IMG/VR virus record: IMGVR_UViG_3300032087_002060 | Coordinates: 1 to 39,636 of that record | From: a virus | Direction: 5' to 3' (one strand) | Length of the DNA: 39,636 nt | Shown: piece by piece, positions 1 through 39,636 of the stretch | Position numbering within the stretch: the first letter of the stretch is position 1 | Layout: each line of letters opens with the position of its first letter | Translations under genes and position numbers: made by a program | Notes under the pieces: model-generated | The model's database searches: none | Told to the model about the DNA's origin: nothing | Seen by the model: only the letters and a program-made list of their open reading frames with translations

Positions 1-1195
1 ACAATGCACCTACTACTAGAGGGTCACCATCGTTATCTACAGAAGGGTCTGCTGTTTTAGCACCAAGGTAACGGTCATCAAAGTTATCTAGGACAGATGC
101 CGCTGATGCCGCAGACTGAGCCGCAGATACAGCCGAAGCAGAAGCCTCAGATGCTTTAGTAGTAGCGGTAGTAGCACTAGCCGCTGCGTTAGACTCTGAA
201 GTTGCTGCTGCGTTCTTACTAGACAAAGCAGAAGTAGCAGATACCGAAGCTGAGTCACGGTAACCTAGAGTAGTGTCACGGTAACCTTGAGCCTGAGAAG
301 CTGAAGTAGCCGCTGAGGTTGCAGAGGTAGATGCTTCACTAGCTTTAGTAGTAGCCGTAGCTGCCTGGGTAGTTGCAATACCAGCCTGAGTAGTCGCAGT
401 ACTAGCCTGAGAGGTAGCTGTAGATGCAGCAGAAGTTGCTACACCAGCTTGAGTAGAGGCCGTGCTTGCGCTACCTGCCGCAGCCGTAGCTGAAGTAGCC
501 GCTTCACCAGCTTTAGTTGTCGCAATGCCAGCTTGAGTTGTTGCTGTAGTTGCTTGAGTTGTTGCTGTAGTAGCTGAATCAGACGCAGAAGTTGCGCTAG
601 AAGAAGCTTCGCTGGCCTTAGTTGTAGCCGTAGTAGCCGCAGTACTTGCAGTACTAGCACTAGCCGCAGCAGCCGTAGCTTGAGTTGTAGCTGTAGTAGC
701 CGCAGTAGTAGCTGTGGTTGCCTGAGTTGTAGCTTGAGCCAACTGAGAAGACATTGCTGTCTCAGCCCACTCTTTATTTACCGCATCGTTTGCATTTACA
801 GGGTCAGCTACGTTCTTAATAGTACGGTCTGACCCGTTAACAGAAGCATCCCACTTACCATCCACATCTAGGGCAATGGCAGAGTTAGCTTTGTCGATAG
901 CTTCCTGAGCTGCGTGGAATACCTGAATGTTAGAGTTATCTAGGTCTTCCTCAGTCAATACCGCACCAGAGGCAAAGTCTACAGCACGGCTTGTAAGGTT
1001 TGTATCACGAGCGATACGTACCACTGCACCTTGAGCTGGCGCAGGAGTAATATCAATTACGTTTGAGCTTGTGAAAGTGAACGAGGTAGATACCCCGTCC
1101 ACAAACACAGAGATTTCACTTTGCTCAATGTAATCGAATGGAATGTTAAATGTATTACCACCAGAGGCGATAATCTCACTGTAACTATATGCCAT
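1..1195 (-). CDS. Tail fibre protein, T7 gp17-like N-terminus (partial at window edge)
   Basis: This is the 5' part of a tail fibre gene that runs off the left edge; 398 codons are visible. Residues 1 to about 130 resemble the T7 gp17 tail-attachment domain (start MAYSYSEIIASGG, later RDTNLTSRAVDFASG), which docks the fibre on the tail. From about residue 150 to 368 the chain is almost only Ala, Thr, Ser and Gln in short repeats (TTQA, TTKASEAS), fitting a long trimeric shaft. The last visible part (DNFDDRYLGAKTADP) is a motif I know from other marine phage fibres, just before the distal domain. The gene follows the gp16-like gene by 2 bp, as in T7. The receptor-binding end is missing. Confidence 0.9.
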   Translation of the reverse strand, partial: MAYSYSEIIASGGNTFNIPFDYIEQSEISVFVDGVSTSFTFTSSNVIDITPAPAQGAVVRIARDTNLTSRAVDFASGAVLTEEDLDNSNIQVFHAAQEAIDKANSAIALDVDGKWDASVNGSDRTIKNVADPVNANDAVNKEWAETAMSSQLAQATTQATTATTAATTATTQATAAAASASTASTAATTATTKASEASSSATSASDSATTATTQATTATTQAGIATTKAGEAATSATAAAGSASTASTQAGVATSAASTATSQASTATTQAGIATTQAATATTKASEASTSATSAATSASQAQGYRDTTLGYRDSASVSATSALSSKNAAATSESNAAASATTATTKASEASASAVSAAQSAASAASVLDNFDDRYLGAKTADPSVDNDGDPLVVGAL

Positions 1196-1197
1196 TA

Positions 1198-4100
1198 TTA
1201 ATTACCTATAAGTGGAGAGTTTAGTTCTCTTAAGCGTTGTTCGTTGTTGTCGATGAACTTATCCATCACCTGAGCTTCACCACGCATAGCCTGAACCTTG
1301 TTGAAGCTTGTACGCTTCCATAGTTCATGGTCTGCTGGGAGAGTCTTAGGCAGTACTTGGTCAAATACATAACTTTCGTACTGAGCAATAATTGAGTTCA
1401 AGCGTTCTAAGCGTTTAGCGTCACCGAAGATTTCTTTGTAAGGCTTAGAGTTCATCTCGTAGTTAAGAGCTTCTTCAAGAGTAGCTCCAGACTTAGCACG
1501 AGTGTTCTCACCAATAGCCTTACCTCGCATACCTTCCATACGGACAGTACCACTTAGTTCACGCCATAGGTCATACACTGATTGACGACCATCAGGCTTA
1601 ACTCTGATTTCGGTTAAGTCTACACCTTTACGGATTTTAGCAGGAGCGTTACGAGATGAGTTAAGACGTTTCATCTCAATAGCGATAGGGTCATCACTCT
1701 TAGGTTCCATAGCGAAACCTGAAAGCTCAAAGCCGTAGTTATCACGGACTTCGATAGGACGACCAAGGAAGTCACGCTTCTTATCGTAAGGGTCTTCAGG
1801 GTTGTCAGCAAAGACTGCTGTATTTAGGATGTCTTCAGGGTTTAGACCAACATTGACAAACAAGTTACGGCCTACGCCTTCAGGAACTAACACATCTCGG
1901 TAGAAGCGGTAGTAAGGAACCATAGTCTTAATACGGTTCTCAGCGAAAGTACTTAAAGCACCTTCAGGGTCACGACCACCAAATGTATCTGTACCTAGTG
2001 CAAAGAGGTCAGCAACACCAGTTAGTGAAGGAACTTCTAGGAGAGCCTTAGCTGTCCCTAGAGCACCTGCTACAAACATATCCTTACCGCTTTCTTGGTT
2101 ATGCGCCATAGCGTCTTGGATAGCGCCAATGGTCATCATAAAGCGAGCCATAGGGTCACCCCTACGGATTTGTACACGGTTACCGTCTTCATCCATGATT
2201 GAGTAAGGTAGGTCACCAGCCGCTTCGTTTACCTTCTGATTATTGTAATCCTGTAGGTTACCTGGGCCTTGTAGGTTACCTGACATTGCTGTGGACATAG
2301 CCGCAGTCCAGTACAGAGTACCTAGGTGCATTACCATCTCAGCTCTAGCACGAACTTGAGGGTTCGGGTCGTTCAGCATAGTGCGGAACTCTTTGCTCAT
2401 AAGCTGGAGTCCAGGTGTACGCTCTGCTGCCCAAGACACTAGGTTTGTAGGAGTACGGACGAATGGTACAATCTGCTTCATCACAGGATGCTTGGCAGAC
2501 ACACCAGCTACAGCTTTACCTACTTTACCAAATGGGTCAGTACGGTAGTCACCTTGGAATGTTACTTCACGAGCTTCATTCAAAGCAGCTACAAGCAAAG
2601 GGTCTTCTGGCTGTGCATTACGACCTACAGCATCAATGTGTTCGTCCATCAAACGGTTGAACTCACCTTTAGCCCACTTGTGAGCTTCTGCTGTGGTTTT
2701 GAATCCACCATCTACACCAACACGCTGTAGTGCTAAGTCAGTAACATCTGCACGTAGCTTACCACGGAATGCCATTTGCTTAACAAGTTCATCGGTAGCC
2801 AACATACCACGACCACCAACAAGGCGGTTGAAGTTACCTAGAAGGTTCATTGTAGCGTCTGCTAGTGACTCATCTTTAGCCTTAAGTTCAGCACCCATAC
2901 GCATAGGGTTAACTAGGTTGCTAATCTTGTAGTCACGAGTACCAATAGAACGGACTTCATCACCGTCACCTGAGAAGGCACGGCCTGGGTCAATGTAGTT
3001 CTTAGAGTTGTTGAATGACTTAAGTGCGTAGTAGAAAGCAGAAGGAGCTGCTGTCAGTTCACGACCAGCTTGAGTAACTGCCCTGCGTAGTTGTCGAGCG
3101 TCGCCTGCAAGTACACCTGCACCAATATCAGTAATGTTACGCTCAATTAAGTGAGCCATTGAAGACACGGTGTTAATACCAAGTGTTACAGGAGAGCCTA
3201 GGATGTTGTTAATCCAGAACTCGTTGAGTGCATCGACAGTCTTATGCCCCCACCCAGCGCCTTTCTCTTCGACAAGCTTAAGCTGTGCAATAGCATCTTG
3301 AGCTGACATCGTATCACCCTTCTCTTTGAAGTGTGTTAGGACATCTGCATACTTACTTGTACCTAGGCGTTGGCGTAGGGACTGTAGTTGTAGGTCACGA
3401 CCAGACTGAGAGGCTAAGTCTTCGCTAAGTGCGATAACTTTCTCAAACTGACCAAAAGACTTCCAAGGGTCGCCATCAGGAGAGTTCCACTCTTTCAGGA
3501 ACTTGTCGTACATTTCATTCTCAAGCTTAATTGTGAGTGCTTTGAATGATGTAGAATCCTTAAGTGCAACTTTACCGCTAGTGTACTTACTGTAAAGCTG
3601 ATTAACGAGCGACTCTGGAGTTAGGTCATCATCGAACTTGATGCCAAGCTCAGTTAGTAGGTTAACGCCATTATCGTAAGCTTGTTCGTTAGTAATCTTC
3701 TGACCAACACCGTTAGGCATACGGTCAAGACGCTGACGAGTAGTGTCACCAATGTTACGGATAAACTCATTACGAGCTGCTTGACGTGCTTCACCTGTAA
3801 TAGACGGGTCAGCTAGAACCTGTCTCCATTTCTCTGTAGCAGCCGCAGTGACTTGCATAGAGTCCATATCAGGACGAATTACAGGCTGTGTCTCTATAGC
3901 AGGGGCATTTGGAGTAGCTGGAGTACCGTCTGCACGGAGGGCTTTAACACCTGCACCACCCATACCGATTGTACCACCAATTACGCCACCTAGTGTGCCA
4001 GAGATGACACCAGTTGTGCCAACAGTACCCCAATCAATCTCATCCTGCATACCAAGCTCTGTACGAGTTTCTTGGTTACCAGCAGACAGTGCAGTACCTA

Positions 4101-4710
4101 CAGCAGCAGCGTTGGCTGTGCCACTAATAGCGCCTTTCTTAAAGCCTTCTAGTAAGAGACGACGGACACCAGCTTTAGCTACCTGCTTAGAAGCAATACC
4201 TGCCGCTGTGCCAGTACCGAAGCTGATAAGACCAGAAAGGTTAGCTGGGTCTAATAGGTTGACCTCAGCGTGGTCTAGGAAAGCATCCCACTTTCTGTTC
4301 TCATCTTCATAGAAAGGAACAATGTTGTCCCAAGCACCAAACATGACAGCCAATGATTGACGTTCACGCTCAGACATCTCACCAACACCGTTAAGGCGAG
4401 CTACAAGAGTACCCATAGATGCTGTGTTACCTTCAAAATAACGCATCTGTTCGTAGTACTCATCTGTGAGTTCTTCAGGGGTTCCTTCCCAAGGCTTACC
4501 AGAAGATTCCTCAAAGTAAGTCTTAGCTGCGTCTAGGATAGCCTTGTTCTGGCTTACATCCTTCCACATCATTTGTTGCTGTTGCTGGACTTCAGGGTTG
4601 AGGAGACCAGCTTGTTCATAGTCTTGGTAGAGTTTCTGTACTTCTTGTTCCGAAAGCTCACGCTCAGAACGGTACTTCACTCCTCCTAAATCATAGTCAA
4701 AACCAGCCAT
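1198..4710 (-). CDS. Internal core protein, T7 gp16-like (1170 aa)
   Basis: By position and size this is the gp16 homologue, the largest ejected core protein, which in T7 helps build the channel that carries DNA through the cell envelope. T7 gp16 is about 1318 residues and starts with a lytic transglycosylase domain. Here I see no catalytic Glu-Ser motif or other transglycosylase signature in the first 150 residues, which are instead Gln- and Glu-rich. Residues about 155-260 hold Gly/Ala-rich hydrophobic stretches (LISFGTGTAAGIASK, GTLGGVIGGTIGMGG) that could contact membrane. The start codon overlaps the stop of the gp15-like gene by 1 bp (TAATG). The assignment rests mainly on synteny and length. 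Confidence 0.85.
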   Translation of the reverse strand: MAGFDYDLGGVKYRSERELSEQEVQKLYQDYEQAGLLNPEVQQQQQMMWKDVSQNKAILDAAKTYFEESSGKPWEGTPEELTDEYYEQMRYFEGNTASMGTLVARLNGVGEMSERERQSLAVMFGAWDNIVPFYEDENRKWDAFLDHAEVNLLDPANLSGLISFGTGTAAGIASKQVAKAGVRRLLLEGFKKGAISGTANAAAVGTALSAGNQETRTELGMQDEIDWGTVGTTGVISGTLGGVIGGTIGMGGAGVKALRADGTPATPNAPAIETQPVIRPDMDSMQVTAAATEKWRQVLADPSITGEARQAARNEFIRNIGDTTRQRLDRMPNGVGQKITNEQAYDNGVNLLTELGIKFDDDLTPESLVNQLYSKYTSGKVALKDSTSFKALTIKLENEMYDKFLKEWNSPDGDPWKSFGQFEKVIALSEDLASQSGRDLQLQSLRQRLGTSKYADVLTHFKEKGDTMSAQDAIAQLKLVEEKGAGWGHKTVDALNEFWINNILGSPVTLGINTVSSMAHLIERNITDIGAGVLAGDARQLRRAVTQAGRELTAAPSAFYYALKSFNNSKNYIDPGRAFSGDGDEVRSIGTRDYKISNLVNPMRMGAELKAKDESLADATMNLLGNFNRLVGGRGMLATDELVKQMAFRGKLRADVTDLALQRVGVDGGFKTTAEAHKWAKGEFNRLMDEHIDAVGRNAQPEDPLLVAALNEAREVTFQGDYRTDPFGKVGKAVAGVSAKHPVMKQIVPFVRTPTNLVSWAAERTPGLQLMSKEFRTMLNDPNPQVRARAEMVMHLGTLYWTAAMSTAMSGNLQGPGNLQDYNNQKVNEAAGDLPYSIMDEDGNRVQIRRGDPMARFMMTIGAIQDAMAHNQESGKDMFVAGALGTAKALLEVPSLTGVADLFALGTDTFGGRDPEGALSTFAENRIKTMVPYYRFYRDVLVPEGVGRNLFVNVGLNPEDILNTAVFADNPEDPYDKKRDFLGRPIEVRDNYGFELSGFAMEPKSDDPIAIEMKRLNSSRNAPAKIRKGVDLTEIRVKPDGRQSVYDLWRELSGTVRMEGMRGKAIGENTRAKSGATLEEALNYEMNSKPYKEIFGDAKRLERLNSIIAQYESYVFDQVLPKTLPADHELWKRTSFNKVQAMRGEAQVMDKFIDNNEQRLRELNSPLIGN

Positions 4711-6479
4711 TAGTTATTCCTCGGAGTTACAGTTACTTTAGTTGGGTTACCAGCAGAGTCCCTTGTGGTTATCGTAGTGGAACCATCAGCATTGGTCGTA
4801 GAAGACGTTGCTGTGTTCACCAGGTTAGACAACTCACTAGGAGGGCTTAGTTCCACTAGGGTATTCATTAAGCCATCGTTTAGCTTACGTGCCAAGTAAG
4901 GGTCACGTAGTATACTGAGTAAGTTAGGGCTGCCTGTGCCTGAGCGTGATACCATGCTTTGATACACTTCAGGGGCAACATATTGCTCAATATTACGTGG
5001 TTCTCGGTTAATTTGAATCCAAATCTGCTCAAGTTTAGTTTCAGCCTGTCGCCAGTAAGCATCTGCTTCTGGGCTAACAAAGGTACGGATGTCCTTACTG
5101 AAGGCATCCCAGACTTCATACTTCTCTGCTACATCTTTAATAAGGGTCTTGTAGGCAGGGGTTTGGAACACTTCCACACCTGTCTGACTTGCACCAGACA
5201 CGATACTGCGTAGAGACTGCTTCTGAGATAGTGATAATTGACCAAATGGATTCTTATCGCCAGCTATGATGTCACGTAGGGCAACTTCAGCTTCAGGAGG
5301 AGTGAGTTGTGAGAAGTAATCCCAAGCCTGTACATACAGCTCATCCGTCATAGGAGCATCGTTACGTAGCTGGTTCTCAACACTCTTGTAAGCTGCTGAC
5401 AGTTCAGCCGTATCAATCTTACCGTATTGACCTTTAGGCTGGAAGTCTTCTAGCGAACCACCATTATCAATGTGTTGGATAATCTCACCACGTAGAGCTT
5501 CGTTCTCATTGTTCTCCTGACGAACGTCACGGTAGTACTGAGCTTGCTCTAAGCTGTCTTTACGGACAATAGCCTTGTCAATGATTTCGTCTAGGTTCTT
5601 AGCAGACCAGTGTTGCGTACCAGAAAGCGTACCAGAGCCAGCTTTAAGCTGACGTGCTGCTGTGATAAAAGCACCAATCTCTTGAGGGTCTTGAGACGTA
5701 GCAATACGGTCAGCTACAAAGCCAACCATCTTCTCATTAATCTCAGAGCCAGTGAAGCCACTGTCGAACTTGTACAGGTCATCTGCAAGGTTGTTCAGAG
5801 CGCCTGCAACGGCCTCTGGAGTGCTTAAGTCAACACCGTATAGGCTTGCTTCAGCTTGCTTATTAAACGACTGTGTAACCATCTCTGAGGCGTGGTTACG
5901 TGCTTCTGATATTTGCATACCAGTAAGCTGACTCTCAATCTGAGAGGTGTGAGTTTTGATACCAGCCATAACACCAGCTTCACCAGTGTACTCTTTGTAC
6001 TGACCAGCGATGTCTGTGGTGTTCTCTGCAATCCACTCACGGAATTGTACAGGGTCTAGGTTCTGAAGCGTCTTGTTACGGATGCCTTCTTCATAACGAC
6101 TACGTAACTCAGCATTAACATTCTTACCAATCTCAGCACCAAGACCCTTGTTGTAGGCAAAAGCAACGGTCGGGTTTGAAGGAACAAACTCACCACTAGC
6201 TCTTACTTCTTCAAGAGTTTTGTATTTACCATCTTGTGTAATGTAGCTCATCTCTTGAAGAGCGAGCATCTGCATTTCTTCTTCTGCTTTCTTCTTCTGA
6301 GCACCGTATTGTTGTAGCTTAGGGCTTAGTTGAGAAAGGAAGTTAGTTAACTCGGTGTTGATTCCTTCGCTTGCAGGTGCCGCAGCAACGTTCACAAACG
6401 TATCAACAGGCCGAATGTTAGGCTGTGTTACAGTTAGGCCGCTATCTCGCAAGCGTTCGACCTTAATTGCCTTTGCCAT
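4710..6479 (-). CDS. Internal core protein, T7 gp15-like (589 aa)
   Basis: This lies between gp14- and gp16-like genes, as gp15 does in T7. T7 gp15 (747 residues) forms the periplasmic part of the ejection channel together with gp16. The protein here is shorter, soluble and rich in Gln, Glu and Ala, with long predicted helices and no membrane segment. The C-terminus is Thr/Ser-rich and low in complexity (NTATSSTTNADGSTTITT). I see no enzymatic motif. The call is by synteny and composition. Confidence 0.8.
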   Translation of the reverse strand: MAKAIKVERLRDSGLTVTQPNIRPVDTFVNVAAAPASEGINTELTNFLSQLSPKLQQYGAQKKKAEEEMQMLALQEMSYITQDGKYKTLEEVRASGEFVPSNPTVAFAYNKGLGAEIGKNVNAELRSRYEEGIRNKTLQNLDPVQFREWIAENTTDIAGQYKEYTGEAGVMAGIKTHTSQIESQLTGMQISEARNHASEMVTQSFNKQAEASLYGVDLSTPEAVAGALNNLADDLYKFDSGFTGSEINEKMVGFVADRIATSQDPQEIGAFITAARQLKAGSGTLSGTQHWSAKNLDEIIDKAIVRKDSLEQAQYYRDVRQENNENEALRGEIIQHIDNGGSLEDFQPKGQYGKIDTAELSAAYKSVENQLRNDAPMTDELYVQAWDYFSQLTPPEAEVALRDIIAGDKNPFGQLSLSQKQSLRSIVSGASQTGVEVFQTPAYKTLIKDVAEKYEVWDAFSKDIRTFVSPEADAYWRQAETKLEQIWIQINREPRNIEQYVAPEVYQSMVSRSGTGSPNLLSILRDPYLARKLNDGLMNTLVELSPPSELSNLVNTATSSTTNADGSTTITTRDSAGNPTKVTVTPRNN

Positions 6480-6489
6480 TTTCTACCTC

Positions 6490-7077
6490 TTAAGATGTAA
6501 AGTTAAGCGCAGAACTATCCCAGTTCTCGCTAAATGATTTACCAGTTCCATCTGCACCTGTGCCTGAGTTGGCAGTACCGTAGGCCATCCCTGCGTTAAT
6601 CGCAGTAGAGGCAACAGCAGTGAGAAGGTCAGGTTTCTGTTTACGTCCTGCATCAGCAGACATAATACGACCTTGGAGCTGGCTTTCGATGCCATTACGT
6701 TCAAACGCAAACGCTGTCGCAACATTGTCTAGCGCACGATTGACACCTGTTTCTTGTTTCAGGAAGTCGCCCTGACGTTGAGCCATATCGAACTCATTGA
6801 CTCGACCAGTAAAGCCACGCTCTGCGTTAGCTACTGTAGCCGTCCCTTGGTTCTCCATATAGGCTATGAGGGTTTGCATCCTCTTGTCGGCTATAGCCTC
6901 TTGTTCTTGAACTTGGCGAGCGTTGAGTGCTCGTGCTTGGTCTTGAGCAGCTTTGTGGGCAGCTTGTGTCTTAGCATCAGCTACTTTGTTGGTATACTTA
7001 GATACTGCAACACCTTGCTGATACTGCATGACACCCTGCGTCACAGCCAAAGCTGCCATAGATATAGGGTCACACAT
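6490..7077 (-). CDS. Internal core protein, T7 gp14-like (195 aa)
   Basis: T7 gp14 (196 residues) is the ejected core protein that forms the pore in the outer membrane. Length, position between gp13 and gp15, and the start MCDPISMAALAVTQGVMQY (a short hydrophobic N-terminus with Cys2) match that family. The middle (about residues 30-110) is a long Ala/Gln/Glu-rich helix. The C-terminal part has an Ala/Gly-rich stretch (VASTAINAGMAYG). The gene overlaps the end of the gp13-like gene by 8 bp. Confidence 0.85.
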   Translation of the reverse strand: MCDPISMAALAVTQGVMQYQQGVAVSKYTNKVADAKTQAAHKAAQDQARALNARQVQEQEAIADKRMQTLIAYMENQGTATVANAERGFTGRVNEFDMAQRQGDFLKQETGVNRALDNVATAFAFERNGIESQLQGRIMSADAGRKQKPDLLTAVASTAINAGMAYGTANSGTGADGTGKSFSENWDSSALNFTS

Positions 7078-7534
7078 TTGTATTTATCCTCACAAATTCG
7101 TAGAAGGGTTCTTTTCCAACCCCGTATTCTTCTACTAGGCGAGGAAAACTGAACCCCAAGTACTTTAACCAACGAATAGCTGTAGTGTTCTCAGCGTGTA
7201 CAAAGTTTGTAAGTACTTGATATTCATTGTTTTTCTCGATTATCCAATCCTTAGAGCCACGTAAAAAGTCATTACGTATCTCTTTGATTAAGTCAGTACC
7301 CATAAGCCAAGGGCACCCTGTAATGTCATTGATACGGGCAACTCCGAAGATGCCAGCTACCTTGTTATCGTCAGTAACTATTGTGTTACATTCTTCGGAT
7401 ATATCGACAGAAAGGGTGAGAGCATCCAAAGGCTCAAGACCAGAGGATGCTATCAGTTCTTTTCTGTCGGTTTCTCTAAGGTTACTGGCAAGCTCCGCAA
7501 TGTCCTCTTTATAAGTCTTGCGAAAACTAGCCAT
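7070..7534 (-). CDS. Internal virion protein with GNAT-like fold, T7 gp13-like (154 aa)
   Basis: The gene sits at the T7 gene 13 position, between nozzle (gp12) and gp14. The sequence looks like the acetyltransferase-like fold found in many gp13 relatives: an N-terminal helix pair (DIAELASNLRETDRKEL), a strand with VAGIFGVARI, and a C-terminal NTTAIRWLKYLGF, which matches the usual GNAT ending (N..A..LY..LGF). In T7, gp13 is needed for normal head morphogenesis. Whether this protein transfers an acetyl group is unknown. The start overlaps the gp12 stop (TAATG). Confidence 0.75.
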   Translation of the reverse strand: MASFRKTYKEDIAELASNLRETDRKELIASSGLEPLDALTLSVDISEECNTIVTDDNKVAGIFGVARINDITGCPWLMGTDLIKEIRNDFLRGSKDWIIEKNNEYQVLTNFVHAENTTAIRWLKYLGFSFPRLVEEYGVGKEPFYEFVRINTNV

Positions 7535-9891
7535 TATACTCGGTTAGACCTCAATCTGTAGAAACCTTCCCACTCAGCAGACTGGAACGCACACGGTAGG
7601 TGTGAGTCAGATACAAGCTTAATCTGAAGTCCTTTAGAGTCAGCCATCGTGTTGATACGGAACGTACCATCAGAGATAGCAGGTTGGTTTAGAATGTTAG
7701 TGATACCGCCTACAGTCCTACCTGAGAAGATAGTCTTGTAAGAGTTACGATTAGCTGGGTCACCAGCACCTTTAGGGATAACTTCAGCCTCAAAGTAACC
7801 TGTGTCGTTATACACAACGTTCATGTTACGAAGCTGTAAGCGTCCTATCGTAATAGGCTCTTTCTCATTACGCATCACCTGCTCAGAGAAGGAGTACTCA
7901 AAGGTGTAAGGGTAGCCATAGAATACATAGTCACCTTTCTGTGAGTATGTTCCTACTTCTGCTTCAGTGATTACTTTACCCTTATCAGTAATGTAGGTAA
8001 ATGTTTCAGACGTAGAGAATGAGCTAACAGTGTTTGGCAGGATTGTCTTTCTATTATCTAAAAGGACAGGCCACCCGCCCTGAGTGATTAGCTCAGAGTC
8101 ATCGGTACTTAAGCTCAACTCAGTCATGTACATACTTGTAGAGGAGGACTCAAAGGCAATAAGCATAGTAGAGTTTTCAAACTCAAAGTGTCTTACTTTA
8201 TCTTTGAATGTCCATTTAGACCAAGCTGATTGTAGTTTCTCATTGTTTTGCCAGTAGAACCTGTAGACATAAAGGTCGTATGGAGAGTCATCAGTCTGTA
8301 CAACAATGATGTCTTCGTTTGACGAAGCTTTCATGTTTGTGATGTTACCTTTAATGTAACTAGGAACATGAGCTGTAATGTCTGTAGCGTCATTGGTGTC
8401 TGTGTCAGTATTAGTGAAGTATTCACGAACACCAGAGAAGGCTCCACGACTGAACGGGAAGAATACGTACTTACCAGCCCCTACAGGTTTAGCTTGAGTA
8501 GACGCTTCAAACTGAGTTGTTACGTCTACGCTCACTGTGTCAGGCGCAAGGATGTCTATAGCGTTCAGCTTAAACTGTGTCTTATCAGAGAACAGTAGCA
8601 ATGCCTCATTGAAAGGCACAGCGTGTTTTAGGATAGAGACTTGGTTGTTTGATACAGACACATCAATAGGGTCACTATCAACAACTGTTAGTGCTGTACG
8701 CCTAAAGAAGTTGTACTCTGTGAACTCACCTGACTCAGACAAGATGATATTCTCATCATAGAGAAGACCTAAGCGGTTACGGAAGAAGAAGATGTCGTTA
8801 ATTGTTAAGTTATCTTCTGCAAACAATGGGAACGGGTTAGAGTCATCGTCACCCGCTTTACGCTCTGCCCAAGGCATAGGCTCAAATACATAGTTACCAG
8901 TATCCCCATCAAGTCTTAACTGGTGAGGCATTGTCGAAGCATCTAGCTTGTACTTGATACCTGGTGCTACTGTTTCCTTCCATACACCTCCACCTGTAGT
9001 GTTAGTGATGAGTTTAACGTAGTAGTCATCCTGAGCTTTCTCGTTGTCCCCTGATACCTTGATTACGAAGTTCTCTGGGCCATCTTTAGGAAGCTGTTTG
9101 AAGTCGATTACTTCTTCCTTGAAGCCTAGTAAGTGGTTGTTACCACGAGAGTCTTCTACCTCAATCTCAAACTCAGTAGACGAGTAGAGATGTATAACGT
9201 TGTTATACCTAGCTTTGTTAATACCTGAAGGTAGTGAGATGTTGTAAAGCTGTGTAGCGATGTTGTCTGTCTTAATAGAAGACTCTGCCGCTTGGGTAGC
9301 TGAAGTACTATCGTTCGTAGAAGCGCCTGTAGTGTAACTTTGGGTAGACCAAGATGCTCCAGGCCTACGTGCTTTCAGTGTGTAGGTTGTCTGGTAGTCG
9401 CCTTGTTTGGTGTAAATAAGAGCTTCGTACTTACGGTTAGCGTCACCAGCAGGCAACGGAGTTAAATCTGATAATGTACTGACTTGTTTACGTTTGTTAA
9501 CGATGTATGTGTAATCAGCTACAGTAACAACAGCTATGTCTTCTTTTGGGTTAACTACATTGTCTAGGTAATCCAAAGATGCCTGTGTAGCTGAAAGCGT
9601 TTTATTGTTGCCGTTAGAATCTACTAGGCTTAACCCGTTAGCTCCTAAAGCAATAGCTAGGTGCAGTAAATCACCACCTGACGTTCTAACAGTATGGTGG
9701 AATACGTTATCCCCGCTTGAGTAAGAGTCTAAGCCGTGCTTGTAAGCGGTACAGGGACGTTTAGTTAGACCCTTAACAACGGAGGATAGGCCGTTAAGCT
9801 GCTCTTCGCCTTGTGTCTTAAGACGTAGAGATGGGGGCTGTTGAGACACCCCGTTAATAAGGTTAGGTATTGAACCGCTGACTAAAGGCAT
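7534..9891 (-). CDS. Tail tube (nozzle) protein B, T7 gp12-like (785 aa)
   Basis: This is the large tail tube protein that forms the nozzle below the adaptor ring. The N-terminus (PNLINGVSQQPPSLRLKTQG) carries the typical family start, with the NGVSQQP motif, and the length matches T7 gp12 (794). The rest is beta-rich, as expected for a nozzle of beta-propeller and beta-barrel domains. Its start codon overlaps the stop of gp11 (TAATG), so the two tail tube proteins are probably translationally coupled. Confidence 0.95.
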   Translation of the reverse strand: MPLVSGSIPNLINGVSQQPPSLRLKTQGEEQLNGLSSVVKGLTKRPCTAYKHGLDSYSSGDNVFHHTVRTSGGDLLHLAIALGANGLSLVDSNGNNKTLSATQASLDYLDNVVNPKEDIAVVTVADYTYIVNKRKQVSTLSDLTPLPAGDANRKYEALIYTKQGDYQTTYTLKARRPGASWSTQSYTTGASTNDSTSATQAAESSIKTDNIATQLYNISLPSGINKARYNNVIHLYSSTEFEIEVEDSRGNNHLLGFKEEVIDFKQLPKDGPENFVIKVSGDNEKAQDDYYVKLITNTTGGGVWKETVAPGIKYKLDASTMPHQLRLDGDTGNYVFEPMPWAERKAGDDDSNPFPLFAEDNLTINDIFFFRNRLGLLYDENIILSESGEFTEYNFFRRTALTVVDSDPIDVSVSNNQVSILKHAVPFNEALLLFSDKTQFKLNAIDILAPDTVSVDVTTQFEASTQAKPVGAGKYVFFPFSRGAFSGVREYFTNTDTDTNDATDITAHVPSYIKGNITNMKASSNEDIIVVQTDDSPYDLYVYRFYWQNNEKLQSAWSKWTFKDKVRHFEFENSTMLIAFESSSTSMYMTELSLSTDDSELITQGGWPVLLDNRKTILPNTVSSFSTSETFTYITDKGKVITEAEVGTYSQKGDYVFYGYPYTFEYSFSEQVMRNEKEPITIGRLQLRNMNVVYNDTGYFEAEVIPKGAGDPANRNSYKTIFSGRTVGGITNILNQPAISDGTFRINTMADSKGLQIKLVSDSHLPCAFQSAEWEGFYRLRSNRV

Positions 9892-10481
9892 TAGTAAATC
9901 CTCTTAGTTCCTACACGGTCAACAACACGGAATACATCGTAGTTGTCGCCAATGTTGTAGTCTGCTGTTTCGTTCTCGTAATCCTTAAGTTCAAACAACG
10001 CCTGCATTTCATCTTCACGCTGGAAGGAGTGTAGGGCATCAGAGCCAACAATGTTGTCTTGTAGGATACGTGCAGCTTTGATTGTAATGTACTTTCGAGC
10101 GACTGCTGGCAGGTCACCAAAGTCAAGCTCATAGGTAACGTCTAAAGAGACACCTGTATTAATTGCAAATGTATGGTTCTTTCTGTCATACATCTTGCCA
10201 CCACGCTGAGTGAGGTCGAGGTCGTTGTTGGAGTTCAACATCTGGTCAGCACGGATAGTATTAGTAGCTAGAATAATCTCACCAGCAACGTTGGGAGATA
10301 GTTCTACATTTGTTTCACGGTTAAAGTGCCAGCCTTCAGACTGTACTGAACGGCTAACTTGAGTTAGGATTGTTTCTGCGGTTTCGGCTTCAACAAGACC
10401 TGAAGACAAGCGGTTTACTGGAGCTTCACCGATTGCCGACAGCATGATGTTGACAGCTTCAAGTTTAGAGTTTGGAGTCAT
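9891..10481 (-). CDS. Tail tube (adaptor) protein A, T7 gp11-like (196 aa)
   Basis: T7 gp11 (196 residues) forms the dodecameric adaptor ring between portal and nozzle. Length is identical, and the N-terminus (LEAVNIMLSAIGEAPVN) is the classic gp11 family signature. The gene begins just after the terminator that follows the capsid gene and overlaps gp12 by 1 bp. Confidence 0.95.
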   Translation of the reverse strand: MTPNSKLEAVNIMLSAIGEAPVNRLSSGLVEAETAETILTQVSRSVQSEGWHFNRETNVELSPNVAGEIILATNTIRADQMLNSNNDLDLTQRGGKMYDRKNHTFAINTGVSLDVTYELDFGDLPAVARKYITIKAARILQDNIVGSDALHSFQREDEMQALFELKDYENETADYNIGDNYDVFRVVDRVGTKRIY

Positions 10482-10498
10482 GCTGTCCTCTCAAAAGC

Positions 10499-10525
10499 AA
10501 AAAAAGGGCAGCCCGAAGGCCACCC
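10499..10525 (-). terminator. Rho-independent terminator after the capsid gene (T-phi-like)
   Basis: Read on the minus strand, GGGTGGCC and GGCTGCCC form an 8-bp stem (two G-U pairs) around a TTCG tetraloop, followed directly by seven T. It starts 20 bp after the capsid stop codon and ends before the gp11 start. T7 has its terminator T-phi at the same place, where it lowers expression of tail genes relative to capsid. Confidence 0.9.
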
Positions 10526-10545
10526 TATGTTGTGAACGATTACGA

Positions 10546-11565
10546 TTACGCAGCGTTCAGTGCGATTGCACAAGATGGGCGAAGGATGTTGTGACCCATC
10601 GCGTACTTAGCAACCATGATAGTACCCTGACGGTCAATCTGGTACTCAGACTCAACACCTAGGTCTAGCAGCTTAACAGTTGCAGCAGCGTCCTGAGTGA
10701 AGATTAGACCACGTACAGCAGAGAAGTCGCCTTTGTAAGCATCAGCGCGGCTTGAAGTAAGTGGGTTTGGAGTAGCAGAAGTTAGAGACTCATCAGTAGT
10801 TGGGATGTGGTTAGACATTACGATGCGAACACCGCCAACCATAGGTACAGTGCCAGAAGCTACTGAACCAGCACCACCAACGTCTTTGTTCAACCAAGTT
10901 GACTTAGTAACGTCGTTGCTGTTTAGAAGTGCGTAGTACTGAGCTGGTGGAAGAGCACATACTTTCTCACCAGTGATGTCTTTCTTATCGAACTCTTCAA
11001 GAGCAGCGTAGATAGCAGCAACGATTGCAGCGCCATCAGTAGCGTCAGCAGTCAGTGAGCCGATAGTAACGTTGTTAGTGTAAACTTCGTCATCGAAAGA
11101 AGCGCCAAACTGTGCAGCCGCAGCAGTAGCATCAGTGATAGATGCAGCTTTAGCGATTACTTTAGCGATGTTACGGTCAGCAGTGTTAGCTAGAGCGTAA
11201 CCAGCTTCTTTAGAGTAGATAGAGCGTACATCGTAGTGGTTCATTGCTTCGTCAATGTTACCGATGAACTGGCTAGAGATTAGCAGGTCATCAACAGTAA
11301 CAACACGCTCACCGTGCTTAACAGCATCCGACTGGATGAGTTCGCCAGGAGTGTGGTATTTAGCAGAAGCAGTACCGACTAGAGGGAATGAAGCCGACTT
11401 ACCATTCTGGATGGTACGAGTGCGGTGTAGACCCATGAATACGTTACGTTCTTCGAAAGAAGTGAGAACCTCACCTGCATACAGTTTCAAGAACAATGAA
11501 CGGTCGTCGCCAGCAGCGTTGACCTGACCTAGACGTGAAACCGTCTGGTTAGTTGGAAAAGCCAT
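10546..11565 (-). CDS. Major capsid protein, T7 gp10-like (339 aa)
   Basis: This is the HK97-fold shell protein. It lies after the scaffold gene as in T7 and has a length close to T7 gp10A (345). The N-terminal region (NQTVSRLGQVNAAGDDRSLFLKLYAGEVLTSF, quoted in parts: GDDRSLFLK and FAGEV-like YAGEVLTSF) is characteristic of the T7 capsid family. The gene is isolated between two terminator hairpins with a leader of about 180 bp, which fits high independent expression. There is no room for a T7 10B-type frameshift extension, because the terminator begins 20 bp after the stop. Confidence 0.95.
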   Translation of the reverse strand: MAFPTNQTVSRLGQVNAAGDDRSLFLKLYAGEVLTSFEERNVFMGLHRTRTIQNGKSASFPLVGTASAKYHTPGELIQSDAVKHGERVVTVDDLLISSQFIGNIDEAMNHYDVRSIYSKEAGYALANTADRNIAKVIAKAASITDATAAAAQFGASFDDEVYTNNVTIGSLTADATDGAAIVAAIYAALEEFDKKDITGEKVCALPPAQYYALLNSNDVTKSTWLNKDVGGAGSVASGTVPMVGGVRIVMSNHIPTTDESLTSATPNPLTSSRADAYKGDFSAVRGLIFTQDAAATVKLLDLGVESEYQIDRQGTIMVAKYAMGHNILRPSCAIALNAA

Positions 11566-11704
11566 AGTATTTACCTTTTAGTATTGAATAGGTTGAGTTT
11601 GTTTTTCGTTTGTTTCTACTCAGCGTATCCAGTACATCCTTTTCTCTAAGGTTGTCTCCCGCAGGAGGCCAAAGGTATTTCGTCAGTATTGGTGTATTGC
11701 TTTG
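11566..11704 (-). promoter_or_regulatory. Capsid mRNA leader, no 16-mer promoter seen
   Basis: This stretch between the scaffold terminator and the capsid start holds no good open frame and no copy of the phage 16-mer promoter. On the minus strand it contains a small hairpin (CTCC-TGCG-GGAG, near 11665) and a T-poor, A-rich end leading to the capsid ATG. In T7 this is where phi10 lies, so a diverged promoter or an RNA-processing site is possible, but I could not identify one. Confidence 0.35.
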
Positions 11705-11730
11705 TATAAAAATACCCCTCTCACGAGGGG
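11705..11730 (-). terminator. Hairpin terminator between scaffold and capsid genes
   Basis: On the minus strand CCCCTC and GAGGGG form a 6-bp stem around a GTGA loop, followed by the T-rich tract TATTTTTATA. It begins 16 bp after the scaffold stop codon. It would stop part of the transcription arriving from the portal and scaffold genes, or leave a stable 3' end on that mRNA. Confidence 0.75.
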
Positions 11731-11745
11731 CTTAAGGAGACAGAG

Positions 11746-12558
11746 TTAAAACACGTTTGACCGTGCTAGTTTACTAGCTACGGATTGACGGTAGGCGGGG
11801 TCTTTGTGATACCTAGGGTCACTCATTGCCGCTGTCAGTTCTGCGGCTGAATTGAAAGTCCCGCCCTGATTGTCACTAGCTGAACCTTGCATTAGTTTTG
11901 GTTCGCTTGGTGCTTCAGAACGGTATCGAGCCATAAGTCCCTGTACCGCAAACTGTGTTAGTGCTGTGTCGCCTGATTCAACGTTCGCATTGAACGCTTC
12001 GATTTCTGCTGGAGAAAGGTTCTCTGCTGCCCATTGGGTCATTTCAGCATAAGCCTGTTCACCACCAACTGAATTGTAAACCTGAGATTGCATCTGAGCA
12101 GCAAGCGCCTGCTGTCCAGAAATCCATGTATCTACAATGTCTCTACCGAAACCAGCTTCTTGGAGTTGTTGGTAAGTTGCATCAGACAACTCGCCCTTCT
12201 CCATGAACTCGTCTTGGAAGTTATTAAAATCTAGTCCTGCTTTATCAAGAACCTGAGCTACCTCAGAGGCTTGTGCATCTACTTGATTTTCCAGTTCTGT
12301 AATATCCTGCTCTACACCTTCGTAGTCAGGAGCTTCTTCAGCTTGAGTTTCTTCCTGCTGGCCTGACCCCAGCTTACGCTCTAGTTGAGAGTAAGCCAGT
12401 GCCATAGCTTCAGGAGACTCAAACTTAGATGGGAGCCACTCAGGACGTTCTGGATTATTATTCTGTTCCAGTTGTTCTGCTTTCTCAAGCATTGCCGCAT
12501 CATGTTCTGCGTGGGATTCCTGAGAAGGCTCCGCAAATGTGTTTAATGTCTCTGTCAT
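11746..12558 (-). CDS. Capsid assembly (scaffold) protein, T7 gp9-like (270 aa)
   Basis: The gene sits between portal and capsid, as T7 gene 9. The protein is strongly acidic and rich in Glu, Gln and Ala, with predicted helices and no cysteine, which is typical of scaffold proteins that guide procapsid assembly and then leave. The segment NNPERPEWLPSKFESPEAMALAYSQL (start NNPERPEWLP) is a recurring motif of T7-like scaffolds. The short basic C-terminus (SVASKLARSNVF) is likely the capsid-binding end. Confidence 0.9.
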   Translation of the reverse strand: MTETLNTFAEPSQESHAEHDAAMLEKAEQLEQNNNPERPEWLPSKFESPEAMALAYSQLERKLGSGQQEETQAEEAPDYEGVEQDITELENQVDAQASEVAQVLDKAGLDFNNFQDEFMEKGELSDATYQQLQEAGFGRDIVDTWISGQQALAAQMQSQVYNSVGGEQAYAEMTQWAAENLSPAEIEAFNANVESGDTALTQFAVQGLMARYRSEAPSEPKLMQGSASDNQGGTFNSAAELTAAMSDPRYHKDPAYRQSVASKLARSNVF

Positions 12559-12570
12559 AAATTACCTGTC

Positions 12571-14136
12571 TTATTGATTACCTTGTCGCATAGTCTCGTA
12601 ACCCTGCTTCAAAGCCTCTGGGCCAGCCTTAGTAGCCATCTCAGCCATAACACCCTGTGCCATCTGCTGTTGTTGCTCCTGCTGTGCCGCTTCCATCTCA
12701 GCTTGTTTCTCTTCGTCTGATTTAACCAAGCCTTGAGTATCAATACCCAAAGACGCACCTAAGCGGTCGATGTAGTCATTGATGTTCAATTCTGACTGGA
12801 TTACTTCAGGGCCAAGAGGCTGTAGGTACTGTAGGAATGTAGCAAGCTTGTTGAGGTCTTGTCCTCGACCAAGTGCTTCCATACCAGTAACGATGGTAGG
12901 CTTAATCGTATCTTTAGGCATCTTAGGCATCTTGCCTGAAGACTCCATACGACCAAGTAGCAAAGTAATAAGAGGCATCTGGAACTCTTGTGACAGGATA
13001 GAGTATACTCCACCCAAAGCTGTCTCAAGCTCCTGAGCCATGTAACGCACTTCCTCAGCAGTCACACGTTCAGCTTGACGCTGTACTGAGCTGTTAAGTA
13101 GGAAAGCGAAACTTAAGCGTTCTGTAATTGCTTGGATTGTTTGGTAAGCGATAGAGAAGTCACCACTCTTCTGAACTTGTAGAGTTGTAACGTCATTAGC
13201 ATCACCATTAACAATCGCACCGTTTGGTGACTCAGCGAGTACACGAGCCTTAGTTGTCCCATTTGGACGCACAAGAAACAGTACTTTAGCCGAAGCCGCT
13301 GAACCTTCAACGATAGCCTGTTGCAAAGCTTCAAGCGATTTAAGGTCACCAATGTATTCCTCAACGAAACCACGTCCGTAGCTTTCGCCATCTATACGTG
13401 AGAAGCGTAGAGGGATGAATGGATTTTTGTCTAATGCGTAAGAACCTCGTGAGCCAGGTACTTCGATACCAGCTACTTCTTGGAACACTTCCCACTTCTT
13501 GTTTGTGCGTTTCACACAAGTGTAAAGGTCAAGGTTCTTGTTGACTGAATGTTCTGTGTTCTCGCTAGACTCAAGAAGTACTTTAACTTCTTCAGGTAGC
13601 ATATCGGGAGCTACAGATTCCTTGGTGATAATCTCAAGGATGTTACCCATAGCGTCACGCTGTACTACGTATCGGTCTAAACGAAATACTTTCATTCCTT
13701 CCTTTTTAGGGAGGTATACAAGCGCATTGCCTGCAACAATCAAATGCTTCAGTGCTTCAAACACTGGTACACGAACAGCCGAAGCTTCAATCTCTTGATT
13801 AGTTGCACGTTCAATACGACCAAGGGCTTCCTCTACAGCACCACGTCCTGCATCACCTAGTTGTGCTAGGTCAAAGTCATCAATCATCAATCGGAAGAAA
13901 GGACTGTTAGGAGGTAGGAGGGAGAGTAGAAGCTTAGATGCTAGGTTGTTTACACCACGAGCACCGATGCCTTGGAATGGGGTCTTGTAAATGGTAGACC
14001 CCGTATGCCCTTCTGGGGGCATAATGTATGGGATAGTCAGCTCTGCTGCATCCCTCGCCCTGTCAAGGAAGGGGTCACGCTCGGCTTGTAGCTGAACGTA
14101 ACGCTTGGCTGCGTAGCCATTCCCTTCTTGAATCAT
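12571..14136 (-). CDS. Portal (head-tail connector) protein, T7 gp8-like (521 aa)
   Basis: This is the dodecameric portal through which DNA is packaged and ejected. The N-terminal region (RDAAELTIPYIMPPEGH, then GIGARGVNNLASKLLLSLLPPNSPFF) is a hallmark of the T7 and P-SSP7 portal family, and the length matches (T7 gp8 is 536). The C-terminus is a Gln- and Met-rich tail (EAAQQEQQQQMAQGVM), as in relatives. It is followed by the scaffold gene. Confidence 0.95.
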   Translation of the reverse strand: MIQEGNGYAAKRYVQLQAERDPFLDRARDAAELTIPYIMPPEGHTGSTIYKTPFQGIGARGVNNLASKLLLSLLPPNSPFFRLMIDDFDLAQLGDAGRGAVEEALGRIERATNQEIEASAVRVPVFEALKHLIVAGNALVYLPKKEGMKVFRLDRYVVQRDAMGNILEIITKESVAPDMLPEEVKVLLESSENTEHSVNKNLDLYTCVKRTNKKWEVFQEVAGIEVPGSRGSYALDKNPFIPLRFSRIDGESYGRGFVEEYIGDLKSLEALQQAIVEGSAASAKVLFLVRPNGTTKARVLAESPNGAIVNGDANDVTTLQVQKSGDFSIAYQTIQAITERLSFAFLLNSSVQRQAERVTAEEVRYMAQELETALGGVYSILSQEFQMPLITLLLGRMESSGKMPKMPKDTIKPTIVTGMEALGRGQDLNKLATFLQYLQPLGPEVIQSELNINDYIDRLGASLGIDTQGLVKSDEEKQAEMEAAQQEQQQQMAQGVMAEMATKAGPEALKQGYETMRQGNQ

Positions 14137-14139
14137 ATC

Positions 14140-14766
14140 TTAACCTTTAGGTACGTTTACTGAGCTGCCTGAAGAACCACCAGTACCAACACCTGAAGTG
14201 CCTGTAGTACCGATAGACATCTGGTTACCTACACGTAGACGACGTTTACCACGAGCACGTCTGCGTAGAGCTGCTGATTTCTTAGCCTTGCCTGAAGCAA
14301 CATCTTCATAAGTACCGTCTGCGAGAGCAGTAGAGGCAGTAGCACCAGTTGAAGGAGCCTCTGCCACAGCAGGTGCCGATGGCTTAGGAGCAATAGCTTT
14401 AACGATAGGGGTAGCTACAGTCTTAACGACATTCTTAACTACCTTCGTTACAGCTTTAACTACATTCTTGATAGGCTTAGTTATTTTCTTCCATGCTTTA
14501 GAAAGCCAGCCAAATTCAATTAGGCCAGTCTCAGGGTTAACGCTGTTCTTGTCAGTGCCTACTGTGTAGATGTCAGGGTCAACACCGTACTCTTCAAAGA
14601 TACCTTGAATGATTTTACGAAGAGCTTGGTCTTCTGCATCAAGCAGAATATTAGGGATAACAATCTCACCACGAGCTACGTGAGCTAGCAGGCTGTCACC
14701 GCCACGGCCTTGTGAGGCCAACCAGTTAGCAATCTTAGCTGCTTGGTCTTTAGATACGTCTGCCAT
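14140..14766 (-). CDS. Virion protein with T7 gp7.3-like C-terminus (208 aa)
   Basis: The first 90 residues form a separate domain (start MADVSKDQAAKIANWLASQG) that T7 gp7.3 lacks; I do not recognise it. Residues about 90-130 are a Lys/Val amphipathic repeat (KKITKPIKNVVKAVTKVV), similar to the N-terminus of T7 gp7.3. The end carries a basic RRRARGKRRLRV motif and a Gly/Ser/Thr tail, again like gp7.3 (KKARAGGKKSLSV). T7 gp7.3 is a virion protein needed for tail assembly and is ejected at infection. Position just before the portal supports the call. Confidence 0.65.
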   Translation of the reverse strand: MADVSKDQAAKIANWLASQGRGGDSLLAHVARGEIVIPNILLDAEDQALRKIIQGIFEEYGVDPDIYTVGTDKNSVNPETGLIEFGWLSKAWKKITKPIKNVVKAVTKVVKNVVKTVATPIVKAIAPKPSAPAVAEAPSTGATASTALADGTYEDVASGKAKKSAALRRRARGKRRLRVGNQMSIGTTGTSGVGTGGSSGSSVNVPKG

Positions 14767-14775
14767 GATTGCTCC

Positions 14776-14988
14776 TTATGGTTGTGGTGTAGAGTTAACT
14801 TGCAAACCCGCTGAGTCTTTACGCTGGATGCGTAGTGACTTCTTACCACGGGACTTCTTCTTCAACTGAGCTGTCACTGTGTCTTTATCAGTAAACTCAG
14901 TCTGTAGGTCAGGAGGTGGAGCTGCTGCTGCCGCTGGTGCAGATGTAACAGGCACCTTCACATCAGGCATTTTCTGTGCTAAACACAT
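14776..14988 (-). CDS. Small virion protein, T7 gp6.7-like (70 aa)
   Basis: The start MCLAQKMPDVKVPVT resembles the start of T7 gp6.7 (MCFSPKIKTPKMDT), and the C-terminal KKKSRGKKSLRIQRKDSAG resembles the gp6.7 GRKGLKVERDDS segment. Ala/Pro-rich residues 16-27 form a linker. In T7, gp6.7 is a minor virion protein ejected into the cell. The gene begins directly after the stop of the upstream gene. It shares its basic C-terminal motif with the next protein (14140-14766). Confidence 0.65.
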   Translation of the reverse strand: MCLAQKMPDVKVPVTSAPAAAAAPPPDLQTEFTDKDTVTAQLKKKSRGKKSLRIQRKDSAGLQVNSTPQP

Positions 14989-15171
14989 TTAATCTTCCTC
15001 ATATATTTCGTTGTACAACTCCTCCAGCTTGTTAAGCACACTCTGCTGACCTTGAAGGAATCGCAATTCCTCAACCGTGATGGATGAGACAGGTAGGGTG
15101 TTGGGGAAGAGTTCATGTAATTTTTCAAGTAAACCTTTGGTTAAATTAAGGTTATTACTTAGTACTTTCAT
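14989..15171 (-). CDS. First gene of the virion operon, unknown 60-aa protein (T7 gp6.5 position)
   Basis: I do not recognise a named family. The protein is helical and acidic at the end (LNKLEELYNEIYEED), with an FLQGQQSVLNKL segment common in small proteins at this place in T7-like phages. It is the first gene behind the phage promoter at 15185 and has a good ribosome site (AGGAGACAGT) 8 bp before its ATG. T7 gp6.5 occupies the same slot. Confidence 0.65.
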   Translation of the reverse strand: MKVLSNNLNLTKGLLEKLHELFPNTLPVSSITVEELRFLQGQQSVLNKLEELYNEIYEED

Positions 15172-15184
15172 ACTGTCTCCTAAT

Positions 15185-15200
15185 CTATAGCAGTGGGTTT
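15185..15200 (-). promoter_or_regulatory. Phage RNA polymerase promoter for the virion operon
   Basis: This is a perfect copy of the 16-mer AAACCCACTGCTATAG, reading leftward with the last G as likely start of transcription. It lies between nrdB and the first virion gene, where T7 has phi6.5. The block resembles the T7 promoter: both have CT-ATAG at the 3' end and AA-AC upstream. Identity over all 16 bases with the copies at 25530 and 33760 is the main evidence. Confidence 0.88.
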
Positions 15201-15208
15201 TGGAGGTG

Positions 15209-16159
15209 TTACCACCCCCAGTCCCCTTCCATTCCTGCTGCGTTGTAGTCAGTTACCGTACCTTCAAAGAAATTCTTGAAGCTGTCCCCGTTTAGCACCC
15301 AGTCTAACCAAGGTAGAGGGTTCTCTGTGTTGCGAGTCCAGTTAGGTTTAAGTCCAAGCTGTGTTAGTCGTCGGTTCGCAATGTAGCGAATGTATGCCTT
15401 AACTTCTTCCACAGTGAGACCCTCCACATCACCAAGCTCAAATGCAAGCTCAATAACTTTATCTTCAAGTGCCACCGCATCTCGGAACATTTGGTAGATA
15501 TTCGCTTTGAACTCATCAGTAACGATACGTGGATGTTCGTCACAGAAGGTTCTAAACAGCTTGACCATACCTTCGCAATGTAGGGTTTCATCTCGTACAC
15601 TCCATTCTACAATCTCACACATTCCTCGCATCTTGCCGTAGCGTTGATAGTTGAGGAGCATAGCGAACGCAGAGAACAAGCTCATGCCTTCGTTCAGGAC
15701 TGACCTGGCTACTGCCATAGCTAGACCTTGGTGGCTGTTCACATCAATGTTAGCCATGAAGTCTAGTTTATCCTGCATCTCTTGTACGGCTGTGAAAGCC
15801 GAGAACTCTTCTTCAGGTAAACCTAGAGTATCGTTAAGAAGGGCGTAACTACGCTGGTGTACGAACTCACGGTTAACAAACGAAGTGAGCATTGCTCGTA
15901 TCTCGTTGTTCTTAAACTTGTGTAAGTAGTACTCAATGTAGTTAGTTCCTACTGCTACGTCAGACTGTGTGAATAGCCTAAGTATCTGAGTTATATGGTT
16001 TTTCTCTTCATCAGTCAGCTTGGTTGCCCACTGAGTCACATCGTCTTGAAGCTTTGCTTCCCACTCACCCCAGTGGAGCTGTTCATGCTTTACAGCCATG
16101 TCAACAGCCCAAGGGTACTTAAAGGGTTTGTACGCTGTATTAGTTTCAAGCAGGCTCAT
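15209..16159 (-). CDS. nrdB: Ribonucleotide reductase class I, small subunit NrdB (316 aa)
   Basis: NrdB houses the metal-tyrosyl cofactor that starts reduction of ribonucleotides to deoxyribonucleotides. All expected metal ligands can be placed: Asp67 (QSDVAVG), Glu98 and His101 (REFVHQRSY), Glu157 (NEGMSL), and Glu191 with His194 (RDETLHCEG). The radical Tyr is Tyr105. The C-terminus DWGW is the likely docking tail for NrdA. A hairpin overlapping the stop codon (GGGGGTG-GTAA-CACCTCC) precedes the downstream promoter. nrdB is separated from nrdA by thyX and two small genes, but all are in one tight cluster. Confidence 0.95.
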   Translation of the reverse strand: MSLLETNTAYKPFKYPWAVDMAVKHEQLHWGEWEAKLQDDVTQWATKLTDEEKNHITQILRLFTQSDVAVGTNYIEYYLHKFKNNEIRAMLTSFVNREFVHQRSYALLNDTLGLPEEEFSAFTAVQEMQDKLDFMANIDVNSHQGLAMAVARSVLNEGMSLFSAFAMLLNYQRYGKMRGMCEIVEWSVRDETLHCEGMVKLFRTFCDEHPRIVTDEFKANIYQMFRDAVALEDKVIELAFELGDVEGLTVEEVKAYIRYIANRRLTQLGLKPNWTRNTENPLPWLDWVLNGDSFKNFFEGTVTDYNAAGMEGDWGW

Positions 16160-16319
16160 TGATTAGCTCCACAATCTTCTTTGCTTGCTCGACAGCAGAG
16201 TGTGCGCTGTGGCCTCGCTGTAGGAGAACTCCAGTTAGGGTAGCGATAGCCAATGTGTAATCAGGAGTTGCAGCTTTAGGTGTCGCTTTAGTTACTGTTT
16301 TCTTTGTGCTTGTTGTCAC
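16146..16319 (-). CDS. Small unknown protein, GTG start (57 aa)
   Basis: This open frame starts at GTG with a strong ribosome site (GGAGAG, 6 bp upstream) and ends 14 bp inside the nrdB start. The N-terminus is Thr/Lys-rich (TTSTKKTVTKATPKAA). Residues 20-55 form one or two helices (LAIATLTGVLLQRG, AVEQAKKIVELI). I do not recognise it. Its tight fit between two nrd-cluster genes suggests a real gene. Confidence 0.6.
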   Translation of the reverse strand: MTTSTKKTVTKATPKAATPDYTLAIATLTGVLLQRGHSAHSAVEQAKKIVELINEPA

Positions 16320-16467
16320 GTTGTTCTCTCCAATTCATTGTACAATCCAGCTTATGTCCGTTTTTAAGTCCACATTCAGAACATGGCTTGCCGAAGATAA
16401 GTGCATAATTTTCTTGATATTTTTTCTGGTCTTTTTTGTGACCGCCGCTGTCATAAGTCCAACTCAT
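16288..16467 (-). CDS. Small basic protein with a Cys motif (59 aa)
   Basis: Starting at ATG 16467, the protein is basic and hydrophilic (SGGHKKDQKKYQENY) and has CSEC with a third Cys 11 residues later (KPCSECGLKNGHKLDC), which could bind zinc. No family is recognised. It lies between thyX and nrdB in the nucleotide cluster. A longer upstream start would run inside thyX, so I prefer the internal ATG. Confidence 0.6.
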   Translation of the reverse strand: MSWTYDSGGHKKDQKKYQENYALIFGKPCSECGLKNGHKLDCTMNWREQRDNKHKENSN

Positions 16468-16478
16468 GTCCGCTTCCT

Positions 16479-17126
16479 CTAGTACGTCCCGTTGTCTCGC
16501 TTCTGCAAAGCCTGCCAAGAGATAGGAAACTCAGGGAAAATAGCATCGTGAAGTAGGTGAGCAAACACCTTAGCTTCCTCTTGTGCTCCTTCACCTGCTC
16601 GTAGTTTGTACACATGGTAGAAAGCCAGTAGGTTACCCGACCAGATAAAGTTAACCATCATGCTTTGAGGTAAGACCATACGGGCCATCTCTGGTGCTAC
16701 ACCCTCGTCCAGCAAATCCTCGTAGTATTCCGTAGCCTTCTTAAGGTACATCTCATACTCACGACTTAGCTTGGGTGAGAAGTGGTGGTGTCCACCTGAC
16801 CCTTGCTTGATGCTCTTGTCAGGGCGCTTACGCCATCCTTCAGGCTTGTAGAAGTCTGGTGGATAGTCAATGTATCTACGTGACTCTTCGTTCCACGTCA
16901 GCCCAGCTTGGTGCTTCATTAACTGACGGGCAAGGAATAAAGGCACACAGCAACGGAGCTGAATAAAGTTATGTCGAAACGGAGTATCGTGACGATGTTT
17001 AGCAAGGTAGTTTATTAACCTCTCATCTTTGGTATCCAGACTACTACTTTCTTTGTTAAAAGAAACTCGTGCAGAGTTGACGACCGAAAGGTCGCCCCCT
17101 GCTGATTCAATCAATTCTACTTTCAT
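16479..17126 (-). CDS. thyX: Flavin-dependent thymidylate synthase ThyX (215 aa)
   Basis: ThyX makes dTMP from dUMP using FAD, NADPH and methylene-tetrahydrofolate. The family motif region is at residues 67-85: the usual RHR is KHQ here (LMKHQAGLTWNEESRRY), while Asn79-Glu80, Ser82 and Arg84-Tyr85 are kept. This variant is known in phage ThyX proteins. The flavin-binding RHDTPFRH segment (residues 45-52) is present. The gene starts 1 bp after the nrdA stop, so dTMP synthesis is expressed together with ribonucleotide reduction. Confidence 0.93.
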   Translation of the reverse strand: MKVELIESAGGDLSVVNSARVSFNKESSSLDTKDERLINYLAKHRHDTPFRHNFIQLRCCVPLFLARQLMKHQAGLTWNEESRRYIDYPPDFYKPEGWRKRPDKSIKQGSGGHHHFSPKLSREYEMYLKKATEYYEDLLDEGVAPEMARMVLPQSMMVNFIWSGNLLAFYHVYKLRAGEGAQEEAKVFAHLLHDAIFPEFPISWQALQKRDNGTY

Positions 17127-17127
17127 G

Positions 17128-18855
17128 TTATCCGTGACAGCTTAAACATTCATCGGAGTCTTTAAGTGCATTACGCTCTACTTGAAGACCTACTTTATCT
17201 GCTTCTACACCTGCGTTTGTTCGTAGGTAGTACAGTCCTTTAAGTCCTTGTTTGAAGGCTCGTAGGTGTACACCGTTGACGTATGACTTAGGTGAACCAG
17301 CAGGGAAGAAGAGGTTAACAGACTGACCTTGACAGATATACTGCTGACGGTCTGCTGAATGGTCTACTACCCAGTTCTGGTCTATCTCAAACGCAGTCTT
17401 GTACACTTCCTTAATATCCTCTGGGACATCTAGGTGTTGTACAGAACCTTCATTGTTAATGATGGACTTCCACACTTCAGGTGTGTTCATACCTAACACT
17501 TCAAGTGACTCTTCTAAGTGCTTGTTCTTAATAAGGTGAGCACCAGCACGAGTACGGTGTGTGTAGGCATTAGATTTTATAGGCTCGATACTAGCAGAGC
17601 AACCACAAATAATTGAGCTGTTAGCGTTAGGAGCGATAGCAAGAAGGTGAGCGTTCCTATGCCCACTCCCAACGATGTCTCCAGGTTCGCCAAGCTTCTG
17701 TGCAAGTCTCTTAGTTTCATTTACTGCCTGCTCCTTAATGGTTTTAAACATCTGGTCGTTTAATAGTTTTGCAACCATAGACTCCCAAGGAACTCGTTTA
17801 GACTGTAGGTATCCGTGGAAGCCCATAGCACCTAAGCCGATAGAGCGTTCACGTTGAGCCGAATAAGCTGCCTTATTTAGCTCATCAGGTGCATGGTCGA
17901 TGAAGAAAGTGATTACGTTATCAAGCAGACGCACAAGGTCTGCAATCATTGTAGTGTCTTTCCACTCGTCGTACTTTTCGAGGTTGACTGAGCTGAGACA
18001 ACAGACTGCTGTACGTTGTTCATCCGTTGCGAGATGGATTTCATTGCACAGGTTACTTCCCATAATGCGTAATCCAATTCCCTTTTGATACTCATTGAGT
18101 CCTCGGTTGGCAGTGTCGATAAAGTTGAGGTAAGGGCTTCCAGTTCTGAAGCGAGCTTCAAGAAGTCGTTGCCACAAGTCTCTAGCTTTAACACCAGCGC
18201 GTTCGTGTCCAGTGCTAGGGTCACGTAGTTTCCATTCTGAGTCATTTTCTACAGCCTCCATAAAGTCATCTGTAATGTTGACAGCGTTGAACAGGTTAAA
18301 GCACTTACGGTTAGCATCACCACCAGTAGGCAACTTGAAGTTCATAAACTCAATGATGTCTGGGTGAGAAATGTCTAGGTAAGCGGCATAAGAACCCTTA
18401 CGTGTCTTGCCCTGTTTGTAAGCAGTCATCTGGCTGTCTACTACTTTGAGGAAAGGGATAGGGCCAGGTGACTTCTCAGATACACCGCGGACATCTGACC
18501 AATGGCCTCCTACTCCACCGCCTTTAACAGACAGCCAAGCCACCTCAGCGTTATGCTCAATCAACCCCTCTAGGGTGTCAGGGACATAAGTAAGGAAGCA
18601 TGAGATAGGTAAGCCTTTAGGTGCTTTACCTTCTGCTGGCGCGTTAGACAGTACAGGACTTGCAAACATAAACCATTGCTGAGAGGCGTAGTCGTAAATG
18701 CGTTGAGCAAACTCTAAGTCACCCTCACAGTAGGCAAGGGACGCTCTGGCTAGAGCATCCTGCGGGTCTTCCCCTGCTTCACAGTAGTAATCCTTAAGAA
18801 GGGTTAGTGCCTGTTCAGAGAAGTTCCCATTACGGGAGTAATCCACATCAATCAT
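17128..18855 (-). CDS. nrdA: Ribonucleotide reductase class I, large subunit NrdA (575 aa)
   Basis: NrdA is the catalytic subunit. The active-site set is complete: Cys86 (LPISCFL), Asn268-Cys270-Glu272 (NLCNEI), Cys285 (AVCCLSSVNL), the paired Tyr of the radical path (KGLYYLRT) and the C-terminal redox pair CLSC. E. coli NrdA is 761 residues; here the N-terminal ATP-cone that gives overall feedback inhibition is absent. I chose ATG 18855 because it overlaps the glutaredoxin stop by 8 bp (ATGATTGA), the same arrangement as at the mazG-glutaredoxin joint. A longer frame to 18897 exists but lies inside glutaredoxin. Confidence 0.95.
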   Translation of the reverse strand: MIDVDYSRNGNFSEQALTLLKDYYCEAGEDPQDALARASLAYCEGDLEFAQRIYDYASQQWFMFASPVLSNAPAEGKAPKGLPISCFLTYVPDTLEGLIEHNAEVAWLSVKGGGVGGHWSDVRGVSEKSPGPIPFLKVVDSQMTAYKQGKTRKGSYAAYLDISHPDIIEFMNFKLPTGGDANRKCFNLFNAVNITDDFMEAVENDSEWKLRDPSTGHERAGVKARDLWQRLLEARFRTGSPYLNFIDTANRGLNEYQKGIGLRIMGSNLCNEIHLATDEQRTAVCCLSSVNLEKYDEWKDTTMIADLVRLLDNVITFFIDHAPDELNKAAYSAQRERSIGLGAMGFHGYLQSKRVPWESMVAKLLNDQMFKTIKEQAVNETKRLAQKLGEPGDIVGSGHRNAHLLAIAPNANSSIICGCSASIEPIKSNAYTHRTRAGAHLIKNKHLEESLEVLGMNTPEVWKSIINNEGSVQHLDVPEDIKEVYKTAFEIDQNWVVDHSADRQQYICQGQSVNLFFPAGSPKSYVNGVHLRAFKQGLKGLYYLRTNAGVEADKVGLQVERNALKDSDECLSCHG

Positions 18856-19078
18856 TAAGCATCTCCTTAAGCTCACTGAAACCACCAACGTGCTCACTGT
18901 CTACGAAGATTTGAGGAACAGTCTTGAACACTCCAATCTCATCCATCAGGAAGTTCATAGCGTTAGTGTCAGTGGCGATGTCATAGTAAACAAAAGGGAT
19001 GCTGAAGTTTTCACACAGCTTCTTTGCCATGTCACAGTACGAGCAGTTGCTAGTACCAAAGATAATTACTTCATTCAT
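18848..19078 (-). CDS. Glutaredoxin (76 aa)
   Basis: This is a small glutaredoxin with the active site Cys12-Ser-Tyr-Cys15, the TVPQIF cis-proline segment and the GGFSEL glutathione-binding end. It most likely re-reduces the phage ribonucleotide reductase, whose gene follows at once with an 8-bp overlap. The start at 19078 overlaps the mazG stop by 8 bp. Confidence 0.93.
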   Translation of the reverse strand: MNEVIIFGTSNCSYCDMAKKLCENFSIPFVYYDIATDTNAMNFLMDEIGVFKTVPQIFVDSEHVGGFSELKEMLND

Positions 19079-19373
19079 CTTTAACGAAGACTCCATCAAC
19101 CATCTTGCCAGTTCGTTTTGAAATAATATTAAAAGCGTGTTCCATACACTCTTGTGGGGTCAATGCCCATGCCTCAGCTTGCATCGTGAGTGTAACAATG
19201 ATGTCCCCGATAGCGTCTTTAACTTCTTCTCGGTTCTTGTTAGCGATAGCTACACCTAGCTCTGTCGCTTCTTCCATTGTCTTAGTCCACTGAGCAAGCG
19301 GGTCAGCATCAGGGAGTATTCCTTTATCCCATCCCCACTTATTAATCCCTTCAAATAAAGTATCTGCGTTCAC
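19071..19373 (-). CDS. mazG: MazG-like nucleoside triphosphate pyrophosphohydrolase (100 aa)
   Basis: The protein has the all-alpha NTP pyrophosphatase motif: EEATELGVAI (residues about 35-44) and DAIGDIIVTLTMQA (about 53-66), giving the EExxE and ExxD-type metal ligands. Phage MazG proteins hydrolyse nucleoside triphosphates or lower ppGpp, which may keep the host in a growth-like state. It starts at GTG, overlapping the upstream stop in GTGA. It belongs to the nucleotide cluster with glutaredoxin and nrdA. Confidence 0.88.
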   Translation of the reverse strand: MNADTLFEGINKWGWDKGILPDADPLAQWTKTMEEATELGVAIANKNREEVKDAIGDIIVTLTMQAEAWALTPQECMEHAFNIISKRTGKMVDGVFVKDE

Positions 19374-19615
19374 CAGTTGTGTCCCTCTGTTTTTTCCATG
19401 TTCTTAATCATTCTATCCAAGTACCAACGAGCTTTCTTGGCATCTTCAATAGGGTTGTTTTTGTTCCACAAGCGAGACCCAAGATACTTAAGGACATTGC
19501 CGTGGCAGTAGTGAATAGCGTCATAGTTACCTAAGACATCTTCGATGTACTCAATGGTCTCTATGTTGCCAGCTTTGTAGTGCGCTGGGCTGTTTACATT
19601 ATCTACGGTGTCCAT
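19370..19615 (-). CDS. DUF3310 protein (81 aa)
   Basis: The sequence VNSPAHYKAGNIETIEYIED followed by GNVLKYLGSRLWNK and DAKKARWYLD is the DUF3310 signature. This domain also occurs in T7 gp1.7, a nucleotide kinase for dTMP and dGMP, but the isolated short form has no proven activity. It overlaps the exonuclease end by 13 bp and shares GTGA with mazG. Confidence 0.88.
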   Translation of the reverse strand: MDTVDNVNSPAHYKAGNIETIEYIEDVLGNYDAIHYCHGNVLKYLGSRLWNKNNPIEDAKKARWYLDRMIKNMEKTEGHNW

Positions 19616-20328
19616 AGATTCACCTCTCCTGTATCAATGTTGTACTCACCGTTACGTAGTATACGTGCAAGGCGAGCGTTCTCTAAAGCTACCTCAGCGC
19701 CTAAACCTGCTTTGTAGAAGGTGTGGACTACTAGCTTCCACATCTCGTCAGCATCTTTAGCTTCGTCGAGTATCTTGGCTGCGGTTACTGCACCAATCTT
19801 AGGACATCCTTTGTAGTTGTCCGTTACATCCCCTGTGAGGGTCTGGGTGAAGAACTTATAGTCAGCCTCAAGTTCAGTGATTGTAACCTCTTTACCATCA
19901 ATCCAGTGTCTACCAGGTATGGTTTCAAGGTCTTTGTCCTGTGAGAAACACAAGTACTCATCTGAACTTGAAGTAAGAATACCAAGAACATCGTCAGCTT
20001 CCAAGTTTTTCCACTGCATCCCGTTATGGTTTTCCATGATGTAGTCTTTAGCAAACTCCAACAGCATAGGCTTGCGGGTGTTTGTACGGTTTGCTTTGTA
20101 GTAGTCGGCTACTGATTTACGGTAGTTGATAGTAGAGCTGATAGGGACAGCGTACTTGTCTGCACCACTGTCTGCTACAAGCTTTTTAATAGCCTCATCA
20201 ACTTTAGCTAGTACGTCTGACTCGTAGGAGTGAAGAGTCCAAAGACCATCACCCCAGTTAATTGGCTGTTCACAGGCGGCTGATGCGTGGTACGCAACAA
20301 TGTCACCATCAATTAGCAATGTTGTCAT
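19603..20328 (-). CDS. 5'-3' exonuclease, T7 gp6-like (241 aa)
   Basis: This is a flap/5'-nuclease-type enzyme. It has the N-terminal metal site LLIDGDIVAY, the YKANR helical arch segment (about residues 77-83), EADDVLG and SQDKDLE metal-binding acids, and the H3TH region TLTGDVTDNYKGCPKIG. In T7 gp6 removes RNA primers, breaks down host DNA and works in recombination. I chose ATG 20328, 9 bp behind AGGAGG; a TTG two codons upstream is possible. It follows a small membrane protein and overlaps DUF3310. Confidence 0.93.
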   Translation of the reverse strand: MTTLLIDGDIVAYHASAACEQPINWGDGLWTLHSYESDVLAKVDEAIKKLVADSGADKYAVPISSTINYRKSVADYYKANRTNTRKPMLLEFAKDYIMENHNGMQWKNLEADDVLGILTSSSDEYLCFSQDKDLETIPGRHWIDGKEVTITELEADYKFFTQTLTGDVTDNYKGCPKIGAVTAAKILDEAKDADEMWKLVVHTFYKAGLGAEVALENARLARILRNGEYNIDTGEVNLWTP

Positions 20329-20491
20329 CGTCAAAGCCCTCCTCTACGTTGTCCATGTGCATACGCATAATGTCGATGCCTTCTTTAATCTGCACGTAGT
20401 CCAGCCAAGACTGGAACGCTAAACGCACAGCAAAGACGACAGATACAAGAGTGAACGATAAGCCTAGCATCCAGTAGACGACTTCCATCAT
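20309..20491 (-). CDS. Small membrane protein (60 aa)
   Basis: Residues 3-24 form one strongly hydrophobic helix (VVYWMLGLSFTLVSVVFAVR), followed by a charged helix and an acidic end (EEGFDDDN). This suggests a single-pass inner-membrane protein; no family is recognised. It starts in an ATGA overlap with the nuclease-like gene upstream and has a GGAG ribosome site. It sits in the replication operon. Confidence 0.7.
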   Translation of the reverse strand: MMEVVYWMLGLSFTLVSVVFAVRLAFQSWLDYVQIKEGIDIMRMHMDNVEEGFDDDNIAN

Positions 20492-20844
20492 TGTTTCTCC
20501 AATTCTTTAAAAACTTTAACAGTGTCGGTGGAGAAAAGTTTACTCAGGTTTACTAGGTACATCTTAGATGCCCAGTTATCTCCACCTTTAACAACCTTAT
20601 GGTCATCAAGTTCCTCCACCAGTGTACGAAGCACATCTACATCAAACATCAATGTAGCGTACACAGTGTCCCCTATCGCTAGGTTATGGAACCAGTAGTC
20701 AGCTTCAGTAGAGGCTATACCGCTAGGCTTGCCATAGCTTTCAAACTCTATAGCAATGTTACCAGTCTTAGCCCACATACCTCGTTCTGTCTTAACTTCT
20801 ATCTTCTTGTTCTCTAGCATGGCTACAACACGTTCTTCGTGCAT
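20488..20844 (-). CDS. PD-(D/E)XK-like nuclease family protein, start uncertain
   Basis: The protein has a restriction-nuclease-like core: EERVVAMLE, then KIEVKTERG, then NIAIEFESYGKPSG and TEADYWF. This fits the E...(E/D)xK pattern, and similar proteins occur in other marine T7-like phages beside the DNA polymerase. The first ATG in the conserved part is 20844 (118 codons). However, the same frame stays open upstream and still reads like protein (KKYNNDKRFDVDLAYG) back to about 20893, right at the polymerase stop. Upstream ATGs lie inside the polymerase gene (21009 is the nearest). No GTG or TTG fills the gap. Confidence 0.7.
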   Translation of the reverse strand: MHEERVVAMLENKKIEVKTERGMWAKTGNIAIEFESYGKPSGIASTEADYWFHNLAIGDTVYATLMFDVDVLRTLVEELDDHKVVKGGDNWASKMYLVNLSKLFSTDTVKVFKELEKQ

Positions 20845-20893
20845 CTGTCCGTAAGCTAGGTCTACATCAAAACGTTTATCGTTGTTGTACTTC

Positions 20894-22600
20894 TTAGTGG
20901 GTGTCTGCCCAGTTCTTTCCGACTTTGTACTCTGAGTCGAGAGGACAGCGGAATTTGTAATAGCGTTCTGTGTAGTGCATTGCTTCTGTAATGAGCTTGC
21001 CGATTTCATCTTCAATACCTTGCTTAACTTGTACTTGGACTTCATCGTGAACAAACGCCACAATCGAAGCATCTTCCTCTGTGTAACCATTTGCCTCTAG
21101 TGACTGGACTATTTGCCAGTACCAACGTTTACAAATGATTGCTCCAGCGGATTGTAATAATGTGTTGAGAGCTGCGTGGGAGTGACGGATAGGGATAATC
21201 CTACCATCAAGACCTTTAATCCAACCCTTCTCTGCTGATTTACCTACAGCATCCCTAAGCATCTTAAGTGCGGGTGTCTTCTCAAGAAACTTCTTCTTGA
21301 TACGTTTACCTTCCTTAGCGCCTTTACCAATTATAGCACCACACTTCTCATCTCCCGCGCCATAAAGAAAGCCGTAGATAAATGTCTTGGCATTGTTACG
21401 GGTGGGTAGACCAGCAGCCAGTTGGTTTGCTGTGTGGATGTCTCCTTCTAAAATCTCACGACCGTAGGCACCATCGTCATACTTCGCCATGTAGTGTGCG
21501 AGGCATCGTAGCTCCAACCCGCTAGCATCAGCACCAAGAAGACTGTAACCAGAAGGGACAGTAAACATACTACGGCACTCAACACCATAGGGCGCTCCGA
21601 CGCTAGGGACTTGAGCCATGTTAGGGTTGCTGTGGGTACAGCGCGAAGTAACTGCCCCCATGTGATTAACTCGCCCATGAAGCCTCCCGTTACGCTCAAG
21701 CTTTAGCCATGCCTGGTTGCCAGAACCAAGCTGGCCTAGGCGTTTGTTTAGCATTAGGTATTCCACAAGCAACTGAGCTTCTGGCATATCAATCTTAGAT
21801 AGGATTGTTTCGTCTACTTTAGGCTGTCCTGAGTCGGTGAATACGTCAGGCTTCCATCCCCGCTTAATAAGTCTGTCAGCAATTTGCTGTCGAGAGGCTG
21901 GGTTAAACGGGATAGTCTTAGTCTTAGTCTTAAGCTCGACAATCGTGGGTTCAAACGTGGATTGAAGATTCTGTTCAATCTCCTGCTTTCGTTCTGCAAG
22001 CTCTCCAAATAAGGAACGTGCGGCATCAACATCAAACGCGAAACCCCGTTGCTCTTGAAGAAACATTTGGTTAGCGATGTTGTGCTCAAGTTGTAGCGCG
22101 TCTTCAGAAAAGTTCTTTGACTGAATGAGCGCCAGAAGAGTCTTTGTGACCTGTGTGTCTTGAATACAGTATTCGAGCATTTCGGGCGTGAAGCTGTCCC
22201 ATACTTCCGCAGTACCATCGTTAAAGTCTCCTTTGTGGTCTCCTAGGCGGTAGCCCCAAGCCTTGAGGGAGTGTGAACCCCAAAGCTTCTTAGGGATACG
22301 TTTGTTTTCACTGTCTACCTGACCTAGGTGAGGCCAGATTGTGCGTGAGGCTACTAAGGTGTCAAACTTCTCACCTTTAAATGTGTAACCCCACAGCTTC
22401 TCTAGGACTGGTAAGTCGTAGCCTATGATGTTGTGCCCTATGATTTGGTCTGCCTCTTCGATGAAAGGTATACACGATTGACATGAATTTGTGTCAAAAG
22501 TGTGTACTTCATCTGTATCTGCATTTCGCAGAACTACACAGTGAATAGTATCGACTGTTGATAGTAAGCCGTTAGTTTCAATATCTAAGATGTAGCGCAT
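20894..22600 (-). CDS. DNA polymerase, family A, T7 gp5-like (568 aa)
   Basis: This is the replicative polymerase. The 3'-5' exonuclease domain has Asp6 and Glu8 (LDIETNG) and the third motif Asp148 (YCIQDTQVT). The polymerase domain has motif A (GADASGLELR, about 356-365), motif B (RNNAKTFIYGFLYG, 401-414) and motif C (VHDEV). The residue matching E. coli Pol I Phe762 is Tyr409, as in T7. At 568 residues it is shorter than T7 gp5 (704), so the thioredoxin-binding insertion is probably missing. I chose ATG 22600, where the exonuclease motif follows directly; the longer frame would swallow the upstream small gene. Confidence 0.96.
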   Translation of the reverse strand: MRYILDIETNGLLSTVDTIHCVVLRNADTDEVHTFDTNSCQSCIPFIEEADQIIGHNIIGYDLPVLEKLWGYTFKGEKFDTLVASRTIWPHLGQVDSENKRIPKKLWGSHSLKAWGYRLGDHKGDFNDGTAEVWDSFTPEMLEYCIQDTQVTKTLLALIQSKNFSEDALQLEHNIANQMFLQEQRGFAFDVDAARSLFGELAERKQEIEQNLQSTFEPTIVELKTKTKTIPFNPASRQQIADRLIKRGWKPDVFTDSGQPKVDETILSKIDMPEAQLLVEYLMLNKRLGQLGSGNQAWLKLERNGRLHGRVNHMGAVTSRCTHSNPNMAQVPSVGAPYGVECRSMFTVPSGYSLLGADASGLELRCLAHYMAKYDDGAYGREILEGDIHTANQLAAGLPTRNNAKTFIYGFLYGAGDEKCGAIIGKGAKEGKRIKKKFLEKTPALKMLRDAVGKSAEKGWIKGLDGRIIPIRHSHAALNTLLQSAGAIICKRWYWQIVQSLEANGYTEEDASIVAFVHDEVQVQVKQGIEDEIGKLITEAMHYTERYYKFRCPLDSEYKVGKNWADTH

Positions 22601-22619
22601 TGCTCTGTCTCCGCAGTAG

Positions 22620-22787
22620 CTAGTGGTAGGTGGCGTAGTAAGCCTCCAGTTCTTGTTCAAAAAACTCTCTGAACGTTTCGATGTCGGGCCACTCGCCCAT
22701 GTCCAAACCTTCTTTCTCAAGGTCGTAAAGAGTGAATAAGAACTTCAACCACGCTTTACGTAAATCGTCTTCAGTGTAAGTAATCAT
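22620..22787 (-). CDS. Small acidic protein between helicase and polymerase (55 aa)
   Basis: The frame starts at an ATG overlapping the helicase stop (TAATG) and ends 19 bp before the polymerase start. The product is helical and rich in aromatic and acidic residues (LRKAWLKFLFTLYDLEKEG, FREFFEQELEAYYATYH). No family is recognised. Tight packing and coupled start argue that it is translated. Confidence 0.7.
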   Translation of the reverse strand: MITYTEDDLRKAWLKFLFTLYDLEKEGLDMGEWPDIETFREFFEQELEAYYATYH

Positions 22788-24385
22788 TAGAAATCATCCT
22801 GTTCCTCGCTAAAGAAGGTTTCGGTCATACGACCTGTCTCTTTGTTGTACTCAAGGTGGCAGGCTACTCCTGTTTCACCAGTCCATCGGTTCTTGAGTAT
22901 TCTTATTGTTGTGAGGTTGGCGTTGTCTTTGTCTTGCTGGTTACGCTCTAGGCCAACCACCATGTCACTCAACTGAGCTATGGCTGCTGAACCTCGTAGT
23001 TGTGCAAGTGAAGTAGTAGCACCTTCCTCGTGTCCCTTTCCTTCGGGACGTTTCAAGTGTGATACAAGTATAAGTCCACACTGTAATTCCTCCGTTAGTG
23101 TACGGAGTTTGGTCATGGTGTTATCAATAAGCCTACGTTCATCCCCATCACCCATGCCAGACACAACGATGCTGAGGTGGTCAAGGACAATATAATTGCA
23201 GCCACAACCACGAACCAAGTATCTGATTTTTGCAAGTAGATTGTCGCTGTCGGTAGAACCCCAATGGTCATACAGAAAAACATTACCACTTCCCACGGTA
23301 GCGTTAAAAGCATCCTTAAGTTCCTCTTTGTCTATACCTTCAGCACCTAAGTGCAGAGGCTTGTTTAGGGCTAACCCCATGAGGCCAAGAGAGGTACGCT
23401 TAACGCTTTCTTCTAGGGCGATGTAACCAACTGTATGGCCTTGCTTAATAATGTCGTAAGCAATCTCTCTGGTAAGCTGTGACTTACCGATACCTGAGCC
23501 AGCAGTGATGGTTACAATCTCACCCCTACGTATCCCTAACGTCTTCTCGTTAAGACCGTTGAAAGGGTAAGGGATGGACTCAACCACCTCTTCTGAGGAG
23601 ACCAGCTCCCACAGCTCAGTGCCAGAAACAATGCCATCTGGTCTAAACACCTTAGCTGCCCATACTGCATCAACCAGTTCTTTAACTCGTCCCTCTTGTA
23701 GCATATCGCTAGCATCTTTAAGGGGCAGAGACGCAATCTTTGCCTTGCCAGGTGTGAGGAGTAAGGCGCACTCTTCAGCCGCTTTCTTACCTACCTCATC
23801 ATTGTCAAACATGAAGATGACTGACTCGAACTGTTCAAGCCATTCAATACTCTTCTGAATGTCACGTTTAGCTCCAGCAGCCCCAGAGCGTACTGATACG
23901 ACAGGCCACTTGTTGCCAAATGCTTGGCTTAGGGATAGAGCGTCAAGCTCACCCTCAGTGATTGTGACCATCTTGCCTGCGTCACGCCAAAGGTGTCTAC
24001 CGTAAAGGTGAGAGTTCTTAGCGTCACCAAGGAACGTAAAGTCCTTGTTAGCAAAGCGTATCTTCTGGCCTATAACCTTACCGCTATTATCACGGTAGGA
24101 AGCGACCTGAACTTTCTGGTTGTTGTAGTCTGCTACTTGGTAGTCCCACAGCTTACAAGTTTCGGCAGATAGTTTGCGTTTAGGTAACGCTTGGACTTGC
24201 CCTCGTACTTGTCTGAAGTCTGTAGGTATCTCAACTACGTTTGTAGTTACCTCGTCATCTGAAGGAGTTACAGTCTCACAAGAGAAACAGTAATGATGCC
24301 CGTCTGAATATAGAGCGTTAGCATCACTACTGCCACAGTGAGGACAGGCTTCTTTCTTGATGTATGCACTGTCCTCTGCTGTCAT
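22787..24385 (-). CDS. DNA primase-helicase, T7 gp4-like (532 aa)
   Basis: One protein opens the fork and makes RNA primers. The N-terminal zinc ribbon is CPHC...CFSC (residues 14-36). The TOPRIM primase core has TEGELDAL and FMFDNDEVGKKA. The C-terminal RecA-like hexameric helicase has Walker A GSGIGKSQ (near residue 300), Walker B YIVLDHLS, and the QLRGSAAIAQLSD sensor region. The length is close to T7 gp4A (566). The acidic end (EEQDDF) may bind the polymerase, as in T7. Confidence 0.96.
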   Translation of the reverse strand: MTAEDSAYIKKEACPHCGSSDANALYSDGHHYCFSCETVTPSDDEVTTNVVEIPTDFRQVRGQVQALPKRKLSAETCKLWDYQVADYNNQKVQVASYRDNSGKVIGQKIRFANKDFTFLGDAKNSHLYGRHLWRDAGKMVTITEGELDALSLSQAFGNKWPVVSVRSGAAGAKRDIQKSIEWLEQFESVIFMFDNDEVGKKAAEECALLLTPGKAKIASLPLKDASDMLQEGRVKELVDAVWAAKVFRPDGIVSGTELWELVSSEEVVESIPYPFNGLNEKTLGIRRGEIVTITAGSGIGKSQLTREIAYDIIKQGHTVGYIALEESVKRTSLGLMGLALNKPLHLGAEGIDKEELKDAFNATVGSGNVFLYDHWGSTDSDNLLAKIRYLVRGCGCNYIVLDHLSIVVSGMGDGDERRLIDNTMTKLRTLTEELQCGLILVSHLKRPEGKGHEEGATTSLAQLRGSAAIAQLSDMVVGLERNQQDKDNANLTTIRILKNRWTGETGVACHLEYNKETGRMTETFFSEEQDDF

Positions 24386-24525
24386 TGCTCGTCTTCCTCT
24401 GCCAACTCAGCTTCAATAGCATCCAGCCAATCAGTCAAAAGGTCACGTAGCTCTTCAAGCTCGTAGTCGTCTGCCTCGCTGTAAATTTTTTGGATGATGT
24501 CATCTAAGTCTAGTTTAAGTTTCAT
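24382..24525 (-). CDS. Small acidic protein (47 aa)
   Basis: Starting at ATG 24525, in an ATGA overlap with the endonuclease I stop, this encodes a short, very acidic helical protein (SEADDYELEELRDLLTDWLDAIEAEL in part: EELRDLLTDWLDAIEAEL). It overlaps the helicase start by 4 bp (ATGA). No family is recognised. A DNA-mimic or an adaptor role is conceivable but not shown. Confidence 0.65.
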   Translation of the reverse strand: MKLKLDLDDIIQKIYSEADDYELEELRDLLTDWLDAIEAELAEEDEQ

Positions 24526-24887
24526 AACCAACCCTCTGGTATGTGTTCGCCTTCGGCCCATAGGAACCCATTGCGTTCTGCCCATTCTGCACAAGTCATC
24601 TTAGACCCGTCCTTGCGCTTCTTAGCGCCTTGGACTGGAGAGTTACCCCGCTGAAAGAGAAAGCGAATATCAAGCTCAGGGTGTTGGGCTTTAACTGCTT
24701 TCATCTTTCGCTGGGCATCTTGTCTGAAGTAGCCTTTGACCTCTACGTAAATACCATTCACGAATAAGTCTGGGATGTACTTCCTCTCCACAACGTAGGG
24801 TACAGTATGAGGTTCGTACTCGTACTGCACTCCACGCTTCTCAAGGTCAGAGATAACCCGATGCTCAAAAGTCCCCTTCAGATTCAT
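24522..24887 (-). CDS. Endonuclease I (Holliday junction resolvase), T7 gp3-like
   Basis: T7 gp3 cuts branched DNA and degrades host DNA. The catalytic pattern is clear: an N-terminal Glu (GTFEHRVISDLE), then YIPDLFVNGIYVEVKGYF with the Asp and Glu-x-Lys of the PD-(D/E)XK site, then KAQHPELDIRFLFQ, which is nearly the T7 text (REQHPELDIRIVF). The start at 24887 (MNLKGTF) overlaps the ssDNA-binding protein end by 23 bp; the frame is open to 24911, so a slightly longer form is possible. Confidence 0.93.
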   Translation of the reverse strand: MNLKGTFEHRVISDLEKRGVQYEYEPHTVPYVVERKYIPDLFVNGIYVEVKGYFRQDAQRKMKAVKAQHPELDIRFLFQRGNSPVQGAKKRKDGSKMTCAEWAERNGFLWAEGEHIPEGWL

Positions 24888-25491
24888 TGGTGTCATCCAT
24901 ACCGTCATCAAACGGACTGGTTGCCATTTCCATCTTCTCTGCTACGAAGCCTTCTTCTTCGTCAAACATAGAAGCGCCACCGTTACCGTACTCAACAAGC
25001 TCGATAACCTGTACGCCTTTAAGACGGAGGCTCACACCAACCTGCTTAGTAGAAGCCATAACGTAAGGGATAGGCTCAAAGGCCACCTTAACTACAGACC
25101 CATTACCAATAAGGTTGTTTGAGTCCATTGGGTTACGTTTAGCGTCTACTACGATAGGCTTCTGGTCATACAGAGAGCCATCACGAGTCTGGACTTTAGC
25201 TTTCAGCTTGAAGCGGAACTCTACTAGACCAGTCTCGTTACCGTCTTTGTCGTAGTGTGGTTCATACGCAGCTTTAGTGGACAGGCTGTTCTTCTTCTTA
25301 GGGAAAGCCTTAACCTCTTCATCAAAGCGGTCTTGAACTACTTTATCGAGGTACTCACAAATGCCAGTTGCCTCTTCTTCAGGAATAGTAACCTGAATAG
25401 AGTATGTGCCGTTTGGGTCGAACTTGGTGTCAGGTTCAAAGACCTTTGCCCATAGTGCGTTACCCTGAATTACTTTAGCTTTAGCAGCCAT
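24865..25491 (-). CDS. Single-stranded DNA-binding protein, T7 gp2.5-like (208 aa)
   Basis: The protein has the OB-fold body of the gp2.5 group and the diagnostic acidic C-terminal tail ending in phenylalanine (SPFDDGMDDTNESEGDF), which in T7 contacts polymerase and helicase. T7 gp2.5 has 232 residues. It is the first gene behind the phage promoter at 25530, matching phi2.5 in T7, and is followed by endonuclease I as in T7. Confidence 0.9.
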   Translation of the reverse strand: MAAKAKVIQGNALWAKVFEPDTKFDPNGTYSIQVTIPEEEATGICEYLDKVVQDRFDEEVKAFPKKKNSLSTKAAYEPHYDKDGNETGLVEFRFKLKAKVQTRDGSLYDQKPIVVDAKRNPMDSNNLIGNGSVVKVAFEPIPYVMASTKQVGVSLRLKGVQVIELVEYGNGGASMFDEEEGFVAEKMEMATSPFDDGMDDTNESEGDF

Positions 25492-25529
25492 AATATCTCC
25501 TTGAGTGTATTAAGTTTACCCATATAGGG

Positions 25530-25545
25530 CTATAGCAGTGGGTTT
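25530..25545 (-). promoter_or_regulatory. Phage RNA polymerase promoter before the ssDNA-binding protein gene
   Basis: Second exact copy of AAACCCACTGCTATAG, 39 bp before the ssDNA-binding protein ATG and just after the RNA polymerase gene. It would start the replication and nucleotide-metabolism transcript, like T7 phi2.5. The flanking bases differ from the other two copies, so the conserved core is the 16-mer itself. Confidence 0.88.
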
Positions 25546-25552
25546 AAGACAG

Positions 25553-27214
25553 TTATGCAAAGAAGTATTTACTTTTCAACACGTTACGAATGTCAAGTGT
25601 TCCTTTGCCTGGAGGGACAGGAACTTCGTCTGTCTGCAACCTTTCCTTAGTATACGTATATAGTTGTTCAAGTACATCATTTTTCTCAAACATATCTACA
25701 AACGCTTCTCTAAGTAGGTGTGACATCTTCCACATATTAGGGCTGTGTGTGCCGTAGCTGTCGTGAACCATAGCAAAGTCTATGATGCCTTCGTCTACAC
25801 AACGGTTAACAGTCATGGTTAATGCAGAAGCGTCTAAAGAGTGTACGAAGTTAGGTGAAGCACCACTCCGTGTCTTACTCTTACTAATCTTGTCTTCAAT
25901 GCCTTGTTGATAGTTAAGTTTAACAATAGAGCCATCAATCAAAGTCTGAATGACTTTAGTTCTGTGGTCATTGTACACCTGACGTACCAAAAGGTTAGTT
26001 GGGGTTATCCATTCCATAGGCATATTACGTGCTGAGTACAGCGAGCCTACATCCTTCACGTAGTCCATCACCTTGCGAGCTGACCCAATGACATCATCAA
26101 TGGAAGACCAGATGTGTCCAGTGAGGTACAGGCTAGCACTGAAGAAGTCATCACCAAAGGGATTGTGTGCTCCCTTGGCTACCTTCTCTTCGATAGCTTC
26201 CTCTACGTACTGACGGCAAGCGTGTTGTGTACCAGAGTAAGGGACAATCATAACACTACGCTTAGTCAGCTTGCGGTCGATACCAAACTCAAGGCACTTC
26301 TTAGCCATCTCGTTGCCTTTTGAAGCATCCAGGCGTACCTTAGCTTCGGTGGCTTCTGCTACGTCACGGTAGATGTCAGCAGGTAGGTCACAGTCAATTA
26401 GGTTTACTGCCTTACCACCTTCTGTATCTCGTAGGATACTGGATAGAATCTGCAATCCGTTGCACGAACCGTCAGCAGCTACAGGTAGGTGAGTAATAAA
26501 CCCGTGACCTTCTCTGAGGTAGCCATACCACTCGTAGCACCACGCTAGGAACTGGAAGGGTTTGTCTGCCTCTGTCCACCATAGGAAGTCGTAAGGGTTC
26601 TCTACGGTGCGTACAACGTTCTCCTCTTGCATATAAGCCCACAGCTCACGGTCTTTAAGACTAATCTTATCTTCACCGAAGTTGTTAGCACCGTGGATTG
26701 CAAGCCACTCTGCCTCGTGGTCGTTGTTGATAGTAGCACCACGGCTGAACTCTATACACGCCTTACCCCAGTCAGCTACTTGAGGTGACATGAAGGATTC
26801 AACAGGATACTTACGTCCACGGAAGTCTAGCTGCCATACGAAGAAGAACTCATCGAACTGCTGGTAGTCTTCAGCAAGCTGGATGGTACGTTCAATCTGA
26901 ATACGCTTAGAGCGTGACTTGTTGTTGAAGGAGTGGATGCTGTTTCGACGCTTACGCCATTCAGCAAAGTCCTGCTTCTGTGCTACGTTCAAGTCAGAAG
27001 GCTCAACATCAAACGGATAGTGAGGGAGAGCTAGGTCATCACGAGGAGGTAAGCCTGCCCACTCCTGCCCACTGTCCCACACTGTACGGATAACGTTTAC
27101 AACATTCTTGTTGATACGCCACGGTGTGCGCTGAAGAGCATTAACACACTTAAGCTCTTGGCTTAGGTCACGCTTCTCAAGTTCTTTTAGGTAAGCTCTG
27201 CTGTTCTTTTTCAT
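25553..27214 (-). CDS. T7-like RNA polymerase, C-terminal catalytic part (553 aa)
   Basis: This gene encodes thumb, palm and fingers of a T7-type single-subunit RNA polymerase. Catalytic residues are all present: Asp248 (AADGSCNG, T7 Asp537), Lys318 (KLTKRSVM, T7 Lys631), Tyr326 (T7 Tyr639) and Asp485 (VHDSYGT, T7 Asp812). A specificity loop lies near residues 399-415 (MPMEWITPTNLLVRQ). The end KYFFA matches the T7 end DFAFA, needed for activity. The first residues (MKKNSRAY, then RTPWRINKNV) align with T7 from about residue 301 (SKKALMRY, NTAWKINKKV). The N-terminal domain is in a separate gene at 27522-28298, so this is half of a split enzyme. Confidence 0.95.
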   Translation of the reverse strand: MKKNSRAYLKELEKRDLSQELKCVNALQRTPWRINKNVVNVIRTVWDSGQEWAGLPPRDDLALPHYPFDVEPSDLNVAQKQDFAEWRKRRNSIHSFNNKSRSKRIQIERTIQLAEDYQQFDEFFFVWQLDFRGRKYPVESFMSPQVADWGKACIEFSRGATINNDHEAEWLAIHGANNFGEDKISLKDRELWAYMQEENVVRTVENPYDFLWWTEADKPFQFLAWCYEWYGYLREGHGFITHLPVAADGSCNGLQILSSILRDTEGGKAVNLIDCDLPADIYRDVAEATEAKVRLDASKGNEMAKKCLEFGIDRKLTKRSVMIVPYSGTQHACRQYVEEAIEEKVAKGAHNPFGDDFFSASLYLTGHIWSSIDDVIGSARKVMDYVKDVGSLYSARNMPMEWITPTNLLVRQVYNDHRTKVIQTLIDGSIVKLNYQQGIEDKISKSKTRSGASPNFVHSLDASALTMTVNRCVDEGIIDFAMVHDSYGTHSPNMWKMSHLLREAFVDMFEKNDVLEQLYTYTKERLQTDEVPVPPGKGTLDIRNVLKSKYFFA

Positions 27215-27217
27215 AGT

Positions 27218-27352
27218 TTACCCCCTTGCTACTACAGTGTAACGATTGTAACGCTTGTTAAGGTCTTTCTTAACGGCATCTATGTTGTTAGTGCCCATGA
27301 CGTAGCTGTACTTACCGCCATCTTCCCATACTGTTATTAGATACTGTTGCAT
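27218..27352 (-). CDS. Small protein inside the split RNA polymerase locus, second insert (44 aa)
   Basis: The frame opens with an ATG overlapping the stop of the preceding small gene (TGATG) and ends 3 bp before the ATG of the catalytic RNA polymerase gene. The product (start MQQYLITVWEDGGKYSYVMG, then AVKKDLNKRY) reads as a compact beta-alpha protein; I recall similar small proteins in T7-like phages but no function. Its position couples translation of the two polymerase halves. Confidence 0.72.
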   Translation of the reverse strand: MQQYLITVWEDGGKYSYVMGTNNIDAVKKDLNKRYNRYTVVARG

Positions 27353-27522
27353 CACTCTTCCTCCACTACGGGTACATCACGCCATTCTGATTGGTACATA
27401 AACTTAGGGTCGTTAAGTTCCCACTTCTGCTGAAGGATTTTCTTATCCCAGTTGAAAGTAGAGTCATTGCTAACGTCGCGTACTACAAACCGTAGTTCAT
27501 TAGTTGCTATCCAGTTACTCAT
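27352..27522 (-). CDS. Small protein inside the split RNA polymerase locus, first insert (56 aa)
   Basis: The ATG overlaps the stop of the N-terminal polymerase gene (TGATG), and the stop overlaps the next ATG in the same way. The protein has a strand-rich start (NELRFVVRDV), KKILQQKWEL and an acidic end SEWRDVPVVEEE. The KKxLQQKW and EWRDVP pieces resemble small phage proteins of unknown function. It shows no nuclease or splicing motif, so it is not an intron endonuclease or intein. Confidence 0.72.
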   Translation of the reverse strand: MSNWIATNELRFVVRDVSNDSTFNWDKKILQQKWELNDPKFMYQSEWRDVPVVEEE

Positions 27523-28298
27523 CAGTGCGCCCTCACTAGTGGTAGTCGATTGATTACATCTGAGTAGTAGCCACCACCCCATACACCTTCCCAATCCCTA
27601 GGTGGGATAATGCAAGGGGCATAGCGAGGCTTACGTCTACTGTTGTACTCGTTAAACTTACGTATCCACTCTAGCGTCTCTGGCGTAGCTTCTACGAAAG
27701 TGGTGGTTTTGTTACGTGCAGTCCTGAGCTTGGTTAAGCGTACCAAACCTGTGACACGAATGATAACATCAATAAGCTTAACACCAACAAATATCTTCTC
27801 TTCGTTTGTCCACTCATTACCAACGTAACCATCAAGCTCCATCTTATGAAGGAGACCAAGGCGTTTATGTCTTCGAGTAGACTTTTCATTAGCCTTCTCT
27901 AGTACTCGTTTAGCTTTCTCTTTCTCCCCCGCTACCCACTGAGCTAGCCTGTCTTGGTCTTCGATGTGACCGCCAACAGCACGAGCTACCTTAAGTAGGC
28001 TGTAGCGTTTACTCACTGAGTCGATGACTGACACTAGGGCGAGGTAAGCTACCTGTTCTGCGTCCATCTCCTTTATCTTACCACGAGCAACACAACGTCT
28101 TGAGGACTGTGAAGGTAGCTGTAGCTCCTTAACTTCCTCTGTAACCTGGCTGACTACACCCGCAATGAGTGCTCTACCATAAGTTGTCTTACTTTCTTGT
28201 GATTGACCTGTCAGTTTGATGTTCTGACTGTCGTACCTTTCGATGCCTGCTTGGAGCATCTCATGTTCCAGATTTATCTGGTCTTCTATAGTTGGCAT
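27522..28298 (-). CDS. T7-like RNA polymerase, N-terminal domain as separate gene (258 aa)
   Basis: The protein matches the N-terminal domain of T7 RNA polymerase, which binds the upstream promoter, melts DNA and holds nascent RNA. Recognisable pieces are EAVAYI-like EQVAYLALVSVID, RAVGGHIEDQDRLAQW (T7 RAIGRAIEDEARFGRI), KIFVGVKLIDVIIRVTGLV (T7 SIHVGVRCIEMLIESTGMV) and, at the very end, APCIIPPRDWEGVWGGGYY followed by LPLVRAH (T7 QPCVVPPKPWTGITGGGYW ... LALVRTH). The stop comes exactly there, at about T7 residue 300, in the linker before the thumb. It is shorter than the T7 N-domain because the T7 front end is longer. The ATG has AGGACTAAG before it. Confidence 0.93.
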   Translation of the reverse strand: MPTIEDQINLEHEMLQAGIERYDSQNIKLTGQSQESKTTYGRALIAGVVSQVTEEVKELQLPSQSSRRCVARGKIKEMDAEQVAYLALVSVIDSVSKRYSLLKVARAVGGHIEDQDRLAQWVAGEKEKAKRVLEKANEKSTRRHKRLGLLHKMELDGYVGNEWTNEEKIFVGVKLIDVIIRVTGLVRLTKLRTARNKTTTFVEATPETLEWIRKFNEYNSRRKPRYAPCIIPPRDWEGVWGGGYYSDVINRLPLVRAH

Positions 28299-28482
28299 AT
28301 CTTAGTCCTGCCTGTAGGCCACAAGTTGACCACCAGAGGTGGCCTCGGTTTAAAGTCTCTACGCGAGTGTAATGTCAGAAAAGTGTCGTGTTTTTGCATG
28401 AAGTTTTAACAGAAAACCCTATACAAATCATACACTTACGTCATTCCTACACCAGTGTAGTTGTTTACCAGTAGATTTTAAG
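28299..28482 (-). promoter_or_regulatory. Intergenic region between tRNA-Leu and RNA polymerase
   Basis: This 184-bp region holds no gene. It contains two copies of the motif AGGCCAC facing each other (28316-28322 and, inverted, 28339-28345), which could also pair as a hairpin in the polymerase leader, and a near-palindrome CTACACCAGTGTAG at 28447-28460. No 16-mer promoter is present and I see no convincing sigma70 promoter. It may hold part of the phage attachment site or operators for RNA polymerase expression. Confidence 0.45.
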
Positions 28483-28571
28483 TGGTGCGGATGGCGGGAC
28501 TTGAACCCGCAAGCCATTGAAAAGGCGACAAATTTTAAGTCTGTTGTGTTTACCAATTTCACCACATCCGC
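28483..28571 (-). tRNA. tRNA-Leu(UAA), next to the integrase; likely attP region
   Basis: A complete tRNA fold is visible on the minus strand: acceptor GCGGATG pairs with CATCCGC; anticodon stem ACAGA/TTTGT holds the loop CTTAAAA with anticodon TAA; a long variable arm and the T loop GGGTTCAAGTCCC follow. The discriminator A and an encoded CCA are present. It lies 26 bp after the integrase stop in the same direction. Integrases of P-SSP7-like and pelagiphage podoviruses sit beside a tRNA-Leu fragment used as attachment site, so this may be attP; unusually, the tRNA here is complete. Confidence 0.93.
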
Positions 28572-28576
28572 GACTT

Positions 28577-28595
28577 AGGCCACTACTGAGGCCAC
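28577..28595. repeat. Direct AGGCCAC pair between integrase and tRNA
   Basis: AGGCCAC occurs at 28577-28583 and 28589-28595, 12 bp apart, in the short gap between integrase stop and tRNA. Two more copies lie on the other side of the tRNA at 28316-28322 and, inverted, at 28339-28345. Spacing and placement around a likely attachment site fit arm-type binding sites for integrase or a directionality factor, but this is inference. Confidence 0.5.
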
Positions 28596-28597
28596 AC

Positions 28598-29575
28598 TTA
28601 TTCTTCCAACAGACTTACACCTTGGCGTAAGTGCTTAGGTGCTAGGTGAGCATACCGCATGGTAGTTTGGATTGCTCTATGCCCCATCCACTCTTTAACG
28701 TGTGTCAGAGGCAGTCCACCTTGTACAAGTCTACTGCAAGTAGTGTGTCGAAGCGTATGCCAGACAACATCATCGAGTTCAAGATGATTCCTCACCCTGT
28801 CCCAGATGCTTCTGTCCCAATCGTAAGTGAATGGGAACAACCTAGAGCTATGCTCTGCCTGTCTACGCTCCAGCACTTCTCGTGCTCGTTTAGTGAGTGG
28901 GACGAGTCGAGGGTCACCGTTCTTGGTATCCCCTAGGTACAGCCCTTCTGAGCTGATGTCTGTTGACCGTATCTTTAGAAGCTCACCCTTACGGATGCCT
29001 GTGTCGATTGAGACCACAAAAGCGTCTAACAAGTCAGTCAAACCCCACTGCAACATTGTATCAATTATTGCACGTTCTTCTTCTTTTGTTAACCATCTGA
29101 TACGGTTCTTGCCTTCCTTCTGTCGATGGATGACTGGCATAGACTGTATCTTACCTAACTCTAGTTGATGTCGTAGTATCTTCGACAATGCAGCAAGCTT
29201 CCTGTTGATAGTAGCATTAGCACTACCCCGTTGCTTCTCGCTTAAGATAAACTCGTCAATCAAGTTTGTATTTATTTCGCTGACAACACGGTGCTTACCG
29301 AACCAGGTTTCAAGCTGCTTGATGTACTGGATGGTGTTGCCTTCCGACTTAGTGCCTCTCCAGTGCATCTCGTAACACTTATCTGCGGCATCTCTGAGCG
29401 TAACCTCCGCAAAACTGCACGAACTGTCAGGGATAGGTTTACCAAGTGCAACAGCCTGACGCACAAGTGCCTCCTGAACCGTTGCTTCTTCTTTAGTGGA
29501 GAAAGTTTTACGGTAACGGGTGTCCCCACTACGGACATATACTTGCCATCCATTACCACGTTGTTTAACTGACAT
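28598..29575 (-). CDS. int: Tyrosine recombinase (phage integrase, 325 aa)
   Basis: The catalytic set of a tyrosine recombinase is complete: Arg195 (DTGIRKGELL), Lys218 (GDTKNGDPR), His273 and Arg276 (HTLRHTT), His299 (GHRAIQ) and nucleophile Tyr308 (MRYAHL). The N-terminal residues 1-50 form the AP2-like arm-binding domain (SVKQRGNGWQVYVR, RYRKTFSTKEEA), and a SAM-like core-binding domain follows (about 60-145). It would catalyse site-specific recombination, most likely at the neighbouring tRNA-Leu. Its ATG overlaps the MarR-like gene by 11 bp, so regulator and integrase are co-expressed. Confidence 0.95.
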   Translation of the reverse strand: MSVKQRGNGWQVYVRSGDTRYRKTFSTKEEATVQEALVRQAVALGKPIPDSSCSFAEVTLRDAADKCYEMHWRGTKSEGNTIQYIKQLETWFGKHRVVSEINTNLIDEFILSEKQRGSANATINRKLAALSKILRHQLELGKIQSMPVIHRQKEGKNRIRWLTKEEERAIIDTMLQWGLTDLLDAFVVSIDTGIRKGELLKIRSTDISSEGLYLGDTKNGDPRLVPLTKRAREVLERRQAEHSSRLFPFTYDWDRSIWDRVRNHLELDDVVWHTLRHTTCSRLVQGGLPLTHVKEWMGHRAIQTTMRYAHLAPKHLRQGVSLLEE

Positions 29576-29909
29576 CGAAGAACCCCTCTATGCTTTTGGC
29601 TACACGCTTACCCTGTGGTGTAAGCTCAATAAACTTTTCAATTCTGCGTTCTGGGTTTTCGTAGCTGACAACAAGGTCATGGCCTGCTTTATTGTGCCTA
29701 GACCATTTGCCTAACACAGCTACGTTTCTTGAGGCTGACGCGGAGGTTATACCCAGATACTCCCCGACTTCCTTTACTGTTGCTGGTGCTCCTTGGTCAC
29801 TCCTCTGAGCGATGAACAGGAACGCTAGCATCGTTTGTGCCTGCATCTCGGAGTCTAACTTGCGGAACTCCTCGATTAGGCGCGTGGCTTTGATTAACTT
29901 TAGAGACAA
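29565..29909 (-). CDS. MarR-like winged-helix regulator (114 aa, TTG start)
   Basis: The protein looks like a winged-helix DNA-binding regulator: helix MQAQTMLAFLFIAQRS, the helix-turn-helix TVKEVGEYLGITSASASRNVAVLGKW, the wing around GHDLVVSYENPERR, and the end IELTPQGKRVAKSI, which is the typical MarR-type LTxxGxxV ending. It overlaps the integrase start, so it may control integration or early genes. The start is TTG behind AAGGTGGGG; no earlier ATG exists in frame. DNA target and ligand are unknown. Confidence 0.8.
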   Translation of the reverse strand: MSLKLIKATRLIEEFRKLDSEMQAQTMLAFLFIAQRSDQGAPATVKEVGEYLGITSASASRNVAVLGKWSRHNKAGHDLVVSYENPERRIEKFIELTPQGKRVAKSIEGFFDVS

Positions 29910-30042
29910 TAAGACATCCCCACCTTGTACATACTGTTGATGTGCCTTCGCACTTCATCATACATACAGCCTTATTACAAGCTACGCAAGTGTAAATGTC
30001 TCTTGTAAAGTGAATCTCTAGCCCTGCTAGTTTTAAGAACAT
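29797..30042 (-). CDS. Cysteine-rich small protein overlapping the regulator gene (up to 81 aa)
   Basis: The ATG overlaps the previous stop (TAATG). Residues 19-44 hold CVACNKAVC, then C and CTRWGC, spaced like a small zinc-binding protein. The remaining 37 residues lie in another frame of the MarR-like gene and look unconstrained (HAPNRGVPQVRLRD). No family is recognised. Confidence 0.55.
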   Translation of the reverse strand: MFLKLAGLEIHFTRDIYTCVACNKAVCMMKCEGTSTVCTRWGCLIVSKVNQSHAPNRGVPQVRLRDAGTNDASVPVHRSEE

Positions 30043-30149
30043 TAATCCTCCTCTAATAAGTCTTTAAGTAGACTCGCAAGTTCACATAGGCATAACTCTG
30101 GGTCAACCCCCGTATAGTCCCACGCATACCAGATATGCAAATTCTGCAT
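30042..30149 (-). CDS. Very small acidic protein (35 aa)
   Basis: The frame opens 2 bp after the stop of the 59-aa gene and its TAA overlaps the next ATG. The product (MQNLHIWYAWDYTGVDPELC, then a Leu/Glu-rich helix) is not recognised. An AGGAGGA ribosome site for the next gene lies at its end. Tight coupling on both sides is the main support. Confidence 0.5.
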   Translation of the reverse strand: MQNLHIWYAWDYTGVDPELCLCELASLLKDLLEED

Positions 30150-30151
30150 AG

Positions 30152-30331
30152 CTACTTACCTGTCTCTTCAAGATACTGAGCGTAGACAGCTTTTAACTCT
30201 TCATTGTCACGCATAGCGTTGGAGATAACGTTTCGTTCAGCCTGACCTTTACGCCACACTGAGTGGTCATCACTATAGCTGTAGTACCAGTCATGCGTTG
30301 ATAGTAGCTTAAGGAATTGTTCTTTATTCAT
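30152..30331 (-). CDS. Small early protein (59 aa)
   Basis: This frame (start MNKEQFLKLLSTHDWYYSYS) encodes a charged helical protein ending AQYLEETGK. The pattern THDWYYSYSDDHSVWRKG, with a polar loop between aromatic residues, is reminiscent of small proteins common in phages, but no function is known. It opens the gene string that leads to the regulator and integrase, behind an AT-rich leader with a GC hairpin. Confidence 0.65.
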   Translation of the reverse strand: MNKEQFLKLLSTHDWYYSYSDDHSVWRKGQAERNVISNAMRDNEELKAVYAQYLEETGK

Positions 30332-30458
30332 AATGCACCCCCGTGCGTATTGCTTTAAGTAAGTTTTAAAAATTCAAAATGAAAAAGTTTGGCGGACAAT
30401 AAGGTGCCCTCTGTTCTGCCTGTAGCACGTCATTAACGTGCATCATGTAGCACGGAAC
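30332..30458 (-). promoter_or_regulatory. Leader with hairpins after the methyltransferase-like gene
   Basis: On the minus strand this 127-bp gap begins with a cluster of GCACG/CGTGC elements: GCACGT-CATTA-ACGTGC forms a hairpin at 30425-30441, and TGTAGCACG occurs twice (30421-30429, 30446-30454). It then becomes AT-rich (near 30366-30395) and ends with GCAC-GGGG-GTGC next to the ATG at 30331, where the G run may be the ribosome site. I could not define a promoter. Confidence 0.4.
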
Positions 30459-31232
30459 TCACGTGCCATAGCTACAGGCCGCGTGGTTACTGGCTTCGAG
30501 GTTTACCCAGTCCAACTGAAACCAACCCGCGTTGGCCTGATAAACGGCCTCGCTGAAGCCCCTAGGCGTGGCGCTACGGATGTTTTTTGTTCTGGCTGAC
30601 TTACCCCCTAGCTTCATCATTTGCGTGGCGTAGCCGTCCCCGTGGTAAGCCTCAGGGTCTACAGGTTTGCGTTCAGGCATGACGAAGCCGCCCCCAGTCC
30701 AGAGACAGGTTTTCTTTTTGTAAGCGTCCTTTGGTTGGATGTATTCGGGCCATGTCGGGTGTTGTGCTTCATCGTCGTGGATGTAGTCACCATACTCGAA
30801 AGGATGGAAGGAGAAGTCAGGTTTACGCCAAAGGGTAGCGAGGACAGAGACAGGGTTCTCTATCATGTAAGGGACGCCCAAATCTTCAAAGAACTCAGCG
30901 CACCAACGTGCATACTTTGCCGCCTTGGTTTGAAAGTCGGGGTCAGCTTCAGCCTTTCGCTTAAAGTGAGCCGCCCCGCTAACTGCTAGGTCAGTGCATA
31001 CAGGGAACCCCAAGCCAAAGACCACGCCTTCACCGTCGAAGGCTGTAACCAGAGAGCAAAGGGTTTCATATTCGTGGAGGTCTGCGTTTATCTTATGGAT
31101 AAGACCATCGCCCACCCTTTCGGTGGTGTGGCCTTCGTGCTGGATGTCATAACAAAAACACTCGTAGCCAGCTTTCGCCCAAGGCGTAACAGCCACGCCA
31201 GTGTAATCATAAAGAGAAATAACTTTTTTCAT
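30459..31232 (-). CDS. C5-cytosine methyltransferase-like protein (257 aa)
   Basis: Residues 4-32 (ISLYDYTGVAVTPWAKAGYE) form a SAM-binding motif I of the C5-methyltransferase type. GLGFPVCTDLAVSGAAHF contains a Pro-x-Cys motif (Cys79) at the place of the catalytic cysteine, and IENPVS (Glu125-Asn126) matches the ENV motif with Pro. There is no room for a normal target-recognition domain: at 257 residues it is shorter than Dcm-type enzymes. DNA modification is plausible, for instance against host restriction, but the substrate could be something else. The gene looks richer in G+C than its neighbours. It overlaps the upstream stop (ATGA). Confidence 0.65.
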   Translation of the reverse strand: MKKVISLYDYTGVAVTPWAKAGYECFCYDIQHEGHTTERVGDGLIHKINADLHEYETLCSLVTAFDGEGVVFGLGFPVCTDLAVSGAAHFKRKAEADPDFQTKAAKYARWCAEFFEDLGVPYMIENPVSVLATLWRKPDFSFHPFEYGDYIHDDEAQHPTWPEYIQPKDAYKKKTCLWTGGGFVMPERKPVDPEAYHGDGYATQMMKLGGKSARTKNIRSATPRGFSEAVYQANAGWFQLDWVNLEASNHAACSYGT

Positions 31233-31453
31233 TTCTTCACCTCAATATAAATGCGTAGATATTCGGCACGGCTTAACGGCACAGAGTAGCGGTAACGTTT
31301 GTACCCGCCTTCAGCTTTGCCTAAAGCGTTCAGGCGTTGCCCTCGCACTCTTAAGCGTTGATTAGGATTGAGAAAGCGTCGCATCTGGTCGATGAACGCC
31401 CACCCTTCGTAGTCATTAGGAACTAAAGAGAAGTTGTATTTTGGAGAAGTCAT
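31229..31453 (-). CDS. Small basic early protein (74 aa)
   Basis: Starting at ATG 31453, in a TAATG overlap with the gene upstream, the protein contains EGWAFIDQMRRFLNPNQRLRVRGQR, a basic central part (RRFLNPNQRLRVRG), and a Tyr-rich end (YKRYRYSVPLSRAEYLRIY). It may bind nucleic acid, but no family is recognised. A longer frame to 31498 lies inside the upstream gene. Confidence 0.65.
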   Translation of the reverse strand: MTSPKYNFSLVPNDYEGWAFIDQMRRFLNPNQRLRVRGQRLNALGKAEGGYKRYRYSVPLSRAEYLRIYIEVKK

Positions 31454-31710
31454 TATATAGCCCCCTGTTGCTTTGGCTTGCGGGCTTTGCGTAGCCACTC
31501 TTTAGGAGCAACTGAGTTGATATAACGCACCATGTGGAAGGCTTGGTCATAGTTAGATTTCGCCTTCTTGTAGGTGTCAGTGATGCGAATGTGGTCAGGT
31601 ACTAGCCCCATGTCACCCCTAGGGAATTGCTGAAGCTCTTTGCTGTATAGCTCCATCATTGAGTTAAGTTTGTTGCGTTCTGCTAGCCATTTATCAAAAG
31701 AGAGTTTCAT
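31453..31710 (-). CDS. Unknown early protein (85 aa)
   Basis: A helical, basic protein (MKLSFDKWLAERNKLNSMME, later YKKAKSNYDQAFHMVRYI) with a Lys/Arg-rich tail. No family is recognised. Both ends overlap neighbours by one base (TAATG), so the early genes form one coupled string. Confidence 0.7.
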   Translation of the reverse strand: MKLSFDKWLAERNKLNSMMELYSKELQQFPRGDMGLVPDHIRITDTYKKAKSNYDQAFHMVRYINSVAPKEWLRKARKPKQQGAI

Positions 31711-31886
31711 TACTTCACCTCACAAACTGGTTTACGTTGTTCATAGTCAGGCCAGTGACCTTCACAGACCATTGAAGAATAATAGTCAGCTTCTAGCTGT
31801 TCTGTTTCGTAGTCGCTCGCACCTACTAGCCCGAAGACTAGAAGGAACGAAGCAAGGGATAGAGTCGCAAAAAATAAGCGTATCAT
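31710..31886 (-). CDS. Secreted small early protein with signal peptide (58 aa)
   Basis: The first 23 residues are a clear signal peptide: a basic start (MIR), a hydrophobic core (LFFATLSLASFLLVFGLVG) and a likely cleavage site after VGA. The mature part of about 35 residues is acidic and has two Cys (MVCEGHWPDYEQRKPVC) that could form a disulphide in the periplasm. No lipobox is seen. No family is recognised. An envelope role, for instance in superinfection exclusion, is possible. Confidence 0.72.
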   Translation of the reverse strand: MIRLFFATLSLASFLLVFGLVGASDYETEQLEADYYSSMVCEGHWPDYEQRKPVCEVK

Positions 31887-31912
31887 TTGTCATTACTCCT
31901 TGAGTGTATCAA

Positions 31913-32557
31913 TTAAACCAATTCGCCAAGCTTAAGGGTCAAGGCGTTAGAAGCTCGGCAGTACAGTTCACCGTAAGCAAGTTTGGTGGCGTAGTCGTTG
32001 TAACTATCGCCCTTGATACCGCACTGCTCCATCCAATCTGCACCTTGGTCGGTGTTACAGTTCTGACAAACTTGATGCGCCTTGTAGTAGTAGATAACCC
32101 ACTCGCTCCCGTCTACAGACTCACAGATAAAGTCTTCTGCTTCGTAGTCTGGTGTTCCGTTCTTAACCATCTCGAAAGCTTCCTCTGCAATCTGGTTGGC
32201 TAGTTCGTCAAGCATTACTTCATTCATGAATACTTCCTCTTCTTCAGGCTGTAGGTAGATTGTTTGTTGCTTGTCTTCGTTTCCACAGTGTGGGCAAACG
32301 TCTAAGTCTTCGTAGTAAATACCGTCACACTTTAGGCACTCAACTTCTACTGTCTGCTCGTCTGCTTCTGCTGATAGAGCAATCAGTTCAGCTTTAAGGT
32401 CAGCGCCCCACATGCTGTTGGCAGTGTGCTTGTGCTCTGCTTCGTAGTCTTCGAAGGTGAAGCCAAGGTTGTGAAGCTTCTCTGCGTACTCTTTCGCAGG
32501 AGTCATCCAGATGTGTGAGTTGTCTGCGTATTCTACTGGGTAAGTTGTGTTAGTCAT
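31913..32557 (-). CDS. Acidic early protein with zinc ribbon (214 aa)
   Basis: This is the first gene after the likely early promoter. It is strongly acidic and has two Cys pairs like a zinc ribbon (CLKCDGIYYEDLDVCPHCG), and later CQNC. The C-terminal third (FICESVDGSEWVIYYYKAHQ, then YATKLAYGELYCRASNAL) resembles a domain I have seen in phage and plasmid proteins of unknown function. First early genes of T7-like phages often block host defence (T7 Ocr is acidic and mimics DNA); that role here is inference. I chose ATG 32557, with GGAAG 7 bp upstream, over a TTG at 32587. Confidence 0.75.
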   Translation of the reverse strand: MTNTTYPVEYADNSHIWMTPAKEYAEKLHNLGFTFEDYEAEHKHTANSMWGADLKAELIALSAEADEQTVEVECLKCDGIYYEDLDVCPHCGNEDKQQTIYLQPEEEEVFMNEVMLDELANQIAEEAFEMVKNGTPDYEAEDFICESVDGSEWVIYYYKAHQVCQNCNTDQGADWMEQCGIKGDSYNDYATKLAYGELYCRASNALTLKLGELV

Positions 32558-32617
32558 GTCTGTGCTTCCTACTGGTTGTTTATACAATGGCTTGGGTTTC
32601 TCCCTTGCCGATGGCTC

Positions 32618-32648
32618 ATTATAACCACAACTAAATACACCAGTGCAA
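32618..32648 (-). promoter_or_regulatory. Sigma70-like early promoter
   Basis: On the minus strand TTGCAC (32648-32643) and a perfect TATAAT (32623-32618) are separated by 19 bp. The start of transcription would fall about 50 bp before the first early gene. The spacer is longer than the ideal 17 bp, but the perfect -10 box and the location make this the best candidate for the early promoter read by host RNA polymerase. Confidence 0.6.
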
Positions 32649-32766
32649 CAACAGTTTTAAAAAAAGTTTAAGTCTGTCGAAGCTGTACCTTCTATATAGG
32701 CACATGGAAGCAACCAAGTTTTGTTTGGTCTTATTACATTAAGGAAGCAAAGAGAAGAACGGGAGG

Positions 32767-32892
32767 AAGTCTTGAGGATGTCTTGAGGGTATCGAGTGAG
32801 GATGTATTGAGGTGGGCTTGAGGAAGGCTTGAGGATGTATTGAGGTGAGCTTGAGGATGTCCCAAGGTGTCTAAGGTGTCTAAGGTGAGCTT
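32767..32892 (-). repeat. Short tandem repeat array B (left-end side)
   Basis: About eleven imperfect units of 10-12 bp, on the plus strand mostly CTTGAGGATGT, ATTGAGGTGAG and CTAAGGTGT. Read on the minus strand the last units contain CACCTT, the core of array A. The array resembles the CCTAAAG arrays (SRL, SRR) beside the T7 terminal repeats. Confidence 0.8.
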
Positions 32893-33073
32893 TTGCGAAT
32901 AATAGGGACACTCACACACAGACACCCAAAGAGGTGCTGAAGCTGTCCCCTGAGCCATCGACAGTGACCCTGTCCCATCGGTATCAGATGTTAAGTCTGT
33001 TGTGCCCCTAACCCCCATGCCTTCTGGGTTTCATGGGTGGCCTTAGGTGTGGCTTTTAACTATATCAGGTGCC

Positions 33074-33087
33074 CCCACCAGGGGGTA
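33074..33087. repeat. Perfect GC hairpin in the core
   Basis: GCCCCC-ACC-AGGGGG-type inverted repeat inside the region between the two arrays: CCCCC and GGGGG flank a 4-base loop. There is no T tract in either direction, so it is not an obvious terminator. It could be a processing or packaging signal near the terminal repeat. Confidence 0.5.
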
Positions 33088-33136
33088 AAATGGCTTCGAG
33101 CCTATACGTATACCCTCTCAGATTTTTCTAACAAAA

Positions 33137-33229
33137 ACCTAAGTCACCTTAAGCTAACCTTGAAGTCACCTTAAGCTAACCTTGAAGTCACCTTGAAGTC
33201 ACCTTGAGCTAACCTTGAAGCTAACATGA
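33137..33229 (+). repeat. Short tandem repeat array A (right-end side)
   Basis: About eight units of 10-12 bp alternate AAGTCACCTT(G) and AAGCTAACCTT(G). The shared core is CACCTT or AACCTT. Orientation is opposite to array B, so the two arrays face each other around the core. Similar in place and unit size to the T7 SRR array at the right genome end. Confidence 0.85.
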
Positions 33230-33362
33230 AGATACTATAGTGTCCATAAAGGCACACATCGCTTGCATAAAGCTACCATAGTGTCCCTTAAGACACCCAT
33301 TAACACCTAAAAGTAACCTTTAAGTCCCTACACAGTAACCTTACGGTATACATGAAGAAAGC

Positions 33363-33390
33363 GGGAGGGATTCCCTGCAAGGAGCCTCCC
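33363..33390 (-). terminator. Inverted repeat, possible late terminator
   Basis: GGGAGG (33363-33368) pairs with CCTCCC (33385-33390) around a 16-base loop. Read on the minus strand it is followed by the pyrimidine-rich CGCTTTCTTC. It shares GAGCCTCCC with the large inverted repeat 300 bp upstream. It could end late transcripts coming from terL. Confidence 0.4.
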
Positions 33391-33680
33391 TTTGTTCTCT
33401 TCTATTACGTCAAAACTATTGCAGTAGTTCGACCACCTAAGACACAGAGAACCAGATATGTCATAGGATAAGTAAAGCCCCAGTAGTAGCCAGATGAAAC
33501 TAAAGAGTTACCTCCGCTTACTAGACGCTAAGGTAGGTTGGGACACCCTTGCCAAAGCCTTCTAAAAACCCTTACGATTTGAGCATCGACCAGTAGCACC
33601 TAGTCCAGCACTCTTAAGTTCTCTTAAGGTTCTAGGCTTGAAGGGTATGTAACAAGTGAGTAGTAAGAAGTATAAGCATA

Positions 33681-33755
33681 GAGCCTCCCTAAAGGGTTCA
33701 TAAAGAATACTTAAGGTGTATCTATATAGTAATATAGTTAAACCCTGGGAGGCTC
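33681..33755. repeat. Large inverted repeat just downstream of the phage promoter
   Basis: GAGCCTCCC at 33681-33689 pairs with GGGAGGCTC at 33747-33755. With a 3-base bulge the stem extends by AGGGTT/AACCCT to 15 bp. The 42-base loop is AT-rich. It begins 5 bp after the likely transcription start at 33760, so the first transcribed RNA folds at once. This may support origin firing or terminal-repeat processing. Confidence 0.75.
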
Positions 33756-33759
33756 ACGC

Positions 33760-33775
33760 CTATAGCAGTGGGTTT
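33760..33775 (-). promoter_or_regulatory. Phage promoter near the right genome end (phiOR-like)
   Basis: Third exact copy of AAACCCACTGCTATAG, here with TTA upstream so that the 18 bases TAAAACCCACTGCTATAG align closely with the T7 promoter (TAATACGACTCACTATAG). It lies between terL and the genome ends and drives no nearby gene, like T7 phiOR, which serves as a replication origin and in terminal-repeat duplication. Confidence 0.85.
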
Positions 33776-33834
33776 TAATGCCCTTTTAAATCAATGACTT
33801 ACAAGCCTGCTAAGGCTGTTTTTACATCAAGTGA

Positions 33835-35499
33835 CTACATCCAAGTTGTACTAGACCTTGAAGACCCCATAACGTTAATGCCATTCAAGAACTTATCCAG
33901 TTCCTTAGCCATCAGTTCATTCCTACGGTCAAGTATCTCACGGTCTGCATCAGCAGCCATCTGTTCTACCCAGTAGGCACAAGCCATAGCTAGTACATCA
34001 AGACGGTCATCGTGAGCTAGAGCACCTTTGTCTCTCGTAATTCGTGACATCTGATAAGCAAGCATATAGCGTTGAGCTTTCTCTGGTGGATGGTGTTGTA
34101 CGGAGTTGTAATCATCTATGATAACCTTGGGGTCTATGACCAGTCTGTGCTGGTTCATTATAGGCTCAAGGGTATCTATGATACGAGCTTCCTTCTGCTT
34201 ACTGTGTCTCACCTCTTCGATGGTCACAGGGTGTGTCTTCATCAAGTAAGGTTTGAACAACTCAGTAAACATACCGTCACCAAAGTTACTCTCTATGAGA
34301 ACCATGTTGACCTTACTGGTCTTAGCTATCTTAGCCAAAGATTCTAGGGTCTCCTTAGAGTAACCCCCAGCTATGCCTCCAGCTTCAGTCACGTAGAGGT
34401 AACCATTGAGCATCTTAACGACAGCATAAGCTGTTTCATCGGCACCACGACCAGAGGGGTCAATAGCCAGTACTGAGCCAGTGTACTCAGAACGTCCTAT
34501 AAGGCTCTCTGGGGCGTAGTACTTGTCACCCGCAAGGCCAACATTAGGTAAGTCCAAAAGAGGCTTCATAATGCCGTACACGGCCTTCTCAGGGGCAGTA
34601 TCATTGTCACAAGACATAATCATCAAGTCAGACAACTTCAGTGGGTATCTGTCAGCATCACTTAGGGATGTATCAAGCATGAACTGAAGGGCAAAGCCTG
34701 AACGACCATAAGACAACTCACGCTCTAATAGGTCTTCCTCGTTAAAGCGTTTAGGGTCTGTAGGTCTACCTGATAAGCTTGGGTCTTCTTGTATCTTCTC
34801 GTAAAGGAAAGGAGCTAGCTTCTCACCATACTTCTTCTCTACCTCTTCACCTACAGGATACCTAGCAGGCCAGATACGTAGTTGGTAGCCACGCTCAGTA
34901 AGTGTGTTGTACAGTGACATCTCACACTGAGGAGTACCTAGGTAGATAATCTTACCTTCTGGTTTAAGTACCGCATCGAACTCCTTTACGGACTCACTGA
35001 GGCGTTCCCTCATGGTCTGAGTCATGGAGTTGTTTGGTACTTCCACGTCATCGGCAATGATAATGTCTGCACGAGAACCTGTAAGCTGACCTGTGATACC
35101 TACTGACTTAACCGAAGCAGAGCCAGAGGCTTTAGCTGGAGCTACGTCAAAGGCTATCTTAGACCACCGTTGGTCTCCCTTAGCTACCAAGTGTTGACAG
35201 ATTGGCAACTCCATAATGATACGTTGGGTGAAGGTAGAGAAGTCATCAGCTCGTGCTTTGGATGCTGATACGACCATGAACTTCTTGTCAGGGTCTAGCA
35301 GTAGTTGATGGACTACGAAAGCACAGGTAATGTATGACTTCCCTACCCCACGGAACGCTTCGATAATGGAACGCCTAGGAGCAGTCTGTAGGAACTCTGC
35401 AATGTCATATTGTACAGGTGTAGGGTCTGGTAGGTTTAGGTGTTTCCACACCAAGTACATGAAGTTACGAAAGTCTTTAAGCTGTTCTGGGATTTCCAT
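33835..35499 (-). CDS. terL: Terminase large subunit, T7 gp19-like (554 aa)
   Basis: The ATPase and nuclease that packages DNA. Walker A is AFRGVGKS (48-55) and Walker B IIIADD (146-151). The nuclease part has AIDPSGRGADETA, VLIESNFGDGMF and HDDRLDVLAMA, giving the three acidic sites. Length is close to T7 gp19 (586). The start overlaps the phoH stop (TAATG). It is the last late gene before the non-coding genome ends, as in T7. Confidence 0.96.
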   Translation of the reverse strand: MEIPEQLKDFRNFMYLVWKHLNLPDPTPVQYDIAEFLQTAPRRSIIEAFRGVGKSYITCAFVVHQLLLDPDKKFMVVSASKARADDFSTFTQRIIMELPICQHLVAKGDQRWSKIAFDVAPAKASGSASVKSVGITGQLTGSRADIIIADDVEVPNNSMTQTMRERLSESVKEFDAVLKPEGKIIYLGTPQCEMSLYNTLTERGYQLRIWPARYPVGEEVEKKYGEKLAPFLYEKIQEDPSLSGRPTDPKRFNEEDLLERELSYGRSGFALQFMLDTSLSDADRYPLKLSDLMIMSCDNDTAPEKAVYGIMKPLLDLPNVGLAGDKYYAPESLIGRSEYTGSVLAIDPSGRGADETAYAVVKMLNGYLYVTEAGGIAGGYSKETLESLAKIAKTSKVNMVLIESNFGDGMFTELFKPYLMKTHPVTIEEVRHSKQKEARIIDTLEPIMNQHRLVIDPKVIIDDYNSVQHHPPEKAQRYMLAYQMSRITRDKGALAHDDRLDVLAMACAYWVEQMAADADREILDRRNELMAKELDKFLNGINVMGSSRSSTTWM

Positions 35500-36176
35500 T
35501 AAATATTCTCTTTATAGAACATCCTAACCATCTGAGCACAAGTGTCTGAACGTACAATGTCATCAAGGTCAAACTCGATAACACCACAGCCCACAGGGTC
35601 ATGTCGGTCTAGCATATCCACAAAGGACATTAGACCACTACGGTTCTGTAGGTCTGATTGCTTAGGGTCACCCATAAGGACAAGCACAGAGCCTTCACCA
35701 ATACGTGTAGTGATTGCTTTAAGCTCGTCTATGGTTAACTGCTGGGCTTCATCGACCAGTATCATAGCGTTCTGGAAGGAACGACCACGAATAGTCTCAA
35801 TAGCTACAGTCTCAATACGACCACGCTTTACGTTGTACTCATAGAAACCTTTGCCCAATGCCTCGCGTAATACGTCGGTCATCGGCATCATCCAAGGCTC
35901 TAGTTTCTCTTCAAGAGTACCAGGCACAGCACCCAAGGATTTACCCGTGGATACGTTAGCTCGTGTTAGAATGATATGATGGATGGCTCCCCTAACCAAC
36001 CATGAGGCTGCTTTAACACAGCAAGTATAAGTCTTGCCTGTACCAGCAGGGCCAAGTGCTACCATTAGATTCACATTGTCTAAGTCATGGTAGAGTTCTG
36101 CTTGGCCTTGGGTCTTCGGAGAGTAGTGAATTGTAGGTTTGTGGTTAATTACGTTAGCGGTTTCTTTACGCTTCAT
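35499..36176 (-). CDS. phoH: PhoH-like P-loop ATPase (225 aa)
   Basis: The protein has Walker A GPAGTGKT (42-49), Walker B MILVDEAQQ and the PhoH-family segments ARANVS-like TRANVSTGKSLGAVPG and LVLMGDPKQSDLQ. PhoH genes are common in marine phages; host PhoH is linked to phosphate stress and RNA turnover, but the phage function is not settled. Here it lies inside the packaging operon, coupled to terL by TAATG, which is unusual for an auxiliary gene and suggests a late role. Confidence 0.92.
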   Translation of the reverse strand: MKRKETANVINHKPTIHYSPKTQGQAELYHDLDNVNLMVALGPAGTGKTYTCCVKAASWLVRGAIHHIILTRANVSTGKSLGAVPGTLEEKLEPWMMPMTDVLREALGKGFYEYNVKRGRIETVAIETIRGRSFQNAMILVDEAQQLTIDELKAITTRIGEGSVLVLMGDPKQSDLQNRSGLMSFVDMLDRHDPVGCGVIEFDLDDIVRSDTCAQMVRMFYKENI

Positions 36177-36184
36177 AAACTACC

Positions 36185-36406
36185 TTATTGGTTGCGGCTA
36201 CGGTTCTCTTTTTTGGTCTGAATACGCAGGTTAGAATAAGCGTTGTTATTAGCGTTACGGTCTTTGTGGTCTACATCTTTACCAGCAAGAGCCGCTTTAC
36301 CAACCTTCTTAATCATCAGCCTACGAGCTTTAACACGACCAGCTCGTTTCTTCTTTTGTTCAGGTTTTCCGTGGTAGTTCTGGTATTCCTTCTTGTAGTC
36401 ACGCAT
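36185..36406 (-). CDS. Small HNH-type endonuclease-like protein (73 aa)
   Basis: The C-terminal half reads KDVDHKDRNANNNAYSNLRI, which matches the HNH pattern (DHxDxxxxNNxxxNL). The N-terminal half is very basic. HNH proteins next to terminase help packaging in several phages, while others are selfish homing enzymes. Tight TAATG coupling to the small terminase gene and the plain gene order favour a packaging role, without proof. Confidence 0.8.
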   Translation of the reverse strand: MRDYKKEYQNYHGKPEQKKKRAGRVKARRLMIKKVGKAALAGKDVDHKDRNANNNAYSNLRIQTKKENRSRNQ

Positions 36407-36621
36407 TATTGTAATCTCTCAGCCATCTCAAATGGGAGAGCTTGTAGCAGGTCAGCCATAGGGTTCTCTGCTGTAATTACGTCTAGGTTTGCTCCATTGT
36501 CTTTAAGGAACTTAACGGCAACCGAAAGCTCCTGACTGGTAGCTTGACCTGACTGAACTCGTGCCAGTAGGTCGTTAGCCACAGCAGAATGAAGCAAGTC
36601 TATGATGTCTTTACTTTCCAT
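36406..36621 (-). CDS. terS: Terminase small subunit, T7 gp18-like (71 aa)
   Basis: A short helical protein with LLARVQSGQATSQELSVAVKFLKDNGANLDV, here quoted in parts as ARVQSGQATSQELSVA and KFLKDNG, which is the typical pattern of small terminase proteins in marine T7-like phages. The tail DLLQALPFEM is also family-like. T7 gp18 has 89 residues. It overlaps the endolysin end by 22 bp and precedes HNH, phoH and terL. Confidence 0.8.
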   Translation of the reverse strand: MESKDIIDLLHSAVANDLLARVQSGQATSQELSVAVKFLKDNGANLDVITAENPMADLLQALPFEMAERLQ

Positions 36622-37103
36622 CGTAGTGCTTCCTCTAGTGTTTCATTGTTTCGTCTAGTCCAACCACGACCAAACGTTTTGAATGTCTTAAGCCTTTCAT
36701 AGAAAGCTTGCCGTCTATCGTAGAGGGCTTGTAAGAAATCCTCCTCAGAGGCTCTGTAAGCGTCTCTAACGGCTTTTATAGTCATAGCCCCCACTACCCC
36801 ATCAGGTGTAGCAGAAGCAGCTCTCTGAAGCTGTTTGGCGGCTCTACGCACACCCATGTTTACCGCAGCGTCAAAGACCATAAGAGCTACTGGTTCTGGT
36901 AAGCTGTCACACTGTACCTTGCACCAGTAGTCCTTATAGTAAATCTCACCAGCCTGTTCAGGTGTGAGGTTCTTAATATCGACATCAGGGTATGCCCGTT
37001 TGGAGATACCGTACTTGGTCTCCCCGCCTGGGTCTTCTGGGTGATTAACGTAGCCACCTTCGTGCTTCAGTACCAAGTCTAAAGCAGTCTTAAAGATGTC
37101 CAT
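36600..37103 (-). CDS. Endolysin, glycoside hydrolase 108 family (167 aa)
   Basis: The start (DLVLKHEGGYVNHPEDPGG) is the GH108 signature with catalytic Glu15; TKYGISKRAYP follows. The C-terminal half matches the peptidoglycan-binding part of the family (VALMVFDAAVNMGVRRAAKQLQ in part: MVFDAAVNMG, then DGVVGAMTIKAV). It cuts the peptidoglycan sugar chain at lysis. It has no signal peptide, so it depends on a holin; the holin candidate lies 2 bp upstream. T7 uses an amidase (gp3.5), so lysis here differs. Confidence 0.94.
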   Translation of the reverse strand: MDIFKTALDLVLKHEGGYVNHPEDPGGETKYGISKRAYPDVDIKNLTPEQAGEIYYKDYWCKVQCDSLPEPVALMVFDAAVNMGVRRAAKQLQRAASATPDGVVGAMTIKAVRDAYRASEEDFLQALYDRRQAFYERLKTFKTFGRGWTRRNNETLEEALRWKVKTS

Positions 37104-37105
37104 TG

Positions 37106-37474
37106 TTACTTCTTTTTTAGTTTCTCAGCTACGCCTTCAAACGCTCCACCACCGAAGTAGAACATGACGATTGTGAGCATGATTTCACCAATGTAGAAAT
37201 CACCTAAGATTTGCTTCACTGCTTCAATATCTCCCTTACCGTACAGGGTCATACCTAATACGATAGCGAAACAAAGCAGGAATGTTGATGCAAACATAAG
37301 TGCCAAGTAGCGTTGAGCTAACTTAAAGGGAGCATAAGCCCCCAGTAAGTCAGTCTTAGCTTTGGACTTAGCTGCAATTTCTTCTTCAGTGCTGGTGTGC
37401 ATTGAGTCAATAAGGTCAATACCCTTACTGATAACATCACCAGACCCAAAGATTTTAGCTAAAACTCCAAACAT
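37106..37474 (-). CDS. Holin candidate (122 aa)
   Basis: Two strong hydrophobic helices are visible (about residues 55-76, YLALMFASTFLLCFAIVLG; and about 92-112, YIGEIMLTIVMFYFGGGAF), with a weakly hydrophobic N-terminus and a basic end (EKLKKK). This resembles the holins of the 3-TM family found in gene-transfer agents and marine phages. It lies directly before the endolysin, so it probably makes the hole that lets it through. Confidence 0.78.
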   Translation of the reverse strand: MFGVLAKIFGSGDVISKGIDLIDSMHTSTEEEIAAKSKAKTDLLGAYAPFKLAQRYLALMFASTFLLCFAIVLGMTLYGKGDIEAVKQILGDFYIGEIMLTIVMFYFGGGAFEGVAEKLKKK

Positions 37475-37482
37475 ATTAATGC

Positions 37483-37680
37483 CTATTTAGTTGCGGCATC
37501 TGCTCCAAGTCTCCACTCTAACTCTTTGATTGATAACTTCATTTCATTGATGTCTGCTTGATTGGCATACTTGTACATGACAGTTTCCATTTGCAGTTGC
37601 ATATCGTTGAGTGTTTTGAAGTTCCAAGTGATTAGAGCTAGGAGAAGTGCGAGGATGCCTTGCATTACCTTCTGTTCCAC
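37483..37680 (-). CDS. Small membrane protein with coiled coil (65 aa, GTG start)
   Basis: The first 20 residues are a membrane helix (MQGILALLLALITWNF), followed by a coiled-coil-like region (LNDMQLQMETVMYKY, INEMKLSIKELEWRL). The start is GTG behind GGGAGGT. It belongs to the lysis cluster; an inner spanin or antiholin role is possible. Confidence 0.65.
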   Translation of the reverse strand: MEQKVMQGILALLLALITWNFKTLNDMQLQMETVMYKYANQADINEMKLSIKELEWRLGADAATK

Positions 37681-37682
37681 AG

Positions 37683-37928
37683 CTACCTCCCAAGCCAGAA
37701 CGTGAAGCCGACTCCAGCCGTTACGACAATCCAGAAGAGACGTTCAGCAAACTTGGATACACCATTAGCTTCCCTAACGTCTTCTTCTATCGTGTCCATA
37801 CGGAGTTCTAGTCGGTCTACACGTTTGTTGTTGGAGATAAGCTGTTCTTCTACCCGAACAATCTTAGTGACAGCATCAGTGAGCTTATCAATCTTTTGTT
37901 CGAGCCTGTCGAAGCGTTGCTCATCCAT
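37683..37928 (-). CDS. Coiled-coil protein with C-terminal membrane anchor (81 aa)
   Basis: Residues 1-58 are a long heptad helix (MDEQRFDRLEQKIDKLTDAV; NKRVDRLELRMDTIEEDV). Residues 62-80 form one membrane helix (RLFWIVVTAGVGFTFWLG). This architecture is like XhlA-type and other lysis-associated proteins. Function is not proven; position in the lysis cluster supports it. Confidence 0.7.
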   Translation of the reverse strand: MDEQRFDRLEQKIDKLTDAVTKIVRVEEQLISNNKRVDRLELRMDTIEEDVREANGVSKFAERLFWIVVTAGVGFTFWLGR

Positions 37929-37931
37929 AGG

Positions 37932-38282
37932 TTACTCCATTGTGTAAGCAACCCAAGACTGGTTTTCTTCATCCCATTTGTAAACACCGCCATCATTGGG
38001 GTATTCTATAGGAGCTTTCCAGCCAAAGGTTGTTTCATCAAGAGTCCATGAAGGGTATGGAGCAGGACTGTAAAAAGCGTCTCTTTCAGAGTCGTAGATG
38101 TAACCTTCACGAGCAAAGTTACCACGTAGAGGAGTACCGTTAGGGTGTTGGTTCATGCGAGTATTGTAAGATGTCTGCACCCAAATCTCAGGTGCTCCAA
38201 ATGCCCCAGAAGCAATAACTTCAGGTTCAGCTACTATTACTTGAACTACCCTGTCATTTAATACTTTTGCAAAGTGTGCCAT
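37932..38282 (-). CDS. Fibre-associated protein of marine phages (116 aa)
   Basis: The start MAHFAKVLNDRVVQVIVAEP and the middle WVQTSYNTRMNQHPNG, with LRGNFAREGYIYDSERDAFY, match a small protein that recurs near tail fibres in marine phages. It is rich in Trp, Tyr and Pro, and ends PNDGGVYKWDEENQSWV. No function is established; a fibre chaperone or a minor virion protein are possible. Confidence 0.75.
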   Translation of the reverse strand: MAHFAKVLNDRVVQVIVAEPEVIASGAFGAPEIWVQTSYNTRMNQHPNGTPLRGNFAREGYIYDSERDAFYSPAPYPSWTLDETTFGWKAPIEYPNDGGVYKWDEENQSWVAYTME

Positions 38283-38291
38283 AAGTCTTCC

Positions 38292-39503
38292 TTAAATAGA
38301 GTATCTAATAATAACTACGCCAGAGCCGCCAGAACCGCCATACATAGGCTCACCACCTGTGCGACCTGCTCCACCACCACCGCCACCAGTGTTAGCTGTT
38401 CCGTCTTGACCTAAAGAGTAACCACTAAAGCCGCGCATTGACGTACCAGAGCCGCTACTGTTACCAGCATCTCCTTGTCCACCGCCTCCTGGATTGTTGA
38501 CAGGCATAGTTACAACAGACCAAGCACCGCCTTGTCCACCACCAGCGTAGTATTCGCTAGTACCAGTAATGTCTAAAAGTTTACCAATACCGCCACGACC
38601 AGCAGTTCCAGTGTTAGGGTAGTTTTCGCCAGCACCGCCAGCACCACCGCCACCGCCTCCGGGATAAGGGTTAGATTCATAACCGTCACCACCGTTGCTT
38701 CCAAAGCCGTAAGTACCTGAGTCGCCTGATTGTGAAGGTTGGAGGCCAACACCAGTACCATTACGGATAGAGGTAGAACCTCCAGTTCCCCATCCACCAC
38801 CTGAGCCACCTGAACGGTAAGGTACATCGTCCTGAGAAATGTCCCAAGAACAACCCAGACCACCGCCAAGTGCAGTTAGTCCGTAGAAAGAACTATTACC
38901 GCCTTTAGAGCCTATAGAAGTAGCATTGTTTACACGGTCTGAGCCGCCACCGCCAGCACCAATAGTAACTGTATGTGAGCCTGAAATTAGGCTTAAAGAA
39001 GTCTTATAGATAAGACCCCCAGCACCACCGCCACCTGGAGCTGCGTGGTTACCACCACCACCGCCACCGCCTACGACAAGTACATCTACTTTACCAGAGC
39101 CAGTAACTTCAAGAACACCAGAAGTAGTGAACTTGTGTACTTTGTAGGTAACACCGCCAGATTCGTAGCTCGTCTCAATACCGCCTGTACATTTAAACAA
39201 GTTAGAGCAATCTAACCACTTTGTGCCGTTCCAAGACTTAACGATTCCGTTGTTAGAATCAGTCCAAAGCTGTCCTACAACTGGGTTAGTAGGTTCAGTA
39301 GCATTAGTCTTTACTTTAATGTAGCCATCTTGTGTGAGGTCAGTATTGATTGTATTTTGAAGCGTAGCAATCTCAGTATTAACTGTATTACTTACTTCAG
39401 CATCTAGTGTAGTTACGTCATCATGCTCAACTTCACCTGTAGTTGCGTTTGCACGAAGTTTAGCCATCCAATCTGCGGCTAAACGTGAACGTGATTTACT
39501 CAT
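38292..39503 (-). CDS. Glycine-rich adhesin or secondary tail fibre protein (403 aa)
   Basis: Residues 1-60 are helical and likely trimerise or dock. Residues about 70-95 (PTNPVVGQLWTDSNNGIVKSW) are a fibre module common in phages. From about 120 (YKVHKFTTSGVLEVTGSGKV) to the end the protein is a glycine-rich domain with many GGGGG runs (VDVLVVGGGGGGG, GGGGAGGL) and ends GSGVVIIRYSI. Poly-glycine sandwich domains of this type form tips of phage adhesins and vary with host range. It follows the end of another fibre gene by about 30 bp. Confidence 0.82.
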   Translation of the reverse strand: MSKSRSRLAADWMAKLRANATTGEVEHDDVTTLDAEVSNTVNTEIATLQNTINTDLTQDGYIKVKTNATEPTNPVVGQLWTDSNNGIVKSWNGTKWLDCSNLFKCTGGIETSYESGGVTYKVHKFTTSGVLEVTGSGKVDVLVVGGGGGGGNHAAPGGGGAGGLIYKTSLSLISGSHTVTIGAGGGGSDRVNNATSIGSKGGNSSFYGLTALGGGLGCSWDISQDDVPYRSGGSGGGWGTGGSTSIRNGTGVGLQPSQSGDSGTYGFGSNGGDGYESNPYPGGGGGGAGGAGENYPNTGTAGRGGIGKLLDITGTSEYYAGGGQGGAWSVVTMPVNNPGGGGQGDAGNSSGSGTSMRGFSGYSLGQDGTANTGGGGGGAGRTGGEPMYGGSGGSGVVIIRYSI

Positions 39504-39531
39504 AAGTTTCTCCTATAAGTAACGAGAGGGC

Positions 39532-39636
39532 TTACGCCCCCTCCTGAATTACTTCAGCCTGTTGAGCCAACATAGCCGCTTCAGCTTCAGCCTGACGCTC
39601 TGCCGCAGTCTTAACGACACCATTAGCAAACGCATA
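39532..39636 (-). CDS. C-terminal end of a protein cut by the window edge
   Basis: The last 34 codons of a minus-strand gene are visible (YAFANGVVKTAAERQAEAEA, ending AQQAEVIQEGA and TAA). The Ala/Glu/Gln-rich helix and its place before the adhesin suggest the end of a fibre or fibre-associated protein. If the genome is circular, it could belong to the fibre gene starting at 1195 or to a gene between them. Confidence 0.6.
   Translation of the reverse strand, partial: YAFANGVVKTAAERQAEAEAAMLAQQAEVIQEGA

Follow-up and report, generated by a model that had tools for sequence, protein, structure and literature searches.

The interval that separates the terminase gene from the first early gene (32588–33834) is probably the concatemer junction of a temperate T7-like phage, in which two short-repeat arrays of opposite orientation flank a single predicted terminal repeat and act as phased docking sites for an accessory factor. 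The DNA analyzed, hereafter the window, is the whole 39,636-nucleotide stretch of a viral metagenomic record. Because its main genes all lie on the minus strand, the junction is described in the minus-strand (T7) orientation. In that order, and with a slash marking the cut in all sequence patterns, its features are:

36406–36621, minus strand: terminase small subunit of the T7 gp18 type (Pfam PF11123 DNA_Packaging_2, E 3.8e-13)
33835–35499, minus strand: terminase large subunit of the T7 gp19 type (PHROG 38, E 3.5e-121; tblastn)
33141–33231, minus strand: SRR-like array A, separating the terminase large subunit gene from the terminal repeat
33082–33124, minus strand: left-end cleavage signature AATCTGAG-N2-GGTA/T-N24-CCCC, by pattern match
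33110–32904, minus strand: predicted terminal repeat, one copy of 207 bp, by alignment with known repeats
32763–32887, minus strand: SRL-like array B, lying past the terminal repeat and ahead of the early genes
31913–32587, minus strand: first sizeable ORF past the junction, at the start of the early region, without a family match

The gene content and gene order of the window are those of a T7-type (Autographiviridae-like) phage. It encodes a single-subunit RNA polymerase of the T7 type, follows an early-middle-late order, and carries both gp19-type and gp18-type terminases; the large subunit gene is the last before the junction, and the late region closes with a left-end boundary signature. 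The T7-type terminases, the T7 gene order, and a single match to the signature support the original prediction that the physical genome ends lie in this interval. With its single copy of the terminal repeat lying inside it, the contig is permuted through this element. The window had also been taken for a probable circularized assembly, which is right as to the permutation and unsupported as to closure: a tail-fiber ORF starting near position 1198 is open to position 1, and its frame is not continued at 39636, so some sequence is missing at the contig ends (1–1200 and 39504–39636), which fall within the tail-fiber region and where a search for an end repeat found none. The contig is thus permuted through the repeat, yet no closed circle is shown.

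Elsewhere in the window, an integrase (28598–29575) lies next to a complete tRNA-Leu with anticodon TAA (28483–28571), an arrangement that probably marks a temperate T7-like phage whose attachment site lies within the tRNA, much like LUZ100 and pelagiphages. The RNA polymerase gene (25553–28298) is split into two ORFs (27522–28298 and 25553–27214), ~307 nt apart, that match adjacent parts of one profile; the gap has no Rfam intron match, and an intron, an insertion, or a frameshift is possible. A 73-residue ORF with an HNH_3 endonuclease domain (36185–36406) is flanked by the small terminase gene and a PhoH-like gene (35499–36176).

The terminal repeat was placed by alignment with the repeats of T7 (160 bp), T3 (231 bp), HTVC019P (162 bp), and P-SSP7 (206 bp). 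Its left end is firmly predicted at T33110, after GAGAGGGTA, and its right end at T32904, after GTGTCCCT and before ATTATT, to within ~5 nt. A core of ~240 bp had been proposed between the arrays (32890–33140); it contains the repeat and is slightly too long, the repeat itself spanning 32904–33110. The left-boundary rule, also written AAAAATCTGAG-N2-GGTA/T-N24-CCCC, fits T7, T3, ICP3, and HTVC019P. The composite signature has one perfect match in the window and no other at three or fewer mismatches (0.05 expected by chance), which sets the left end at 33110. The left edge reads AAAAATCTGA[GA]TGNNTA/TCTCA...CCCCC in T7 and T3 and GAAAATTATGAGGGGGTA/TCG...CCCCC in HTVC019P, with identical spacing in all three phages, the cut falling 6 nt past GA[GA] and CCCC starting from +25. 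P-SSP7, which was held out from the rule, fits it closely (AAATGTCTGAGGTCATA/TATACG, CCCC at +26), and Syn5, phiKMV, and SP6, likewise not used for the rule, have CCCC at +24, +25, and +28 and looser upstream halves. Across 106 unique metagenomic contigs picked solely on the upstream half of the signature, CCCC at +25 to +28 is conserved at 87–97%. The annotated repeat of LUZ100 (L193) begins 12 nt later than the rule predicts, and its ends may need re-mapping. From the signature, the left genome end of a T7-like contig can be predicted with single-base precision and no need for reads, so that mis-permuted metagenomic genomes can be re-oriented. A near-palindrome, GAGGGTATACGTATAGGCTC, spans the predicted left cut at 33098–33117, and GTATACGTATA is seen again in several relatives. 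By itself, the terminal repeat shows no unusual foldback pairing (z -1.27).

At the right edge, T7 and T3 read TGTCCCT/ATCTGTT, and ATCTGTT is found there in ICP3 and Syn5 as well, whereas the window has ATTATT, and its gene strand lacks at this position the ATCTGTT element at which RNA polymerase pauses in the T7 concatemer junction. ATCTGTT is a class II terminator (PMC11617373), and at the right edge of relatives it is strand-specific, with 20 forward and 1 reverse occurrences in 91 junctions. A search with an exact right-end pattern gave no match, and sigma-70 and terminator scans of the junction gave no excess over shuffles.

The two arrays rank as the top two 100-bp stretches of the whole window for repetitiveness. 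The 6-mer pair count is 97 for array A (dinucleotide shuffles 1.9 ± 1.8, maximum 11) and 92 for array B (7.1 ± 3.4, maximum 23). Array A consists of 7–8 units of 11 bp that read GTGACTTCAAG or GTTAGCTTAAG in the T7 orientation; the two 11-mers alternate, generating a near-perfect tandem with a super-period of 22 bp. Array B has a repeat-proximal part of three 9-bp units (CACCTTAGA and CACCTTGGG) and a distal part of eight ~11-bp units (ACATCCTCAAG in the T7 orientation), whose CCTCA core is invariant in all eight copies while the linkers vary. The array period is 11 bp, with autocorrelation peaks at 11, 22, and 33, in keeping with the 10–12 bp spacing first described; the 9-bp spacing is confined to the three units of array B closest to the terminal repeat. 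Short phased repeats directly flank the terminal repeat on both sides, as SRL and SRR do in T7, with the units CCTCAAG and CTTCAAGGT in place of the T7 unit CCTAAAG.

Polarity was determined by comparing all 10-mers of both flanks, with a match defined as at least 8 of 10 positions. Arrays A and B share 89 inverted matches (shuffles 19.3, z 7.9) versus 13 direct matches (shuffles 10.2, z 0.5), and a comparison at k = 7 gives 10 inverted versus 0 direct. The two oppositely oriented arrays of the original prediction are thus confirmed as real, highly non-random, and inverted, and the unit is not shared in direct orientation as it is between SRL and SRR of T7. A motif-only YHTMAAG test had indicated a same-strand arrangement, a reading abandoned in the light of the all-against-all 10-mer test and of independent contigs; this looser motif reads same-strand in both arrays because the unit core is nearly palindromic, and as the weaker test of polarity it was not relied on.

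Arrays of both polarities exist among relatives, classified in fixed windows of 150 bp before the signature and ~200–340 bp after the repeat. T7 had been cited as having comparable arrays; these are indeed present beside its repeats, but they are direct (155 matches, shuffles 22.6, z 15.3), so the window departs from the T7 arrangement rather than copying it. The arrays of T3 (81 matches, z 6.9), ICP3 (130 matches), and contig L123 (175 matches) are also direct. By the same 10-mer test, P-SSP7, Syn5, SP6, phiKMV, HTVC019P, and LUZ100 have no mutually matching arrays. Inverted arrays occur in the window and eight other contigs (L250, L252, L256, L257, L263, L265, L125, and L156), the last two with sequences unlike the CCTCAAG type. 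Two contigs (L006 and L007, 85% in the terminase large subunit) appeared inverted by eye from their TTGAGGA units and failed the 10-mer test.

A blind scan of IMG/VR with the B-side motif alone (three CCTCAAG units 11 bp apart) returned 17 contigs. In eleven of them a T7-type terminase lies upstream in the same orientation, and four of these eleven represent a single phage in near-identical form. Contig L251 has a distant terminase match, located on the opposite strand, and five have no terminase match, L263 among them carrying the end signature. At the nine distinct junctions examined, the reversed motif prevails on the A-side flank by 40 to 9 (shuffles 14.3; p 9e-6), counts that are not fully independent, as the contigs are related, and six of these junctions (L250, L252, L256, L257, L263, and L265) are inverted by the 10-mer test. 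On the terminase tree, the inverted form appears in three groups (the window; L250/L252/L256/L257/L265; L125/L156) and the direct form in at least two (T7/T3/ICP3; L123/L231), with a parsimony count of two polarity changes on what is a quick tree with some long branches. The array motif is common to both flanks of one genome and differs between lineages: arrays of the same genome match each other better than those of different genomes (permutation P 0.00065 for the inverted set and 0.04 for the direct set). Arrays with z > 5 are present in 9 of 115 relatives on the A side and 13 of 72 on the B side. Counts of GC-strand tetramers over all 130 junctions revealed no general polarity, a bias being seen only in phages with arrays, and a search for relatives through the first early gene found nothing.

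The window shares with T7 and T3 the left-boundary signature, arrays on both sides of the repeat, a unit of ~11–12 bp, and a C-rich unit on the gene strand of the early-gene side, CCTAAAG in T7 and T3 and CCTCAAG in the window. Cyanophage P-SSP7, with a 206-bp repeat and experimentally sequenced ends, was first assembled as a circle (PMC3350473), much as the window contig is permuted through its repeat of nearly the same length; both have the left-boundary signature, and P-SSP7, unlike the window, lacks mutually matching arrays. The temperate T7-like Pseudomonas phage LUZ100 has 244-bp repeats (PMC10134795) and, like the window, an integrase with tRNA-Leu, CCTCAAG units adjoining the repeat, and a signature of the same class. 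Its units precede the repeat, where they are oriented like array B and unlike array A, and no clear array follows the repeat. In the Yersinia fPS T7-like phages, repeat arrays flank the terminal repeats on both sides and poly-C tracts lie within the repeat, both as in the window, and copy number varies among near-identical phages, with 11–34 repeats by the left repeat and five repeat types by the right (PMC5923468).

T7-like genomes join through the terminal repeat into concatemers, as cited in two papers (PMC3350473, PMC3276506). Along the minus strand of the window, such a junction would run from array A in the SRR position through the left-end signature and the single 207-bp repeat to array B in the SRL position. 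In T7, duplication of the repeat accompanies cutting at its two edges by the gp18/gp19-type terminase, and the corresponding terminase of the window phage would do the same. The arrays most likely serve as phased sites to which a factor for end processing or packaging binds. Their 11-bp units on both flanks would dock one factor, which would encounter the same unit whichever way it left the repeat and would help hold the repeat during processing of both ends; candidates are the small terminase and DNA-binding proteins of phage or host origin. Since related phages have direct, inverted, or no arrays, this factor would be accessory and not tied to packaging direction. The absence of arrays from P-SSP7, Syn5, and most relatives and their varying copy number in the fPS phages (PMC5923468) likewise argue for an accessory element, and a required role is unlikely when most relatives lack significant arrays. 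The earlier suggestion of a protein-wrapped cutting site is unsupported for the arrays, as the conserved cutting signal is a separate element by the repeat boundary that most relatives have without arrays. We hesitate, leaning slightly against, over a more specific version in which the arrays are a motif-matched pair whose relative polarity flipped in evolution; such a flip between terminase lineages would point to one factor acting symmetrically about the repeat, and the inverted form would be a distinct, undescribed junction architecture.

An unlikely but still serious alternative is that the arrays are functionless, arising as a selfish or neutral tandem expansion through slippage and gene conversion and tolerated in a non-coding gap. 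The near-perfect 22-bp tandem of array A, the loss of arrays in many relatives, and the varying copy number among near-identical fPS phages (PMC5923468) are all consistent with such an origin. The CCTCA core, however, is invariant in the eight copies of array B despite their differing linkers, and within each genome separate arrays share an inverted motif across the repeat (207 bp in the window), for which slippage alone is insufficient.

A hairpin intermediate in repeat duplication has been proposed for T7, and inverted arrays could pair in a single-stranded junction with the repeat in the loop. The inverted polarity of three lineages agrees with this idea, as do the predicted array-to-array pairing (42.6 pairs versus 25.4 ± 10.9 for shuffled arrays) and the minimum free energy (-60.5 versus -54.9 ± 3.2 kcal/mol). 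We nevertheless regard it as improbable: the pairing excess is below two standard deviations, the 11-bp units pair in pieces only, and the direct arrays of T7, T3, ICP3, and L123 are unable to pair in this way, although T7 ends form normally.

The two remaining readings are the least likely. A role in the lysogenic cycle, as integrase arm sites or a partition/iteron origin, would suit a phage with an integrase and tRNA-Leu and is very improbable, given that this site is >3 kb from the arrays and that lytic T7, T3, and ICP3 carry arrays at the same place. Equally remote is the view that the ends lie elsewhere, through cos or headful packaging, and that the interval is an ordinary intergenic repeat cluster, against which stand the T7-type terminase and gene order and the sole occurrence in the window of a signature found at known genome ends. 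Primase sites, considered by eye only, were also rejected, as the GACC-rich linkers of T7 have no counterpart in the window.

Arrays beside the T7 terminal repeats have been known for decades, and the open-access literature searched yielded no stated function for them. What is new here is that flanking arrays occur in two polarities, direct and inverted; together with the shared motif and the frequent absence of arrays, this limits the roles they could play. Several bacterial genome records (including L220, L226, L231, L238, and L243) carry a T7-type terminase followed by a signature-like element, defined by a looser pattern than that of the window, and these are likely prophages in which the end junction is kept internal.
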